A stretch of 64,000 bases of DNA from Thermoactinomycetaceae bacterium. Its GTDB lineage: Bacteria; Bacillota; Bacilli; Thermoactinomycetales; Thermoactinomycetaceae. The stretch covers positions 1 to 64,000 of the forward strand of contig JANWIG010000026.1 of assembly GCA_025449975.1 (NCBI GenBank), given 5' to 3'. The notes under the pieces were generated by a model, which saw only the letters and a program-made list of their open reading frames with translations, did no database searches and was not told where the DNA came from. Each line of letters begins with the position of its first letter. Within the stretch, counting starts at the first letter, position 1. This document shows, piece after piece, positions 1 to 64,000 of this stretch. The translations under genes were made by a program, and so were the position numbers.

Positions 1-85
1 GAACGAGGTCATGTATCACTCTTTAGTTTTCAAGGAACACATTTAATTTTTTATGATTTGTCGCTCTCTCGCGACGGCAATTAAT

Positions 86-114
86 AATCTATCACATCTC
101 AAAGTCATAGTCAA
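86..114 (-). promoter_or_regulatory. Probable rRNA operon promoter
   Basis: On the minus strand a -35 TTGACT (109-114) is followed after exactly 17 bases by a -10 TAGATT (86-91). Downstream, toward position 1, come a small GTCGC/GCGAC hairpin (about 60-75) and a CTTGAAAACTAAA stretch like those in Bacillus rRNA leaders and spacers. In B. subtilis an rRNA operon (rrnA) follows bofA, so the transcript probably enters a 16S gene just outside the window. The rRNA itself is not visible here. Confidence 0.6.
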
Positions 115-122
115 CACTTTTT

Positions 123-755
123 TTACGTCTCAACCCAAGGAATTTTCTGCCAGACATTTGCTCTCATTAAACCTTGTCCATTGATCAAACATACGGCATG
201 AAATCCTCGTGGAATTTCTAAATATAGCGGTTCACGTGAGCCAGGAATAAAAGCCATATCAAACTCCCAAAGTTTATCCGAATCTTTTTCAATAAATCCT
301 TCAAAAGGACAACCGTCTTTGACACCGCTGGTCAAGTAAACTCCTGTATCATAAAACAGATGACCAAACAGTCGAACGATCTCCCAACACATTTTTTCCA
401 TTCCAAGCTCATACTTGCAAGTTGTATCTGAAAATAGCGGTTGATCTTCTGAGTCGCGATCAATCAGTAAACCTACTTCAATCCACGGCTCTTCAAGTTG
501 GGAGTAAATATCTTTCTGCCAACTAATAATATAAGGATTGATTTTGTAATTATATCTTCTCTTTTCAAAAAATAAACAACTATGTACGGACTTTTTTTCT
601 TGTAAATCCGACTCGACTTCCTGTAACCAATCATCCACAACCTCTCTAGGAAAATCCAATTTTCTCAAGACGATCTTCAACCGGTTGATAAACGACGAGG
701 GGACCCCTTTTGGATCCCACCTTATATACGTTTGGATCTGCACATATTCCTGCAT
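123..755 (-). CDS. Hypothetical protein, 210 aa
   Basis: I do not recognise this family. The 210-residue product has no signal peptide or membrane segment and is rich in Trp, Tyr and acidic residues, so it is probably a soluble cytoplasmic protein. It begins only 13 bases after the bofA stop, which suggests co-transcription from the recR-bofA side. A weak ribosome site (TAGGTG) precedes the ATG. Its end lies just before the promoter aimed out of the left edge. Codon use resembles the neighbours, so it is likely a real gene, but no function can be assigned. Confidence 0.65.
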   Translation of the reverse strand: MQEYVQIQTYIRWDPKGVPSSFINRLKIVLRKLDFPREVVDDWLQEVESDLQEKKSVHSCLFFEKRRYNYKINPYIISWQKDIYSQLEEPWIEVGLLIDRDSEDQPLFSDTTCKYELGMEKMCWEIVRLFGHLFYDTGVYLTSGVKDGCPFEGFIEKDSDKLWEFDMAFIPGSREPLYLEIPRGFHAVCLINGQGLMRANVWQKIPWVET

Positions 756-768
756 TTTCGTACACCTA

Positions 769-1047
769 CTAACTTCCGATAATAAAACATTTCACCATGA
801 TCAAAGAGACCAGACCAGGAAGTCCTAAACCGCCGACAACGAGTGAAGTAATAGGGTTAATAGGTATTTTGATATCCATATAATCTCCTACTAGATTGAC
901 CAAGAACAATACAAGCGCCCCAACGACCGAATACAAAATGCCATAACCGATCCATTTTAAAGGTTGTCGGATTGAACGATTGACAATCATGAACCATATT
1001 ACCCCAATCCCGCCAACGATTAACCACCATTTTAGTCCAGATAACAT
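769..1047 (-). CDS. bofA: BofA family pro-sigma-K processing inhibitor
   Basis: BofA is an integral membrane protein of the outer forespore membrane that holds the SpoIVFB protease inactive and so delays pro-sigma-K cleavage during sporulation. The 92-residue product (B. subtilis 87) has membrane segments near residues 4-22 and 30-55. The C-terminal signature INPITS..GGLGLPGL..L..K.FII matches the family. I chose the ATG at 1047 rather than an upstream one because GGAGGG lies 8 bases before it. The position next to recR matches B. subtilis recR-yaaL-bofA, although yaaL is not visible here. It supports an endospore-forming host. Confidence 0.88.
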   Translation of the reverse strand: MLSGLKWWLIVGGIGVIWFMIVNRSIRQPLKWIGYGILYSVVGALVLFLVNLVGDYMDIKIPINPITSLVVGGLGLPGLVSLIMVKCFIIGS

Positions 1048-1143
1048 CTCTTGTTCCCTCCTTGATCTGTACAAGCTCTTTCAATGTATGAAGAATCTAT
1101 CGAAAATAGAACTTTGTTCAAGAAGGGAAAAAATTAAAAAGAC

Positions 1144-1176
1144 AGATAAAAAGCGACCTGTACATCCTTGGTCGCC
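1144..1176 (-). terminator. Rho-independent terminator after recR
   Basis: On the minus strand GCGACC (1170-1175) pairs with GGTCGC (1153-1158), followed by a T-rich tract. It begins immediately after the recR stop codon and probably ends the dnaX-yaaK-recR transcript. Confidence 0.75.
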
Positions 1177-1773
1177 TTATAATTCTCTTCTTCCTTCCAA
1201 CGCCTTGGTCAAAGTTACTTCATCGATAAAGACAATATCTCCTCCGACAGGCAAGCCATGAGCAATTCGCGTCACTTTAATCCCAAACGGCTTTACTAGT
1301 TTGGAAAGATACATTGCTGTTGCCTCTCCCTCAATATTGGGATTGGTGGCTAGGATGAGCTCTTTCACCGTCTCATCTTCTAAGCGCTTTAGCAAGTCAG
1401 GAATTCGCAAATCCTCCGGTCCAATTCCCTCCATAGGAGAAATAGCCCCATGAAGCACATGATACAAGCCATTATATTCTCTTGTTCGCTCCATCGCTAT
1501 CAGATCACGAGGGTCTTGAACGACACAGATCACCGAACGGTCACGTTGTTGGTTTGCACAAATATAGCAAGGATCTTGATCGGTAATATTCGCACAAATA
1601 GAGCAATGGTGAAGATCTCGTTTTGCTCGAACAAGCGCTTTAGCCAAATCGAGGACATCTTCCTCCTCCATTCCCAACACAAAGAACGATAACCGTTGGG
1701 CTGTTTTTGGACCAATCCCAGGTAGGCGCATAAATCCTTCAATTAATTTGGATATCGGTTCTGGTACGTACAA
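1177..1773 (-). CDS. recR: Recombination mediator RecR
   Basis: RecR works with RecO, and with RecF from this same window, to load RecA at single-stranded gaps. The 198-residue length is typical. The helix-hairpin-helix [12 protein letters not shown] lies at about 17-28. A four-cysteine zinc finger (C..C and C..C in [18 protein letters not shown]) is at about 56-72. A TOPRIM domain follows, with NPNIEGEAT near 145. The C-terminus ALEGRREL is the family ending. The start codon is TTG, chosen because the N-terminus [10 protein letters not shown] then aligns with other RecR proteins. It sits downstream of yaaK and dnaX as in Bacillus. Confidence 0.97.
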
Positions 1774-1887
1774 CCTTCACCGCCGATACGAAAAACATAG
1801 ACAAACGCTTCCCCTAATCCATCTCGACTGATTCCGAACAGATGCCTATGTTTCAAGTAACAGCGTTACACCTCCTACTGCAAATCT

Positions 1888-2202
1888 TTAAAACAGCCCT
1901 GGAATATTTAAACCGGATGTAAATCTACCTAAGTCTTTGGATACCAATTCATCCACATTTTTTAACGCTTCGTTAAAAGCAGCAGTAATCAAATCTTGCA
2001 ACATTTCTACATCATCGGGATCCACTACATCCGGATCAATTTCTACCTTAAGCAGCTTTTTTTGTCCGTTCATGGTTATTTTCACTACACCGCCACCAGC
2101 TGAGCCGACGACCTCTTTTTTCTCTAACTCTTGTTGGGCTTTCGCCATTTCTTGTTGCATCTTTTTTACTTGTTTCATCATTTGACCCATATTTCTCATC
2201 AT
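1888..2202 (-). CDS. yaaK: YbaB/EbfC family nucleoid-associated protein YaaK
   Basis: This small DNA-binding protein forms dimers that coat DNA. In many bacteria it is encoded between dnaX and recR, as here. The 104-residue product has a coiled N-terminal helix rich in Met, Gln and Lys (about 1-30). The conserved core follows: [33 protein letters not shown] and the C-terminal [12 protein letters not shown] lies 8 bases before the ATG. It starts 14 bases after the dnaX stop, consistent with one operon. Confidence 0.95.
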
Positions 2203-2216
2203 ACAAACCGCTCCTT

Positions 2217-3944
2217 TTAATCACTAGAAATCTCCACTAAATCGGTTCCAAACAGAGCAACCGCTCTTTTTACTATATCATTTCCTTGATCGCTGTTGTC
2301 TGTTTTTTTCTCCACTGTAACAGCTTCCTCTTTTGTTCCCCTCTGTTCTTGGATACTCGCTTTTAGCTTTTTCCACTCTGCCACCATGACCGTTTGCAAC
2401 TGATAAGGAGAACCGAGAACACGATGAATTACTTTTTCGATCAGCACTTTCGATTCAGGACGCTCGACTGTTCTCCGATGAATGGGTGTACGAAAAGCAA
2501 CTAAGATCACATCTTTTGTCGCTAAAACAGGCTCACAGTCGATCAACCATGCATGCAATGTCACCCGTTCCCTTTTCACTTGATGCATAATTTCCTGCCA
2601 AGCACTTCGAACCCGCCGCAACTGTTCGAGCGAGGCTTGTTGAACCCAATTCGTTTTGAAAAGGGGGGATGTTGTAAGCGAAGCCCCTGGTTTGCTCTCT
2701 TCTTTCTGTTGATCCAAAGACGAGAAAGCATCCGCTTTGGATGGTCCCGATGTTGGCGCTTGCCGCTGTAACTGCTTTTCCAATCGGGCGATTCGTTCTT
2801 CCAACTTTTTAATATGTGCTGATACCAATTCCGCTGAAGCAGTAGCCTCTTTAACAACTTCCGGTGGTTCACATAATTGAACGAGAGCCACTTCCAATAA
2901 AATGCGATGATGCGCCACAAACTTCATCTGCTGTTGAAAATAAATTAGCTGATCTAAAATCTCACTTAATTTGGCTGTAGAACAATTCTGGATCACATCC
3001 TGATCAACCCATTCTTGAACAGAGAGCCCTTGACTTTGTCCAAGTTTAGGAGCTGTCTTCAATAACAAGAGATCGCGGAAAGCATAAGTTAAATCTTGTA
3101 AAATCCGCTCTGCTTCATAACCTTGTTCAATTAAATCATTCAGCTGTTCCAATGCTGACTTTGATTGTTGCTGGATGACTGCCTGCAATAAAGCGTAGAG
3201 CGCTTCATAGGAGATCGAGCCAGTAACATGCAAAACCGTTTCTTCATCTAAAACGTCACCAGCAAAAGCCAAGGACTGATCCAACAAACTAAGCGCATCC
3301 CGCATCCCACCATCTGCTGCCCGGGCAATAGCTAATAAAGCCGATTCGGTAAAAGATACTTTTTGACTTTGACAAACTTCTTGTAACCGCCCCATAATCT
3401 TCTCATAGGGAATCCGTCGAAAATTAAATCGCTGACAGCGGGAGACGATCGTAGCTGGAAGTTTATACGGTTCGGTGGTAGCTAAAATAAATAGGACATG
3501 TCTAGGGGGTTCTTCAAGCGTTTTAAGTAGCGCATTAAACGCTTCTGTGGTTAACATATGGACTTCATCAATAATATACACTTTATACTTTACTTCGGTA
3601 GGAGCATACTTCACATTATCTCTTAAATCGCGAATCTCATCGACTCCCCGATTGGAAGCGGCATCGATTTCGATGACGTCCATCATCGAGCCTTCTGTGA
3701 TTCGGCGGCATGCTTCACATTCATTGCAAGGTTCGGAACGTGGTCCATGAATACAATTGACCGCCTTTGATAAAATTTTCGCTGCACTTGTTTTCCCTGT
3801 GCCACGCGGTCCAGTAAATAAATAGGCATGGGAGAGATGCCCTTCCGCTAAGGCATTCATCAACGTTCCCGTCACATGTTCTTGCCCTACAATATCCTCA
3901 AATCGTTGTGGTCTCCACACACGATATAATGCTTGATAGGACAT
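2217..3944 (-). CDS. dnaX: DNA polymerase III subunits gamma/tau
   Basis: This is the clamp-loader ATPase that opens the DnaN ring and organises the replisome. The Walker [13 protein letters not shown] is near residue 46, followed by a zinc-binding C..C..C..C module ([17 protein letters not shown]), the DEVHML Walker B and the sensor region [16 protein letters not shown]. An acidic/Gln linker and a tau-type C-terminal domain follow, giving 575 residues. I start at [12 protein letters not shown] (3944), which has GGAG about 8 bases upstream, and not at an ATG eight codons earlier. No internal frameshift signal was noticed. Confidence 0.96.
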
Positions 3945-3992
3945 GCTCACCACTCCAGAAATTCCCAAAGGGATCTTATTTCCTATTCTTTT

Positions 3993-4022
3993 ATCATACT
4001 ATAGACAGAAAGATATTGACAA
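3993..4022 (-). promoter_or_regulatory. Sigma-A promoter of dnaX-yaaK-recR
   Basis: TTGTCA (4017-4022) and TATGAT (3993-3998) are spaced by 18 bases on the minus strand, about 50 bases upstream of the dnaX start. The -35 overlaps the T-tract of the preceding terminator. Confidence 0.65.
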
Positions 4023-4051
4023 AAAAAAGCCCACCTTGATCGGTTGGGCTC
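4017..4051 (-). terminator. Terminator after the histidine kinase gene
   Basis: On the minus strand AGCCC-ACC pairs with GGT-GGGCT (stem 4028-4050), followed by eight T residues (4021-4028). It separates the kinase from dnaX. Confidence 0.8.
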
Positions 4052-4079
4052 ACACCAATAAAGCGGACATTCCTCTTTA

Positions 4080-5222
4080 TTATAGCATCGTGCCAGGCAA
4101 ATAGACACTCACTGTCGTCCCTTTGGAGCTTGTTTTTAGTCGAATCTTCCCACCAATCTCCTTCATAATCTGCTGACAAATCGGAAGACCCAGACCGGTC
4201 CCTTTTTCTTTGGTCGTAAAAAATGGCTCAAATACCTTATCACACAGTTCATTGGGGATTCCCGGACCTGTATCAATAATGTCGACAACAAAATACTCTC
4301 GACGTTGTTCTTGACGGATTCGGATGGTTAGAAGCCCACTCTCATCGATGGCTTCAATCCCATTTTTACAGATATTTAGAAGAACCTGCTTTAGCAACTC
4401 TTCATCCGCGATCACTTTAGATAACTTACATCGACGATCCAAAACAACATGAATATTATGTAAAATCGCTTCGCTCTGAATAATCGGTAGAATTTCATCA
4501 ATCACTTGATCCAGATTTACCGGTTTAACCTGAATTTGTCCTGGTTTACTCAGCTGCAAAAATTCACTGACTAAATGATTAATTCGGTTAATCTCTTTGA
4601 GCATAATATCGATATACCCTTGTTCTTTCTTTTGTCCAATCTCTTTTAACCTACCGCCGATCACTTGTAAAAAACCACGTAACGAAGTCAATGGATTTCG
4701 AATTTCATGAGCAGCCCCTGCTGCAATCTGTCCAATGGTGGCTAATCGCTGATTACAACGAACTTGCTCTTCCAATGAACGCATCTTTGTAATATTTTCG
4801 ATGAAAAAGTAAGTTCCTTGATGCGAGCATTCCAGCTGATCTGTCGAAATAGCCGTAATTAACAATCGATTCATCTTTCCTTCCGAATTCCATCGAATCT
4901 CCGTCTGTTTTTGTCCTTGTACCGAAGAGGTGAGAAAAGAAATCAAATGATCTAGCTCCGGTTGTTCATCATTAAAATAGGGAATAATCTGCTCTAAATA
5001 GCGAAAGAGGACACGAGAGCGATCCAAATCAAGATATTGACTTGCAACGCGATTTATTTCAATCACCCGTTTCCTTTCATCCAAAAGAACAATCCCTACT
5101 TGAATATGTGAAATCAAACGTGTAACCAATTGGATATATGATGTAACCGGATTAAGAGAAAGAAATGGGTAAGAATGCTGACTACTACCCGCACTCAATT
5201 CAAGATCTGTTTTCACCATCAT
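4080..5222 (-). CDS. Orphan PAS-domain sensor histidine kinase
   Basis: A 380-residue kinase with no membrane segment. A PAS-like domain (about 30-145, GIVLLDERKRVIEINRVA) is followed by a dimerisation helix with phospho-acceptor H172 in AAHEIRNPLTSLRG. The ATPase domain carries N-box NICKNGIEAI, G1 DTGPGIP, F-box FEPFFTTKEKGTGLGL and a G2-like GGKI. The sequence type is close to NtrB/AtoS and to the cytoplasmic sporulation kinases that feed Spo0F. No response regulator gene lies nearby, which is usual for phosphorelay kinases. Feeding a sporulation phosphorelay is an inference. It occupies the gap between dnaX and the SRP RNA gene, where Bacillus has no kinase. Confidence 0.85.
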   Translation of the reverse strand: MMVKTDLELSAGSSQHSYPFLSLNPVTSYIQLVTRLISHIQVGIVLLDERKRVIEINRVASQYLDLDRSRVLFRYLEQIIPYFNDEQPELDHLISFLTSSVQGQKQTEIRWNSEGKMNRLLITAISTDQLECSHQGTYFFIENITKMRSLEEQVRCNQRLATIGQIAAGAAHEIRNPLTSLRGFLQVIGGRLKEIGQKKEQGYIDIMLKEINRINHLVSEFLQLSKPGQIQVKPVNLDQVIDEILPIIQSEAILHNIHVVLDRRCKLSKVIADEELLKQVLLNICKNGIEAIDESGLLTIRIRQEQRREYFVVDIIDTGPGIPNELCDKVFEPFFTTKEKGTGLGLPICQQIMKEIGGKIRLKTSSKGTTVSVYLPGTML

Positions 5223-5620
5223 TATACCACCACTCTATCGTTTACCTTTAAACGATAATTGTTCATCTCCATGGAAGAAATCTATACCAAGCAATTTTAA
5301 CTCCTCATCTATCTCAGTCGATTCATTATCAAACGATTTTATACAATCTTAAGATAGTCTCCCAAGACCTTTGATCCTCTTGTTTTTTATCCATATTCCT
5401 AAATTTTATACATAGGCAAGAGTCGCTATTTTCTTTATTCGCTTCAGAGTACGTTCTTCCTTCATATTATTCAAAAAATAACAATCTTTTGTGTTATGAT
5501 CTAAGCACTTTTCCTACTTTGCTCATAGCATCCGAGCAACTCATTTTATAGTGAGCTGAATAATTTTAAAATTTAATCTATTATGCGCATATATTTGGAA
5601 TGATCAAATCAGAAGACAAA
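5223..5620. other. AT-rich intergenic region without a gene
   Basis: About 400 bases between the kinase start and the SRP RNA terminator. I see no convincing ORF. The region should hold the kinase promoter, but no clear sigma-A pair stands out. Several A/T runs and short hairpins are present. Confidence 0.5.
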
Positions 5621-5649
5621 TAAAAAAACCAAGTGTGACTTGGTTTTTC
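5621..5649 (-). terminator. Terminator of the SRP RNA gene
   Basis: AAAACCAAG (5626-5634) and CTTGGTTTT (5639-5647) form a perfect stem with a TGTGA loop. Both strands end in T-runs, and on the minus strand it closes the SRP RNA transcript. Confidence 0.8.
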
Positions 5650-5659
5650 CTTCTTAATT

Positions 5660-5944
5660 ATGGAGAAAAATATACCGCACACCTACCCTCGACTCAATTT
5701 GCCCAAGCGGACTTTGCCCATCCAGCTCGAGTCAGGCACCCCTACGGCACACGAAACATCTTTCTTAGTGCTGCTTCCGCCAGGACCTGACACGGTTCGA
5801 AAGCTTTCGTTGCGTAGGACCCAACCGTCAACACCTTCAAGACAAACCAGACCTTACACAAAAAGAGCCTCAGGCAGGACTTCAACCCCGCTAAGGCCGG
5901 TTGCGGGTTATAGGGCACGGCCAGCTCCCCGTCTAGTGCGATAT
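5660..5944 (-). ncRNA. scr: Signal recognition particle RNA, large Bacillus type
   Basis: Minus-strand RNA of about 280 nt. The diagnostic helix 8 (Ffh-binding) region reads GTCAGGTCCTGGCGGAAGCA followed by GCACTAAG, at about 5770-5790. The 5' part has the Alu-domain type sequence CTAGACGGGGAG..GCCGTGCCC and GCGGGGTTGAAG. The gene sits beside dnaX as in B. subtilis. It acts with Ffh and FtsY in co-translational targeting of membrane proteins. The ends are estimated from the promoter and terminator, so they may be off by about 5-15 nt. Plus-strand ORFs across this region are artefacts. Confidence 0.93.
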
Positions 5945-5948
5945 TCTT

Positions 5949-5978
5949 AATATATCACAGGCGCTATACATAAAGCAA
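5949..5978 (-). promoter_or_regulatory. Sigma-A promoter of the SRP RNA gene
   Basis: TTGCTT (5973-5978) and TATATT (5949-5954) are spaced by 18 bases on the minus strand. This puts the transcription start at about 5942, the expected 5' end of the RNA. Confidence 0.6.
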
Positions 5979-6201
5979 CCGTTGGATTCTTTTCCCTTTC
6001 AGCGGTGAACATACCTTCTATTATAGAACGCGATCAGAGTCTCTACTCTCTTCCTTATTGATTGGATCCTACCTCGCATCACTTTCTCTACTACTATACT
6101 TAAGCCAAAAAAAACAAAATTCCTCTGTTACCCATCACTCTTTCTATTCTACAAGAATCTAATAGTATTAGATAAAAATAGTTGAAAAGGGAGAGATCGA
6201 A

Positions 6202-6417
6202 ATGGTCATTTCCAAAAAGAAAAACAAACATCGTGCAATTAGAGATATAAATGAAGCGATCCAATCTTTAAAGAAAGCAAAGATTTTCGTAGCAAGAAAT
6301 AAATTTAAAAAAGCAAAGGAAAAAATCGGTCGTGCTCTCATCTTTATTCGTTTGGCATTAAAAGAAATTAATCGAGATAAAAAACGTAAAAAGAATAAAA
6401 AGAAACGGAGAAGATAA
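6202..6417 (+). CDS. Small Lys/Arg-rich protein, 71 aa
   Basis: The 71-residue product is extremely basic: about 40% Lys+Arg, with a C-terminus of KKRKKNKKKRRR type. Its central part is a predicted amphipathic helix (AIRDINEAIQSLKKAKIF). I do not recognise a family. GGGAGAG precedes the ATG by about 8 bases, which supports translation. The charge suggests nucleic-acid binding, possibly RNA or spore DNA, but that is inference only. It lies alone on the plus strand between two minus-strand genes. Confidence 0.5.
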   Translation: MVISKKKNKHRAIRDINEAIQSLKKAKIFVARNKFKKAKEKIGRALIFIRLALKEINRDKKRKKNKKKRRR

Positions 6418-6444
6418 GCCCATAGTGGATCGAAATTAAAACCA

Positions 6445-6562
6445 TTTGCCTTTTCCAATTCAGTAACTTTTCTCCAAAGGGACATAGAACACCTTAGAGT
6501 CTCACTGAAGCATTCCCCTAACTTGTATCTTAAACGCTCCTGAACAAGATGGAAAAGGCAAA
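6445..6562. repeat. 13-bp inverted repeat flanking a 92-bp loop
   Basis: TTTGCCTTTTCCA (6445-6457) is perfectly complementary to TGGAAAAGGCAAA (6550-6562). The region lies between the small basic gene and the PBP gene and contains no ORF. It could be a long-range terminator, a structured RNA or the remnant of a small mobile element. Confidence 0.45.
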
Positions 6563-6613
6563 CTTAAATTCTCCATCCATTCGAGGAGGAGCTTTTTTAG
6601 ATCCTCTTATGCT

Positions 6614-8545
6614 TTATTCCTTTTTACTCGTAACAGATACGTCTGTCTGCGATTCAGTTGACTTTTCCTTTTGTCTACTAGCCATGACTTGAGCAAATAG
6701 CCGCGCAGGAATCACATCACCCGTCAGTTCTGCTTGTCCCCTTCGTTGATCCACGGTATCATTAAAGGCCATAACAACTGTTAATAGATTAGGTGTAAAT
6801 CCAACAAACCAGGCACTGTTTTTACCCGGTTCATAACCACTATATTCAGCAAATTGTTGACAATCAATCTGATAAGTCTTACAATTTTTCAGCTGTTCTA
6901 CTGACTTCTTTTGTAAGATTCTCATCATGTATTGAGCTGTCTCAGCCCGAAACATTTGCACCGGATTGCCGTCTCGATCAATCTCTTCTCCTTCCCGAAT
7001 TCTTACTTCTTCCCCGCGATGGTCAAAAACACGAAGAACGGCATGGGCTTGGACCATTTTTCCATTATTCGGGAAAACAGAGTAAGCCTGAGCCACTTCT
7101 TTAATCGTCACCCCTTTTCGCCAACTGCCCATGGCGAGAGCAACCACATTCGCATCCTTTTGATCCAAAGGAAAGCCCAACTTCTGACCATAATCTAGTG
7201 ATTTCGATAAGGTCACCTTTTCTCTTAAAATCTCCAATGTCAGTTGATGGCGTTCATCTTTCACGATTTCATCCAGATGTACCGTTTCGATTTGTGTTGC
7301 CTTTTCATTGACTGAAAGAGATGATAACTTGTCGATTCCCATTTGTATTGCAGGGGCGTATACGGTTAAGGGGCGAATCACTGTTCCAGGCTGCACGGGT
7401 TGCAAAGCCCAATTATAGGTTCCTTGGTGGTAATTTCTACCTCCCCCAACCGCCTCAATTCGACCATTCTGAGGATTCATAATCACAATTGCCGCATTGA
7501 CCAAAGATTCTGGATAAAAGATCCGGTCATCCTTAAGCACCTTTTCTACGATTTTTTGTGTATCGAGATTTAGCGCTGTATAAATCCGAAATCCACCGCG
7601 CATCAGTTCTTGTTCACTCACGTTATACCTTTCTTCTAACTCTTTACGAACCACATTTTTATATGCCCCGAGCTCCTTTGGTCTTAAATATTTTTGGAGA
7701 TAATTCCGATTGACCCCTAGATCCCTCTTCCGGTAAATCTCCTTCTCTTTTTCGGTGATCAGTGCTGAAATCGAAGACGACTCAGACATTTTGGCAAGGA
7801 CGACATTGCGCCGCTGGAGAGCCTTTTCTTGCTGCTTTTTGGTTCCATAGGGATTATAGCCATAGGGGGCTTTAGGTAAACCAGCCAACAGAGCGATCTC
7901 ATGAGGCTCTAATTTGTGTTTGGTTAAGTCTTTACCAAAGTAGATCTTCGCCGCCATTTGTACACCTTTGACTTGATAGCCAAAATCGATATGATTTAAA
8001 TATGCTTCCAATATTTGCTCTTTCTTATAGATTTTCTCTATTTCTAAAGCGACAAACAGCTCTTTTAACTTTCTAATAAACGTCTTTGTCCGGTCCTCAA
8101 GAATCAAATTTCTAGCCACTTGCATGGTAATCGTTCCACCTCCTTCTACTGAAGAGAAAGAGATCGTATTCACCCAAGCGGCCCGCATCAAACTAAACCA
8201 ATCTACTCCTTGATGCTGAAAAAAACGCTCATCTTCTACTTTGATAAACGCCAATGGGAGATCTTTATTTAAACGGTTAATCTGTTCGAGATGAAGATAT
8301 TCCTGCTCTTCTGCTCCATATCGAGCTACCTCTTTCCCATCTGCATCATAGATGATCGATGAGTAATCAACCTGATTCAGATTATCGATCGGCAATGTTT
8401 TGGCAACGAGAATAATCATGATTAAACATACTACGCCAAATACCAAACAACAAAACGAAGCCCACAAAATTATTTTTAGCCACAATCTTCTTTTTTTTCT
8501 CCGAATCTGATGCTCAAGGATCTCTCTCAGTTGATATTCTTTCAT
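6614..8545 (-). CDS. Class A penicillin-binding protein with degenerate transpeptidase motifs
   Basis: A 643-residue bifunctional-type PBP. It has a basic cytoplasmic tail, a membrane anchor at about 22-50, and a GT51 glycosyltransferase domain (about 60-240) with E104 in EDERFFQHQG, GGGTITMQ and KKEQILEAYLN, all apparently intact. The transpeptidase domain (about 345-620) has the right fold landmarks but not the catalytic residues. The SxxK position reads T388-V-I-R391, SxN reads S449-L-D451, and KTG reads Y568-S-G570. I infer a lipid II polymerase without cross-linking activity. The nucleotides at the SxxK site read clearly (ACA GTG ATT CGC). It is an isolated gene. The Ser/Thr-rich C-terminal tail is short. 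Confidence 0.88.
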   Translation of the reverse strand: MKEYQLREILEHQIRRKKRRLWLKIILWASFCCLVFGVVCLIMIILVAKTLPIDNLNQVDYSSIIYDADGKEVARYGAEEQEYLHLEQINRLNKDLPLAFIKVEDERFFQHQGVDWFSLMRAAWVNTISFSSVEGGGTITMQVARNLILEDRTKTFIRKLKELFVALEIEKIYKKEQILEAYLNHIDFGYQVKGVQMAAKIYFGKDLTKHKLEPHEIALLAGLPKAPYGYNPYGTKKQQEKALQRRNVVLAKMSESSSISALITEKEKEIYRKRDLGVNRNYLQKYLRPKELGAYKNVVRKELEERYNVSEQELMRGGFRIYTALNLDTQKIVEKVLKDDRIFYPESLVNAAIVIMNPQNGRIEAVGGGRNYHQGTYNWALQPVQPGTVIRPLTVYAPAIQMGIDKLSSLSVNEKATQIETVHLDEIVKDERHQLTLEILREKVTLSKSLDYGQKLGFPLDQKDANVVALAMGSWRKGVTIKEVAQAYSVFPNNGKMVQAHAVLRVFDHRGEEVRIREGEEIDRDGNPVQMFRAETAQYMMRILQKKSVEQLKNCKTYQIDCQQFAEYSGYEPGKNSAWFVGFTPNLLTVVMAFNDTVDQRRGQAELTGDVIPARLFAQVMASRQKEKSTESQTDVSVTSKKE

Positions 8546-8931
8546 GAGAACCCCCCATTAACTCATTTATAAAAAATCATTCTTTTATAAAAGGTAAATA
8601 ATCCGATTATTCAGTCTTATTTTCGCAAAAAAAAGTATTTATTTTGTATGTTTTTTAAGTGAAAGACGCAACACTCCACAGGCACAAATTCTCGTGTAAC
8701 GCACAATACATCTTCGCATCACTCAATCTGTCTAGCGATATCTTAGCACGAATATCAGATAATTTAAATATATGCATTAAATAGTACAGAAGTCTCATTC
8801 TATCCATTATTTCGATTCATTCTTTATAACCCCTATTTTCCACAATCATTCGCTCAGTAATTCTCCTCAAATCAGAAACAGTTCTATTAAATTTATTATA
8901 AATATAAATGATTAAACACTTATAGAAATAG
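8546..8931. other. AT-rich intergenic region upstream of the PBP gene
   Basis: About 385 bases with no credible ORF and no clear terminator for the peroxiredoxin gene. It should contain the PBP promoter, but no strong sigma-A match was found, so another sigma factor is possible. Confidence 0.4.
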
Positions 8932-9597
8932 TTAGATCAAATCCTTGTAACAAAACCACCAGTCAAAACATTTGATTTTTCCTGCTTTCGACATTTTCAT
9001 TCGCTCTCTTATTTGCTGAACACTATTGGCTGGTGATAAAATCCCACAAGCCCCGATCAATTCATTGTTTGGCCAATTAGCAGGCATATTTACTTTTTGT
9101 GCAGCTGAAGTTTGCAACGCATGCAATGCCCGAACAATCTCCTTTATATTTCGCCCTATATTTTCGGGATAGCTAAGAATTAAAGAGATCGTTCCTTGAG
9201 GATTTATAAAAAAGACACTACGAATCGTTCGAGTTCCTCTCTTTGGATCAACCATGCCTAATTTCCGAGCTACCTTCCCCAAAGGATCAGCAATAATCGG
9301 GAAGCGAATTTTTACCCCCAAACACTGTCTAATCCATTCCACCCACTTGAGATGAGCAAAAACATCATCAATCGATAGCCCCAGCAGTTGGCAATTCATC
9401 TTTTTAAATATACGCCGATATTTTTCAAATGAAACAAATTCTGTAGTACATACAGGCGTAAAATCACCTGGATGACTAAACAATATCAGCCACTGACCGC
9501 GATAATCTTCGGGAAGCGTTCGTTTTCCATACGTCGTATGTACCACCATCGTTGGCAATGGATCGCCGATCAGTGGAGGACAAACTTCTCTTGCCAT
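8932..9597 (-). CDS. Peroxiredoxin, Prx6/archaeal AhpC type
   Basis: This thiol peroxidase reduces H2O2 and organic peroxides. The peroxidatic cysteine is C50 in SHPGDFTPVCTTEF. The family-typical C-terminal CxDWWFCxK motif (KCFDWWFCYK) supplies candidate resolving cysteines. The 221-residue length fits. I start at MAREVCPPLIGD (9597) because GGGGGAT precedes it by 6 bases, rather than at the ATG 13 codons earlier. The gene stands alone with no reductase nearby. Confidence 0.9.
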   Translation of the reverse strand: MAREVCPPLIGDPLPTMVVHTTYGKRTLPEDYRGQWLILFSHPGDFTPVCTTEFVSFEKYRRIFKKMNCQLLGLSIDDVFAHLKWVEWIRQCLGVKIRFPIIADPLGKVARKLGMVDPKRGTRTIRSVFFINPQGTISLILSYPENIGRNIKEIVRALHALQTSAAQKVNMPANWPNNELIGACGILSPANSVQQIRERMKMSKAGKIKCFDWWFCYKDLI

Positions 9598-9862
9598 TCG
9601 TAGATCCCCCATTATCTCAGTATTTCTTTTTATCATATGTGACTAGATGGTTTTGGTGATTTGTGAATCCTCCGTTTTCCGAGATCACAAAACACCACTT
9701 TTTCCGATCTTAATCTCTTAAGTGATAATTCGTAATAACACTACTACGATTTACCTTTAATACATATCCTTTTATCATAGGTGAACCAGATTCTTACAGA
9801 ATACATATTTAGAAAAAGACCGAAGGATGATAAAACATATAAGGAGGAATCAATCAATCGAT

Positions 9863-10186
9863 ATGAACAAAATCCCGTCCCTTCTTTGTTATGTAGGATC
9901 CCTAATTTCAATATTTTTTGGGTTTTATAAATTATTTGTATATGAGAACAATGGAAACTCTCCTTTTCTTGAAAATAAAAACGCCTATGTTGGTGGTGAT
10001 GCATATAACCTCATTATCAATGCTGGGCAAGCTACAGCGTATTTCACGTTATCTGGTGTTTTGATCCTCGCCGGTACGAGTTTCCTGTTATGGCAATACA
10101 TCGCACACAAAGCAAGTAAAAATAACATGAAACCGTCTTCTGCGAAACTTATCGCTGTTGATTCCACGACGAATACATCTACATGA
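9863..10186 (+). CDS. Small two-TM membrane protein of unknown function
   Basis: 107 residues with two predicted membrane helices (about 5-25 and 55-80). A loop between them reads KNAYVGGDAYNLIINAGQATAYF, a pattern I associate with uncharacterised conserved Bacillus membrane proteins. The start is uncertain. The only strong ribosome site (AAGGAGG at 9840) lies 15 bases before ATG 9863, and the alternative ATG at 9827 has no spacing for a site. The tail is polar and Ser/Thr-rich. Function unknown. Confidence 0.6.
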   Translation: MNKIPSLLCYVGSLISIFFGFYKLFVYENNGNSPFLENKNAYVGGDAYNLIINAGQATAYFTLSGVLILAGTSFLLWQYIAHKASKNNMKPSSAKLIAVDSTTNTST

Positions 10187-10201
10187 TTTCCACCAAAAAA
10201 T

Positions 10202-10229
10202 AAAAGACTTCGCAGTTGCGAAGTCTTCT
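10202..10229. terminator. Bidirectional terminator between the membrane protein gene and tRNA-Ser
   Basis: AAGACTTCGCA (10204-10214) pairs with TGCGAAGTCTT (10217-10227). A T-rich tract follows on the minus strand for the tRNA transcript and a weaker one on the plus strand. Confidence 0.8.
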
Positions 10230-10233
10230 TGTT

Positions 10234-10326
10234 TGGCGGAGAGAGTGGGATTTGAACCCACGGTACGGGGAATGCCCGTACAGCGGTTTTCGAGACCGCC
10301 TCCTTAAGCCACTCGGACATCTCTCC
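10234..10326 (-). tRNA. tRNA-Ser (anticodon CGA)
   Basis: A 93-nt type II tRNA with long variable arm. Acceptor GGAGAGA pairs with TCTCTCC, with discriminator G and an encoded CCA. The anticodon loop CTCGAAA gives CGA, which reads UCG. The T arm GTGGGTTCAAATCCCAC is intact. Confidence 0.95.
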
Positions 10327-10889
10327 ACGAAAAATATTAGATTTTACAAGGGTTTTCGTCAATTTCGGGTTAAAATCTGAACAACACTTTCCAACATTGA
10401 ACAGCACGTTTCTTCAACGTCTCTATTATAAATAGGGATGTTGAAAAATGCAAGGGAAATGTAAGGGAAACATTACAGTAAACGGTGATGATCTCATGTC
10501 TTCTTCTTTCCCGAACCAGAAATCAGACCCGTAATCAATGCTTGACCAACGCCATAATCAAGTTTTGAAGTGAATTCTGCTCTGACCACCCCAGCAATGT
10601 CCTCTTATTTTCGAGATTGGTTGCGGGATTCGCACGAACCGTTACTGGACAACTTATAAAATCAAAATCGTCCATCTTATGATCCATTGCTTCTTCAAAC
10701 CAGTATCCCTGAATCCTTCCTCCTGACCTCCTCAAATGTCAATCATCTTTTTTCTTTTTTTGAACAAAAAATATTTCCTCCTTTTATCGTATTAATTAAT
10801 TATTGAAATTGGTGTAAAATGATATTGATAACATTTTCACAAAGTGTGGTTGTCATGTGTAAAGCATACGCATTAATACTTACTTTTAT
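10327..10889. other. Intergenic region, possibly with one small ORF
   Basis: About 560 bases between the tRNA and the fix leader. The minus strand has an open frame of up to 66 codons (10535-10735), with AGGAGG-like sequence at its start and a plausible shorter start at MDHKMDDFDF. I cannot recognise it and count it as doubtful. The rest (10740-10889) is AT-rich and probably includes the promoter of the downstream plus-strand genes. Confidence 0.35.
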
Positions 10890-10907
10890 TTGTGAAATAA
10901 TGCACAA
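10890..10907 (+). promoter_or_regulatory. Rex-like operator
   Basis: TTGTGAAATAATGCACAA matches the known 18-base Rex consensus TTGTGAAnnnnTTCACAA at all but one fixed position. Rex is the NADH-sensing repressor of redox genes in Gram-positive bacteria. The site lies 124 bases before the gene preceding fixABCX, an electron-transfer operon, so redox control is plausible. Confidence 0.5.
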
Positions 10908-11030
10908 TATATCTTTCGTCCATCAATCGAACTCAACTCTGTTTTCCATTTAAAACAAGTGATTCCAATCTTTTCTTTCCTCTCTAAAGAGACACGACCA
11001 CACACTTTGATCTGAAGGAAGGAGAGATTG

Positions 11031-11390
11031 ATGACCGACAAACCACTTTTTAAAGACTTTTTTGATAAGCCATTGATTGCCATTGGTCCTAATGATCGTG
11101 CATCTATCATACCAGAAGATCAAATTAAGCTAGGTACTCAATCGATCACTCATTGGTTAATCGCCTTGATCTGGATGGAAAACCAACTGGAGAAAGGTTG
11201 GAGGGTTGCTGTGTACCCTGTTTGTAAAGATAAGAACCATTGGGATCGGAGCCCTTACTATCAATCGAAGATCATTCGTTCTTATGAAGAAGCTTGGCAG
11301 TTATCTAAAGTCATCGATGACTACGCGAGAAGGGATTTGCTTACATCCCCTTCATTTCATCAACAAATCCGTCATTTGCTAAAGGGATAA
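11031..11390 (+). CDS. Hypothetical protein, 119 aa, upstream of fixABCX
   Basis: A 119-residue soluble protein rich in Trp, Lys and Ile, with no recognisable family, cysteine motif or membrane helix. GGAGAG precedes the ATG by about 6 bases, and a TTG immediately before it was rejected as a start. It lies between a Rex-like operator and fixA, 139 bases before fixA, on the same strand. It may be part of the same redox-controlled transcription unit. Function unknown. Confidence 0.7.
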   Translation: MTDKPLFKDFFDKPLIAIGPNDRASIIPEDQIKLGTQSITHWLIALIWMENQLEKGWRVAVYPVCKDKNHWDRSPYYQSKIIRSYEEAWQLSKVIDDYARRDLLTSPSFHQQIRHLLKG

Positions 11391-11529
11391 ATCTCGTTTT
11401 TCATTTTTTCATTTTTAGCGGATTTTCCTCCCAGCCCGCATGCCTATTCATAAAGCAAATGGATTTGGGGGGATTCCCCATCATTTTCAACCTGACCAAT
11501 AGAATGATTTATAAAGGGGATAGTTTGAC

Positions 11530-12354
11530 ATGCTTCATATTGTTGTTTGCATCAAGCAAGTACCGGACAGCAGAGAGATTCGGATTGATCCTAATAATAA
11601 CACGTTAATCCGACAAGGTGTGCCCAGTATCGTCAATGTTTATGATCTGCACGGTTTGGCAGCTGCTTTACGTATCAAAAAAGAGTATGGGGCCCGTGTT
11701 ACCGTGATTACGATGGGACCTCCCCCAGCTGTAAAGTCTTTAAAAGAATGTATTTCGCTTGGAGCTGACGAGGCTATTCTCGTTTCTGATCGAAAGTTTG
11801 CTGGCGCTGATACCCTTGCGACTTCCTACGTATTGACCAAAGCCATCCAAAAAGCGGCAGAGGAATGGGGACCGGTCGATATGGTTTTCTGCGGGAAACA
11901 GACATTAGACGGTGACACTGGTCAAGTGGGTCCTGGGATCGCCTGTCGCCTCCATTTAGAGCAGTTAACCTATGTTGGAAAAATAATTCAAATTGATTTG
12001 AAGAAACGAAGAGTTCGTGTACTGCGCTATTTAGAAGATGGCATCGAGGCAGTCGAAACCAACTTACCTGTTCTGATCACCGCCTTAAAAGAAATTAGCC
12101 CAGTCCATCGCGCCTCATTATCTGGCATGATTCGCGCCGCCAGATACAAACCACCTGTTTGGACGACAGCTAGCTTTTCCCATGTTGATTACAACCAAAT
12201 CGGATTAAAAGGCTCTCCTACCATCGTCGGGAAAACATGGGTGCCAAAAGTTCGCAAAGTGGAAGGAGAAGAAATCAAGGGAGAAACACCTGAAGAGATC
12301 GCTATCCAGCTGTTCAACAAAAGAAATGTACAAGAACAGTTAGGCTGGCTCTGA
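11530..12354 (+). CDS. fixA: Electron transfer flavoprotein beta subunit FixA
   Basis: 274 residues, the small ETF subunit that binds AMP or FAD with FixB. The N-terminus MLHIVVCIKQVPDSREIRID and the core GADEAILVSDR..GADTLATSY and FCGKQTLDGDTGQVGP are typical. AAAGGGG precedes the ATG. In the FixABCX complex electrons pass from NADH or acyl-CoA dehydrogenases through ETF to quinone and, in bifurcating forms, to ferredoxin. First gene of a four-gene cluster, tightly spaced with fixB (20 bases). Confidence 0.93.
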   Translation: MLHIVVCIKQVPDSREIRIDPNNNTLIRQGVPSIVNVYDLHGLAAALRIKKEYGARVTVITMGPPPAVKSLKECISLGADEAILVSDRKFAGADTLATSYVLTKAIQKAAEEWGPVDMVFCGKQTLDGDTGQVGPGIACRLHLEQLTYVGKIIQIDLKKRRVRVLRYLEDGIEAVETNLPVLITALKEISPVHRASLSGMIRAARYKPPVWTTASFSHVDYNQIGLKGSPTIVGKTWVPKVRKVEGEEIKGETPEEIAIQLFNKRNVQEQLGWL

Positions 12355-12374
12355 TATGAAAGGGAGTGAAGCAG

Positions 12375-13445
12375 ATGCCCGCCAAGAAAGGAACCAAAGA
12401 ACAAATGCCTGATTGGTCTCAATATCGCGGAATTCTCGTCTTTGTCGAACAAAGAAATCGTGTTCCCAAGAGTGTATCTTGGCAGTTGCTCGGGATCGGG
12501 AAAAAGATGGCTACCAAGCTAAAAGCCCCTTTGATCGCCTTGGTGATCGGGGACCAAGTAGGAGAGATTGCCCAAGAAGCAATCTATTATGGGGCAGATC
12601 GCGTCTATCTGTGTGAAGGTCCTGAGTTAAAAGATTACCGTACGTATCCATATAGCCGTATTACACTAAATCTCATTCGGGAGTGTAAGCCGGAAATCTG
12701 TTTATTTGGAGCGACAGCGACGGGTCGCGATTTAGCCGGAGCGATTGCGACTCACTTGCCGACCGGACTGACTGCGGATACTACCCAGTTGGATGTAGAG
12801 CCTCCACCATCCCGATTACTTCTTGCTAGTCGTCCAGCTTTTTCTGAGAAGATGATGGCAACGATTCTCTGTAAAAAGTATCGACCGCAGATGGCCACTG
12901 CGCGCGCAGGTGTATTTGAAGCTTTACCCCGTGATCCTAGTCGAACAGGTGAAATCATCCGCATCAAAAATGAAATCAGAGAGAGTGAAATCGCGACCAA
13001 AATCATCGAATTTATTGAAGAAAAAGGAAAAGTCCATTTGGAAGAAGCGGATGTCATTGTCGCTGGTGGACGAGGATTAGGAGGACCGGAAGGGTTTAAA
13101 CTCTTAAAAGAACTTGCACAGGAGTTGGGCGGAGAAATTGGAGCGACTCGCCCCTGTGTCGATGTCGGTTGGATTTCCCACGACTATCAAATTGGACAAA
13201 CAGGAGCAACGGTCCGACCAAAGTTATTTATTGCAGCGGGAATTTCAGGGGCAGTCCAACATACTGTCGGAATGCAAAATTCAGAGGTCATCGTCGCCAT
13301 CAATAAAGATCCCGATGCTCCGATCTTCCAGATTGCTCATTATGGAATTGTTGGTGATTTATTCCAAATTATTCCTGCACTCATCCGCGAAGCGAAAAAA
13401 AGAAAAGCTGCAAAACAACATGGGGCATCCCTATTTCGATCATAG
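12375..13445 (+). CDS. fixB: Electron transfer flavoprotein alpha subunit FixB
   Basis: 356 residues. The C-terminal FAD-binding domain shows VIVAGGRGLGGPEGFKLL, GATRPCVDVGWI and the family signature KLFIAAGISGAVQHTVGM..SE.IVAINKD..APIF. AAGGGAG lies 8 bases before ATG 12375, so I prefer it over the GTG three codons upstream. It pairs with FixA to form the ETF heterodimer. The adenine-nucleotide-binding N-terminal half has GADRVYLCEGPEL and LFGATATGRDLAG. Confidence 0.94.
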   Translation: MPAKKGTKEQMPDWSQYRGILVFVEQRNRVPKSVSWQLLGIGKKMATKLKAPLIALVIGDQVGEIAQEAIYYGADRVYLCEGPELKDYRTYPYSRITLNLIRECKPEICLFGATATGRDLAGAIATHLPTGLTADTTQLDVEPPPSRLLLASRPAFSEKMMATILCKKYRPQMATARAGVFEALPRDPSRTGEIIRIKNEIRESEIATKIIEFIEEKGKVHLEEADVIVAGGRGLGGPEGFKLLKELAQELGGEIGATRPCVDVGWISHDYQIGQTGATVRPKLFIAAGISGAVQHTVGMQNSEVIVAINKDPDAPIFQIAHYGIVGDLFQIIPALIREAKKRKAAKQHGASLFRS

Positions 13446-13471
13446 AAGTTTGAAGAAGGAGCGGATCCATC

Positions 13472-14782
13472 TTGAAAGAAAAATTTGATGCGGTAGTGGT
13501 AGGTGCTGGTCCCGGGGGAACAGCAGCTGCTTTGACCATGGCGAGAGCTGGATTAAAAGTGGTTCTTTTGGAAAGAGGCGAGTTCCCAGGAGCCAAAAAT
13601 GTTTTTGGTGGTGTTCTCTATCGCAAACAATTGGAAGATCTGATTCCAGAGTTTTGGAAAGAACGAAACTTTCCGCTGGAACGAAACATTATCGAACAGC
13701 GAATCTGGTTGATGGGAAAAGAATCTTTCATTGGATTCAGCCATCGAAATGAAGCATTTAAAGATCCAATCAATTGTTTTACAGGACTCCGTGTGAAATT
13801 TGATCAATGGTTTGCTAACAAAGCAGTGGAAGCAGGAGCGATTCCTGTTTATCAAACGGTAGCGGTCGATTTACTGCGGGAAGGAGATCGTGTAGTCGGT
13901 GTAAAAGTGGACCGTCCAGATGGCGATTTATATGCGGATGTGGTCGTCATCGCCGATGGCGTCAACTCACTTTTAGGAAAAGCATTGGGAGTCCGGAGAG
14001 AATGGTCTTCTGATGAAATTTCACTCGCAGTCAAAGAAGTGATCGCCCTACCAAAACAAAAAATCGAGGATCGTTTCAATCTCGAAGGCAACGAAGGGGT
14101 TACGATTGAATTTATGGGTGAAACTTCTTTGGGAATGGCTGGGATGGGTTTCCTATATACGAATAAAGAATCGATCTCCTTAGGAATTGGAATCATGGTA
14201 AATCACCTGAGTGAGAATAAAATCAAACCTTATACAATTTTAGAAGAGGTTAAAAAGCATCCGATGATTCGTAAATTGATCCAAGGGGGAGAAACGCTCG
14301 AATATTCCGCTCATCTGATTCCAGAGGGAGGCTATTATTCAGTTCCCAAACTATCCGGTGATGGTTGGTGCGTTGTCGGGGACGCTGCGCAGCTGGTAAA
14401 CTTTGTTCACCGAGAAGGAACCAATCTGGCGATGGCTTCTGGGCAAATGGCAGGAGAGGCGATTATTGAAGCAAAAAAAGTAGGCGATTTCTCAGCTGAG
14501 TCACTCCAAGCATATGATCAAAAACTGAAAAATTCCTTTATTATGAAGGACCTGAAGAAGTATCGTCATATGCATCAGTTCCTAAAAGAAGCAGATCCGG
14601 AAGTCTTGTTTCATCGACTACCACAGGCAGCCAATCAAGCCGCTTTTAACATGTTTTCCATCGATGGTATTACCAAAGTGGAAAAACAAAAATATGCCAT
14701 GGATCAGATCAAAGAAGCGACGGGTGGCACACTGAATTTGATCAAATTAGGTTGGAAAGGTTGGAGGGCGATGAACGGATGA
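13472..14782 (+). CDS. fixC: FixC, ETF:quinone oxidoreductase flavoprotein
   Basis: 436 residues with an N-terminal FAD fold (VVVGAGPGGTAAAL..G..V.LLERG at about 8-37) and a second FAD motif CVVGDAAQLVN. It accepts electrons from ETF at the membrane. The 4Fe-4S module that is fused in mitochondrial ETF-QO is supplied here by the separate FixX. The start is TTG with AAGGAG 10 bases upstream. Its TGA overlaps the fixX ATG by 4 bases (ATGA), indicating translational coupling. Confidence 0.93.
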   Translation: MKEKFDAVVVGAGPGGTAAALTMARAGLKVVLLERGEFPGAKNVFGGVLYRKQLEDLIPEFWKERNFPLERNIIEQRIWLMGKESFIGFSHRNEAFKDPINCFTGLRVKFDQWFANKAVEAGAIPVYQTVAVDLLREGDRVVGVKVDRPDGDLYADVVVIADGVNSLLGKALGVRREWSSDEISLAVKEVIALPKQKIEDRFNLEGNEGVTIEFMGETSLGMAGMGFLYTNKESISLGIGIMVNHLSENKIKPYTILEEVKKHPMIRKLIQGGETLEYSAHLIPEGGYYSVPKLSGDGWCVVGDAAQLVNFVHREGTNLAMASGQMAGEAIIEAKKVGDFSAESLQAYDQKLKNSFIMKDLKKYRHMHQFLKEADPEVLFHRLPQAANQAAFNMFSIDGITKVEKQKYAMDQIKEATGGTLNLIKLGWKGWRAMNG

Positions 14783-15066
14783 GTCAGACAACGATTACCG
14801 ACAAACTATATACTATTCGCTTTAAATGCGATACTATCTCCCATCTAACAATCAAAGAGCAGGATGTTTGCCAATCCTGTCAAGGGAAAAACTGCAATTA
14901 TTTCTGTCCTGCAGATGTCTATGAATGGGACCCTAAACAAAAAATCACCATGATCGCCTTTGAAAACTGCATTGAGTGTGGAACCTGTCGAATTGCCTGT
15001 CCTGCAAACAATATCAAATGGGTCTACCCCACAGGTGGTTATGGGATTAGCTATAAAATGGGATAA
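14779..15066 (+). CDS. fixX: Ferredoxin-like protein FixX
   Basis: 95 residues with cysteine clusters CQSCQGKNCNYFCP and CIECGTCRIACP, which bind one or more iron-sulfur clusters and complete the FixC electron path to quinone. It ends in the family-typical NIKWVYPTGGYGISYK. The start at 14779 overlaps the fixC stop. It is the last gene of the operon, and the terminator follows at once. Confidence 0.95.
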   Translation: MSQTTITDKLYTIRFKCDTISHLTIKEQDVCQSCQGKNCNYFCPADVYEWDPKQKITMIAFENCIECGTCRIACPANNIKWVYPTGGYGISYKMG

Positions 15067-15110
15067 ATAAAAAGATCTTGTCTCATTCACGAGACAAGAT
15101 CTTTTTATTT
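15067..15110. terminator. Bidirectional terminator between fixX and tadA
   Basis: A perfect 16-bp stem (15069-15084 with 15091-15106) with loop ATTCAC is bounded by A- and T-runs. It serves fixX on the plus strand and tadA on the minus strand. Confidence 0.92.
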
Positions 15111-15111
15111 A

Positions 15112-15609
<498 letters not shown>

Positions 15610-15631
15610 CTAATCCCTTCAGTCGGGCTTC

Positions 15632-16078
15632 TCAACGATTGGATGTAAAAGATTTGGTCGCTTTATTATTTCCATTGCATTCCGCACAGAGTCCATAAAT
15701 CTCAAATTTATGACCAGTAATTTCAAAGTCATCAGGCTCTCCTAAAATCCCATTCATCGGACAGATATGAAGTAATTTGGTTTTCCCACAATCTGTACAA
15801 ATCATATGGTGATGATGATCTTTATTACAATGGATTCGGTAACGTCTTTCACCATCCCATTCCGTTCCTTCGAGAATACCCAATCTCTCAAATAGCGAAA
15901 GATTACGATAAACAGTGTCAAAGCTAAGACCCGGGAACTTGGCTTGCATGTAATCCAAAATCTCTTTTGCCGTTAAATAACGCCCTTCTTTTTGAAATAA
16001 ATTTAACATTAATTCGCGCTTATCCGTATATTTATACCCATTTTTCTTTAAAAGGGACAATGCTTGCTTTAAATCCAT
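15632..16078 (-). CDS. zur: Fur-family regulator, probably Zur
   Basis: 148 residues. It has a winged-helix domain with FDTVYRNLSLFERLGIL, a metal site HCNKDHHHHMICTDCGK and a second CxxC (LCAECN) for structural zinc. I call it Zur rather than Fur because it is the last gene of a zinc ABC transporter operon and a Zur-type box stands in front of that operon. GGAG precedes the ATG at 16078, immediately after the znuB stop. It would repress the operon when zinc is plentiful. Confidence 0.88.
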   Translation of the reverse strand: MDLKQALSLLKKNGYKYTDKRELMLNLFQKEGRYLTAKEILDYMQAKFPGLSFDTVYRNLSLFERLGILEGTEWDGERRYRIHCNKDHHHHMICTDCGKTKLLHICPMNGILGEPDDFEITGHKFEIYGLCAECNGNNKATKSFTSNR

Positions 16079-16079
16079 T

Positions 16080-16949
16080 TCACTCGCTCCTAGCAACTTT
16101 TCCTGTCCACTGTAACCCTATTTTCTTCCAAATGACTACCAAGAGCCAAATCGCTACAGAAACGAGAACAATGGCTCCTCCTGATGCTAAGTTTAAAGAA
16201 TATGCGGCGAAAAATCCAATCAAAACAGCTAGTTCAGCAAAAATAATCGCATAAATGACCGTTTGCCGAAAACTATTGGCAATTTGCAAGCTAGCAGCCA
16301 CGGGCAAAGTGATCAACGAGGAAACGAGCAACGAGCCAACGATTTGGATTGCCGAAGAGATCACCAAGGCAACGAGAATAATAAATAACAAATTGATAAA
16401 ACGATAGGGAATACCTGTTAATATCGCATGTTCCTCATCAAATGATAAGGCAAACAATTGCTTGTAAAATAGCGCCACTAATAGGAGTACCAATACTCCG
16501 ACCATTGCAATCGTTTTCACATGCTCCTCTTTGACAGCAATGAGCGATCCAAACAAATAACCAGCTACATCCGCATTAAAGCCACCGGCCGCACTAATCA
16601 GGACCACGCTCACTCCCATTCCAATCGATAGCAAAATAGGTAAAGATAGTTCTTGAAAACTGGCATACATCTTTCGCATTTTCTCCACAAAAACAGAGCC
16701 AAAGACAGAGAAAGCCATCCCCATATAAAACGGATGGACCTGCATCAACCATCCCCATTCTTTTTGAACAAACAAACTGGTTGCCACACCAGCCAGTGAA
16801 ACATGAGCCAATGACTCAGCCAACAAAGAAAGGCGGCGAACCACTAGAAAAACACCAATCAACGGACAAATTCCGCCCACAATCACACCAGCTAACAATG
16901 CTCGCTGCATAAACTCATATTGAAACATCTCTGTTAAACTCTCAAACAT
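16080..16949 (-). CDS. znuB: Zinc ABC transporter permease ZnuB
   Basis: 289 residues, mostly hydrophobic, with about eight predicted membrane helices and the ABC-3 family pattern (GVIVGGICPLIGVFLVVRRLSLLAESLAHVS near 20-50). The ribosome site is weak. It follows znuC by 43 bases and directly abuts zur. It moves Zn2+ delivered by ZnuA across the membrane using ATP hydrolysed by ZnuC. Confidence 0.92.
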   Translation of the reverse strand: MFESLTEMFQYEFMQRALLAGVIVGGICPLIGVFLVVRRLSLLAESLAHVSLAGVATSLFVQKEWGWLMQVHPFYMGMAFSVFGSVFVEKMRKMYASFQELSLPILLSIGMGVSVVLISAAGGFNADVAGYLFGSLIAVKEEHVKTIAMVGVLVLLLVALFYKQLFALSFDEEHAILTGIPYRFINLLFIILVALVISSAIQIVGSLLVSSLITLPVAASLQIANSFRQTVIYAIIFAELAVLIGFFAAYSLNLASGGAIVLVSVAIWLLVVIWKKIGLQWTGKVARSE

Positions 16950-16992
16950 ATGACATAGCGCCTAGGCCTGGCACCTTGTTCCCCCTTATCAA

Positions 16993-17760
16993 CTAGGATG
17001 GACAAAATTGATTTTCTTGGATTGAAAAAAGACTGTTGCCGAAAAGTTGGGTTAAAATATCTTTCTCTTTCATCATCAAATGATCGGTGGGTCCATGATA
17101 CAATAGTCGCTTATTTAAACAAGCGATCCGATCAACAATCGTCATGGCTGCATGCATATCATGGGTAACGAGAACGAGAGTTAATTCAGTTTGCTGGTGT
17201 AACTCCACTAAAAAGTCATAAAACTGCTTTGAAGATTTCACATCGATTCCGACCGTAGGTTCATCTAATATCAGTAATTTGGGTTCGCTAACCAGCGCCC
17301 GTGCAATAAACGCTCTCTGCTGTTGACCGCCTGATAAGTTTCCGATATTGCGATCAGCAAATGCAGATAAACCAACCCATTCAATCGCTTCCTCTACTTT
17401 TTTCCAATCCTCTTTTTTCATCCAGCGCATCAGCCCAAGTTTCCCATATAAACCTGAAGCGACTACTTCCTTTACTGTAGCTGGGAATCCTCGTTGGAAG
17501 CTATTTGCCTTTTGCGAAACATAACCTATCAGGGAGCGATCCTTTTGATTTTGAATTCGCTTCCCAAATACCTCGATCTTACCCGTTTGAGGCTTTATAA
17601 GATGCAAAATCAATTTGATCAAAGTAGATTTTCCAGATCCGTTAGGACCAATGATCCCTAGAAATTCCCCTTCTTCCACTGTCAAATGAATATCTTCCAA
17701 TACCCGTTCTTTTTCATAAGCAAAAGAAACGCCTTCACATTTTATCACATGTGTACTCAT
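16993..17760 (-). CDS. znuC: Zinc ABC transporter ATP-binding protein ZnuC
   Basis: 255 residues. Walker A GPNGSGKSTL near 37, Q-loop YVSQKA, signature LSGGQQQR, Walker B LLILDEPTVGID and H-loop VTHD are all intact. The ATG overlaps the znuA stop (ATGA), so translation is coupled. The context with a His-rich ZnuA and Zur points to zinc rather than manganese. Confidence 0.93.
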   Translation of the reverse strand: MSTHVIKCEGVSFAYEKERVLEDIHLTVEEGEFLGIIGPNGSGKSTLIKLILHLIKPQTGKIEVFGKRIQNQKDRSLIGYVSQKANSFQRGFPATVKEVVASGLYGKLGLMRWMKKEDWKKVEEAIEWVGLSAFADRNIGNLSGGQQQRAFIARALVSEPKLLILDEPTVGIDVKSSKQFYDFLVELHQQTELTLVLVTHDMHAAMTIVDRIACLNKRLLYHGPTDHLMMKEKDILTQLFGNSLFSIQENQFCPS

Positions 17761-18698
17761 GGTTGAACACCTAACGCTTTCGCCAAGTTTTCTTTGTTTT
17801 TTCGCATGACGGAGAAATAATCCTCATTCTTTTGGATCTCTGCTTGCGTTAATCCTTCCAATGGATTCATGATCAACGTTTCTGCTTTCACTTCGTTTTG
17901 AATCGTTTCAGCTACTTTTCCACTTACCAAGGTCTCAAACAAAATATATTTCAATTGATGCTTCCGCATGGTTTCAATAATCTCCTTGACTGCTTGCGGA
18001 CTTGGTTCGCTTGAAGGAGAAAGTCCAGAGACAGGAATCTGTTCCAATTGATAACGTTTGGCTAGATAACCAAAAGCGGCATGCGAAGTCACAAACTTTT
18101 TCTGCTGCGCTTTCTCAACCATCTGCTGATATTCTTGATCCAAACGGTCCAATTCAGCAGCCAGCTCGTTATAGTTTTTTTCATAATCTTGACTGTTCTT
18201 TGCATCCAATTTCATTAAAGCATCGCGAATATGAGCGGCCTGCTTTTTTGCAAGTTGGGGGTCCAACCAGATATGCGGGTCTACTTCCTCATGACCTGTC
18301 TTGCCATGCTCTTCATGCTCATGATGATGCGCTTCGCCATGCAATAACGGAATTCCTTTCGATACATCCACCAATTTTTCTGCTTGCAGTAAACTAGCCA
18401 CTTTTTCAATCGATTCAAATCCTGCACTTTGGTAAACAAATAAATCCATCTCATGGAGCTTCGCTACATCCTTTGCCGTCAATTCAAAATCATGTGGCTC
18501 TACTCCAAGGGGAATCACGTTGGTCACTTGCACATGTTCTTTTCCGATCTCCTTAATAAAGTACTCAAATGGATATAAACTAGTAGCTACTTTCCACTTG
18601 CCTTCTTCCTCTGTCGAAACTGCTTTGCTTCCACAGCCAACGAGCAGACCGACGATCGATAACAGTATCAAAGATAGAAATCCTATTCTCCTTTTCAA
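17757..18698 (-). CDS. znuA: Zinc-binding lipoprotein ZnuA
   Basis: Extracellular solute-binding lipoprotein of 313 residues. A signal peptide ends in a lipobox (VGLLVGC, Cys at about 22). The cluster A-I domain has EPHDFELTAKDV, a His-rich metal loop (HGEAHHHEHEEHGKTGHEE) and DPHIWLDP. The long His loop is characteristic of zinc rather than manganese binding. The start is TTG, chosen because GGAGG lies 7 bases upstream and the signal peptide then begins KRR. First gene of the operon, behind the Zur box. Confidence 0.93.
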   Translation of the reverse strand: MKRRIGFLSLILLSIVGLLVGCGSKAVSTEEEGKWKVATSLYPFEYFIKEIGKEHVQVTNVIPLGVEPHDFELTAKDVAKLHEMDLFVYQSAGFESIEKVASLLQAEKLVDVSKGIPLLHGEAHHHEHEEHGKTGHEEVDPHIWLDPQLAKKQAAHIRDALMKLDAKNSQDYEKNYNELAAELDRLDQEYQQMVEKAQQKKFVTSHAAFGYLAKRYQLEQIPVSGLSPSSEPSPQAVKEIIETMRKHQLKYILFETLVSGKVAETIQNEVKAETLIMNPLEGLTQAEIQKNEDYFSVMRKNKENLAKALGVQP

Positions 18699-18797
18699 TC
18701 CAATTCCTCCTATGTTGTATGAAATCAAGCACAGATTTGCAAATGAATCTTATTATTTCCAAACTAACATCATTATATAATAGGATTTCCTTCTAGT

Positions 18798-18818
18798 AAA
18801 TCGTAACTATTACGTTTT
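18798..18818 (-). promoter_or_regulatory. Zur operator in front of znuACB-zur
   Basis: The 21-base site has half-sites AAATCGTAA and TTACGTTTT around a central CTA, against the known B. subtilis Zur box half-sites AAATCGTAAT and ATTACGATTT. It lies about 100 bases upstream of znuA, next to a TATAAT-like -10 (about 18775), so a bound repressor would block RNA polymerase. Confidence 0.85.
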
Positions 18819-18821
18819 ATT

Positions 18822-18859
18822 AATAAAAAATAGCTCCCTTCGAAAAGTGAGTGGAGCTA
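18822..18859 (-). terminator. Terminator downstream of the tetR gene
   Basis: TAGCTCC (18831-18837) pairs with GGAGCTA (18853-18859), and the minus strand continues into a T-run. It lies about 200 bases after the regulator gene and insulates the zinc operon promoter. Confidence 0.65.
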
Positions 18860-19056
18860 ATGGATAGGCGGTTTTTTCTTTTCTTAAGTTTTGGTTAGAC
18901 CAAAAACGATTGAAACAATAAGAGATCATAAGCTTTTCCACTTTCATCTCCCTTAGACAAAAGTGGGGTATTTTGTTTCTCTATGAAGTTTTTGATCCAT
19001 TTCTTACCCCAGACAGATCGATCTTCAAGGGAAATCATAATGATTATACTTTATGA

Positions 19057-19650
19057 CTATTCTTTCTTTAAAATTCCATTAAAAACTAGCTCTCTAATTG
19101 TTTCAACCATTACCGTTGCTTTCAGGTCTACTTTCCTCTCTCGTCCTTCAAAACTATAAATTTTATGTAGCACCACAATACTGGCTGCCCCAAATAAGGA
19201 ACTGGCCATTTCATGAGGATGGATCATGGAAAATTCCCCTGCGCGTACACCTTCATCTAAAATTCGTTTAATTAACAAAATATACTCATGGATTTGCCGA
19301 CGAAATTGTCGCTGGCGTTCTTTGGTTCCAAATGCCTCAGCCAATAAAAGCTTTGCTAATTTCTTATTCTCAATAAAAAACTGAATATGCGCATGAATCA
19401 ATGCATTTAGTTGCTCGATGGGACGTGAATATAAGGTAATATTTCTTTTCGCATAATCGATTAGGTTTTCAATCCCTTCATTCATTAAGGCCGAAAAAAG
19501 ATCCTCTTTACTTTTGAAATGATAATAGATGGTTCCCTTTGCGACTCCCGCTACTTGGGCAATTTCATCCATCTTCGCTTGATCAAAACCTCGTTCCGCA
19601 AAAACTTGCACAGCAGCTTGAAATATAATGTCTACCTTTTCATGACGCAT
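19057..19650 (-). CDS. TetR/AcrR family transcriptional regulator
   Basis: 197 residues. The N-terminal helix-turn-helix is standard (IFQAAVQVFAERGFDQAKMDEIAQVAGVAKGTIYYHFKSKEDLF, about 10-53). The all-helical ligand domain is not assignable, though its length and style resemble fatty-acid-responsive FadR/YsiA-like repressors. I start at MRHEKVD because GGGG is 9 bases upstream; an ATG three codons earlier has no room for a ribosome site. No obvious target gene is adjacent. Confidence 0.88.
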   Translation of the reverse strand: MRHEKVDIIFQAAVQVFAERGFDQAKMDEIAQVAGVAKGTIYYHFKSKEDLFSALMNEGIENLIDYAKRNITLYSRPIEQLNALIHAHIQFFIENKKLAKLLLAEAFGTKERQRQFRRQIHEYILLIKRILDEGVRAGEFSMIHPHEMASSLFGAASIVVLHKIYSFEGRERKVDLKATVMVETIRELVFNGILKKE

Positions 19651-19918
19651 GTACTCCATCCCCCGCTATAAAGTATCCCTCTACAATAAAATGAAATGAT
19701 CGTAAGTCTGTCAAATTCTTCCCAACCACTCATTCGAAAGTGCCTTGATCGACATAAATCACGGTCTTCAGAAGAGACTGGGTGGCGGAAAATTTCAACA
19801 ATCCTTACCATATTTCATTTTACAATCTTTCCATACAAATAACGAATTTAATTTTCACGATTCAGCTCACTGTTCCAGAAAGGATTGTGGGGATGGGCAT
19901 TTTTGAACCACGAAAAAG

Positions 19919-19963
19919 AAAAAGGATTCCAAAAACAACCATCCCTTTTTGGAATCCTTTTTC
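19919..19963. terminator. Strong bidirectional terminator
   Basis: A near-perfect 17-bp stem built on AAAGGATTCCAAAAA and its complement, with A- and T-runs on both sides. On the minus strand it closes the membrane hydrolase gene ending at 19974. Confidence 0.85.
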
Positions 19964-19973
19964 TCTATTTCTA

Positions 19974-20846
19974 CTATTTCTTTTCAATATATTCTTCCAA
20001 CATAAATCCCCCACCGCGATAGAAACGGGGATCAGCGATTCCCAAACGTTTCTCATCATCGATCACCACCACAAACGGAGACCATTGTGCGAGTACTTCT
20101 GCCCGCGGATTTTGTGCAAATAACGGGGTAAGATCACTTTGATCTTTGGAGATAAACGTTTTTACCACTTTAGGCTCTGTAAACAAAGATTGCTGGGTAA
20201 TCTCTACCCGTTCCCCTTTTTTACCGACAATTTGAAAGTGCCATGGGACAAACGTGGCAACCAGTTCAGTTTGATCGTATTGCTCTTTGGCTTGTGCTTC
20301 CAACCAAAGTCCTTGGGAAGATTGAATGCTAAAGTGTAGAAACATCGCTAACGCTACCATACGAAAAACGCGTGTTGAATCCATATTCTTACGTAACCAA
20401 ACGATCAATAAACCAATGAGGAAAATGGCCCAAAAAACAAAATCGATAATCGAAAGTGTTCCAATCGTTAAACGCACGGATGAAAACGGCTCCAAATAGC
20501 CCGTTCCCCAAGCATTAAAGAGATCAAGCGTATTATGAACAAAAACAGCGATCCCTGCAGTATATAAAATACGTATATCTTTTACTTTAAAGAGCAGATA
20601 AGCGATAACATAAATCAATAAAGCCCAAAAAGGAACCAAAAAAAGAGAATGGGTGATCCCACGATGCCACATTTGTTGCATAATTTGTCCCTGTTCAGTT
20701 AGTCCAGCCACCACATCAATATCTGGGATTTCACTTCCAACAAGAGCTGCAAACAGCAAACCGCGTCGCACAGGTTTATCTAAATCTTTTTTATTTATCA
20801 CTTTATATAACGTAAAGCCAAACAAACCATGCGTTACCGTATCCAA
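19974..20846 (-). CDS. YfhP/YdjM-type membrane-bound metal-dependent hydrolase
   Basis: 290 residues with the DUF457/YfhP pattern. MDTVTHGLFGF carries the first His, EIPDIDVV the Asp pair, HRGITHSLFLVP the second His motif and HNTLDLFNAWGT the third. About four membrane helices lie in residues 60-200, then an extracytoplasmic C-terminal domain. The start is TTG with GGAGGT about 9 bases upstream. The true substrate of this family is unknown. Single-gene unit. Confidence 0.82.
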   Translation of the reverse strand: MDTVTHGLFGFTLYKVINKKDLDKPVRRGLLFAALVGSEIPDIDVVAGLTEQGQIMQQMWHRGITHSLFLVPFWALLIYVIAYLLFKVKDIRILYTAGIAVFVHNTLDLFNAWGTGYLEPFSSVRLTIGTLSIIDFVFWAIFLIGLLIVWLRKNMDSTRVFRMVALAMFLHFSIQSSQGLWLEAQAKEQYDQTELVATFVPWHFQIVGKKGERVEITQQSLFTEPKVVKTFISKDQSDLTPLFAQNPRAEVLAQWSPFVVVIDDEKRLGIADPRFYRGGGFMLEEYIEKK

Positions 20847-21169
20847 CCGATGCCACCTCCGATAGGATCCCCGAATAAAAATCCTTCCAATTAAAAAAAG
20901 CGAGAAATACTACCAATAGGATCGAATCAAGGAATCACTTTCTTCAACCGTTAAATGTCTTTACATTTCATCCATCGATTGCATCCCAGTATAAAACATC
21001 TTAACACGGATATATGTAACATTTTATATATTTTTTATTATAAATTAGAAAAATCATGCCATGTTCTTTAAAGTTTCTCATCATTATAAAAAAACATTTT
21101 CAATTGCCATTTTTACTCGAGCGCTCAAAATCGATTTATTTCTTCCGATTATATACAATTTTCTATACC
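20847..21169. other. Intergenic region without a gene
   Basis: About 320 AT-rich bases. It should include the promoter of the YfhP-like gene, but no clear -35/-10 pair or ORF was found. Confidence 0.4.
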
Positions 21170-21361
21170 TTATGTAAAAATGGAGATTACTCCACATAAA
21201 ATCATAACAATTCCTAACAATAAATAGACTGAGGCTTGCTGTTTATACTTCTCCTTTTCTTCTGATGATTTCTCTACTTGCTCCTCTGTCTCTCCTTTCA
21301 CCATTCTTTTGGCTAAATACAACAACACAATCCCGATTGCAATAAGTAAGATGATAAACAT
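21170..21361 (-). CDS. Small two-TM protein, 63 aa
   Basis: 63 residues with an N-terminal membrane helix (FIILLIAIGIVLLYLA), a charged middle (GETEEQVEKSSEEKEKYK) and a second helix (YLLLGIVMILCGVISIF). AGGTAG lies about 8 bases before the ATG. The helix-charged-helix arrangement and codon quality suggest a real gene. No family or function recognised. Confidence 0.55.
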   Translation of the reverse strand: MFIILLIAIGIVLLYLAKRMVKGETEEQVEKSSEEKEKYKQQASVYLLLGIVMILCGVISIFT

Positions 21362-21464
21362 ATCCGATCTACCTTTCTTTCACTATATGACTTACTATAT
21401 GTACCTTTATACCCCCTTTCACAATTCTTAAAAATTATATTTCACTCTGTATCTTTTATTCAAA

Positions 21465-21506
21465 TAAAAAACACCTCCTTTCCGCCATGTTGACAGAAAG
21501 GAGGTA
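21465..21506 (-). terminator. Terminator after tRNA-Arg
   Basis: ACCTCCTTTC pairs with GAAAGGAGGT (about 21473-21505), with a T-run on the minus strand. It lies directly downstream of the tRNA. Confidence 0.8.
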
Positions 21507-21520
21507 CTTCCCTTTTCGAA

Positions 21521-21594
21521 CGCGCCCGAGAGGACTCGAACCTCTGACACATAGTTTAGGAAACTACTGCTCTATCCGGCTGAGCTACGGGCGC
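21521..21594 (-). tRNA. tRNA-Arg (anticodon CCU)
   Basis: 74 nt. Acceptor GCGCCCG pairs with CGGGCGC, with discriminator G and no encoded CCA. The anticodon loop TTCCTAA gives CCT, which reads AGG. D and T arms are intact. Confidence 0.94.
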
Positions 21595-21800
21595 ATCATC
21601 CGTTGACTGATCCAAAAAATTGCGGTCAAATTAAGTAAATAATAACATCAGACCAACCAACTTGCAATTATTTCTCACCCCATGTAAAACGGCTGATGGG
21701 GTCAGAACAAATATTATTGATATATCTATAATTGGTAACAACTCCTTCAAATCCCTTTCATCAGAAGGAATTGTCTTTATTTCCAAATTAGAATATTTAG

Positions 21801-21997
21801 TTATCCACAGGTTATCCACAAAAAACACAAAGTGTGGATAAAAATTGTTTATTATCCACACTTTATTCACAAGTTATCCACAAGAAAACTCTACGATGTC
21901 ATATATTATTAACATAATCACTGTAATTAGTGAATATAAATATATTATTCACAAATATCGAGTCGCCAAGGAAATAGTTATCCACATATTATTCACA
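21801..21997. other. Cluster of nine DnaA-box-like 9-mers
   Basis: Six perfect TTATCCACA boxes (21801, 21812, 21833 reverse, 21852, 21874, 21978) and three TTATTCACA variants (21863, 21945, 21989) lie within 197 bases. The rest is very AT-rich. This is about 18 kb from the dnaA-flanking origin. It could titrate DnaA, control initiation timing, or be a remnant origin of an integrated replicon next to the ribbon-helix-helix gene. Confidence 0.85.
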
Positions 21998-22055
21998 TAT
22001 TGTTAATAACTTTTATGATTATTTTCATTTACTACCGTTCATCTGCTTTACTTTC

Positions 22056-22343
22056 TTATTGACTTCCGTTTAATTCCCTTAATTTTTCAATTCTCGATTT
22101 CCCTCTACGTGTGTTTTTGGCTTTTTTTTCTAAACGTTTCATTCGTTCTTCTTCAGTCAATGAACGAATCTCTATATTATACTCGGAACAAATTCGCGTA
22201 ATTGCTAGTTTAGCTAGTTCATTTTCAGAACGATCTAAACGTTCAGCTAACCGCTCCAAAGCAAATTTTAGTGATTCAGGAAAATATAAAGCTACTCGTT
22301 CTCTCTCTTCGTGATTTGATTTTGGTCTACCTAGTTTCACCAT
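22056..22343 (-). CDS. Ribbon-helix-helix type small DNA-binding protein
   Basis: 95 residues. The segment RVALYFPESLKFALERLAERLDRSENELAKLAI has the strand-helix-helix layout of CopG/Arc/ParG-like proteins. A basic C-terminal tail follows (KRLEKKAKNTRRGKSR). ATG 22343 follows GGGGTG by about 6 bases. Such proteins typically repress their own promoter or a plasmid replication or partition gene. It lies between the DnaA-box cluster and a perfect inverted repeat that may be its operator. Confidence 0.7.
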   Translation of the reverse strand: MVKLGRPKSNHEERERVALYFPESLKFALERLAERLDRSENELAKLAITRICSEYNIEIRSLTEEERMKRLEKKAKNTRRGKSRIEKLRELNGSQ

Positions 22344-22447
22344 ACCTCTCACCCCATTGGCTTTCTTATCATCCCGCTCATTTCGGGATCACGAAACCAC
22401 CATCATTCCTCTTGAGCTCCGCCTCACACTTCCATTATATCAGTAAA

Positions 22448-22508
22448 TATGACATATTAATAGACTAATTAAACATAATATACTAATTAAAACATTTAAT
22501 ATGTCATA
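22448..22508. promoter_or_regulatory. Inverted and direct repeats upstream of the RHH gene
   Basis: TATGACATATTAA (22448-22460) is perfectly inverted at 22496-22508. Between them ACTAATTAAA occurs twice (22464 and 22482), 18 bases apart. The region is about 100-160 bases upstream of the ribbon-helix-helix gene, so it is a candidate operator. Confidence 0.5.
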
Positions 22509-22589
22509 CGGATTGTCGATCCCTTCTCATTATTGGCTACTGAGGAAAATTTCATTTATCTCCTGAGCCTAGAAGAAATCTTCTAATAA

Positions 22590-22634
22590 AACAAAAAAGC
22601 ACAACAAGAGATGGACTCTTATTGCGCTTTTTTT
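22590..22634 (-). terminator. Second terminator downstream of tRNA-Ser
   Basis: AAAGC(A)CAACAAGAG pairs imperfectly with CTCTTATTGCGCTTT (about 22594-22631), with T-runs on both strands. It may work in tandem with the hairpin at 22669. Confidence 0.65.
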
Positions 22635-22668
22635 ATGCTGATCGCCCACGTTCCTTTTTCACTAAAAA

Positions 22669-22704
22669 CAAAAAGAAGTTGTCCATTCGGACAACTTCTT
22701 TTTC
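22669..22704 (-). terminator. Terminator directly after tRNA-Ser (UGA)
   Basis: AAAAAGAAGTTGTCC pairs perfectly with GGACAACTTCTTTTT around an ATTC loop (22670-22703), followed by T residues on the minus strand. Confidence 0.85.
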
Positions 22705-22707
22705 ATT

Positions 22708-22797
<90 letters not shown>

Positions 22798-22914
22798 ATA
22801 AACGGGGTCACAAGAATAGATTATACAGATTTCGAATGATATGTCAAGGCATCTCCTAAAAATAATTTGGATGGTGCCGGTTATTTCTCCTGACACCATC
22901 CAGACAATAGGGTT

Positions 22915-24189
22915 TTATCCGATTTGCGTTTTTCCACCCATATACGGTTGCAACACTTTAGGGATCCGAACGGTCCCATCTTCTTGCTGGTAGTTTTCCA
23001 AAATAGCAGCAATGGTTCGATCCACTGCGAGTCCTGAGCCGTTTAAAGTATGAACAAATTCCGGTTTTCTCTTCACATGACGACGGAATCGGATCGAGGC
23101 ACGCCGTGCCTGAAAGTCCTCACAGTTACTACAGGAAGAAATCTCACGGTACATATTGGCGCTAGGCAACCAGACTTCTATATCGTAGGTTTTTGTTGCA
23201 GAGAAGCCAAGATCTCCTGTACAGAGCGAAACCACACGATAAGGCAATTCCAACTTTTGTAAAATCTGTTCAGCATGAGTGACTAGCTTTTCCAGCTCAT
23301 CATAAGAAGATTCCGGATGAACAATTTTTACCAACTCTACTTTATGAAATTGATGCAAGCGAATGATCCCACGTGTATCTCTTCCTGCAGAGCCCGCTTC
23401 CGAGCGAAAACAGGGGCTATACCCCGTTACATTTATGGGGAGATCTTCATTTGCCAAGATCTCATCCCGAAAATAGTTGACCAATGGAACCTCGGTAGTA
23501 GGAATGAGATAAGAGTCTTCTTCTTCCACACGATAAGCATCTTCGGCAAACTTGGGTAGTTGTCCGGTTCCAATCATGCTCTCCCGTTGGACAATAAACG
23601 GAGTAACGACTTCTTGATAGCCATGCTCCGTCGTATGAAGATCCAACATAAAATTGATTAAAGCCCGTTCCAATTGAGCTCCAAGCCCTAGATAATAGAC
23701 ATAGCGCGAACCAGATACCTTGGCCGCTCGTTCAAAGTCAATGATATTTAACGCTTGACCAATCTCCCAATGTGGTTTTGCTTTGAAGGAAAACTGTGGG
23801 ATTTCTCCCCAATAACGAACTGGCATATTCTCTTCTTCCGATTGACCTACGGGCACAGATTCATGTGGGATATTCGGGATCGTCAAAAGAATTTGATTCA
23901 TCTTGCGATCTAGCTGGCGAATTTCTTCATCCAGTTGTTTTATTTTTTCTCCCACGCGGCGCATTTCCATTATCTTATCTTGAGCATCCTGTTTCGCTTT
24001 TTTGAGCTCCGATATTTCCCGGGAAACCATATTGCGTTGCTTTTTTAGCTCTTCCGACTGCACGATCAATTCCCGCTTTTGTTGATCCATGACAGCAAAC
24101 GATTCTAAGTACGATTGATCTCCTCCGCGCTTCGCTAATTTATTTTTTATATCGGTAAGCTGATCTCTCAACTGTTTAATATTTAACAT
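22915..24189 (-). CDS. serS: Seryl-tRNA synthetase
   Basis: Charges tRNA-Ser. The 424-residue product has an N-terminal antiparallel coiled-coil arm (about 25-105) and class II motifs: motif 2 [25 protein letters not shown] and motif 3 [16 protein letters not shown]. The latter has Asp where Bacillus SerS has Gly. It starts at [10 protein letters not shown] (24189) by alignment, with only a weak ribosome site, and the start lies next to a long inverted repeat. An upstream T-box gives control by uncharged tRNA-Ser. Confidence 0.96.
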
Positions 24190-24196
24190 TTCGCCC

Positions 24197-24296
24197 ATTA
24201 CAGAAAACGCTACAACTCCATCGATTGGATTTCCCTATGATTTGGAGGAGTGGTTGGGCATCCATTTTTTCGATCGAGTGACCCGTTTTCTGTAAT
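24197..24296 (-). repeat. Long inverted repeat in the serS leader
   Basis: ATTACAGAAAACG (24197-24209) is perfectly complementary to the 13-mer at 24284-24296. The transcript hairpin's 3' arm ends at the serS initiation region, beyond the T-box terminator. It could limit translation of serS or be a short insertion. Confidence 0.55.
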
Positions 24297-24318
24297 AGAT
24301 TCACCCCCTTTTTTAAAA

Positions 24319-24590
24319 TAAAAAAACAGAACCTCCCCCCACAAAGGGACGGAAGGTTCCGCGGTACCACCCTTATTGAACAGCGCGTAAAATAAATGAC
24401 TGTTCCTCTCATGGCGAGATAACGGCTCGCAACCGAAGACGCTTAAATGATCATTTTACACGCTTCGCTCCAAGGTGGATTCACCACTTGTTTTGGACGA
24501 TTTGCACCAACCATCGCCTCTCTGTGTCAAACCAAGGTGGCTACTTGCCTCTTCTTCACGTTCAAATTTATCATTGTCAGTCGATAATTT
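24319..24590 (-). promoter_or_regulatory. T-box riboswitch of serS
   Basis: On the minus strand the T-box sequence AATAAGGGTGGTACCGCG (24360-24377) is followed by a terminator helix (GAACCT..AGGTTC, 24329-24359) and seven T residues. About 210 bases of leader upstream hold stem I, with purine-rich AG-bulge-like parts. A candidate serine specifier TCC lies in GTGGTGAATCCACC near 24475-24485. Binding of uncharged tRNA-Ser would favour the antiterminator. Confidence 0.9.
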
Positions 24591-24804
24591 ACTCATTATT
24601 ATACTCTAAGTCCAATCATTTTAGCCATATCTTCTTGGCACATTTTCACAAAATATTTATGAAGAGGTCATTTGTTTTTTCTCCACTAGCGTCTACTATA
24701 TTTAAAATTTTATTTTTGTATGCTCTCTCTACTCTTCTTAAGCCTGATGAACCATTTCCATAAGATAAGCATTCATACGCAAATCTTCCGAAAAGCTTTC
24801 CTTC

Positions 24805-25698
24805 TTACCAACCCCGCTCTTGCATCCGTTCTTCCGCACGAAGTTTGGAAATTTCAATTCCTTCCATCGGACTGCCTAGATCTCTGGATAGCTTGGCAAT
24901 GAGAGCAAAATCCTCATAATGAGCAGCTGCTTCAACAATCGCCCGAGCATATTTGGCAGGATTTTCCGATTTAAAGATTCCTGAGCCAACAAAGATCCCG
25001 TCTGCTCCCAGATGCATCATCAACGCAGCATCTGCTGGGGTAGCGATGCCTCCTGCAGCAAAGTTTACAACAGGCAAGCGACCAGTTTCATGGACTTGCA
25101 GTAAGAGCTCGTAAGGTGCTCCCAATTCCTTCGCTTCGGCCATCAATTCATCGTGAGACATATTTTGAACGCGGCGAATTTGTCTCTGTACCATCCGCAT
25201 ATGGCGAACCGCTTCAACGATGTTTCCCGTGCCTGGTTCACCTTTTGTCCGAAGCATCGAAGCTCCTTCGCCTACTCGACGCAACGCCTCTCCTAAGTCA
25301 CGGGCTCCACATACAAACGGAACAGTAAATTGCTTTTTATCAATATGAAATAGCTCATCTGCTGGAGTAAGCACTTCACTTTCATCGATATAATGTACAC
25401 CCATCGTTTCGAGAAGGCGAGCTTCAACAAAATGACCAATGCGCGCTTTGGCCATTACCGGTATGCTCACCGCTTGGAGTACTTCTTCCACAATGCGTAG
25501 ATCAGCCATCCGTGCCACTCCACCAGCCGCGCGAATATCTGCTGGAACCCTCTCCAAAGCCATTACAGCGACAGCTCCTGCTTCCTCAGCCACTTTCGCT
25601 TGCTCGGCGTTGACAACATCCATGATCACGCCGCCTTTTTGTATTTCAACCACACTCTGTTTTACTTTTTCTCTATCCACCTGACGACCGTTGTCCAT
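24805..25698 (-). CDS. pdxS: Pyridoxal 5'-phosphate synthase subunit PdxS
   Basis: 297-residue TIM-barrel synthase that builds PLP from ribose 5-phosphate, glyceraldehyde 3-phosphate and ammonia. Signature stretches are [29 protein letters not shown], the lysine in VMAKARIGH and [32 protein letters not shown] precedes the ATG. The ammonia is normally supplied by PdxT, usually encoded directly downstream. Here the next gene is serS, so PdxT must come from elsewhere. Confidence 0.97.
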
Positions 25699-25790
25699 GG
25701 GAATCCTCCTTTATATAAAAAAATCTTCTTTTGCCCACTTAATTAAATACTTCTATTCTGAACATGCTTTTCTATTTTGTTGCCCATCTC

Positions 25791-26615
25791 TTATTTTGCT
25801 TGATCCCCATATAAACGATACGCTGCATGTAATGTTGGACCTACAAAAGAGTTAATCGGGAACGAATGGCGAATCGCCTCGGTAATAAATGCTTTGGCGG
25901 TACCAATCGCTTCTTTTACCGGCTTTCCTTTTGCTAGCTCCGCGGTGATGGCTGCAGCATATGTACAACCAGCCCCATGCGTATAAGTGGTGTTAATCCG
26001 ATCGGATTCCAATAGCTCGAAATCTTTTCCATCATATAGCAAATCCACTGCTTTTTCATGCTGTAGCTTGCTTCCTCCTTTGATGAGGACATATTTGGCA
26101 CCAAGCTCATGAATTCGAGCAGCTGCTTCTTTCATATCATCGATCGTGCGAATCGGTCCACGCTTGCTAAGCTGAGCTGCTTCAAATAAATTAGGGGTAG
26201 CTACGGTTGCTAAAGGAACCAAAACTTCTCGTAGACCTGTTAAAGCATCTGGATTTAAAACTTCATCTGTCCCTTTGCACACCAACACAGGATCGATGAC
26301 AATCCGATCCGTTTGATCTTTATACTGCTGAAGTGTTTCACCCACTAATTCGATTAATGGTAGTGTTCCCAGCATCCCTGTTTTGACAGCATCGACTCCG
26401 ATCCCTTCAAAAATGGTTCTTAGTTGTACTTTGACTGTATCTAAGTCGACCGGAAATACAAGATGATTCCATTGCTCTGGATCCATCGCTACCATCGTGG
26501 TAATGGCTGTCATCCCGTATACACCACGTTCTTGAAAGGTTTTTAAGTCTGCTTGCAATCCTGCACCACCACTGGTATCCGATCCAGCAATGGTCGCCGC
26601 TTTATAAATCGTCAT
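25791..26615 (-). CDS. pdxK: Pyridoxine/pyridoxal kinase, ThiD-like
   Basis: 274-residue ribokinase-fold kinase, ThiD/PdxK type (AATIAGSDTSGGAGLQADLKTF near the start, VIDPVLVCKG, NLFEAAQL, YTHGAGCTYAAAI as the anion hole). It phosphorylates pyridoxine/pyridoxal, or alternatively HMP. The PLP salvage role is favoured because it precedes pdxS (92 bases) and diverges from a MocR-type pdxR. GGAGG precedes ATG 26615, and an earlier in-frame start was rejected. Confidence 0.85.
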   Translation of the reverse strand: MTIYKAATIAGSDTSGGAGLQADLKTFQERGVYGMTAITTMVAMDPEQWNHLVFPVDLDTVKVQLRTIFEGIGVDAVKTGMLGTLPLIELVGETLQQYKDQTDRIVIDPVLVCKGTDEVLNPDALTGLREVLVPLATVATPNLFEAAQLSKRGPIRTIDDMKEAAARIHELGAKYVLIKGGSKLQHEKAVDLLYDGKDFELLESDRINTTYTHGAGCTYAAAITAELAKGKPVKEAIGTAKAFITEAIRHSFPINSFVGPTLHAAYRLYGDQAK

Positions 26616-26752
26616 CTTATTCCCTCCTGTTATCATTTGATTCTTGGTATGGTAGTGGAGTAGGTTCGGCACTTCATCCTTTGGTCTACGAAATCAATTC
26701 TTACTCTCATAGATCATTGTTGTTTTCCTACTACATTCTAGTTACACTGGAA

Positions 26753-26781
26753 TATAACAGTCAATAACTGACTATAACACT
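26753..26781. promoter_or_regulatory. Candidate PdxR binding repeats
   Basis: TATAACAGT (26753-26761) and TATAACACT (26773-26781) form direct repeats 20 bases apart. AGTCA/TGACT (26759-26773) forms a small inverted repeat between them. MocR-type regulators are known to bind direct repeats in the divergent promoter region, which is exactly where these lie. Confidence 0.5.
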
Positions 26782-26796
26782 TAAAGGAGAGATCGG

Positions 26797-28269
26797 ATGA
26801 AAATAGAGTTGAATCGAAGCTCACCTGTATCACTGGTCGAACAGATTTATCAACATTTTGCTGATCGGATCCTCTCAGGCTATTTTCCTGGTGGCTCACG
26901 CCTTCCATCTGTTCGCAAACTGGCTAAAACAGTAGGGGTCAGTCCTGTAACAGTTGTTCAGGCCTATGTATTACTGGAGAAAGAAAATTTTATTGAACGA
27001 ATTCAAGGGAAGGGAACTTTTGTAAAAGATTTTTATAGCGAAAAAGGAGAGAGGAACAAAGAGGAGAATATTCTACAGCAAATTCCAGATTATGTTCATC
27101 GAACACAGGATATGTACTATGATCAACAACTAGCAAATATCCAATTTTCTAGTCCCATCGTCCATCCCGATTTGCTTCCCACCGAGTTCTTAGTCAATAG
27201 CATGCAACAGTTGATTCAAAAAGAACCGGAGATTTTAGCACAATACGGGGAGATTCAAGGAGATTTCGAATTGCGTAAAGCGTTGACCAACTATCTGAAA
27301 AGGGAAAAGATTGATGTTTCCCCGGAGGATATTTTAGTGACCAATGGCTCTCAACAGGGAATTGACCTAGTAGCTCGCTGTTTTCTCGGACCGGGAGATG
27401 TGGTATTTACCGAGCAACCCACTTATCCCGCAGCGATCGATATCTTCCGCAGTCGCGGAGCAACCGTGATCCCAGTTCCCATGGATCACGAAGGGATGAG
27501 GATGGATCGATTAACTTCACTTTTAGACACATATACACCCAAGCTAATCTATACAATTCCGACATTCCAAAATCCTACTGGCTTTATTATGAGTCAAAAA
27601 AGAAGACGGGAATTGATCGAACTAGCCAATGAAATCAATTGTCTCATCCTAGAAGATGATCCTTGGAGTGAAATCTACTTTGATCAATCTCCTCCTGTTC
27701 ATATTAAATCCTTGGATCAACATGGCAATGTGATTTATTTAAAAGGATTGAGTAAAATCCTTTCCCCTGGTTGCCGCATCGGTTTTTTAGTTGCCTCAGG
27801 GGTCATCCTAAACCGGCTGATTGCTGCGAAAACCAATGCAGATATGGGGAATCCTCTTATTAATCAAAAAATTATTTTACCGATCTTACAAACAAATATT
27901 ATCTCTCATTTGCTAAAGAAACTACGCGATACACTAAAACAAAAAAGAGATCTGTCTCTCCAATCCTTATCCGACTTTGCTCCTGCATCCGTCACTTGGA
28001 CTCGTCCCCAAGGAGGTTTCAATATTTGGGTGACGCTTCCCCAAGGAACGAACACGATCGACTTGCTCCATCATCTAAAGAAAAAAAACATAAGTTTTTT
28101 ACCCGGTTCTGCTTGTTATCCAAGTCATATAGAATGGAACCATTTGAGACTTAGCTTCTCCTATGTGAGTGATCAAGAATTGAAAAAAGGAATAAAAGAG
28201 CTATGTCTCTCCATCCATGAATATTTGGAAGCCCCACAAGGGAAAAATAGACAAGCTCCGCTCTTTTAA
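26797..28269 (+). CDS. pdxR: MocR/GntR-family regulator, probable PdxR
   Basis: 490 residues. The GntR winged helix is at 1-75 (SRLPSVRKLAKTVGVSPVTVVQAYVLLEKENFI, KGTFV). A class I aminotransferase-like domain from about 110 contains NPTGF and the PLP lysine region YLKGLSKILSPGCRIGF. PdxR proteins sense PLP and control PLP synthesis. The divergent position before pdxK-pdxS supports that role. AAAGGAGAG precedes the ATG. It runs against the replication direction of this arm. Confidence 0.88.
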   Translation: MKIELNRSSPVSLVEQIYQHFADRILSGYFPGGSRLPSVRKLAKTVGVSPVTVVQAYVLLEKENFIERIQGKGTFVKDFYSEKGERNKEENILQQIPDYVHRTQDMYYDQQLANIQFSSPIVHPDLLPTEFLVNSMQQLIQKEPEILAQYGEIQGDFELRKALTNYLKREKIDVSPEDILVTNGSQQGIDLVARCFLGPGDVVFTEQPTYPAAIDIFRSRGATVIPVPMDHEGMRMDRLTSLLDTYTPKLIYTIPTFQNPTGFIMSQKRRRELIELANEINCLILEDDPWSEIYFDQSPPVHIKSLDQHGNVIYLKGLSKILSPGCRIGFLVASGVILNRLIAAKTNADMGNPLINQKIILPILQTNIISHLLKKLRDTLKQKRDLSLQSLSDFAPASVTWTRPQGGFNIWVTLPQGTNTIDLLHHLKKKNISFLPGSACYPSHIEWNHLRLSFSYVSDQELKKGIKELCLSIHEYLEAPQGKNRQAPLF

Positions 28270-28299
28270 TTCCATTTTATTAAAGATTATTTTTATCTT

Positions 28300-29532
28300 T
28301 CACCCAAAGTTGCGACTAAATTTGTCTCCAATATCACGCAACAATTGCATAAACCATCCCAACTTTTCTACATCATGGGCAAGGACGATGTTGCTTGAGG
28401 CGGATGGCACTTCTTTTCCTTGATAGAACAGTTGAATTTTTCCAATAACAGTTCCTTTTTTCTTCGGTGCTTTGATCTCTTGAGGTACGTTGATTTTATA
28501 CGTATAGTGCTGTTCTTCCCCGCGTCGAATTGGAAGTTGCAAAGGTTGCTCTACAACGAGTGATGCCGTGCGCTCGACCCCATTTTTGACCACCACCTTA
28601 TTTTGGGTTGGTGGCTCTTCATTTTTCTTAAAAAAAGTTTTCAATTGGAAATGATTGAACCCATAGTCAAACAATCGAGCCGTTTCACGAAAACTATCAT
28701 TTGCCGTCGCAGTTCCCATGACGACTGCGATCCATCTTTGACCATCTCTTTGGGCTGTTCCTGTAAAACAGAAGCCGGCTTGATCGGTAAAACCCGTTTT
28801 CACACCATCTGTTCCAAAATAATAATTGGGACGACCAGGAAGCATCCGATTTGTATTGTTACTTACAAGTGGTTGATCTGAATCTTGGCGAAAGGTATAT
28901 TGGGATATCGCTGTATACTGGAGTACTTCTGGATGAGTCTTGATGAGATGCATTGCCAACAAGGCTGAGTCCTTTGCTGACATGACATGCGAACCAGAGG
29001 TATTCGGCGGAATGGCGTAATCTGTCTTCTCTAAACCGGTGCTGGCATAGAAATGCGTGTTTTTTAATCCCAACTCTTTTGCTTTTTGGTTCATCATGGC
29101 AACAAATCGCTCTTCACTTCCAGCGATTTTTTCAGTTAGAGCTACCGTCGCATCATTCGCTGAACGAACCACCATGGCGATAAACAGTTCTTTAACCGTC
29201 ATTTCTTCGCCCGCTTTTAAGTAAATCTGCGATTCATCGATCGATTCAACTCGCGGACTGATTTTTACCCGGTCATCCCATTTTAATTTTCCAGCTTTAA
29301 TATAGTCGAGAACGATGAAAATCGGCATCATTTTCGTCATACTCGCCGGTGGATATGGTTTATCTTCATCTTTTCCCGTGATCACGCGACCGGTTTCATA
29401 ATCGATTAACACATATGATCTCGCTTGGATTACGGGAGGTTTTGGGTCACTTTCTCCTGCTAAAACAACTTCAGGATAAAAATAAAACAACAGTAGACAA
29501 ATACAAGTGATCCATTTTCCTTTCTTCCACAT
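28300..29532 (-). CDS. D-alanyl-D-alanine carboxypeptidase, DacA paralogue 2
   Basis: 410 residues with a signal peptide (about 1-25) and the S11 peptidase triad SMTK (ASMTKMM), SAN (VRSANDAT) and KTG (DGVKTGFTD). A PBP5-like C-terminal beta domain and an amphipathic membrane-binding end (GWFMQLLRDIGDKFSRNFG) follow. It trims D-Ala from peptidoglycan stem peptides. It lies 43 bases after the first dacA-like gene, and the two differ widely, so this is an old tandem duplication. Either could be sporulation-specific. Confidence 0.93.
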   Translation of the reverse strand: MWKKGKWITCICLLLFYFYPEVVLAGESDPKPPVIQARSYVLIDYETGRVITGKDEDKPYPPASMTKMMPIFIVLDYIKAGKLKWDDRVKISPRVESIDESQIYLKAGEEMTVKELFIAMVVRSANDATVALTEKIAGSEERFVAMMNQKAKELGLKNTHFYASTGLEKTDYAIPPNTSGSHVMSAKDSALLAMHLIKTHPEVLQYTAISQYTFRQDSDQPLVSNNTNRMLPGRPNYYFGTDGVKTGFTDQAGFCFTGTAQRDGQRWIAVVMGTATANDSFRETARLFDYGFNHFQLKTFFKKNEEPPTQNKVVVKNGVERTASLVVEQPLQLPIRRGEEQHYTYKINVPQEIKAPKKKGTVIGKIQLFYQGKEVPSASSNIVLAHDVEKLGWFMQLLRDIGDKFSRNFG

Positions 29533-29575
29533 CTGCTAATCCCCTTGAGCTGTCCAAAAAAACTCACATTTGTCC

Positions 29576-30817
29576 TTAATCAAACCATCCAGTAACCTTA
29601 TCGTAGATTTTCCGGAAAAATAAGCGGAATGAGCTAGCTTCCTCAACTTCCGATTTGGTGACGAGCAAAATCGGCTCCATTCCTTTCACTTCTTTACCAT
29701 TGTTGAGTACTTTTATTTCTCCAACCGCATCTCCCGATTGAAGTGGCGCTTTCACATTGGGGTAATAAGTAACTTCATAAGAGATTTTATTAGTTGCATT
29801 TTTAGGAACAGGTAATTTAATCTCTTTTTCGCTCACGACAGGCACATAACGATCGACACTATTAAATATTTCGACCGTTTCATGATTTGGAATGACCCCA
29901 TTCTCATTGAGAAAACTCTTTAATTCAAAGTTGTTTGCATAATCATATAATTTCTTTGTTTCTCTAAATCGAGCTACCTCTGACTCGGTTCCCATCACAA
30001 CACTGATCAAACGCTGGTTGTCTTTCTTCATGGTCCCGACAAAACAGTACCCTGCTTCATCAGTAAAGCCAGTCTTTAAACCATCTACCCCTTCATACTC
30101 CAATTTAAGCGAAGGTAACATCAAGTTCCAATTTTTTATTTTTTCTGCCTGTTCTGTTCCCCTTCGCAACGTTTTTTCTGCTATTTTGGTTACATCTAGC
30201 ACTTCCGGATGGGTTTCAATTAGTTGCTTAGCAACAAGCGCCATATCTCTGGCGGAAATCATATTGTTGCCTTCTCCCTGTGGCATCAACTCACCATAAG
30301 ATTCCTCGTCTAAACCCGAAGCATTTCGAAATTTTGCTCCAGTTAGTCCCAGACTTTCCAGCTTCCCATTGATCAATTTAACAAAATTTTCCTCACTTCC
30401 TCCGACATGTTCCGCTAAAGCCACCGTAGCATTGTTTGCAGAGTAAATGAGCATCGCATCAAACAGTGTTTTAACTGTTTCTGTCGTTCCGGCTTTTAAC
30501 TTGATTCCTACTTCAGGAATCTTTGCCGCTCGAGAACTGATTCTCACTTCATCATCCCAATTTAGCTTTCCTTCTTTGATTTTATCTAGGATGACAAAGG
30601 CAGAAATGACTTTCGTCATGCTCGCAGGTGGAAGCGCCTCTTCAGATCGTTCTTCTGCTAAGACGACTCCCGTCTCATAATCCATCAAATAATAGGATGT
30701 TGCTTCGATCTCAAGAGAGGCTTCCTGTGCATAGGCTTGCGGAGCTGCAAAGCCGACAGCCACAAACATGTAGAGAAAGAGGCCGCAAAACAGACCTATT
30801 AACCAGTTTCTCCTCAT
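29576..30817 (-). CDS. dacA: D-alanyl-D-alanine carboxypeptidase, DacA paralogue 1
   Basis: 413 residues with a signal peptide ending at about AQA, then SMTK (PASMTKV), SAN (IYSANNAT) and KTG (DGLKTGFTD). The C-terminal beta domain and amphipathic anchor SFRLFFRKIYDKVTGWF are present. This copy is next to guaB, the position of B. subtilis dacA, so it is the likely orthologue (PBP5). GGAGAG precedes the ATG. Confidence 0.95.
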   Translation of the reverse strand: MRRNWLIGLFCGLFLYMFVAVGFAAPQAYAQEASLEIEATSYYLMDYETGVVLAEERSEEALPPASMTKVISAFVILDKIKEGKLNWDDEVRISSRAAKIPEVGIKLKAGTTETVKTLFDAMLIYSANNATVALAEHVGGSEENFVKLINGKLESLGLTGAKFRNASGLDEESYGELMPQGEGNNMISARDMALVAKQLIETHPEVLDVTKIAEKTLRRGTEQAEKIKNWNLMLPSLKLEYEGVDGLKTGFTDEAGYCFVGTMKKDNQRLISVVMGTESEVARFRETKKLYDYANNFELKSFLNENGVIPNHETVEIFNSVDRYVPVVSEKEIKLPVPKNATNKISYEVTYYPNVKAPLQSGDAVGEIKVLNNGKEVKGMEPILLVTKSEVEEASSFRLFFRKIYDKVTGWFD

Positions 30818-30889
30818 ATTTTCTCTCCTTTCGAGATATTTCTTTTACTATACACTATATACTATTTTGATTTTATAACAACTTATTAA

Positions 30890-30928
30890 CAAAGAAAAAA
30901 GAAGCAGGGCGGGCGACACCTGCTTCTT
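30890..30928 (-). terminator. Terminator of guaB
   Basis: GAAGCAGG (30901-30908) pairs with CCTGCTTC (30919-30926), followed by six T on the minus strand. Confidence 0.85.
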
Positions 30929-30948
30929 ACGAAAGTTTTTTCTGCATG

Positions 30949-32445
<1,497 letters not shown>

Positions 32446-32447
32446 CT

Positions 32448-32477
32448 AGTGTAGCAAAGCTATCTTTTGGCTGTCAA
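32448..32477 (-). promoter_or_regulatory. Sigma-A promoter of guaB
   Basis: TTGACA (32472-32477) and TACACT (32448-32453) are spaced by 18 bases on the minus strand, about 40 bases before the guaB start. Confidence 0.65.
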
Positions 32478-32524
32478 CGATAAAAAAACCTATTATCATC
32501 ATTTGCGTATTATTTTCAAACACT

Positions 32525-32565
32525 TGTGCATAACTTGTGGATAAATTAATTGATTTTGTGGATAA
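32525..32565. other. Small DnaA-box group between gyrA and guaB
   Basis: Two perfect TGTGGATAA boxes (32536-32544 and 32557-32565) and a variant TGTGCATAA (32525-32533) lie within 41 bases, about 7.5 kb from dnaN. Confidence 0.6.
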
Positions 32566-32610
32566 GTATTGCTTAAAGATGACAATCATCTTATCAACTA
32601 AAAAATAGTA

Positions 32611-32648
32611 AAAAGCGAACATCACCTTTAGGATAGGCAATGCTCGCC
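32611..32648 (-). terminator. Terminator of gyrA
   Basis: On the minus strand GCGAGCATTGCC pairs, with two G-U wobbles, with GGTGATGTTCGC, followed by TTTTTAC. It lies 11 bases beyond the gyrA stop. Confidence 0.75.
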
Positions 32649-32658
32649 TCCTTCATCC

Positions 32659-35115
32659 TTATGACCCCTGTTTATTTTGTTCTATTTCTACTTCATCTGT
32701 GATTTGTACGCGAGCGACTGTAGCCACTTCCTCGTCACCTTCTACCGCGATTAACTTCACACCTTGTGCATAACGTCCGAGAACAGAGATATCTGCTACA
32801 TTAATGCGAATCACGGTTCCAGATTGGGTTACAATCATCAGATCTTCTTCTTCAGAAACCACTTTGTGTCCAATTACCAGACCTTTTTTCTCAGTGATGC
32901 TTAATGTTTTGATTCCCTTTCCTCCCCGAGATTGCAAACGATATTCGGATAGTGGTGTTCGTTTACCATATCCACGTTTTGTAACAATCAGGACATCCTT
33001 ACCGGGAACAGCGATATCCATATCAATCACATAATCATCGTCAGCAAGCGTAATTCCTTTGACACCCGTCGCTGAACGCCCCATGTCCCTCACATCCATC
33101 TCGTGGAAACGAATCGACATCCCTGCACTTGTTCCCAAGATGACCTCTTGATCGCCATCTGTTAACCGAACGCCTACTAATTCATCCTCTTCACGCAAGT
33201 TAATCGCAAACAATCCATTCCGCCGAATATTTTCAAACTCAGATAAAGCGGTTTTCTTAACAATCCCCTGTGCGGTACAAAAGAGGAGATAACTTTTACT
33301 ATCAAAAACTTTTACCGGAATAATCGCATGAATATACTCCCCTTGATCAATTTGAATCAAATTAATAATGGGGGTTCCACGCGCTGCACGTCCCATTTCC
33401 GGAATCTCATACGCCTTTAGGCGATAAACTTTCCCTTTGTTTGAAAAGAATAAGAGATAGTTATGCGAGTTGGTAACAAAAAGGTTCTGAACAAAATCAT
33501 CCTCTTTTGTTCCCATACTCGTAATCCCTTTTCCTCCCCTTCTCTGTGCTCGATAAGTGGATAGTGGTATTCGCTTGATATAGCCGCGGTGGCTCATCAT
33601 AATGGCTACTTCTTCTTCTGGAATTAAATCTTCATCTTCAATATTTTCTACATTTAATTTGATCTGCGTCCGTCGAGCATCCCCAAATTTCTCTTTGATC
33701 TCAGTAATTTCTTCTTTCACTATTTGGAGAACTTTACTTTCGTCAGCTAAAATCGCTTTTAATTCAGCAATGGTCTTTAATAATTCATTGTACTCCGATT
33801 CAATTTTATCTCGCTCCAAGCCCGTCAAGCGCTGCAAGCGCATTTCTAAGATCGCTTGCGCTTGCTTTTCACTCAGTCCAAAACGTTCCATCAATCCTGT
33901 TCGCGCTGTTTGCGTATCCCGTGAAGAGCGAATCAGATTGATAACCTCATCGATATGATCCAAGGCAATCCGCAAGCCTTCTAAAATATGAGCCCGTTCT
34001 TCTGCCTTATTCAGATCAAAGCGCGTTCGGCGTCGAATGACTTCCACTTGGTGATCAAGATAGTGGGATAAAGCTTGTTTTAGATTTAAAACACGGGGAC
34101 GACCATCTACCAAGGCTAGCATATTTACCCCAAAGCTACTTTGCAAAGCCGTGTGTTTAAAGAGATTATTTAAAACAATCCTCGGGTTGGCATCCCTTCG
34201 TAACTCAATGACCACCCTCATTCCTTTGCGGTCCGATTCATCACGTAAATCGGTAATCCCTTCAATTTTGCGATCTCGAACCAGTTCTGCGATTCTTTCA
34301 ACCAATTTCGCTTTATTTACTTGGAATGGTAGTTCTTCGACGACAATGCGCATTTTTCCATTGCCCATCTCTTCGATATTGGTTTTCGCACGCATCTGAA
34401 TACTGCCGCGTCCCGTTCGGTAAGCTTTGCGAATCCCATCCATTCCCATAATGATTCCACCAGTTGGAAAATCAGGTCCTTTAATCACCTTGATCAGCTC
34501 ATCGATGGTCGTTTCTGGATTATCGATCAAGAGCAGGATTCCATCGATCACCTCACGGAGATTATGCGGTGGAATATTGGTTGCCATTCCGACGGCGATT
34601 CCTGCAGAGCCATTGACAAGTAGATTAGGGAACCGTGATGGAAGCACTGTCGGCTCCAGCTTTTGACCGTCATAGTTAGGAGTAAAGTCGATCGTCTCTT
34701 TCTGGATATCACGAAGTAACTCAAGAGTAATAGCAGCCATACGCGCTTCTGTGTACCGCATGGCTGCTGGGGAGTCTCCATCGATCGATCCAAAGTTTCC
34801 ATGTCCGTCGATCAACATATAACGATAAGAAAAATCTTGAGCCATTCGAACCATGGAGTCATAAACCGCTCGATCCCCATGAGGGTGGTATTGAGCCAAC
34901 ACATTTCCAACTACGTGGGCCGACTTTTTATATGGCTTGTCTGGAGTCATCCCTTGTTCATATAAAGAGTACAAAATTCGGCGATGAACTGGTTTTAATC
35001 CATCACGAACATCTGGTAAAGCGCGACTAACGATCACACTCATCGCGTAATCTAGAAACGAAGATTTCATCTCATCGCTAATATTTATTGATTGGATACG
35101 TTGTGATTCTGCCAA
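32659..35115 (-). CDS. gyrA: DNA gyrase subunit A
   Basis: 818 residues. The winged-helix catalytic Tyr is Y121 in [10 protein letters not shown]. The C-terminal pinwheel includes the GyrA box-like QRRGGKG. The quinolone-determining region reads [12 protein letters not shown]: the position equal to E. coli Ser83 is Arg82, where susceptible species have Ser or Thr. The start is TTG with GGGGAG about 10 bases upstream. It lies 29 bases after gyrB, forming the usual gyrBA operon. Confidence 0.97.
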
Positions 35116-35144
35116 ATCATTTCAACTCCCCATTTGCTTACAAA

Positions 35145-37082
<1,938 letters not shown>

Positions 37083-37110
37083 TTACATTTCCGACCCCAT
37101 CGTGATTAAG

Positions 37111-37371
37111 TCAAATCCATTTCCGATAATTTTGACATAGTTCTGCTCGTTTCATTAGCGTTAATGAAGAGATGGGTGATCCGTAAACCTTCTTTTTGGT
37201 AACCACGTATGACTTGATTTCATCTGTCATAATCCGTTCAAAACATCCTCTTTCCTCTGCTATTTTCAGAAATGAAAAGTAGGGATCTGAAGCATTGCTG
37301 TGATTGACGTCAATAATCGCAACGATCTCACTGACTTGAATCATTTGATTGCCACCTAGGTGAATAAACAC
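37111..37371 (-). CDS. remB: RemB/YaaB-type extracellular matrix regulatory protein
   Basis: 86 residues starting VFIHLGGNQMIQVSEIVAIIDV, like B. subtilis RemB (YIHLG..). It ends in VYGSPISSLTLMKRA. In B. subtilis RemA/RemB influence biofilm matrix gene expression. The start is GTG with AGGTGA upstream, and the frame overlaps recF only if the longer ATG start is taken. The recF-remB-gyrB order is that of B. subtilis. Confidence 0.88.
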   Translation of the reverse strand: MFIHLGGNQMIQVSEIVAIIDVNHSNASDPYFSFLKIAEERGCFERIMTDEIKSYVVTKKKVYGSPISSLTLMKRAELCQNYRKWI

Positions 37372-37375
37372 CTTC

Positions 37376-38494
37376 TCACCTCTGTTCACTTATAATTCCT
37401 TGCCTTACTTGATAGACTTGCGCGCGATCCAAAGTAGTGGAGCTGATTCCCTCAAGACTTGTTGTTGTGACAAATGTCTGCACTCGTCCCTGAATAGCCG
37501 TGAGCAAATGGGTTTTCCGTGAATCATCTAGTTCAGATAACACATCATCCAGTAAAAGAATGGGATAGACCCCCATCTCCTGATAGATCAACTCGATTTC
37601 AGCTAGTTTCAAAGAAAGAGCTGCTGTACGTTGCTGACCTTGTGAACCAAATATATGCAAATCCAGCTGGTTCGAAATTAGTCGAAAATCGTCCCGTTGT
37701 GGACCAATGAGTGTACTTCCTCGTTGTATTTCTTTTTCTTGTATTTTGCTTAATTCACTTAGAAAAGATTTTTTCATCTCCTCTTCTGACATTTCCTGAT
37801 GAATTCGAATAGATGGAACATATTCTATCATAAGTTCTTCGCGATTTTCAGTGATCGTCTGATGAATTTCTTTGGCCCAAGTGGTAAGCATTCTTAAAAA
37901 ATGAAATCTTTTCTTCCAGATCGGGATCACCAAAGCAACCAGCTGTTCATTAAGAACATCCAACAAAGATAAATGGAGTTTCTTATCTTGATGGATCTTT
38001 TTTAGTAAATGATTCCGTTGGACAATCAATTTCGTAAGTTGAGAAAGTTGATAAACATATGTGCGACTGACTTGCCCGATCTCCATATCTAAAAAACGTC
38101 GCCTGACTTGGGGACTTCCTTTGACGAGCGCTAAATCTTCAGGGGCAAATAGAACCGCCGGAAGGAAACCGATGTATTGGCTAAGCCTCGGTTGCTCAAT
38201 CCCGTTTCGACTCACTTTTTTCCCTTTTCCTAACAGCTGAATTTCCAAACGATGGGGCTGTCCTTTTTTTATTACATTCGCTTTCAAACGAGCTTGCTGT
38301 TTTCCAAATTGAATCAGTTCCTGCGTAGAACGAGAACGATGTGATTTCCCTAAAGAAAGAAGATAGAGTGATTCTAAAATATTTGTCTTTCCTTGAGCAT
38401 TGGGCCCAACAAATAAGTGGAGCTCCTGCGGGCACTCTAATTCGAGGTGAGAAATATTACGGTATTGCCATAGCTGTAAAGATTGAACACGCAA
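37376..38494 (-). CDS. recF: DNA replication and repair protein RecF
   Basis: 372 residues, an SMC-like ATPase that helps RecOR load RecA at gaps. Walker A GPNAQGKTNILE is near 30. The signature STLIGPQRDDF and SQGQQRTAALSLKLAE lie near 260-300, and Walker B LLLDDVLSELD near 320. It starts 14 bases after yaaA within the dnaA-dnaN-yaaA-recF-remB-gyrB cluster. Confidence 0.95.
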   Translation of the reverse strand: MRVQSLQLWQYRNISHLELECPQELHLFVGPNAQGKTNILESLYLLSLGKSHRSRSTQELIQFGKQQARLKANVIKKGQPHRLEIQLLGKGKKVSRNGIEQPRLSQYIGFLPAVLFAPEDLALVKGSPQVRRRFLDMEIGQVSRTYVYQLSQLTKLIVQRNHLLKKIHQDKKLHLSLLDVLNEQLVALVIPIWKKRFHFLRMLTTWAKEIHQTITENREELMIEYVPSIRIHQEMSEEEMKKSFLSELSKIQEKEIQRGSTLIGPQRDDFRLISNQLDLHIFGSQGQQRTAALSLKLAEIELIYQEMGVYPILLLDDVLSELDDSRKTHLLTAIQGRVQTFVTTTSLEGISSTTLDRAQVYQVRQGIISEQR

Positions 38495-38508
38495 AGTAGC
38501 CCCCTCCT

Positions 38509-38724
38509 CTACAGTTGGACCACTTGTACTACACCGTACCCTGCGATCTCCACTTGATCTAGTGGGAAGATTTTACGACCTCGTCGGTTTTCCGGTATGT
38601 TGTTCACTTTCACTTCTGTTTCCATCAGAAAAAATTTTGCTTGTCCTCCACTGTCGATCAAATCCAATTTTTTTAACAGCTGACCAAGGGTAATATGAGA
38701 ACCATCTATCTTTATCTGTCGCAT
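38509..38724 (-). CDS. yaaA: S4-domain RNA-binding protein YaaA/RlbA
   Basis: 71 residues with an S4 fold (ITLGQLLKKLDLIDSGGQAKFFLMETEVKVNN, then RRGRKIFPLDQVEI). Its B. subtilis homologue between dnaN and recF is a ribosome-associated protein. Spacing to dnaN is 21 bases. Confidence 0.9.
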   Translation of the reverse strand: MRQIKIDGSHITLGQLLKKLDLIDSGGQAKFFLMETEVKVNNIPENRRGRKIFPLDQVEIAGYGVVQVVQL

Positions 38725-38745
38725 CCAGTTCTTCCTTCCTTAAGC

Positions 38746-39915
38746 TTAACGGGTTCGGATCGGAACAATCAAGTGTAAAGAATCATCTTCTGTGGCAGGC
38801 TGAATAATAAAAGGCGTCATCATACCTGTAAATTGAATCCGGATCGACTCACAATCAAAAGAGCGAAGAGCCTCCATCATATATCGAGCATTAAAAGAAA
38901 TGCTCAAATCCGGTCCTGTCACTTCGGCATTTACTTGTTCCATTACACTTCCGATATCCTGAGCTGTTGAAGTGACTTGCACTTTTCCGTCATTTATAGT
39001 CCATTTTATCACATTGTCCCGACCTTCTCGGGTAATCAACGAAGCCCTCTCAACGGATTGTAACAATTCTTTGGTAGAGGTAACCAGTACTGTCTCACCG
39101 TTTTTGGGGATCACTCGATTGGTATCAGGATAAACCCCTTCTAGAAGTCTTGAATAAAATTCCAAATGTTTATTCTTAACCAAAATTTGGTTATCTGAGA
39201 CGATCATATCTACGTAACCTGAACTGTCTGCTAAGGTTTTAGCTAGTTCATTCATGCTTTTCCCTGGAATCACCACATTCTTTAGGCGCAAATCCTCAGA
39301 GCCTTCTACCTGAACTTGTCGCCGTGATAAGCGGTGACTATCCGTTGCTACACAAGTTAAGATCCCGTCTTCCAATTGCCATTGCACTCCCGTCAATACA
39401 CCACGAGCTTCATTGGTGGCTACGGCAAAGACGGTTTGGCGAATGATCGACTTAAGTAAATCTGCCGGCATCGTAAATTCCTGTTCTCTCGGTAGCTTTG
39501 GCAATCTAGGATATTCTTCTGGATCAAGTCCATTCAGCTGGAATTTGGCTTGTCCAGAACAAATAATGGTCTGAAAACGGTCATTAACCATCAAATCGAC
39601 TTGCTCTCCAGGTAATTTACGAACAATATCACCAAAAATCCTCCCTGGTAAAACAATATCACCTGTTTTTTCCACAATCACCTGTTCTTTGTCATCCACC
39701 TGTTTAGGAATGCGGACCGAGATCGTGATATCGGAGTTGCTTCCTGTTAAGGTCATTCCTTCCTGATCAGTGGATACTTTAATTCCAGTCAAAATCGGGA
39801 TGGTTGTCTTACTTGAGACGGCTTTCAATACCTGTAATACCGCATCGACTAATGCCGATTTGGCAATTCTAACTTTCATTTGGCTGGCAACTGCGTTCAT
39901 TGCAGAGAGTTCCAT
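38746..39915 (-). CDS. dnaN: DNA polymerase III beta clamp
   Basis: 389 residues. The sliding clamp core shows SSKTTIPILTGIKV, FDLNGLDPEEYP-like FQLNGLDPEEYPRLP, TDSHRLSRR, VVIPGKSMNEL and REGRDNVI. It ends with LIVPIRTR. An excellent AGGAGG lies 6 bases before ATG 39915, so the protein has about 12 residues (MELSAMNAVASQ) ahead of the usual clamp start MKVRIAK. Confidence 0.96.
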   Translation of the reverse strand: MELSAMNAVASQMKVRIAKSALVDAVLQVLKAVSSKTTIPILTGIKVSTDQEGMTLTGSNSDITISVRIPKQVDDKEQVIVEKTGDIVLPGRIFGDIVRKLPGEQVDLMVNDRFQTIICSGQAKFQLNGLDPEEYPRLPKLPREQEFTMPADLLKSIIRQTVFAVATNEARGVLTGVQWQLEDGILTCVATDSHRLSRRQVQVEGSEDLRLKNVVIPGKSMNELAKTLADSSGYVDMIVSDNQILVKNKHLEFYSRLLEGVYPDTNRVIPKNGETVLVTSTKELLQSVERASLITREGRDNVIKWTINDGKVQVTSTAQDIGSVMEQVNAEVTGPDLSISFNARYMMEALRSFDCESIRIQFTGMMTPFIIQPATEDDSLHLIVPIRTR

Positions 39916-40002
39916 TCAGATCCTCCTTAAAAAGTCATATTTATTTCTGATCGCTGTGAATAACCCAATAAGTGATCAACATTTTCCTCGTATGCAAAAA
40001 GA

Positions 40003-40157
40003 GACTCTCTTATATATTATTTATTTTATTTTTTAGTACTAGTAGTAGTAGGGGCTGTGGATACTGTGGATAAGTGGCTTGAAGCCAGTCATATAGCGGG
40101 TTTTGCTTGTGTATAAATTGTGTATAAGTGGGGATAAGTTATCCACAGTTATCAACA
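40003..40157. other. oriC: Chromosome origin unwinding region between dnaA and dnaN
   Basis: Reading the plus strand: an AT-rich stretch (40010-40033) is followed by six DnaA-trio units TAG-TAC-TAG-TAG-TAG-TAG (40034-40051). A GGGC spacer and two DnaA boxes come next, TGTGGATAC (40056-40064) and TGTGGATAA (40065-40073). More boxes follow at 40108, 40119, 40129, 40139 and 40149. This matches the known basal unwinding system of B. subtilis oriC, so strand opening is expected here. Confidence 0.9.
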
Positions 40158-40166
40158 GACGGGTTG

Positions 40167-41492
40167 TTAGTATCCTCGACGGATTCTTTTTTTCAATGTG
40201 TCGATGACGTGTTGTAATTGAGAATCATTTTTTAATAACCGATTAATCTTTTCGTGAGCATGAATCACTGTCGTATGATCACGCCCACCAAAATCCTCCC
40301 CGATTCTTGGTAGGGAGAAGTCAGTAAGTTCGCGACAGAGATACATCGCGATTTGTCTAGGGAAGGCAACCGTCTTCGTACGTTTCTTACTTTTTAAGTC
40401 CTCTAAGCGCAGATGGTAATAATTACATACTTCTTGTTGGATATGCTCAATACCTACTACAGGCGGAGCGCTGGAAGAAATAATATCTTTCAATGCTTCT
40501 TGGGCTAAAGCTTCATCGATCGGCTGATTCATTAAAGCGGAATAGGCGACCACACGAATCAGGGCTCCTTCTAATTCGCGGATGTTGGTATCCACAAGAT
40601 CGGCGATATAAGCGAGAACGTTGCCAGGCACATTGAGGTTATCAGCGATCGCTTTTTTACGAAGAATGGCGATCCGTGTTTCAAGATCAGGTGGTTGAAC
40701 ATCGGTGATCAGCCCCCACTCAAATCGGGAACGCAAACGGTCTTCTAAGTCATCGATTTCTTTAGGAGGACGGTCACTTGAGATAATGATTTGTTTGTTG
40801 TGTTCATGCAGAGTGTTAAAAGTGTGGAAAAATTCTTCTTGGGTTTGTTCTTTTCCAGCTAAAAATTGAATATCGTCTATTAACAAGATATCCACAGAAC
40901 GGTATTTATTGCGGAAAGTTTCGGCTTTGTTATCACGAATCGCATTGATAAATTCGTTGGTAAATTTCTCGGATGATAGATAGACGACTCGGCTTGAGGG
41001 TGAATGGGCTTGTACATAATGGCCGATGGCGTGCATCAGATGTGTCTTACCTAGTCCAACACCACCATAAATAAAAAGAGGATTGTAGGCTTGTGCAGGT
41101 GCTTCAGCGACAGCCAATGAAGCAGCATGGGCAAACCGATTACCGGAGCCAATCACAAATGTTTCGAATGTATAGCGTGGATTTAATTGAGATTGTGGAG
41201 GCTCTTGTATGTGAATATCTTCTCCTTTTTTCGCGGATTTGGACATTTCATCGCTAGTAAAGTTGAGCTTGATATCGGTTCCAGTCATTGCATGTAAGGT
41301 GGAATGAATAATGTTGGTATAGCGGGATTCAAGCCATTCGCGGGCAAATTCGCTAGGAGTGGAAATCGTCAAAACGTTATTTTCGAAGGAAATCGCTTTG
41401 GTCGCTTTAAGCCAAGTTTCAAAACTGGGTTTGCTCACCTGGTCTTGAAGCACTTCTAACGTTCTGGTCCATAATTCTTGAATGTGATCCAC
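40167..41492 (-). CDS. dnaA: Chromosomal replication initiator DnaA
   Basis: 441 residues. Domain I at 1-75 ([22 protein letters not shown]) is followed by a short linker. The AAA+ domain III has Walker [11 protein letters not shown], Walker [15 protein letters not shown] and the arginine-finger helix [10 protein letters not shown]. Domain IV carries the DNA-binding signature [16 protein letters not shown]. The start is GTG with AAGGAGG 7 bases upstream. It binds the 9-mers on either side of its own gene. Confidence 0.98.
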
Positions 41493-41535
41493 TCACGTTC
41501 CTCCTTTCAATAGAAGAGGGAAATTGGTGAATAAT

Positions 41536-41971
41536 TTATCCACAGGGCAAAATCCTGATGATTACTGAGAAAAATCGATTTATCCACATTATCCACAGGT
41601 CGCGTAGAATTCCTTACTCCACATTGTGGATAAAATAAAGATCAACTTATCCACAACTGTGGATAAGTTGATTTTCGTGATAAAGTTATCCACTGATAAA
41701 AGCAACAATAGGATATCAAATTATACCAGTATTTACAATGAAAAATGGAAAGTTATCCACAATCCACAGGGGTGTAGATTTAAGTTATCCACATCTTGTG
41801 GATATTGTGGATAACCAGTGAATAACCAGTGGATAAAATGTGGAAAAAGTTAGGAGAGTAAAAAGTTATTCACAATCCCCGTGTGGATAACTTGAGTATG
41901 GGGGAAAAAGGGATCCTTTTTGTCTTTGTGGATAAGTGGATGCAGTCGGACAATTGTCCACATGTGGATAA
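41536..41971. other. oriC: DnaA-box array upstream of dnaA
   Basis: At least twelve perfect TTATCCACA/TGTGGATAA boxes lie at 41536, 41580, 41589, 41625, 41647, 41658, 41753, 41785, 41806, 41882, 41927 and 41963. There are also one-mismatch forms at 41686, 41797, 41828, 41866 and 41954. Boxes occur in both orientations. It forms the second half of a bipartite origin and would also let DnaA repress its own promoter. Confidence 0.92.
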
Positions 41972-42066
41972 GTTGAGCTTTAGAAAAAAGAGGCTTCGGA
42001 AAAGATTCAGACATCAATTATTTCCCCAAAAGATGTGGCAATAACCGTAGAAGTAAAACGTATTTC

Positions 42067-42096
42067 TTGACAAAGGGTGGATAGTAGGAATATACT
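42067..42096 (+). promoter_or_regulatory. Sigma-A promoter of rpmH
   Basis: TTGACA (42067-42072) and TATACT (42091-42096) are spaced by 18 bases. A leader of about 130 nt precedes rpmH. Confidence 0.75.
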
Positions 42097-42230
42097 AGTT
42101 ACGATTGTCAACGGATTTTGACCATCTGAACGAAAGAAGGGAGGTTACCTGGGTTTGTATGCCGGTCGTTGGTCCGGTAACACTCTGGCCTCTGTTAAAA
42201 TATAAGCTAGGGATTACCAGGTGAATGAAG

Positions 42231-42365
42231 ATGAAACGTACTTATCAACCAAGCAGACGTAAACGGAAAAATGTTCATGGTTTCCGTGCTCGTATGAGTA
42301 CCAAAAATGGTCGCAAAATCTTGCGGGATCGTCGGAGAAAAGGCAGAAAAGTACTATCTGCGTAA
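42231..42365 (+). CDS. rpmH: 50S ribosomal protein L34
   Basis: 44 residues, highly basic. It starts [18 protein letters not shown] and ends GRKVLSA, as in all L34 proteins. It is too short for most ORF finders. AGGTGA lies about 6 bases before ATG 42231; an ATG two codons earlier would abut that site and was rejected. It begins the right-arm plus-strand set. Confidence 0.97.
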
Positions 42366-42373
42366 GATGACTT

Positions 42374-42400
42374 AGGCCACTGATAATGTGGCCTTTTTCC
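42374..42400 (+). terminator. Terminator after rpmH
   Basis: AGGCCAC (42374-42380) pairs with GTGGCCT (42388-42394), followed by TTTTT. Confidence 0.85.
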
Positions 42401-42499
42401 ATTGCAATTTATTTTAATTTTATTTGAATAGATGGTTTAAGTTGTCCTTTACTTCTCTATAATGAAAAACACAGGCTCTTCTAAGGAAGGAGTATATTT

Positions 42500-42886
42500 T
42501 TGCAACGAGTTTATCGTTTGAAACGAAGGGGCGACTTTCGACGTGTTTTTCGTACAGGGGTATCCGTTGCTAATCGACAATTTGTGGTTTATACAGCTAA
42601 AAGAGCGGACGTTGAAGGTCCCCGGATCGGTATTTCTGTAAGTCGAAAAGTAGGAAAAGCAGTCGTCCGAAATCGCGTAAAAAGGCTAATAAAGGAAGTA
42701 GCTCGTCATTGGATGAAAGAGATTCGCCGGGACATAGATATTGTTGTCATTGCGCGCAATCCTGTTGCCAATATGAGCTACCATCAGATAAAATCAAGTT
42801 TATGGCACGTATTTTCAAAGGCCAAGCTGTTTGAAAAAAATCAGAGCAAACGAAAAGGTGACTCGCGAATGAGGTGCAAAAAATGA
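42500..42886 (+). CDS. rnpA: Ribonuclease P protein component
   Basis: 128 residues. The basic RNA-binding motif [12 protein letters not shown] and the N-terminal [14 protein letters not shown] identify RnpA. It assists the RNase P RNA in 5' maturation of tRNAs. The start is TTG with GGAAGGAG about 8 bases upstream. The stop overlaps the yidD start by 4 bases. Confidence 0.95.
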
Positions 42887-43113
42887 AATACATTGCGCTT
42901 GCACTGATTCGATTTTATCGCACTTTTATCTCGCCTCTAAAGCCACCTGTATGTCGCTTTTATCCCACCTGTTCTACATATGGTTTGACTGCGATCGAGC
43001 GGTTTGGTTTTTGGCGTGGGGGATGGTATACATTAAAGCGCATTCTCAAATGCCATCCATTTCATCCAGGTGGTATTGATCCAGTACCAGAAAAGAAACC
43101 AAAACACGATTAG
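42883..43113 (+). CDS. yidD: Membrane protein insertion efficiency factor YidD
   Basis: 76 residues. The family signature [32 protein letters not shown] with its three cysteines is complete, then [23 protein letters not shown]. It assists YidC-dependent insertion. ATG 42883 overlaps the rnpA stop (ATGA). Confidence 0.96.
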
Positions 43114-43166
43114 TAAAGTTAATTACTAAGGGATAGATAGTTTTTGGAGATAAGGAGGCATTATCT

Positions 43167-43943
43167 TTGAATAAACGCCGGCGCTCGTTGGGAATTATTT
43201 TATTACTTATTTCTGTCCTTGTCTTGGTGACAGGATGTACTCCCGAAATGGCTCCGCTTACCGAACAAGATCGGGAAAGTGCGGGTTTTTGGGACAAGTA
43301 CCTCGTTATTCCGATGTCTGATATGCTGGACTGGTTTAATGATCTACTCGGAAATTATGGTTGGTCTATTTTAGTGGTTACTTTAATCGTTCGTATTATT
43401 ATTACTCCGTTATATTGGAAACAATTAAAGAGCATGGAAGCGTTGAAAAAGCTACAGCCTAAAGTGAAAAAGTTGCAGGATAAATATAAAAATAATCCGC
43501 AACAATTGCAACAAGAGATGCTGAAGTTATATCAGGCACATGGATATAATCCAGCTTCGGGTTGTCTACCTTTGTTGATTCAATTTCCGATTTTGATTGC
43601 GTTCTATTCGGCGATTATGCGTAATCCACATATTGCCGACGCCAATTTCCTTTATTTGCAATTGGGTAGTCCCGATCCATATTACATCTTACCTATTTTG
43701 GCGGCTGTGACGACGTTCATTCAATTTGTTGTTCAGTCTTCAGCGACGGATAATCCACAGCAAGCGCAAATGCAAAAAGTGATGATGTGGATTTTCCCAA
43801 TTATGATTCTTGTACTCGCTACTAATTTTGCATCCGCATTATCTCTTTATTGGGTATACGGAAACATTATTTATATCCTGCAATATATTCTTATTTTTAA
43901 TCCAATGAAGAAAAAGTGGGCTCAGGAGGGAGCAACCAGTTGA
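43167..43943 (+). CDS. yidC: Membrane protein insertase YidC (SpoIIIJ type)
   Basis: 258-residue lipoprotein. A signal helix ends in lipobox VTGC (Cys at about 24). Five hydrophobic segments follow, with YGWSILVVTLIVRIIITPLYWKQLKSM and the conserved Arg, a coiled cytoplasmic loop, and GCLPLLIQFPILIAFYSAI. In Bacillus the rnpA-linked copy (SpoIIIJ) is also needed for sporulation. The start is TTG with AAGGAGG upstream. Confidence 0.95.
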   Translation: MNKRRRSLGIILLLISVLVLVTGCTPEMAPLTEQDRESAGFWDKYLVIPMSDMLDWFNDLLGNYGWSILVVTLIVRIIITPLYWKQLKSMEALKKLQPKVKKLQDKYKNNPQQLQQEMLKLYQAHGYNPASGCLPLLIQFPILIAFYSAIMRNPHIADANFLYLQLGSPDPYYILPILAAVTTFIQFVVQSSATDNPQQAQMQKVMMWIFPIMILVLATNFASALSLYWVYGNIIYILQYILIFNPMKKKWAQEGATS

Positions 43944-44584
43944 ATAAAGTAGTTGTGCAAGCCAAGACAGTTGAGTTGGCGGTTGCCTCTGCTTTAGAAC
44001 AATTGAATACGACTCAAGATAAAGTAGTTGTTCGCGTCTTGGAGCAACCACGAAAAGGTTTTCTAGGTTTGTTTGGATTTCGTGACGCTAAAGTTGAAGT
44101 AGAAAAAGTGATTGATCCGATTCAAGAAGCGATCACTTTCATTCAAAAGGTCACAAGTATGTTAGGATTTCAAATTGAGGTTGAAGTAAAAGATGAGGGT
44201 GGAAGAAAAAAACCTGTCATTTTGGGACTGAAAGGTGAAAATTTGGGCCCCCTAATTGGAAAAAAAGGCACTCGAATTGCTTCACTTCAATTGCTAACGG
44301 AGTTATATGCCAATCGAAAAATAGAAAAATATCGGGATAAACGCCGATTTATACTGGATGCAGATAATTATCGGGAACGTCGGGAAGGGGTTTTGACCTC
44401 GCTGGCTAAACGGACAGCTCAGAAAGTACTTCGGACGAAGACAGAGATCGCATTGGATCCGATGCCTGCGATGGATCGAAAAGTGATTCATCAGACGTTG
44501 CAATCCATGGAGGAGATTACTACTCGCAGTGAGGGAGAAGAGCCTTTTCGCTATGTAGTGATTCGTTATCATTCATCATCTTAA
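43940..44584 (+). CDS. jag: RNA-binding protein KhpB/Jag
   Basis: 214 residues. The Jag N-terminal domain is at about 1-50 (KGFLGLFGFRDAKVEVE). The KH domain is at about 80-145 (GENLGPLIGKKGTRIASLQ), and the R3H domain at the C-terminus (ADNYRERREGVL, then DPMPAMDRKVIHQTLQ). It forms an RNA-binding pair with KhpA. The start is TTG at 43940 overlapping the yidC stop (TTGA), preceded by AGGAGGG. Confidence 0.94.
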   Translation: MNKVVVQAKTVELAVASALEQLNTTQDKVVVRVLEQPRKGFLGLFGFRDAKVEVEKVIDPIQEAITFIQKVTSMLGFQIEVEVKDEGGRKKPVILGLKGENLGPLIGKKGTRIASLQLLTELYANRKIEKYRDKRRFILDADNYRERREGVLTSLAKRTAQKVLRTKTEIALDPMPAMDRKVIHQTLQSMEEITTRSEGEEPFRYVVIRYHSSS

Positions 44585-44586
44585 GT

Positions 44587-44640
44587 CTCTCAGGGGGAGT
44601 GTGAAGAATTTATTGCGCTACCCCTTGAGAGGCTTTTTTG
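44587..44640 (+). terminator. Terminator after jag
   Basis: CTCTCAGGGG pairs with CCCCTTGAGAG, followed by GCTTTTTT, at the end of the yidC-jag unit. Confidence 0.75.
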
Positions 44641-44694
44641 ATCTTCTTTTTTTGGTTATGATAGGATAATAAAATCTCATTGGTTGGTGAAAAG

Positions 44695-46071
44695 ATGGAG
44701 ACGGATACAATTGCCGCAATTGCTACCCCTATGGGAGAAAGTGGGATTGCTGTTATACGGATCAGTGGTTCGGAAGCACTTCCCATTGCGGATAAAATAT
44801 ATCGAGGAAAGAAGAAGTTAAGTGAGACTCCTACACATACGGTGCATTATGGTCATATCCACCATCCGAAAACAGGGGAGCGTATCGATGAAGTTTTAGT
44901 TACGGTGATGCGGGCACCACGTACCTTTACGCGTGAAGATGTTGTGGAGGTAAGCTGTCACGGTGGTTTGATCCCTGTCCAAAAGGTGTTGGAAGCAATT
45001 TTATTGGCTGGAGCCCGTTTGGCTGAGCCAGGTGAGTTTTCGAAACGCGCTTTTTTAAATGGACGCATTGATCTATCTCAGGCGGAGGCCGTGATTGATC
45101 TTATTCGTGCCAAGACAGACCAAGCTGCGAAAATAGCGATGCAGCAAGCAGAAGGACGTCTTTCGCGAATGATTCAAAAACTGCGTCAAAACATTTTAGA
45201 GACACTTGCCCATTTGGCTGTGAATGTCGATTATCCTGAATACGATGCCGAAGAGTTGACCAGCCAGTTGATTATTGAACGATGTGAGGAGATATCCAAA
45301 GAGATTGATCACTTGTTACTCACAGCAAGACAAGGGAAAATTTTGCGCGAAGGGATTCAAACCGTGATTGTCGGTCGCCCAAATGTGGGGAAATCTTCCC
45401 TCATGAATGCCTTGGTTCAAGAGAATAAAGCGATTGTAACAGATATTCCTGGAACAACACGAGATTTGATTGAAGAGTATGTCAATGTGAGGGGGATCCC
45501 TCTGCGGCTGCTCGATACAGCGGGGATTCGTGAGACGGAAGATGTGGTCGAGAAGATCGGTGTGGAGCGATCCCATCAAGCGCTCGAGCAGGCCGATTTG
45601 GTGCTATTGGTATTAAATTATGCGGAGCCCTTAACAGAAGATGATCGTAAGTTGATTCGTCTGTTGGAAGGGTTTACGAAGATCGTAATTGTGAACAAGG
45701 TGGATTTGCCGCGGCAACTGGATCTGGATGAGTTACGTTCCCTGTTGGGAGAAGTGCCGTTGATTACAACGTCGTTGATTGAAGAGCAGGGGATTGATCA
45801 GTTGGAAGAAGCGATCGTTCGTCTTTTTTATTTGGGCAAAATGGAGATGAAGGATCACACGTATGTAAGCAATAGTCGGCATGTTCATCTGTTGATGAAA
45901 GCGCAGGAGAGTATTGAGGAAGCACGAAGCGGTTTGGAGACAGGATTACCTTTAGATATGGCTGAAATTGATTTGAAGAATGCATGGCAATATTTGGGGG
46001 AAATCATTGGGGATGCTGTTGCGGAGGATTTGATCGATCAGATTTTTTCGCAGTTTTGTTTGGGGAAATAG
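44695..46071 (+). CDS. mnmE: tRNA modification GTPase MnmE
   Basis: 458 residues. The tetrahydrofolate-binding N-terminal domain is at 1-120 ([22 protein letters not shown]). A helical domain carries an inserted G domain with [27 protein letters not shown] and NKVD. The C-terminal CLGK motif holds the functional Cys. With MnmG it makes the cmnm5 group at U34. I start at ATG 44695, since the longer frame begins at a TTG five codons earlier. Confidence 0.96.
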
Positions 46072-46381
46072 GCTTTCCGTTTATCATTGAGATTGATCTG
46101 ATCACTGGTAGTGGACAGAGCGGGGGCTGACTTTTGAAACTCCAGGCGGCTGATGCTTGCAGAGATGTGGGAATGACCGCTCCAAGAGGTTGATTTTTGG
46201 ATATAGATTTGCTGAAGACAAAGGGATTGTTTTTTCGTTTAAATATAGTATCGAAACGTTTTTTGGAATATAGAGTGAAGCGGTTGCTTTTTTGAAAATA
46301 AACTATTCCAATTGTTTGACAAATGGTTAAAATAAAGCTAGATATTGGATATTAGTTAATTAAAGGACCGGAAGTGATACA
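46072..46381. other. Intergenic region with the mnmG promoter
   Basis: 310 bases without a credible ORF. A sigma-A promoter stands near the end: TTGACA (46316-46321), 17 bases, TAGATA (46339-46344). The first 200 bases hold nothing I can identify. Confidence 0.6.
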
Positions 46382-48265
46382 ATGACAAATCGTGTAGGTG
46401 AGTATGATGTGATTGTGGTTGGAGGTGGACACGCCGGAAGTGAAGCAGCGTTGGCAGCAGCACGGATCGGTTGTTCAACTCTGATGATTACACTTAATTT
46501 GGATATGATCGCCCATATGGCTTGTAATCCGTCTTTAGGTGGACCCGCAAAGGGACATGTTGTTCGCGAGATTGATGCGCTAGGCGGAGAAATGGCGAAA
46601 GTGATTGATAAAACGCATATTCAAATGCGGATGCTAAATACGGGAAAAGGACCTGCCGTGTATGCCTTGCGCGCTCAAGCGGATAAGGTGCTTTATCAGC
46701 GTGAGATGAAAAAGAGATTGGAAAATCAACCAAATCTGGAGTTACAACAAAATATGGTTGAACGGTTGATTGTGGAAAATGGAATTTGCCGTGGAGTAGT
46801 GACGCGAACAGGAGCAACTTATTACGCAAAAGCGGTGGTTTTGACAACAGGAACTTACTTAAGAGGAAAGATTATTATTGGGGATCTTTCTTATGAAAGT
46901 GGTCCAAATAATCAGCAGCCTTCGGTCAATTTGGCGTATCACCTAAAAGATCTTGGTTTTGATATTTTGCGATTTAAAACGGGAACGCCACCTAGAATCA
47001 ATCGGAATTCCATCGATACCACAAAGATGGAAGAGCAGCCTGGTGATTCGGTTCCTCGTGCTTTTTCTTTTGAAACAACAGAATTTAATATGGATCAATT
47101 GCCCTGTTGGCTAACGCATACCAATGAACGAACGCATCAAATCATTCGAGATAACCTCCATCGGGCTCCGATGTACTCGGGGGCGATCGAAGGGAGGGGT
47201 CCTCGTTATTGCCCATCGGTTGAAGATAAGGTGGTTCGCTTTGCCGATAAAGGAAGACATCAAGTCTTTGTTGAACCTGAGGGGCGCGAGACAGAGGAAA
47301 TGTATGTGCAAGGGTTGTCGACCAGCTTACCAGAAGAAGTACAAGTGGAAATCCTTCGATCAGTAAGAGGTCTAGAAAAGGCGGAGATGATGCGAACAGG
47401 TTATGCAATCGAATACGATGCGATCGATCCCACACAGATTTGGCCGACTCTTGAAACGAAGTTAGTTCAAAATTTATTTACAGCGGGTCAGATTAATGGG
47501 ACTTCTGGTTATGAAGAAGCAGCAGCTCAAGGATTGATAGCAGGAATCAATGCAGCGAGAAAGTGTATGGGGAAAGAACCAATTGTTCTGAAGCGTTCAG
47601 AGGCCTATATTGGGGTACTGATCGATGATTTGGTTACCAAAGGAACACAAGAACCCTATCGTTTGCTTACATCAAGGGCAGAATATCGCTTGTTGTTACG
47701 TCATGACAATGCGGATTTACGTTTGACCGATATCGGCTATCAAGCGGGGCTGATTTCTGAAGAGCGGTATCAGCGCTTTCAAGCCAAACGAGAAGCCATT
47801 GCCAAAGAAATCGCTCGGTTGCGTCAAACAAAAGTACGTCCTACCGCGGAAGTGCAGAATATTTTGCGGCAAATGGGGACAACGGAAATCCATAATGCTG
47901 TGGAACTAGCGAATTTGATTAAGAGGCCGGAACTAGGATACAAACAGATTGCTCAGATGTCCCCTCCACCTGAAGAGCTTCCTCCGGAGGTGGTGGAGCA
48001 AGTAGAGATTCAATTGAAATATGAAGGTTATATTAAAAAAGCGTTGCAGCAGGTAGAAAAAATGAAAAAGATCGAAGAAAAGCGGATTCCTGATTGGGTC
48101 GACTATCGACAAGTAGCTGGCATCTCTTCAGAAGCCCGTGAGAAGTTGGAGAGGGTTCGTCCGATAACTCTGGGGCAAGCATCACGGATTTCAGGAGTGA
48201 ATCCAGCAGATATCTCTATTTTGATGATTCATATTGAACAGGGAAGCAAAGCTGTCAGAAAGTAA
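46382..48265 (+). CDS. mnmG: tRNA uridine 5-carboxymethylaminomethyl modification protein MnmG
   Basis: 627 residues. The FAD motif [18 protein letters not shown] is near 11-28. The family signatures [37 protein letters not shown] and [14 protein letters not shown] are all intact, as is the C-terminal MnmE-contact region. It follows its partner gene mnmE. Its own promoter lies about 40 bases upstream. Confidence 0.97.
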
Positions 48266-48300
48266 AAAGGGATTGATTGGAAGGTTTTATTTATGTATTG

Positions 48301-48343
48301 GAATCGGTAGTGGGATGGATTACTCAAAACCGATTCTTTTTTC
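48301..48343 (+). terminator. Terminator between mnmG and rsmG
   Basis: GAATCGGT (48301-48308) pairs with ACCGATTC (48329-48336), followed by TTTTTTC. It may be leaky, because rsmG begins 20 bases later. Confidence 0.75.
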
Positions 48344-48364
48344 TTTAAACTAGTGAAGGGAAAG

Positions 48365-49090
48365 ATGGATGTGATCAGAGAACAATGGCTCGCTACGCAG
48401 GTTGAATCATGGGGGGGAACTTTAACAGAGAAACAGCTTGAACAGTTTGCCAAGTATTATGAATCGATCTTGGAAATGAATCGGGTAATGAATCTTACGT
48501 CCATCACAGATTATCATGAGGTGTATATCAAACACTTTTATGATTCCTTGGTTTTAGGAAAGTATTTTGAAATGGAGAAAATTAAAACAGTGATCGATGT
48601 GGGGACAGGGGCGGGCTTTCCTGGTATTCCCTTGAAAATAGCTTATCCGCACCTTCGACTTGTCTTGTTGGACTCACTCAAGAAAAGGATCCATTTTTTA
48701 GAAGAAGTAGTAAAAAAATTGGAGTTGTCGGACGTAAGGTGCATTCACGGCCGAGCTGAAGAATGGGGAAGAAGGAAAGGATATCGAGAGAGTTTTGACT
48801 TGGTCACTGCTCGAGCTGTAGCAAAGTTAAGTGTGCTTGCGGAGTATTGTCTGCCCTTTGCGCGAGTGGGTGGATGGATGATTGCCATGAAAGGAGCAGA
48901 TGTTGTCCAAGAGGTTTCCGAAGCAGAAGTGGCGTTGAAGAAATTGGGAAAAGCGTCTGTTCAACCAATTTCTTTTTCCTTACCAGAGGGAATGGGTGAG
49001 AGACATTTGTTATTAATAAAAAAAGGAAAATCTACTCCCGCGATGTATCCACGAAGACCGGGGATTCCTGCAAAACAACCCATTGATTGA
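48365..49090 (+). CDS. rsmG: 16S rRNA (guanine527-N7)-methyltransferase RsmG
   Basis: 241 residues. The SAM-binding motif DVGTGAGFPGIPLKI lies near 80, followed by VLLDSLKKRIHFL and VTARAVAKL. The N-terminal MNRVMNLTSI is typical. It starts at ATG 48365 with AAGGGA upstream. A GTG four codons earlier is possible. Confidence 0.95.
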   Translation: MDVIREQWLATQVESWGGTLTEKQLEQFAKYYESILEMNRVMNLTSITDYHEVYIKHFYDSLVLGKYFEMEKIKTVIDVGTGAGFPGIPLKIAYPHLRLVLLDSLKKRIHFLEEVVKKLELSDVRCIHGRAEEWGRRKGYRESFDLVTARAVAKLSVLAEYCLPFARVGGWMIAMKGADVVQEVSEAEVALKKLGKASVQPISFSLPEGMGERHLLLIKKGKSTPAMYPRRPGIPAKQPID

Positions 49091-49127
49091 CTTTCACTTT
49101 ATAGTCAGGAACAAATGGAACAAATTC

Positions 49128-49157
49128 ACAAAAAAGGTGGCCATATGGCCACCAAAA
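49128..49157 (-). terminator. Terminator of the repeat-protein gene
   Basis: The perfect 18-base palindrome GGTGGCCATATGGCCACC (49136-49153) is followed by TTTTTT on the minus strand. It lies between the converging rsmG and the 871-residue gene. Confidence 0.75.
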
Positions 49158-49189
49158 GAACAACAAGCGGATGGAGAATATTTTTGGGA

Positions 49190-51805
49190 TTATCCTAAGT
49201 TATTAATTAGATTATGCAATCCACGTAAGGCAATTTTTCTTTTTTCGATTTTGTTTAGTTCCTGACGCTTACGGCTGCTGTGTGAGAATGGGGTAAAGAA
49301 GTCTTCCCACTGATTGTAACCATAAGCATCTTCAAACTCGATCGTATCCCGTTTTAACGGATGAGAGCTATTGTTTTGTTCCTCTTGAGTTTGAGGGTCG
49401 TTGGTCTCATACGGGCTGTTTACGAGTTCTTCTACTTCTTCTTGTGGGGGCATTTGGTTCATATGCATCGACGTTTGTGTAAAGTTATTCTGCGTTGATG
49501 CAAAGGATGTTTGCGAAAAATTGGTGTTTCTTGTAGAGCTTTGTGTTTGATTGGCTGTGTGCATTTGGTTTTGTAGTGGTCGACTAGCGATATTGGCAAA
49601 TAAACGGTTTTTCTTTTTTGCCCGCGATCGGCGTCTGGAAGTGAAAGTTTCTATTGTTCCCGTCTCAATAAATTCTTCTTGTCTTTCCTTCTGCATCGAT
49701 GGATTTTCAGATGGACGGAGTGTATTTTCCTTTTGTGTCTCCATAGGTCTAAAAGGAGATTCAAAGGACTGCTCTGTTTGCATTTCAGTTGTTTGATTTC
49801 CTCTCATCTGCCCTCTAGCAAAAGGTGACTGGAAAGAGGATTCTTGTTTAAACTCGATCGATTGTTGTCCTCTAGCAAAAGGTGATTGGAAAGGAGCATC
49901 TTTAAATTCGATCGGTTGTTCGATTTGCTGGTTTACTTGCCCTTTCGCAAAAGGTGATTGGAAAGAGGCTTCTTGCGTAGCTTCCGCTGGCTGTTCATTG
50001 CTTTCTTCCACTTGTTCTTTTGCAAAAGGTGACTGGAAGGCAGTTTCTTGCTTAATCTCAGTTGACTGATCGTTGCTTTCTTCCATTTGTTCTTTTGCAA
50101 AAGGTGACTGGAAGGCAGTTTCTTGCTTAATCTCAGTTGACTGATCGTTGCTTTCTTCCATTTGCTTTCTGGCAAAAGGTGATTGGTACGAAGCTTCTTG
50201 TCTCGTTTCAGCCGATTGCTCATTGGATTCTTCTGTTTGTTCTTTCGCAAAAGACGATTGAAAAGATAGATTTTGTGTTTGAAAAAAGGGGGATTGAGTT
50301 GTATTGAGTTGAAACGTCTCTTCTGAAGAAGTGCTATTCCCCGTTTTCTCCTGATCCAATGATTCATTATGAGATTGGTAAGATAGAGAATGGCGACTCC
50401 TACCCAACATTTTTTTACGTAACTTTAACTCACGGCTATAAGTTTCTTGTTTTGACTGATTTGCTTGGCTAATAAATGGATTCATAGAGATGATCTCATT
50501 TGGCTCTTTTTCTTTTCTGTTATTTTCCATATTTTCGAATGCAGATTTTTCTGTTGCGGAAGTCTCTTTTGCCTCCAATTGATGCTTTCTGCGGAATAGC
50601 TTTTTCCTGAGTGAAAATCCTCTGGGTTCAAAAGGTGATTCTCTTTTCTCTTTGAATAATTGGTTTGTTAGATTTTGGCGACTCCCTGCAAGATAGTTGT
50701 CTTCCTCTGTAATGGTTGACTTTTCCTTGGTAGTAGTTGAAAAAATTTCTGTTTTTATGCTAGCAAAGTCGGTTGCTTGTCCTTCCGTGTGATCGGGCGA
50801 AGCAAACTTATCTTTTTCTACTTCTTCGCTTTGGTTGTTTTCAACGGTCGATTGTTGCTTACTCACTTCAACAGCTGGTTCATTTATAGAGATGCTTTCC
50901 TCTTCCAAGGATGGCCCAGGTTGATCGATCATCTCGTCTTCTTCAATCGGCGTAGCTTTTGGTTTTGTTAAATGGTCGTTCGGAACAAACTCTTCGGAAA
51001 TAGTATATTCTTGTAGAGAAAATGGGTTTCCGTTCATTTGTTGTACCGACGACGCATTCGGTATAAATTCTTCAGCAGTGATCGGCTCATGCTGCATCGG
51101 CTCTTCCGTAAGATCCACTGTTCCAGCTATTTTATCATGATCGCTTTCTTCAAGGTCCAGAGGTGATTTTTCTGTATCGATTTCTTCAGCCGTGTTCAAT
51201 TCTTCACTTTCGAACTCCTCTTCTTCAGCCGCAGCGACTTCATTTTCGAAATTATGATTTTCTTCTATGGTTGCTTCTTCACTATTCTCTTTTCCAGGAA
51301 TTTCCTCCGATAGATCCTCTAAAATTTCTTCAGCCGTTACTTCAATCTCTACATTTGAATCATCTAACTCTTGGTTTTCTTCGATGGAGTCCTCTGTGTT
51401 TAATCCGCTCTCTAGGGAAGATTCTTCTACTTTTTCGAGAATCGCTTCTACTTCATGGATTTCTTCCTCTACATCTTTTACCTTTTCCTCTGTGTGAATG
51501 TTTACTTCATGCTGAACGGGTTTGGATTGAAACAAGTACGTTTTTAATTCATATAAGGAAGTATTTAATGATTGTGTATGAACGAATAATTTTACCGGGG
51601 ATTGCTTTCTACAGACTTCTTCGGAATCATTCACTGGTACTTGTAAACTCATGGAAGCTATTAAATTGGATTGTAAATCAATATATAATACTTTTTTTCC
51701 CTGTTCTTCTAAAGTTTGAATAGCTGTTTCTCCGTGATCCCCGGAACCTAATACAATGAGATCAAATTCATTTAATGACATGATTTTCTCTGCTACTAAA
51801 AACAT
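49190..51805 (-). CDS. Large acidic low-complexity protein with FQSPFA repeats
   Basis: 871 residues and no known family. The N-terminus (about 10-45, FDLIVLGSGDHGETAIQTLEEQGKKV) looks like the first strand-turn-helix of a nucleotide-binding Rossmann fold, but only about 100 residues look folded. About 110-330 is a Glu-rich segment. A middle part contains RKKLFRRKH and RKKMLGRSRH type basic patches. Eight repeats of FQSPFA(K/R) type follow (about 500-690), then a basic SRRRSRAKKKNRLF patch, a Gln/Asn/Thr-rich tail and a helical end (ELNKIEKRKIALRGLHNLINNLG). It is probably a disordered scaffold. It is encoded against the replication direction, downstream of the actin-like gene. Confidence 0.8.
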   Translation of the reverse strand: MFLVAEKIMSLNEFDLIVLGSGDHGETAIQTLEEQGKKVLYIDLQSNLIASMSLQVPVNDSEEVCRKQSPVKLFVHTQSLNTSLYELKTYLFQSKPVQHEVNIHTEEKVKDVEEEIHEVEAILEKVEESSLESGLNTEDSIEENQELDDSNVEIEVTAEEILEDLSEEIPGKENSEEATIEENHNFENEVAAAEEEEFESEELNTAEEIDTEKSPLDLEESDHDKIAGTVDLTEEPMQHEPITAEEFIPNASSVQQMNGNPFSLQEYTISEEFVPNDHLTKPKATPIEEDEMIDQPGPSLEEESISINEPAVEVSKQQSTVENNQSEEVEKDKFASPDHTEGQATDFASIKTEIFSTTTKEKSTITEEDNYLAGSRQNLTNQLFKEKRESPFEPRGFSLRKKLFRRKHQLEAKETSATEKSAFENMENNRKEKEPNEIISMNPFISQANQSKQETYSRELKLRKKMLGRSRHSLSYQSHNESLDQEKTGNSTSSEETFQLNTTQSPFFQTQNLSFQSSFAKEQTEESNEQSAETRQEASYQSPFARKQMEESNDQSTEIKQETAFQSPFAKEQMEESNDQSTEIKQETAFQSPFAKEQVEESNEQPAEATQEASFQSPFAKGQVNQQIEQPIEFKDAPFQSPFARGQQSIEFKQESSFQSPFARGQMRGNQTTEMQTEQSFESPFRPMETQKENTLRPSENPSMQKERQEEFIETGTIETFTSRRRSRAKKKNRLFANIASRPLQNQMHTANQTQSSTRNTNFSQTSFASTQNNFTQTSMHMNQMPPQEEVEELVNSPYETNDPQTQEEQNNSSHPLKRDTIEFEDAYGYNQWEDFFTPFSHSSRKRQELNKIEKRKIALRGLHNLINNLG
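49800..50290 (-). repeat. Tandem coding repeats, 75-bp unit in the best copies
   Basis: Eight units encode FQSPFA-type peptides. Units starting at about 50036 and 50111 are offset by exactly 75 bp and nearly identical, showing recent in-frame duplication. Outer copies are more diverged or shortened. This is protein-coding repetition, not a CRISPR array. Confidence 0.85.
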
Positions 51806-52046
51806 AGAGCCTTGTCCTTTTGAGATGGACCCGACCGCAGTTTTAGGATGAAAATATTCCTAATAAAATTACGTTCTATTAAGTAGGACTTCTTCCTATG
51901 TTTTTAGTAACAGTTTGGCACCTCCTCCAAAAAGGTTTTTCTACTTAACTTCTTCATTTATTATCTCTTTTTTTATCTACTATGGCTAGCTCCAATTTAT
52001 ATTGTTGTTTTTTCGTTACTCTTTTTCTCACATTTTATCTAAAATT
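51806..52046. other. Intergenic region before the repeat-protein gene
   Basis: About 240 bases with A/T runs and no ORF. On the minus strand GGAGGAGGTG occurs near 51918-51927 but leads into a very short frame. No firm promoter was found, so read-through from the actin-like gene is possible. Confidence 0.4.
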
Positions 52047-52077
52047 AATACCCCCAAAATTTATTTCTGGGGGTATA
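52047..52077 (-). terminator. Hairpin after the actin-like gene
   Basis: ATACCCCCA pairs with TGGGGGTAT on the minus strand, followed by a modest T-rich stretch (TAATTTT). It may be a partial terminator between the actin-like and repeat-protein genes. Confidence 0.55.
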
Positions 52078-52083
52078 AAACAA

Positions 52084-53274
52084 TTATTTTTTTACTGACT
52101 TTTGTTTTTTTGTACTCACGGGTTCATTGGCAGAATCTGAAACAGTAAACTCTTGTTGAATCGTTGCAGCGGCTTCAAGTAGATCTTTGACGGGGACAGA
52201 TTTCGACTTAGACTGGGCAAATTTACATAATCCGAAAGCGTTGGCAAATTGTGCTTCAATCCCATAATCCTCTGCAAATATTAATTTTTCACCAAACCGT
52301 TCGCGATAGTATGGTTTAAATGGAATCGAGGCGCCCCCTGTTAGAATGATATAGGTAATATCGTCGCCATAGTCTAATCGGTTCCATACTTCGTCTACTA
52401 AGTTTTCTCCCACTTCTTTAATGCAGTCGTGAACCAATTGGCTTACATCATGTAATTTTCCTTTAAAACTAATTTCACCAGAACTCACAATTCTTGGAAG
52501 GCTCCAAATTGGGTATTCTTTCCCTGTTTGGTCAAGGTCTACAGAACGGGTAAATTCTAGCAACCGCTTCGCTAACAATTGGTAGACAGATAACATTGCA
52601 AAACGGGAGGTAAAGCTTTGCCGTTTAATGATCGTTTCCCCATGTAAAGTTTCAATATCTGAAGTACCGAAGCCTAAGTCATTGATACTTACCTTTTGAA
52701 TAAACAAATCCTCGTTCAAAAGATTTCCATCGCGATCCAAAGCAATATGGAACAAGGTTGCCATCGGTTGACTAATTACAAATAAGTTTTCCTTTTTAAT
52801 TTCAAATTCAACTCTTCTATAAGGTAGGTTTCCTTGTTTTACTTCGAAACGATGTTTTCCGATCAGTCTTCTTTTTAACTCATCTTTGTAATCGATGTAA
52901 CTATCTGTTGGAAGAGCTACAGAAACAATCGGCTCTGTATTTCCTTGCAACATGAGACCTGTACCAACACGGAACATAATCAAGTATTCTTGTTCACGAA
53001 ACCAGGTTGGACTAAAGAGACGACGTTTATGAGAGTCAAAAAGCTCATCATCGCCTGATTGTTCAATAGCTAATTTACCGACAAACCACTCGCGGTCGCC
53101 TTCTACTTCTCGGTACATGATATTATGTGGGTCATTGTTATAAGTAATTTCACCTACACGGTTTGGAACTACCATGTTGCGAATAAACATTTTGTAAAAT
53201 TTGCCTTTTGCACGGCTGACAACTTTGTTTCCATAATAGCCTTGGTCATTACCTATATATACAGGCACACTCAT
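52084..53274 (-). CDS. Actin-like ATPase, ParM/Alp type
   Basis: 396 residues with the actin fold order. Phosphate-1 loop: GNDQGYYGNK (8-17). Phosphate-2 loop: NDLGFGTSD (198-206). Adenosine motif: ILTGGASIPFK (310-320). C-terminal helix region: YGIEAQFANAFGLCKFA (337-353). Such proteins polymerise with ATP, and on plasmids (ParM, AlfA, Alp7A) they push or pull DNA. MreB-type features are not evident. GGAGG precedes the ATG by about 9 bases and a sigma-A promoter stands upstream. A ParR-like adaptor is not adjacent; the next gene is the FQSPFA repeat protein. A chromosomal actin-like protein beside oriC, a parS site and noc is unusual. Confidence 0.85.
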   Translation of the reverse strand: MSVPVYIGNDQGYYGNKVVSRAKGKFYKMFIRNMVVPNRVGEITYNNDPHNIMYREVEGDREWFVGKLAIEQSGDDELFDSHKRRLFSPTWFREQEYLIMFRVGTGLMLQGNTEPIVSVALPTDSYIDYKDELKRRLIGKHRFEVKQGNLPYRRVEFEIKKENLFVISQPMATLFHIALDRDGNLLNEDLFIQKVSINDLGFGTSDIETLHGETIIKRQSFTSRFAMLSVYQLLAKRLLEFTRSVDLDQTGKEYPIWSLPRIVSSGEISFKGKLHDVSQLVHDCIKEVGENLVDEVWNRLDYGDDITYIILTGGASIPFKPYYRERFGEKLIFAEDYGIEAQFANAFGLCKFAQSKSKSVPVKDLLEAAATIQQEFTVSDSANEPVSTKKQKSVKK

Positions 53275-53307
53275 CTCTTTTTTCCTCCTTTTATTCTTCT
53301 GTGAAAG

Positions 53308-53337
53308 ATTCTATCAATAGCTAATGATAGGGGTCAA
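53308..53337 (-). promoter_or_regulatory. Sigma-A promoter of the actin-like gene
   Basis: TTGACC (53332-53337) and TAGAAT (53308-53313) are spaced by 18 bases on the minus strand, about 34 bases upstream of the start codon. Confidence 0.65.
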
Positions 53338-53707
53338 TAAGCTATATTGGATTGTTGCATTCTATTCTATTACTTTTTTTTAAAAGTTTACTGAAAAAGT
53401 TTACTGTCTTCTCGCTGACAGTGTCCCATCAATGGGTGAGTAGGAGATTTGGATTCAAATGCTGGAGTTCAAGGACGTTGAATGCAATGTTTCACGTGAA
53501 ACATTTAGCAGGTAGTTATTAGATGGTAGCGAAATAGTATATTAAATTGTTTTTTATTTTATCATGTTGTTTAAATCGATCGCAATTTATTTATACTTAA
53601 CTTCAATTTGTTTTTAATTTAAAAAAACAAAAAGTAGATGTAGAGTGTTAAGCAACAGATCTTACTTGATTTTTGTGTTGGTTTACTTAACACTTCGATT
53701 CCAGCAC
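53338..53707. other. Divergent intergenic region between the actin-like gene and noc
   Basis: AT-rich. It contains AAAGTTTACTG twice (about 53385 and 53396), an inverted pair GTGTTAAG/CTTAACAC (about 53647 and 53687), and one parS site. The noc promoter should be in the last 100 bases, but no strong match was found. Confidence 0.5.
53488..53503. promoter_or_regulatory. parS: parS site (perfect)
   Basis: TGTTTCACGTGAAACA fits the known 16-base parS consensus TGTTnCACGTGAAACA exactly. ParB encoded at 57.4 kb is expected to load here. The site lies between the actin-like gene and noc. Confidence 0.95.
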
Positions 53708-53756
53708 AAAGGAGGGAAGGCGCTTTAAATTAGCAGACGAAAGTAGCGCCCAAAAA
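53708..53756 (+). promoter_or_regulatory. Ribosome site separated from the noc start by a hairpin
   Basis: A strong AAAGGAGGG (53708-53716) lies 40 bases before the noc ATG, and nothing nearer looks like a ribosome site. Between them GGCGCT (53719-53724) pairs with AGCGCC (53745-53750). If that helix forms, the effective distance from GGAGG to ATG becomes about 9 bases. Confidence 0.5.
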
Positions 53757-54584
53757 ATGAAGGAGTCGATTACACGTTGGTTTGGTTTAAGTGAGAAGGG
53801 ACAAGAGGTGGTTAGACAGATTCCGGTAGATGAGATTGAACCTAGCCCTTATCAACCACGAACTATTTTTAGTGATGAGCGAATTGATGAATTATGTCAA
53901 ACCATTCAAGTTCACGGGATTATTCAGCCGATTGTTGTTCGGCGGAAGAAGAATGGGAATACATATGAATTGATAGCTGGAGAACGTAGATTACGTGCGG
54001 TAAAAAAGTTAGCGTTGCCGACGATTCCGGCGATTGTGAAAGAAATGACGGATGGGCAAGCTGCTTCGGTTGCATTGATTGAAAATTTGCAACGGGAAGG
54101 ATTGACTGCGATTGAGGAGGCTTATGCTTATCAAAAGTTATTAGAAATTCATCATCTCACCCAAGAAAGCTTGGCACAACGTTTGGGAAAAAGTCAATCG
54201 ACCATTGCTAATAAACTTCGTTTGCTTCAATTGCCTAAGCCGGTACAAGATCAGCTACTGATACGCAAGATTACAGAAAGGCATGCGCGTTCGTTATTAG
54301 TGTTAAAGGATGAAGAGCTCCAATTGCAAGTTCTTCAAGAGATTTTAGCTCATGATTTAAATGTAAAGCAGACCGAGGAACGAATTAAAAAAAAGCTAGA
54401 AAAAATGGGGCAATCTACGAAGAAACCAGCTCGTCGTCGCTCCGTATCACGTGATTTAAGAATTGCTGTCAATACGATTCGTCAATCCGTCAATTTAATT
54501 AAGGAATCAGGGATGGATGTAGTGGCTAAGGAACAGGAGTGTGACGATTACTATGAATTGGTGATTCGGATTCCAAAGTCCTAG
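53757..54584 (+). CDS. noc: Nucleoid occlusion protein Noc
   Basis: 275-residue ParB-family protein. The N-terminal amphipathic membrane helix [11 protein letters not shown] matches B. subtilis Noc (MKHSFSRFFGL). Next come the CTP-binding ParB box ([15 protein letters not shown], near 80) and [20 protein letters not shown]. The helix-turn-helix [26 protein letters not shown] completes the DNA-binding core. It inhibits division over the nucleoid. The canonical Noc site was not found in this window. The start lacks a close ribosome site. Confidence 0.93.
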
Positions 54585-54784
54585 GAGAGAGAGTCGAGCA
54601 AAGCCAGGCTGGTTTTTAAAATGATTCGTGGTTAATAAATAGATGGCAAGAGGAAGATTTTATGTTATCGTAAAGCTAATTACAAATTTCTATTTTTATG
54701 GTGGTTTACCAAAAGAACCGACCAGAGATGCAAATAAAAAATAGCTAGTCTGGCTTTGTTCATCACTAATGAAGGGTGAATCAT

Positions 54785-57429
54785 ATGGGAAGGATTATCG
54801 CAATTGCAAATCAAAAAGGTGGAGTTGGTGTGCGTCCGTAAGGATCAGTGAATATCGCCTGGTAGCAGGTTAGGATTAGAGAGGGATCCTATGGCTAACT
54901 GACTTACCTGAGATGGAAACATCAAAGGGGAACATAGCATGTCAGTAAAGCATGTGCTTTGCGAAATTAGCTAGCAATTCGACATGCCAAGCCAACGGAG
55001 TGATATGGTTAAAGCTAGACTGCTTGAATCCTAGTTCCTTGGGCCTGAACCACCGGGGTGTACGAAAGCTAATTGTTACGTACATGGGAGGGATTGCAAA
55101 GGATTTTACCAACGTCTTTTGCACTCTCTATCTCTCCACAGCGTATCGAGCGATACGTAAAAGGAGCGAACGGGGACCTACGTCACTCCCTTCTATATTC
55201 ACTTGGTCTAAACGGAGACAGCCTACGGTAAATGATTTATTTTACTATGGCTGCGGAGTCTTCATAGTAGTCTGAGATTGGGAAAGCCAATTACATGGCG
55301 AAGGAAGACAGGTTGTCAAGTGGATAATATTACGGAGGTATGTGAAATGCAAAGCGCCGAAGTAATTTTATCGATACTAGGTCAAAAATCGCGAGAGAAT
55401 CCCCACTACGTATTTAGACGTCTTTATCGTTATTTATTTCAACCTGAATTCTGCTTATATGTTCAACAGAAAGCCTCTTTACAAATCGAATCAAGCGATT
55501 TGGATCAGTTGATTCAACAGTTACGTTCTGAACGATACGATCCATCGGAGAAAAACGAAGGTCAGGATGTAGACCAGTTAGTTCAAGAAATGCTTTACTT
55601 ACTCCTTCTGACTATCTACCAACCCCTTTTGGTCCAGATCCGTCAACCCAAAAGAAAGATTCCGGAGCTCTTAACTAGGATCGAGTTAGCAGCGAAAAAT
55701 TGCCATTGGGTGTTCGGAGCTAAAATCAAAACCCTTTCGTCTCGCTTTCCTATTGCATTCCTTTTTCAAACGATGAGAGAAAAGATCGAAGATGGTCGTC
55801 TATTGGAACTGATCAGGCGCTTTCTACTTGTATTTCAGAAGCAGGGAGATCAAGGCGAAAAAAAAGAAGCTACAAAGCTATTCTTGTTGCTAAAGGATCT
55901 TTGCCTATTATCCTTGGACCGTTTTATAGAGCAGCTAAATCAGGAATTACTACCCAACAGTCAAGTGAATTATGTCCGCTGGGGAGAAGAATTTCTGATT
56001 TTTGTCAAAGGGACGAAAAGGATTGCTAAGCAGATGAGAGATAAGATTGCCTTTTTTTTGGGACAAAACGGATTCCGACTGGAAGAGGAAAAGTTGACGG
56101 TTCGATCACTTCGAGAGAAAGGGATCCTTTTTATGAACTATCAGCTGATTCAGTCTTCAAAAGGAAAGCTGCTTTTTCTTATTCCTCACCAAATCATTCA
56201 ACAACGTTTATCTCCTTTCTTAAAGAATGGGAAGTCGACCCATCACAGAAGGAGAATTCATCTGCCTGTGCAGGAGATGATCAAGCAGTATAATGATGAA
56301 ATAAGTGGTCTATATCACTACTATCGTTTTGCTCATGATGTAAAAAAGAAATTGGGGAAGTTTCGTTATTATCATTTTGGAAGCTTGCTTAAAACAATTG
56401 CTCGAAAAGAGCAATGTTCTGTTAAACAAGTCCTAAGGAAATACGGTGTTCGTCCAATGCAGAAGGGGAAAGCAACCATCCAAATGAATTACATAGACGC
56501 CAATCGAAGAGAAAAAAAGATTTCTTATTTTATGAAGCCATTCAAACGAACAACCGACTTGATCGGATCATAAAGGACTGGATTCTCGCAATGGATTTGA
56601 GTTGACCTAGTGACAACCGGAGAGCCGAATACATCGAAAGGTGTACGTTCGGTTCGGAGGGGGACAGATGGAAACCGATGTTTCATCAGGCGCTATCTGT
56701 CTACCCTACAAAACGACAACGGCAATTAATTTAGCAGCTTGCCTAGCTTCCATGGGACGAAAAGTCCTGTTAGTGGATATTGATCCACAAGGAAATACGA
56801 CTAGCGGATTAGGGATTAATAAAAAAGATGTACAGCATTGTATCTATGACATCTTAATGAATGAAATGTCACCTAAGGAAGTGATTTTGCCAACCGAAGT
56901 TCAGAACCTGTGGATTATTCCCGCTACGCTTAAACTGGCAGGTGTGGAAATTGAACTGGCTCAGGCGATTTCTCGTGAATATCGCTTGAAGAACGCTTTA
57001 CAACAAGTTGTCAACGACTTCCACTATATCTTTATCGATTGTCCACCGTCGCTGGGAATTATCACGCTAAACTCGTTAACTGCGGCTATGACAGTGATCA
57101 TTCCCATTCAATGTGAGTTTTATGCACTGGAAGGACTCAGTCAGTTATTAAATACGATTCGTTTGGTTCAAAAGCATTTAAATAAGCATTTGCGGATTGA
57201 AGGCGTCTTATTAACCATGTTTGATAAACGAACCAACTTATCGACGCAAGTGATGGAAGAGGTTCATAAATATTTTGGATCGAAAGTATACAAAACGATG
57301 ATTCCTCGAAATGTTCGATTGAGTGAAGCGCCTAGTCATGGAAAGCCAATCGTGTTATATGATGCAAAATCAAGAGGTGCAGAGTGTTATATAGCTTTAG
57401 CGAAGGAAGTGATTCATCGTGAGCAATAA
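54785..57429 (+). CDS. parA: ParA/Soj chromosome partitioning ATPase, split by a group II intron
   Basis: Coding exons are 54785-54829 (15 codons) and 56710-57429. Joined they give a 254-residue Soj-like ATPase (B. subtilis 253). Exon 1 ends IANQKGGVG and exon 2 begins KTTTAINLAACLA, so the deviant Walker A KGGVGKTTT is restored only by splicing. Other motifs are VDIDPQGN, FIDCPPSLG and the C-terminal YDAKSRGAECYIALAKEV. Unspliced mRNA meets TAA at 54839, three codons into the intron. Soj with ParB controls origin segregation and DnaA activity. The parB start overlaps the parA stop. The gene looks intact apart from the intron, so I do not call it a pseudogene. Confidence 0.9.
55347..56573 (+). 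CDS. Intron-encoded maturase with an inactive reverse-transcriptase domain
   Basis: 408 residues. RT0-like start: NPHYVFRRLYRYLFQPEF (18-35). The fingers are shortened. The palm motif normally EGDIKG is FGAKIK (123-128), so the first catalytic Asp is Ala125. The YADD box is RWGEEF (211-216), so both Asp are Glu and Tyr is Trp. The thumb/maturase X region (about 285-370, RRRIHLPVQEMIKQYNDEISGLYHYYRFAHD) is well kept. There is no DNA-binding or HNH endonuclease end. GGAGGT lies 7 bases before ATG 55347. It most likely serves only intron splicing, like plant MatK. Confidence 0.88.
   Translation: MQSAEVILSILGQKSRENPHYVFRRLYRYLFQPEFCLYVQQKASLQIESSDLDQLIQQLRSERYDPSEKNEGQDVDQLVQEMLYLLLLTIYQPLLVQIRQPKRKIPELLTRIELAAKNCHWVFGAKIKTLSSRFPIAFLFQTMREKIEDGRLLELIRRFLLVFQKQGDQGEKKEATKLFLLLKDLCLLSLDRFIEQLNQELLPNSQVNYVRWGEEFLIFVKGTKRIAKQMRDKIAFFLGQNGFRLEEEKLTVRSLREKGILFMNYQLIQSSKGKLLFLIPHQIIQQRLSPFLKNGKSTHHRRRIHLPVQEMIKQYNDEISGLYHYYRFAHDVKKKLGKFRYYHFGSLLKTIARKEQCSVKQVLRKYGVRPMQKGKATIQMNYIDANRREKKISYFMKPFKRTTDLIGS
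56622..56655 (+). other. Group II intron domain V hairpin
   Basis: GAGCCGAA pairs with TTCGGTTC and TACATC with GGTGTA around a GAAA tetraloop, leaving a 2-nt bulge (CG). This is the catalytic metal-binding core of the ribozyme. Its perfect pairing argues that the intron still splices. Confidence 0.95.
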
Positions 57430-58285
57430 GGCATTAGGAAGGGGATTAGGTTCGTTATTTTCAGAGATGGAGATTGCCGATGATGAAGTCGTAAAACATG
57501 TCTCCTTAAAAGAGTTACGTCCCAATCCATATCAGCCCCGAAAGAAGTTTGGAGATGCATCGCTCAAAGAATTGAGTCAATCGATCAAAGAACATGGAGT
57601 GATTCAACCGCTCATTGTTCGTAAGAGTATTCGCGGTTATGAGATCGTTGCAGGTGAAAGGCGCTTTCGGGCTGCAAAGGAAGCTGACTTGGAGAGTGTT
57701 CCTGTTGTCATAAGAGAGTTAACAGATGATCAAATGATGGAGATCGCTTTGATCGAGAATTTACAGCGTGAAGATCTCAATCCAATTGAAATTGCTCAAG
57801 CTTTCAAGAAGCTGATGGAGCATCTCTCCCTCACTCAAGAGCAGTTGGCAGAAAAGGTTGGAAAGAGTAGACCTCATGTAACCAACTTCCTTCGCTTGCT
57901 GCAATTACCCGAATCGATTCAAGAATATGTTTCACGTGGAACATTGAGTATGGGACATGCCCGTGCATTGCTAGGGGTCAAAGATTTGGAGATTCAAAAA
58001 AGCTTAGTAGAAAAGGTGATCAAGGAAAAGGCGAGTGTACGGGAGCTGGAAGAGTGGATTTCCAATATCAATCAACAAAAAACAAAAAAAGAGAAAACAA
58101 AAGAGAAGAAGACTTTTGTTTCTCCTGTGATTCGTCAATATGAAGATCTCCTTCAACAATTTTTGAGTACTCCAGTTCGGATTAAACAGGGACGACAAAA
58201 AGGGAAGATCGAAATCGAATATTATTCAGAGAGAGAGTTGGAACGTCTGATTGAACTACTTTATCAAGATCAGATCATCCGTTAG
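57419..58285 (+). CDS. parB: Chromosome partitioning protein ParB/Spo0J
   Basis: 288 residues. It has the N-terminal ParA-stimulating peptide (NKALGRGLGSLFSEM) and CTPase motifs GYEIVAGERRFRAAKEA and [18 protein letters not shown]. The helix-turn-helix TQEQLAEKVGKSRPHVTNFLRLLQLP and a dimerisation C-terminus follow. It binds parS and spreads as a CTP clamp to load SMC. The start is GTG, overlapping the parA stop. The gene contains a parS site. Confidence 0.96.
   Translation: MSNKALGRGLGSLFSEMEIADDEVVKHVSLKELRPNPYQPRKKFGDASLKELSQSIKEHGVIQPLIVRKSIRGYEIVAGERRFRAAKEADLESVPVVIRELTDDQMMEIALIENLQREDLNPIEIAQAFKKLMEHLSLTQEQLAEKVGKSRPHVTNFLRLLQLPESIQEYVSRGTLSMGHARALLGVKDLEIQKSLVEKVIKEKASVRELEEWISNINQQKTKKEKTKEKKTFVSPVIRQYEDLLQQFLSTPVRIKQGRQKGKIEIEYYSERELERLIELLYQDQIIR
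57928..57943. promoter_or_regulatory. parS: parS site inside parB
   Basis: TGTTTCACGTGGAACA. Its reverse complement TGTTCCACGTGAAACA fits the parS consensus exactly. B. subtilis likewise has a parS within spo0J. Confidence 0.95.
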
Positions 58286-58452
58286 GAGAGTCACCTAGCT
58301 CTTCTAGTCCAGACTTTTTGCAACTGAATGGGTCTTGCACATACAATGATGGAAGGGATGTAGCAAGATCGGAGGAGTTTGGACAATTACTCCTCCGGTA
58401 TTGCCAATTCGTGAACGTTCGCCGTCAACAATCGATCCGTTGATAGAGAGAA

Positions 58453-59046
58453 TCAGAGGGATATGGGAGTTCGATTGGGTGATGTCGCCATTAAGATGGA
58501 TGACGCAATCACTTCAGCCATTTTCATGACAACGCTTAGGCGGGTATTTTGCAGAATCATATACTCCATAAAACCAGATACATTGACGATTCCTTTGATA
58601 TGGATCTGACCAACTTCGGGTAGATCTTTTTTTACACCAGCCCCGGGTTTGATCGGTCCCCATCCTACTTGGATCAACCCGACGCTTTTGTGATGACCGA
58701 GGCAAGCATCGATCGCAATAATGGGATGATTGGGATAGTATTTATAGATGAAATCAATCGTTTTTTGCAAGTTGAGAGCGTGAACCGGCTTGTCCAATGT
58801 CCCAAATACGTTCTTTTGGGTGGAAGGATGCTTGGCTAAATGGGTTCCGACTAAAGGACCTAATGAATCACCAGTGGAACGATCTGTGCCAATACAAACG
58901 TAGATCGGATCTGCTGGCGATTGCAAATATTGAAGCGCATAGGCAAGATGATTCGAAAAACGTTGTTTTGCTTGAGGATGAGTATGTTCTATGCGGTAAG
59001 GAAGCGTAAAAGAAGGGTGTTGTGAAACGAAAGGAAACTCGCTCAT
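58453..59046 (-). CDS. yyaC: Spore protease-like protein YyaC
   Basis: 197 residues related to the Gpr spore protease/hydrogenase-maturation fold. CIGTDRSTGDSLGPLVG (near 51-67), IIAIDACLGHHKSVG and KPGAGVKKDLPEVG are family signatures. In B. subtilis yyaC is expressed in sporulation and lies beside spo0J. GGAGG precedes the ATG. It converges with parB and is one of the few minus-strand genes in this arm. Confidence 0.92.
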   Translation of the reverse strand: MSEFPFVSQHPSFTLPYRIEHTHPQAKQRFSNHLAYALQYLQSPADPIYVCIGTDRSTGDSLGPLVGTHLAKHPSTQKNVFGTLDKPVHALNLQKTIDFIYKYYPNHPIIAIDACLGHHKSVGLIQVGWGPIKPGAGVKKDLPEVGQIHIKGIVNVSGFMEYMILQNTRLSVVMKMAEVIASSILMATSPNRTPISL

Positions 59047-59701
59047 GTTTGTACCTCCGAAAAATTCATCCTTATCAGTATATGGATTAGAGGACAGAAA
59101 TATACATTACTAAATTGGAAAGTGATCCAATCAGAGAAGGAAAAGCTGACGGAATAAAGCCTTTTCAATATCGACGAATAGTAGTAACAAACCTTGAAGG
59201 AAAGCTGATCACGACAAAGGAATGAAAATCAGCAGGCTTGAGAGCGAAGTGGAATTGAATGATTTGAAAGCATTGAAAGTAGCGAGGATGGGTGAGGAAA
59301 ACTTGGTTGGGAGAGTAAACTTGGCTCGTCACCATTCACTATGTTTCTGCAAGAATAGGTTCATGGTCTCCTTAGTCCATCCATCATTTGTTCATTTCTA
59401 GTAATGTAAATCATGACACGACAATCATATTGATCAGAGTTTATATCTATAATCAGCTGGATACAAACACTGATTATGTTTTTTTCGCTTTATCCTAGTG
59501 AGTTCCTCTTAACTATATACCCTTAAATATTTTAAAATAGTATAAATTTGGGTAGAATGCAGACATCAGGGATCCTTTTTGATCGTAAAAGGTAGGAGCC
59601 TTAGATATAAATCGACATGGATCAGCGGATGTAATAAAATTGATTTGTTATTGGGTCTTTGTTTAAGGTAAAAGCAAGATTCTAGAAGAGAGTGATCAAC
59701 A
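59047..59701. other. 655-bp region without a convincing gene, containing an orphan terminator
   Basis: No ORF of quality on either strand. The left part (59090-59330) is purine-rich on the plus strand, with GGAAAGCTGA-type repeats (GAAAAGCTGACGG, GGAAAGCTGATCA). A strong plus-strand terminator (59449-59486) ends an unseen transcript, so a small RNA is possible. The last 150 bases probably hold the yyzM promoter. Confidence 0.45.
59449..59486 (+). terminator. Orphan rho-independent terminator
   Basis: ATAATCAG (59449-59456) pairs with CTGATTAT (59470-59477), followed by GTTTTTTT. The nearest upstream plus-strand gene (parB) ends more than 1.1 kb earlier. Confidence 0.75.
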
Positions 59702-59914
59702 GTGCAAAGGAAACAATTTGCTTTGGGAGATATTGTTGAAATGAAAAAACCACATCCATGTGGGACAAATGCCTGGAAGGTTATTCGGATGGGTGCAGAT
59801 ATCCGAATGAAATGTACTGGTTGTGACCATAGTGTCTTGCTACCCAGACGTAGGTTTGAACAACGGATGAAAAGAGTATTGGTATCAGCAGAAGAGCAAA
59901 AAGATGAAATTTAA
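59702..59914 (+). CDS. yyzM: DUF951 protein, YyzM-like
   Basis: 70 residues. VEMKKPHPCGTNAWKVIRMGADIRMKCTGCDHSVLLPRRRFE is the DUF951 pattern with two Cys in CTGC and one in HPCG. It is possibly zinc-binding, function unknown. In Bacillus it lies just before ychF, as here. The start is GTG, chosen from the conserved N-terminus. The ribosome site is weak. Confidence 0.88.
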   Translation: MQRKQFALGDIVEMKKPHPCGTNAWKVIRMGADIRMKCTGCDHSVLLPRRRFEQRMKRVLVSAEEQKDEI

Positions 59915-60128
59915 TCTCGATGAGAATGATCCAATCATCAAGCATTCCCCAGAAAGAAACACTGATAATGATAGAAAGAATAGAGGTGAACAATCTGCTA
60001 CTAGGAAACCACATCCATTGGTGTATATCAAATGGATTCTTAATGGATTTACAAATCTAGCTGAGGTCATTTACACATGTAGTGAATTAAGGCTAGAGTG
60101 TCGTTTGGTATGTAGTAGCAGTTTTTAA
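59904..60128 (+). CDS. Doubtful small ORF between yyzM and ychF
   Basis: A 74-codon frame starting inside the end of yyzM (MKFNLDENDPIIKH) and ending just before ychF. It has a weak GAAGAG site, no family and an ordinary composition. It may be a real coupled small gene or chance. Confidence 0.25.
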   Translation: MKFNLDENDPIIKHSPERNTDNDRKNRGEQSATRKPHPLVYIKWILNGFTNLAEVIYTCSELRLECRLVCSSSF

Positions 60129-60129
60129 G

Positions 60130-61230
60130 ATGGCATTAACAACAGGGATTGTAGGACTTCCCAATGTAGGGAAATCAACACTTTTTAATGCAATTACTCA
60201 AGCTGGAGCTGAGTCCGCTAACTATCCATTTTGCACCATCGATCCCAATGTCGGGGTGGTCGATGTCCCAGATGATCGTTTGCAGTATTTAGCAAGTATC
60301 ATCCAACCGCAACGTGTCGTCCCTACTACTGTGCAATTTGTCGATATTGCCGGTTTGGTTCAAGGGGCAAGCAAGGGAGAAGGGCTCGGAAATAAGTTTT
60401 TAGCCCATATTCGTGAAGTAGATGCAATTATTCAAGTTGTACGATGTTTTGATGACGAAAATATCACACATGTAGCGGGAAAAGTGGATCCAGAGAGTGA
60501 TATTGAAACGATCAACTTAGAGCTTACGCTGGCCGACTTAGAAACGGTTGAAAAAAGATTGGATCGGGTGGCTCGCTTGAAAAAAAGCGGAGATAAGCAA
60601 GCTGTATTGGAACATGAAATTTTGTCTCGGCTGCAAAAAGCATTAACGGACGGAAAACCAGCTCGTTCTGTCCCATTAACAGAGGAAGAGAAATTTGCGA
60701 TAAAGAGTTTAAACTTATTAACATTAAAGAAAATGCTGTATGTAGCTAACGTGAGTGAAGAAGATGTTGCCCAGCCAGATGAAAATCCTTATGTGCAAAT
60801 CGTTAAACGGATTGCAGCAGATGAAGGAGCTGATGTCGTGGCGATCAGTGCCCAAGTAGAAGCGGAAGTAGCCGAGCTAGATGAAGAAGAACGGAGTTTA
60901 TTTCTAGCAGAGTTAGGGTTAGAAAGATCCGGACTGGATCGGCTGATCGCAGCGGCTTATCGACTATTGGGTCTTATCACTTATTTTACCGCGGGAGTAA
61001 AAGAAGTAAGAGCTTGGACCATTCGCTTAGGAACCAAAGCACCCCAAGCTGCTGGAGTGATTCATTCTGACTTTGAACGAGGTTTTATCCGAGCAGAAGT
61101 AGTCAGTTTTGAAGATCTACAGTCAGCAGGTTCGATTGCACAAGCCCGCGAAAAAGGATTGCTTCGGCTTGAAGGGAAAGATTATGTAGTTCAAGATGGG
61201 GATATTATTACCTTCCGATTTAATGTTTAA
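60130..61230 (+). CDS. ychF: Redox-regulated ATPase YchF/OLA1
   Basis: 366 residues, Obg-related but ATP-preferring. P-loop GLPNVGKSTLFN, NYPFCTIDPNVGVV, DIAGLVQGASKGEGLGN, and the altered G4 (NVSEED in place of NKxD). A TGS domain is at the C-terminus (TYFTAGVKEVRAWTI, ending VQDGDIITFRFNV). It binds ribosomes. It lacks an evident ribosome site at its start. Confidence 0.95.
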   Translation: MALTTGIVGLPNVGKSTLFNAITQAGAESANYPFCTIDPNVGVVDVPDDRLQYLASIIQPQRVVPTTVQFVDIAGLVQGASKGEGLGNKFLAHIREVDAIIQVVRCFDDENITHVAGKVDPESDIETINLELTLADLETVEKRLDRVARLKKSGDKQAVLEHEILSRLQKALTDGKPARSVPLTEEEKFAIKSLNLLTLKKMLYVANVSEEDVAQPDENPYVQIVKRIAADEGADVVAISAQVEAEVAELDEEERSLFLAELGLERSGLDRLIAAAYRLLGLITYFTAGVKEVRAWTIRLGTKAPQAAGVIHSDFERGFIRAEVVSFEDLQSAGSIAQAREKGLLRLEGKDYVVQDGDIITFRFNV

Positions 61231-61233
61231 TGC

Positions 61234-61262
61234 TTGAAGTAGTTTCCCCTTTTTGTTAGAAT
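61234..61262 (+). promoter_or_regulatory. Promoter of rpsF-ssb-rpsR
   Basis: TTGAAG (61234-61239) and TAGAAT (61257-61262) are spaced by 17 bases. The leader (61270-61339) contains CCG-bearing segments (ATACCGTTTGGGGCCGTAAA), compatible with the known S6:S18-binding autoregulatory leader, though I have not folded it. Confidence 0.6.
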
Positions 61263-61339
61263 ATAGTATCGTGAGTATTTGTTACTCCTTGCTCCAATAC
61301 CGTTTGGGGCCGTAAAGTCCAGAAGGAGGTGTCCAGAAG

Positions 61340-61645
61340 ATGCGGAAGTATCAATTGAACTTTATTGTACGTCCAGATGTAGATGAAGAAGCCCTAAAAA
61401 CAACTCGCGAACGTATTAAAGCGGTGATTGTGGATAATGGTGGCGAAATCTTAGAGGAACAGGATCTTGGAAAACGCCGCTTTGCATACACCATTCGCCG
61501 TAATCGTCAAAAGTATCGTGAAGGTACGTATACCTTGTATACCTTTCAAGCGGGGAACGATACAGTAAAAGAGTTGGAACGGGTCATTAACATCAATGAT
61601 AATATCATCCGTTTTTTAACCATCAACTTGGATGAAAAGAGATAA
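61340..61645 (+). CDS. rpsF: 30S ribosomal protein S6
   Basis: 101 residues: MRKYQLNFIVRPDVDEEAL, DLGKRRFAYTIRRNRQKYREGTYTLYTF and NDNIIRFLTI are typical. GGAGGT precedes the ATG. First gene of the operon with ssb and rpsR. S6 binds S18 on the 30S platform. Confidence 0.97.
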   Translation: MRKYQLNFIVRPDVDEEALKTTRERIKAVIVDNGGEILEEQDLGKRRFAYTIRRNRQKYREGTYTLYTFQAGNDTVKELERVININDNIIRFLTINLDEKR

Positions 61646-61691
61646 AAAAAGAACATAGAAAAGGCAAATCATAGTGAAGGGGAGGAAGGCA

Positions 61692-62159
61692 ATGTTAAAT
61701 CGGGTCATCCTGATTGGTCGTTTAACTCGTGATCCAGAGCTTCGTTATACGTCCACTGGGATCGCCGTCACACGTTTTACAGTTGCATGTGATCGGAAGT
61801 TTACAAATCAGCAAGGAGAACGTGAAACGGATTTTATTCCAGTAGTTACTTGGCGCAATCTTGCCGAGAACTGTGCCAATTACACTCGGAAAGGATCTTT
61901 GGTAGGTTTGGAAGGTCGGTTGCAAGTGAGAAGTTACGAAAACCAAGAAGGTCGTACGGTTTGGACGACAGAAGTCGTTGCTGATGATGTGCGCTTCCTT
62001 GAACCCAAAAATCGTGTGGCAGCAGGACAAATGGATGACTTTTCACGAGGTCATGTCGCAAACACCCCAAACAACTATCAACGTCAACAGCCAATCGATG
62101 ATCCGTTTGCCAGTGATGGAAAACAGATTGACATCTCTGATGATGATCTGCCTTTCTAA
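61692..62159 (+). CDS. ssb: Single-stranded DNA-binding protein
   Basis: 155 residues. The OB fold begins MLNRVILIGRLTRDPELRYTSTG. A Gln/Asn-rich linker leads to the acidic tip SDDDLPF, which recruits RecO, PriA and others. ATG 61692 follows GGAGG by 6 bases; an upstream GTG was rejected. Confidence 0.97.
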   Translation: MLNRVILIGRLTRDPELRYTSTGIAVTRFTVACDRKFTNQQGERETDFIPVVTWRNLAENCANYTRKGSLVGLEGRLQVRSYENQEGRTVWTTEVVADDVRFLEPKNRVAAGQMDDFSRGHVANTPNNYQRQQPIDDPFASDGKQIDISDDDLPF

Positions 62160-62203
62160 TGATATAAACAGAACGGAATTTTTTAGTAAAGGAGGGAAAG
62201 AGA

Positions 62204-62431
62204 TTGGCACGTCGTCGTGGGAATAAGCGCCGGAAAGTTTGCTACTTTACGGTTAATAAGATTGACTATATCGACTACAAAGATGTGGATTTATTGAAAA
62301 AATTCATCAGTGAACGTGGTAAAATTCTGCCGCGCCGGGTAACTGGAACGAGTTCGAAATACCAGCGCCAGTTAACGACTGCAATTAAACGGGCTCGTCA
62401 AATGGCCCTTTTACCATACACCAATGATTGA
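62204..62431 (+). CDS. rpsR: 30S ribosomal protein S18
   Basis: 75 residues, basic. [53 protein letters not shown] is S18. It has a CYF near the N-terminus but not a zinc ribbon. The start is TTG with AAAGGAGGG upstream. Last gene of the operon. Confidence 0.97.
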
Positions 62432-62435
62432 TACC

Positions 62436-62467
62436 GGAAAACAGGGGTAAGTATGCCCCTGTTTTTC
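62436..62467 (+). terminator. Terminator after rpsR
   Basis: AAAACAGGGG (62438-62447) pairs with CCCCTGTTTT (62456-62465), then TTTC. Confidence 0.9.
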
Positions 62468-62469
62468 GT

Positions 62470-62700
62470 TTGACACTTCATAAACTTTTGCCGTGGGATT
62501 CTCGGTCTTAGCGTCCGCAGTCCGTTTCCGTTTTGGACATCACCCTAGTTCAAGGCTGTTCCCATGCAGTTAGAATGTACCCACATGGGCGGAACGCCTG
62601 TTACCAGCGTTCTAGCTTCTTTTACTTACTCTCATCGTTTTCCCATTGAGCGATTTGTTCGGCACTCGAATCCTATACCATGACATACCTAGGAATGAAC
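62470..62700 (-). mobile_element. Decayed right end of an IS200/IS605-type (TnpB) element
   Basis: The minus strand reads AAAACGGAAACGGACTGCGG, a CTAAGACCGAGAATCCCACGG stretch and a terminal AAGTGTCAA. It also has GGGTACATTCTAACTGCATG further in. These resemble the 3' ends, with the guide-RNA scaffold, of TnpB-type elements as I remember them. The expected terminal hairpin (CCCACGG..CCGTGGG) is broken and no tnpB frame survives, so this is a remnant. Up to 62880 there is further gene-free sequence. The call rests on recalled motifs. Confidence 0.5.
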
Positions 62701-62915
62701 CTCTACAAGCAGGATGATAGGCGATCATACGTTCGCTTATGAAGAAAATGGTTGCTCTAAGTAATCCATAAAGAGAATTACCGAGCAGTGCTGTCTTTCA
62801 TCCCACGATGCAAACCATAGGCTTTTAAATAGCATTTTCTGTAAAAGAAGGAAAAAGACCGGAATTTGTGGAAAGAGCAATAATATGAAGTCTGTTGAAG
62901 GGGTGCTTGACGCAA

Positions 62916-63227
62916 ATGAACCGGTTGGAGAAAGGGATCCAGTTTGCTAAAAATATCAAGGTGATTGACTGGTTAAAGACAGAAATTCTTGATCATATTG
63001 CTAATTTATTTAAAGGATTACATTTTGCTAATCGACACTTTATTATAGATAGCTTATCTAGTCTCGTTGTCGCTACATATGTATTAGCGAGAAGAGTAGG
63101 CTTTACATTTCGTGAATTGGATCAAGCGGTGCTTGAAAAACTAAGGGAACATAAACAAGAGGGTCACCAATTGGAACAATGGTATGGTGATCTTTCTTCA
63201 CTTGAAGAGTATATGAAAAAGAGGTGA
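62916..63227 (+). CDS. MazG-like family protein
   Basis: 103 residues. KGIQFAKNIKVIDWLKTEILDHIANLF..L..IIDSLSSLVVATYVLARRVGF resembles the short MazG-like proteins encoded near rpsR/yybS in Bacillales. The complete EExxE metal motif of active MazG pyrophosphohydrolases is not obvious. The start is uncertain: ATG 62916 has GGGG about 12 bases upstream, and upstream TTG codons are possible. Confidence 0.7.
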   Translation: MNRLEKGIQFAKNIKVIDWLKTEILDHIANLFKGLHFANRHFIIDSLSSLVVATYVLARRVGFTFRELDQAVLEKLREHKQEGHQLEQWYGDLSSLEEYMKKR

Positions 63228-63234
63228 CCACATC

Positions 63235-64000
63235 TTGCCAGGACAACCCAAAGCTAGGAAAAAAGATTCTCTTTTGCTCCTCGGTTTATATGTTTTAATT
63301 TTTTGTCTCCTCCTATCTCCATTTTTTCCTTTAGCTTTTTATCTATTGCCATTCCCGTTGTTTCTCCTTGTGATAACGAACCAACTTATTTATGCTATAT
63401 TGATTACAGTTGTTTTTGGAGGAGTAGCCCTCTTTTCCAATGCACTGGTGATTGTTTTTATTCTGTTATTGGCTTTTGCAGTTGCTTTGGGAATGGGATC
63501 GGTCTATCGAAAAGAGAATTCGACAGGGATTGATGCTGTTTTAACTGGATTGATTGTGACCTTTGTAACCACGATGCTCTTCATGGTTGCAGCTTATTGG
63601 TATCTCCCAGCATTTCAAGAGTTCTTCACATTATGGGAAAAAGAAATTGCGAACACGAGGCTTTATTTGGAGCAGATGGGATTTAGTGACTTAGATCCAT
63701 CTGTATTTCGATTAAACTTATTTTTACCGCTCTTCCTCTTTCTGACACTGACGCCTCTTCCATTGATCACCCATTGGTTAGGAGGAAAATGGCTTGAAAA
63801 ACGTAGCTTCCTAGTGAAAAAGCTACCTCCATTTAAGAATTGGCGGCTACCCAAAGTTTTTTTCCATTTTTATCTCGCTTTTATGTTGGTGTATTTTTTT
63901 ACCATTGTGATGGATTCACATTCACTAGATAATTATTTAGGGATATTATATATTTTACATGTATTATTTGTGATTCAAGGGATCTCTTTGATCACTTTCT
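63235..64000 (+). CDS. yybS: YybS-like DUF2232 membrane protein, truncated by the window end
   Basis: At least 255 residues, with about seven hydrophobic segments so far (LLLLGLYVLIFCLLLSPF, FLLVITNQLIYAILI and others), continuing past the window. The start is TTG with GAGGTGA 7 bases upstream, eight bases after the MazG-like stop. The position after rpsR and before gdpP/rplI in Bacillus supports YybS. Function unknown. Confidence 0.8.
   Translation, partial: MPGQPKARKKDSLLLLGLYVLIFCLLLSPFFPLAFYLLPFPLFLLVITNQLIYAILITVVFGGVALFSNALVIVFILLLAFAVALGMGSVYRKENSTGIDAVLTGLIVTFVTTMLFMVAAYWYLPAFQEFFTLWEKEIANTRLYLEQMGFSDLDPSVFRLNLFLPLFLFLTLTPLPLITHWLGGKWLEKRSFLVKKLPPFKNWRLPKVFFHFYLAFMLVYFFTIVMDSHSLDNYLGILYILHVLFVIQGISLITF

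Follow-up and report, generated by a model that had tools for sequence, protein, structure and literature searches.

PMC4810414 sets out the three transpeptidase (TP) motifs of class A penicillin-binding proteins (PBPs) and what the SxxK serine does, and PMC12539705 describes the EDxxFxxHxG motif of the glycosyltransferase (GT) domain, with its catalytic glutamate. Among 100 class A PBPs of Streptomyces, Ogawara (2016) listed 13 that are without the SxxK residues; SxN and KTG are mostly conserved in these proteins, and the author regards them as capable of PBP function (PMC6273383). Among laboratory mutants, the TP-inactive S398G form of S. aureus PBP2 supports growth if PBP2a (mecA) is present (PMC7617827), and with the TPase-dead S487A form of C. 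difficile PBP1 septa form but growth is not supported (PMC12539705). Given the Streptomyces precedent, class A PBPs with lost TP motifs are not new as such. In the literature searched, which covered few subscription journals, no naturally occurring class A PBP that has lost all three TP motifs was found, the cases retrieved being those from Streptomyces and laboratory mutants only; nor did that literature describe clade-wide loss of the three motifs together with GT conservation and repeated origin. Class A PBPs are the textbook example of bifunctional enzymes, and how tightly polymerisation and cross-linking need to be coupled in a single protein has been investigated mainly with laboratory point mutants.

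Architecture of the protein and its two active sites

We analysed a window of 64,000 nucleotides from a Thermoactinomycetaceae bacterium (contig JANWIG010000026.1, positions 1 to 64,000), in which an open reading frame with an ATG start encodes a protein of 643 aa (P0001). The features of the gene, in window coordinates, are as follows.

6614..8545, minus strand: class A PBP homologue with conserved GT51 and lost TP catalytic residues (ORF, Pfam, PDB relatives by sequence and fold)
8399..8485, minus strand: hydrophobic part of the N-terminal helix, residues ~21-49, presumed membrane anchor (sequence; modelled helix 2-49)
7787..8338, minus strand: GT51 (Transgly) domain, residues 70-253 (Pfam 1.4e-53; 0/46 conserved GT positions lost)
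8219..8239, minus strand: GT motif V-E104-D105-E-R-F-F, residues 103-109, catalytic glutamate column (E104 and D105 in 44/44 homologues)
8060..8077, minus strand: GT motif I-R-K-L-K-E162, residues 157-162, second glutamate column (E in 43/44 homologues)
6671..7507, minus strand: TP-fold domain, non-catalytic, residues 347-625 (AlphaFold model; structural alignment)
7373..7384, minus strand: SxxK site, T388-V-I-R391 (S and K in 44/44 homologues)
7247..7255, minus strand: SxN site, E431-R-H433 (S and N in 44/44 homologues)
6836..6844, minus strand: KTG site, Y568-S-G570 (K in 44/44 homologues)

Pfam assigned Transgly to residues 70-253 (181 bits, 1.4e-53) and gave a weak Transpeptidase match to residues 455-621 (44.8 bits, 1.2e-11). 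The NCBIfam model TIGR02074 (PBP_1a_fam) scored 341.2 bits, which is under its curated cut-off of 508.75, and TIGR02070, the monofunctional GT model, scored 112.2 bits, under its cut-off of 182.65, on a protein in which a TP-fold domain follows the GT domain. The solved relatives found by sequence in the PDB are class A PBPs. As in that class, an N-terminal helix precedes GT51, the GT glutamates and motifs are present, and a PBP/TP fold lies after the GT domain, but the SxxK, SxN and KTG sites read TVIR, ERH and YSG. The gene adjoins a bacterial large SRP RNA (5675-5941, minus strand; Rfam RF01854), which serves as a landmark. Elsewhere in the window, an actin-like protein (52084-53274, minus strand; Pfam ALP_N and MreB-like_C) is encoded near ParB/Soj-like genes recognised by eye, adjoined by a gene for a repetitive protein of 871 aa with no Pfam match (49190-51805).

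The active-site columns were read from an alignment (A2) of the window protein with 44 class A PBPs, taken from 77 complete ORFs of named genomes. The catalytic S, K, S, N and K, present in 44/44 homologues, correspond to T388, R391, E431, H433 and Y568, so that every one of them is replaced. In the GT domain, E104 and D105 are identical in 44/44 homologues and E162, presumably the second GT51 glutamate, in 43/44. The alignment, which had been suggested as a check, therefore bore out the original prediction of a class A PBP with a dead TP domain and intact GT motifs, in which SxxK has become TxxR (T388-V-I-R391) and KTG has become YSG (Y568-S-G570). The predicted change of SxN to SxD did not hold. 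The triplet S449-L450-D451, which had been picked as the SxN motif, lies 18 residues downstream of the aligned SxN column, E431-R432-H433. In the AlphaFold model, E431-H433 is located at the end of helix 424-430 and the start of helix 433-444, and residues 449-451 sit within helix 446-455. Since the true SxN column is ERH and not SLD, the TP site is more degraded than was first stated. The loss falls preferentially on catalytic TP positions (6/7 lost, versus 9/34 of the other TP positions; Fisher p = 0.006).

AlphaFold2, run on A2, gave a model with a mean pLDDT of 85.4 and a pTM of 0.79. With VIA-align, this model matched 2olu (Penicillin-binding protein 2, which we take to be that of S. aureus) at Z 36.9 and 4.4 A over 519 residues and 2v2f (pneumococcal PBP1a) at Z 32.9 and 2.7 A over 307 residues; against PBP TP domains it superposed at about 2.7-3.1 A across 300-330 residues. 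Foldseek agreed with VIA-align on a class A PBP fold. The predicted structure of the window protein is that of a complete class A PBP.

Distribution and descent of the dead forms

Across 41 genomes (its own and 40 relatives), the best matches to the window protein came from two congeners, at 55 and 50% identity. Both congener genes are full-length and syntenic, lying between recR/dnaX/kinase genes and tadA/fur/znu-like genes (recR, dnaX and the histidine kinase were named by Pfam, the rest by eye), with TVIQ/SLR/YSG and SAIQ/SLS/YSG at the three sites. TSLR/VAG and TALR/HPG proteins, which have lost SxN too, are encoded by two genomes from other genera, elsewhere in the genome. The survey for the same substitutions, also proposed beforehand, thus yielded five full-length proteins in three genera with lost TP catalytic residues; the dead form is present in 3/3 genomes of the genus and 5/23 genomes of the family examined. 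No clade member was found in the named genomes among the matches listed, where relatives reach at most 43% identity (best segment). Sequencing errors or a lone pseudogene had been a concern, which is removed by the independent genomes that carry full-length ORFs with the same sites lost: two syntenic congener genes and two members in other genera. No partner gene is conserved beside all five members, and the neighbours differ outside the syntenic trio. In one congener a YceG/MltG-like gene (L047:5769-6866, minus strand) lies near the dead PBP, and in the other a spore-germination-like gene trio, recognised by eye (L046:2757-6488), lies upstream of it.

In 5/5 members R or Q stands in place of the SxxK lysine, and the SxN asparagine and the KTG lysine are lost in 5/5. 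The C-terminal extension of the active relatives is absent in 4/5 members, which have a shorter C-terminus. Threonine replaces the SxxK serine in 4/5 members (TVIR, TVIQ, TSLR and TALR), as it might if Thr388 served as the nucleophile of a remodelled site with residual or altered acyl transfer. We consider this highly improbable, as the remaining catalytic residues are gone from every member and the fifth member has serine in place of threonine.

Trees were built from GT columns only, because a degenerate TP domain could pull rows together. The five members formed one clade with an SH-aLRT of 97 in IQ-TREE, from which 12 of 111 rows had been removed (distant class A PBPs, a truncated GT, a monofunctional GT and two outgroups), and with a support of 0.79 in FastTree. 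The five members share a single origin. On the GT tree the dead label requires at least four changes, or six with GT-only proteins counted, although such counts do not by themselves separate loss from gain, and three further dead groups stand apart from the five-member clade. One of these is a second dead class A PBP of the window genome (672 aa, SILA/SLN/RSA; L012:10435-12453, C45, minus strand), which nests among the orthologues of both congeners, which are active (STIK/SLN/KSG); it is a recent independent loss. Another is a pair from two other families of the order (L286:5246-7660, minus strand, SAIR/SLH/LAG; L285:876-3470, minus strand, TAIR/SLN/FTG), in which long C-terminal extensions are retained, and a further pair belongs to another genus of the family (L287:4294-6888, minus strand, SSIM/SSG/KTG; L288:3942-6524, plus strand, SAIT/SSG/ITG). 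Four GT-only proteins of 312-360 aa (L012:3596-4534, minus strand; L051:15026-16024; L052:7819-8823; L052:858-1940) are class A PBPs by descent. A single clade holds three of them, and the fourth has a separate origin in genome G002; the 334-aa L052 row was counted as GT-only and not as SxxK-lost.

A census of the order comprised 107 complete unique ORFs, with 92 intact, 9 full-length dead and 6 GT-only or truncated. It excludes ORFs cut by locus ends (L135, L158, L174 and L210, of which L210 was read whole separately), and the tenth dead protein of the order lies outside it, its ORF being cut at the locus end and read whole separately. The controls were intact in 77/77 ORFs from named genomes (80 loci, of which 77 gave complete ORFs that were counted) and in 60/61 of the same class outside the order. 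The sole exception outside the order (L271:498-2969, minus strand, genome G075) has SSIN for SxxK and keeps SWN and KTG. With the query clade excluded, the enrichment of dead PBPs in the order was not significant (5 dead/92 intact versus 1/137 in the controls; Fisher p = 0.08), and the sampling behind this comparison is uneven: the order contributes several paralogues per genome, the controls for the most part a single best match from each genome.

None of the ten dead proteins of the order has the SxxK lysine; nine are without the KTG lysine, eight without the SxN asparagine and five without the serine nucleophile. G576 (reference numbering), a glycine of an LGG motif downstream of SxN, is present in 95% of active homologues and lost in 10/10 dead proteins. 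Core TP positions, such as G450, A454, G458, P482, Y590, G597, W678, G681 and T683 (reference numbering), are kept in 10/10. Since Pfam still assigns Transpeptidase to 9/9 dead proteins scanned, counts of class A PBPs by domain search overstate the number of β-lactam targets.

Constraint on the two domains and possible functions

Constraint was compared at 46 GT and 41 TP positions, chosen for their conservation in 90% or more of 92 active homologues. Of the GT positions, the five members have lost 0, 0, 1, 0 and 0 (45-46 of 46 are kept, the catalytic glutamates among them), and of the TP positions 15, 13, 13, 15 and 21. Pairs among the five share 60-78% identity in the GT domain and 29-54% in the TP domain, and active pairs of equal GT identity have a mean TP identity of 52-70%. 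In nine of the ten clade pairs the TP identity is under even the lowest value for active pairs of that GT bin, and one pair is at the edge. The TP domain of the clade is therefore under weaker constraint than that of active homologues. The identity at four-fold sites was 0.15-0.37 in all ten clade pairs, chance being 0.25-0.30, and the ORFs are intact in 5/5 genomes despite this saturation. Because four-fold sites are near chance while the TP domain is still open and alignable, its residual identity reflects selection: purifying selection, though weakened, still maintains the TP fold. The original prediction had gone further, to a selected reuse in which the catalytic loss itself was favoured. 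This does not follow, because the TP domain changes faster here than it does in active homologues, and relaxation explains the catalytic loss equally well.

Faster TP evolution could also mark a redundant class A PBP that is decaying from its C-terminal side in several lineages. Consistent with such decay, the C-terminus is shorter in 4/5 members, GT-only and truncated relatives exist in the order, and the second PBP of the window genome is dead although its counterparts are active in two congeners. The near-unchanged GT domain and the ORFs that stay open in all five genomes at saturated four-fold sites are unlike whole-gene decay, and we regard this explanation as improbable.

A pseudo-receptor or scaffold, in which the TP shell would carry the main function by binding stem peptides or divisome partners non-covalently and GT activity would be secondary or absent, is somewhat easier to defend, as each of the order's ten dead proteins keeps the structural core residues of the TP domain and the predicted PBP fold is complete. 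However, the GT domain, with its catalytic glutamates kept, is far more constrained than the TP domain, and the SxN region and the pocket loops differ among the clade members. We therefore think it rather unlikely.

The retained GT positions, the inheritance of the pattern in five genomes and the constraint on the TP fold instead point to a glycan polymerase with a non-acylating TP domain, which had been one of the two functions proposed at the outset and remains the best reading of the sequences. The window protein is probably a membrane-anchored class A PBP that polymerises lipid II through GT51 and forms no acyl-enzyme, carries out no cross-linking and does not bind penicillin covalently. 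Class A PBPs with an acylated TP domain can still polymerise, so little is gained from the additional suggestion of beta-lactam insensitivity.

The gene probably goes back to the duplication of an active, PBP4-like class A PBP in an ancestor common to several genera, after which the duplicate would have lost TP catalysis and, in 4/5 members, the C-terminal extension. Its GT domain, to judge from the residues, would act as an anchored lipid II polymerase, and the pseudo-TP shell would have been retained either because the GT domain needs it for folding or positioning or because it provides a surface for docking. The new strands would be cross-linked in trans by the active PBPs of the same genome. 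The window genome (G000; 2.52 Mb, 97.7% complete) gave 11 matches including the window protein: seven other class A PBPs with intact SxxK/SxN/KTG (or KSG), the second dead PBP, a GT-only protein in the same cluster and a separate single-domain GT. That cross-linking in trans is feasible is shown by S. aureus, in which PBP2a allows growth with a PBP2 whose TP domain is inactive (S398G). Three points weigh against the polymerase reading. GT activity is read from the residues, and a structural or regulatory role without polymerisation would fit them too; a partner gene shared by all five members is absent from the neighbourhood; and the weak TP constraint could represent slow decay once the GT domain sufficed. 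In the same genus, the GT-only relatives show that a GT descended from class A PBPs can survive with no TP domain at all.

A broader proposal is that in this Spo0A-carrying order PBP4-like duplicates repeatedly became non-acylating pseudo-TP polymerases, with the pseudo-TP domain as the structural or docking partner of an active paralogue and cross-linking carried out deliberately in trans. We put it forward tentatively, as possible but doubtful. If true, it would be a pseudoenzyme-enzyme pairing within the PBP family, perhaps comparable to the SxxK-less Streptomyces PBPs. Spo0A was found in 41/42 genomes of the order searched and is thus near-universal, so that sporulation does not separate genomes with the protein from those without. 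The action in spore cortex or septal wall and the recognition of peptides by the TP pocket, both suggested at the outset, are conjectural. No conserved promoter was detected in the three upstream regions compared, and σ70-like matches were at the shuffle level (9, versus a mean of 7.0).

Comparison with known systems

Listeria monocytogenes PBP4 (3zg7-3zga) resembles the window protein in domain order and fold, with 30% identity over 425 residues in the structural alignment, and is among its best PDB sequence matches (E 1.6e-43). According to the entry titles, Listeria PBP4 was solved with ampicillin or cefuroxime bound, whereas the active-site S, K, S, N and K are all replaced in the window protein. 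Monofunctional glycosyltransferases (MGT, TIGR02070) have the activity proposed here, lipid II polymerisation without transpeptidation, but the window protein retains a full-length TP-fold domain.

The SxxK-less PBPs of Streptomyces are, like the window protein, natural class A PBPs without SxxK; as far as their published description allows the comparison, the window protein differs in being without SxN and KTG too and in coming from another phylum. S. aureus PBP2 S398G and C. difficile PBP1 S487A combine a working GT domain with an inactive TP domain of their own, as proposed for the window protein, but both are described as laboratory point mutants, unlike the natural protein studied here. 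Inherited in nature, with TP catalysis gone but the fold and GT domain kept, and with at least four changes to the dead state in the order, such a family offers a probe of the non-catalytic role of the TP domain.

Follow-up and report, generated by a model that had tools for sequence, protein, structure and literature searches.

Sequence analysis points to a hitherto undescribed actin-based apparatus that would work on the chromosome, encoded beside the replication origin of a Thermoactinomycetaceae bacterium. It comprises an actin-like ATPase (ALF), the long protein encoded next to it (REP) and a ParR-like candidate encoded some 31 kb away (TARH), and we assign a probability of roughly 0.5 to the reading that the three belong to a single ParMR-like system of the chromosome, gained once in the ancestor of the mycelial Thermoactinomycetales. 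Their most likely task would be to position the origin region by means of ALF filaments held by two adaptors, one of them made at the onset of sporulation. ParM-type actins are familiar as plasmid movers; here one occurs order-wide and stays linked to the origin of replication, together with a pair of partners that share a tail and a probable sporulation switch, in hosts that form mycelia and endospores. The system supplies defined genes for knockout and a defined peptide for testing.

The features below lie in the window (the whole stretch of 64,000 nucleotides that was analysed), except for TARH, which is on the same contig.

53488..53503 (no strand assigned): perfect parS, ParB/Spo0J site, found in the sequence; context, probably outside the ALF system
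53308..53337 (minus): sigma-A-type ALF promoter (TTGACC-18-TAGAAT), one of the best promoter-like sites in this region, which the alignment of family f1 shows to be conserved ahead of the gene
52084..53274 (minus): ALF, actin-like ATPase of ParM/Alp type, 396 aa, from Pfam, PHROG, conservation and invariant nucleotide-site residues
52048..52076 (minus): terminator- or attenuator-like hairpin (CCCCCA...TGGGGG) just 3' of ALF and before REP, found in the sequence
49190..51805 (minus): REP, long disordered scaffold/adaptor, 871 aa, from adjacency to ALF and the AlphaFold2 model
51641..51781 (minus): N-terminal segment of REP derived from MnmG (beta-alpha-beta of the FAD fold, glycine motif degenerate), from Pfam GIDA, a REP-N profile and pLDDT ~90
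50585..50644 (minus): REP basic motif 1 (SPFEPRGFSLRKKLFRRK), with basic clusters at matching places in orthologues
50399..50446 (minus): REP basic motif 2 (SRELKLRKKMLGR), predicted helix, kept in orthologues (helix 446-467 of the model)
49942..50266 (minus): 75-bp tandem repeat in REP, 4.3 copies (Tandem Repeats Finder)
49589..49651 (minus): REP basic motif 3 (TSRRRSRAKKKNRLFANI), kept in most family f1 orthologues
49193..49357 (minus): bipartite C-terminal tail of REP (LKRDxIEFEDxYG ... EKRKIALRGLHNLINNLG), common to TARH, from orthologue conservation, pLDDT and hhalign
83097-83693 (plus): TARH, orphan gene, 198 aa, ~31 kb from ALF/REP and outside the 64-kb window

A conserved actin-like ATPase next to oriC

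The original prediction placed two minus-strand genes here, one for a ParM/Alp-type ATPase with recognisable phosphate-1, phosphate-2 and adenosine motifs and one for an acidic repeat protein of 871 residues, and both open reading frames are present. ALF matches the Pfam families ALP_N (3.5e-8) and MreB-like_C (1.1e-6), each above its curated cut-off, and PHROG 691 'partition protein' (4e-34). Phosphate-1 (D10-x-G12..K17), the connecting residue Q169, phosphate-2 (D199-x-G-x-G-T-x-D206) and the adenosine residues G313-G314 are all invariant among 19 aligned sequences, and judged by these matches and residues ALF is a genuine ParM/Alp-type actin with an intact nucleotide site. Its scores stay below the NCBIfam cut-offs for the ParM equivalog (49.9 bits, cut-off 417), PRTRC_D (51.2 bits, cut-off 214.8) and FcmB (11.5 bits, E 0.1, cut-off 300). 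The closest proteins outside the order are ParM-like proteins of SPO1-type phages and plasmids (23-28% identity), the best matches being SPO1 gp27.9 and related actin-like proteins of Bacillus phages (27% identity, E ~1e-19). Searching the PDB with the single ALF sequence retrieved pSK41 ParM (0.0046), while the A1 profile of ALF gave no actin match there, and an AlphaFold2 model built from 19 close orthologues was poor (pLDDT 44) because the alignment was shallow. A search of a literature library for actin-like proteins in Thermoactinomyces found none.

ALF occurs in 38 of the 42 genomes of the order at 78-92% identity, and no other protein encoded nearby is as well conserved, its mean identity being 83.8% versus 78.0% for MnmG and 67.8% for Noc. 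A comparable C-run/G-run hairpin follows the gene in most of the f1 relatives aligned. Since oriC lies to the left, with dnaA and DnaA boxes at 41536-41963, ALF and REP both run head-on to replication, as had been predicted. The perfect parS expected close upstream is likewise there, at 53488, but we rejected it as a component of the system: it is the usual ParB site that serves soj/spo0J, and in 27/36 relatives the same gap holds a parS that is perfect or has a single mismatch. No parC-like iteron arrays were found beside ALF, REP or TARH.

REP combines an MnmG fragment, a disordered linker and a near-invariant tail

The neighbouring REP is as acidic and repetitive as foreseen (net charge -83). 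Orthologues from the same genus are 517-520 aa long, that is, 350 aa shorter; the tandem repeats are a species-specific expansion, and we discarded them as an important feature because they are not conserved among orthologues. As position 9 is a methionine in at least 90% of orthologues, the actual start codon is probably at 51781. REP is built from an N-terminal fragment derived from MnmG, a long disordered linker in which basic motifs are conserved, and a C-terminal helix that hardly varies. In the AlphaFold2 model only the two ends and one basic helix are folded, the C-terminal helix with pLDDT ~90, and a Foldseek search with this model gave no match at E <= 0.001.

The origin of the head was traced with profiles in both directions: for 6/10 REP orthologues the top-ranking family is Pfam GIDA (MnmG; up to 3.5e-9), the match spanning profile positions 1-47 of 391, and the REP-N profile retrieves MnmG proteins at ~1e-12. 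The head is thus homologous to MnmG, of which ~50 residues are kept, and it does not amount to an intact enzyme, the FAD-binding glycine motif being degenerate in many orthologues. REP is a new gene put together with a piece of its neighbour mnmG.

The REP tail recurs in TARH, a ParR-like candidate with a Spo0A box

The bipartite C-terminal tail is conserved in both REP and TARH. A REP-tail profile finds TARH in three whole genomes (~4e-7 to 1.5e-6), a TARH profile finds REP in the reverse search (3.9e-7 to 1e-3), and hhalign aligns the two tails with a probability of 97% (E 3e-11). In a control for this alignment, real scores reached 30.9 bits, whereas none of 7800 shuffles exceeded 7.9. By these sequence comparisons the two tails are homologous, and we infer that ALF, rather than another common partner, is their binding target. 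ParR consists of a ribbon-helix-helix domain and a conserved ParM-binding tail (PMC5016525). The body of TARH shows, by eye, a putative ribbon-helix-helix pattern, which makes TARH a candidate ParR-like protein ~31 kb off. The earlier claim of a missing ParR gene therefore stands only for the immediate neighbourhood, and the suggestion that REP could be an adaptor or anchor gains support from the recurrence of its conserved C-terminal helix in this protein.

TARH had no match in Pfam, NCBIfam, PHROG or the PDB, nor among viral contigs, phages and plasmids, and hhalign aligned its halves neither to each other nor to a ParR-like ORF. Its tail is partly degenerate or missing in families f3, f4 and f6, and one genome (G003) carries three identical prophage-like copies of a TARH relative without the tail. 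All 29 chromosomal TARH loci examined have a Spo0A box (0A box TGTCGAA) upstream in the promoter region, where 0.044 per 400 bp would be the background level. This conserved box predicts that TARH is apparently turned on by Spo0A, the sporulation master regulator, and it strengthens the proposed link to spores. An ACATGC-N5-GCATGT dyad found upstream of TARH was considered as a candidate binding site, but the window holds no excess of it.

ALF, REP and TARH are present or absent together

If the two adjacent genes did not co-occur in relatives, the original prediction would fall; instead, REP adjoins ALF in conserved synteny at 36/36 relatives' loci (35 by blast, the 36th by inspection), including one (locus L049 of genome G009) where noc and soj have come apart. 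TARH is found in 40/42 genomes of the order, and the only two without it have no ALF or REP either. Across the 40 near-complete genomes the three genes occur as a full set or not at all: all 38 outside family f2 have them, and both f2 genomes lack all three. No orthologue of any of the three was detected in the other genomes of the class and phylum that were sampled, TARH being absent from every other Bacillota genome sampled. In an MnmG tree all ALF carriers form one group, which supports a single origin of the system. As the co-occurrence rests on that single gain, the matching presence patterns count as no more than one event. All three genes remain near oriC, with TARH 25-40 kb from ALF in 37/38 genomes, and the system coincides with a clade of mycelial genera. 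The earlier observation is thereby confirmed and extended, and its interpretation is partly supported.

A proposed model for origin positioning and its alternatives

In the working that we propose, ALF would be made constitutively and polymerise with ATP. TARH, whose chain may hold two ribbon-helix-helix-like units, would bind origin-proximal DNA through its body and dock on ALF filaments through its C-terminal tail, in the manner of ParR and ParM. Control of TARH by Spo0A, predicted from the conserved box, would then couple the filaments to the origin region when hyphae start sporulating. REP, with its MnmG-derived head and a long flexible linker that bears basic motifs, ends in the same tail and would be a second adaptor that tethers, bundles or anchors filaments. 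Weighing against this model are the missing profile and structure matches of TARH, the absence of iterons beside the three genes, the poor ALF model, the partly degenerate or missing TARH tails of f3, f4 and f6, and the single gain behind the co-occurrence. The fullest picture, which we put forward tentatively, is one of actin filaments dedicated to the chromosome: in sporulating hyphae ALF would move or anchor the origin region by way of TARH, a DNA-binding adaptor switched by Spo0A, and of the scaffold REP (partly from an mnmG fragment), the two competing for or sharing one filament site.

Such a system would share with plasmid ParMRC (R1, pSK41) and its relatives AlfA/Alp7A an actin-like ATPase of the ALP/ParM superfamily, to which the partition-protein matches of ALF also point, and an adaptor bearing a conserved C-terminal tail. 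It departs from them in being chromosomal and order-wide, in that no parC iterons were found beside its genes, in the distance of ALF from plasmid and phage proteins (far under the ParM equivalog cut-off), and in its layout: parR adjoins parM on plasmids, whereas the neighbour of ALF is REP, a non-ParR protein that also carries the tail, and TARH is unlinked. Genus-conserved chromosomal ParM-type proteins (cParMs) of Desulfitobacterium, Clostridium and others, for which a role beyond plasmids was proposed, are described as cParMR cassettes (PMC12270681); ALF is likewise chromosomal, but its system spans the order, is divided between separate loci, keeps close to the origin and seems to answer to Spo0A, and the names Thermoactinomyces and Laceyella are absent from that paper. 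In the sporulation of B. subtilis, anchoring by RacA and Soj/Spo0J (PMC9564211) offers in RacA, which is sporulation-specific and acts on origin-proximal DNA, a functional analogue of TARH, although no actin takes part in RacA anchoring.

The main rival to origin positioning is a shape-determining role, in which a ParMR-type pair became a cortical filament that sets hyphal shape or branching, TARH and REP serve as filament caps or wall-machinery linkers, and DNA binding is secondary or lost. FcmB and FcmC set the precedent, a chromosomal ParM-derived actin with a partner, FcmB occurring in filamentous cyanobacteria but not in unicellular ones (PMC12645912). The spread of the present system matches a clade of mycelial genera, a mycelium being described for Thermoactinomyces (PMC7840651); the conserved sigma-A-type promoter suggests expression of ALF in growth, and the lack of iterons fits as well. 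We nevertheless consider this role possible rather than probable, since ALF falls outside the FcmB model, the Spo0A box in every TARH locus examined points to sporulation, and all three genes keep close to oriC, a linkage that a wall-directed filament would not need. The two tailed partners and the Spo0A box also set the present system apart from FcmB/FcmC.

That the tail binds something else, such as DivIVA, Soj, Spo0J or SMC, with ALF a mere neighbour of REP and with REP and TARH a tether pair unrelated to filaments, strikes us as unlikely. The tail-ALF interaction is a predicted one, TARH is not adjacent to ALF, and soj, spo0J and parS are next door; yet REP keeps to ALF where noc and soj have separated, the three genes come and go together, and a disordered linker with a conserved tail is the architecture of ParR-kind adaptors of actin filaments. 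We regard it as highly improbable that ALF and REP are a domesticated leftover of plasmid or phage partition that does nothing for the chromosome and has persisted through drift or because it decoys plasmids or phages. The nearest extra-order relatives and the tail-less prophage-like copies in G003 are compatible with such a past. SPO1 gp27.9 and its kin differ from ALF in being phage-encoded, and no TARH relative was found in phage records. Against it stand the strong purifying selection on ALF across the order, its constant location and its intact nucleotide site.

Gene order around the replication origin

Thermoactinomycetales are endospore formers related to Bacillus. To the right of oriC the window, positions 1-64000 of contig C26, carries rnpA, yidC, jag, mnmE, mnmG and rsmG, then, on the opposite strand, the genes for a partner protein with a disordered linker (REP, 871 aa) and a ParM/Alp-type actin-like ATPase (ALF, 396 aa), followed by noc, soj and spo0J. 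Both genes are thus oriented head-on to replication, and this gene order relative to oriC bears out the orientation claimed in the original prediction. The chromosomal parA gene, soj, is split by a group II intron exactly within the Walker A codons (ANQKGGVG/KTTT, the break falling between G and K); an intron occupies the identical site in 16/36 relatives, and soj is intact in most others.

Features of the window and, in the last line, of contig C26 beyond it
40167-41492, minus: dnaA, oriC marker
41536-41963, strand not given: dense DnaA boxes, oriC marker
49190-51805, minus: REP
52084-53274, minus: ALF
about 54785-54829, strand not given: soj exon 1
55278-56573, strand not given: intron-encoded protein in soj
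56620-56709, strand not given: group II intron match in soj
from about 56710 onward, strand not given: soj exon 2
C26 83097-83693, plus: TARH, a ParR-like candidate

A further DnaA-box cluster, 20 kb from oriC and outside large ORFs (21801-21978), holds TTATCCACA five times and once in reverse, with further near matches, and is possibly a DnaA-titrating or reactivating cluster.

ALF and REP across the order

In Pfam, ALF clears the curated thresholds of both ALP_N and MreB-like_C; it also matches the partition-protein family PHROG 691 (4e-34) and, in the PDB, pSK41 ParM (0.0046). Across 19 sequences the residues of its phosphate-1, connecting, phosphate-2 and adenosine motifs do not vary, so the nucleotide site is intact. 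Of the order's 42 genomes, 38 encode ALF (78-92% identity); it is missing from two drafts of about 67% completeness and from both members of family f2, which may be rod-shaped Novibacillus. No orthologue was found in any other class genome sampled, and phylum-wide matches were weak (best 8.7e-23 versus about 1e-258); the nearest relatives outside the order are SPO1-type phage and plasmid ParM-like proteins (23-28% identity). At the same loci, the mean identity of ALF (83.8%) exceeds that of MnmG, Soj, MnmE, Noc and Spo0J, and a sigma-A-type promoter (TTGACC-18-TAGAAT) is kept upstream. Another ParM-like protein, shorter than ALF at 275 aa (ALP_N 1e-18, PHROG 691 3e-36), is encoded outside the window at C26 73821-75012 (locus L156, 9822-11013), with a small ParR-like ORF directly 3'; relatives of the ParM-like protein occur in 31/42 genomes, in several of them within about 60 kb of ALF.

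REP adjoins ALF in 35/36 loci by blast, and inspection of the remaining locus (genome G009) revealed a 227-aa REP that keeps the tail but lacks the MnmG-like head. The repeats noted in the original prediction are real, with a tandem unit of 75 bp, and their expansion is limited to this species (517 and 520 aa in congeners; 353 to 871 aa among blast-found orthologues). Three parts are conserved: the MnmG-like head, basic motifs within an otherwise mostly acidic, disordered linker, and the C-terminal tail (LKRDxIEFEDxYG...EKRKIALRGLHNLINNLG), which ends in a confidently predicted helix and was not found outside the order in the genomes sampled. GIDA (MnmG) is the best Pfam family of the head in 6/10 orthologues (best 3.5e-9, positions 1-47 of 391), and a head profile retrieves MnmG at about 1e-12. 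Since the FAD glycine motif is degenerate, the head is a piece of the fold without being an enzyme; it probably derives from mnmG, which lies two genes away. REP and ALF may have separate transcripts, given a hairpin directly 3' of ALF and a conserved CTAGC...GATAATA element, spotted by eye, 5' of REP. The REP leader near the start codon (51790-51913) also carries an 18-nt inverted repeat (94% complementary, 88 nt between arms).

A distant gene shares the REP tail

Searching whole genomes with a REP-tail profile (A3) retrieved REP and a second gene, TARH (about 4e-7 to 1.5e-6 in three genomes, weaker elsewhere), always in the same origin-side region. In the reverse search, REP was the only second family retrieved by a TARH profile (down to 3.9e-7), and profile-profile alignment of the two tails gave 97% probability, with real scores far above those of 7800 shuffles. 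In TARH, a strongly conserved body (MSSITVGVYLGKKDRLVRYWYEILPKGQFPMLVKYCIQSYL...PTQRNVTFTPEDGPVYQWIKSLESGYRSEEIKNILKETVVHTLL) is joined by a variable linker to a tail with GFSHLVNYLG at its end; proteins with a complete tail are 167-243 aa long. Some members of families f3, f4 and f6, as well as G009, have a weak tail or none. Read by eye, the body would form two beta-alpha-alpha units, each like half of a ribbon-helix-helix dimer; profile and structure-database searches returned no match for or against this reading. TARH occurs in 40/42 genomes, the f2 pair being the only ones without it, and lies 25-40 kb from ALF in 37/38; sampling of the rest of the class and phylum, and searches of phages and plasmids, yielded none.

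In the MnmG tree, drawn midpoint-rooted, one supported branch splits the 36 ALF carriers from f2 and the class outgroups, so one change suffices; in f2, rsmG and noc are direct neighbours with nothing between. The simplest reading is one gain of the system at the base of the carrier clade. Co-occurrence of ALF, REP and TARH then counts as a single event, and its strength is joint retention after that gain.

In all 29 chromosomal loci of the TARH promoter set (five families), TTCGACA, the reverse complement of the Spo0A box TGTCGAA, lies 100-210 bp before the TARH start codon, against a background of 0.044 per 400 bp; in family f1 a conserved -35 element follows. The region upstream of ALF in f1 yielded no Spo0A box, so ALF and TARH may be under separate control, the filament protein being made always and the putative DNA adaptor at the onset of sporulation.

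Possible roles of the system

ParR has a ribbon-helix-helix domain and, at its C-terminus, a conserved tail through which it docks on ParM (PMC5016525). On our reading of its body, TARH follows the same plan, whereas REP has the tail without a ParR-like body. The economical explanation would be that the two tails share ALF as their binding partner. In that case TARH would couple ALF filaments to DNA and REP would tether or bundle them, the target being the origin region to be trapped in the spore, a task performed in B. subtilis by RacA and Soj/Spo0J (PMC9564211). No DNA-binding site of the system was found beside ALF, REP or TARH. The main rival is that the system determines cell shape, as for FcmB/FcmC, another chromosomal pair of ParM descent that is restricted to filamentous bacteria (PMC12645912); mycelial growth has been described for Thermoactinomyces (PMC7840651). 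Although sequence cannot choose between the two roles, the Spo0A box of TARH and the lasting linkage to the origin favour origin trapping over shape.

Two minor observations concern TARH. Most f1 genomes have upstream of it a conserved dyad, ACATGC-N5-GCATGT, with a T run and TCGTTTTCG after it (L157, about 945-1000, and the equivalent position in other f1 members). No further copy of the dyad was seen in the long loci read, and it is a candidate autoregulatory operator. Three identical copies of a TARH body without tail occur in genome G003 (L189 7297-7776, L190 7336-7815, L191 6886-7365) inside apparent copies of a prophage; possibly the host protein was acquired by a phage.
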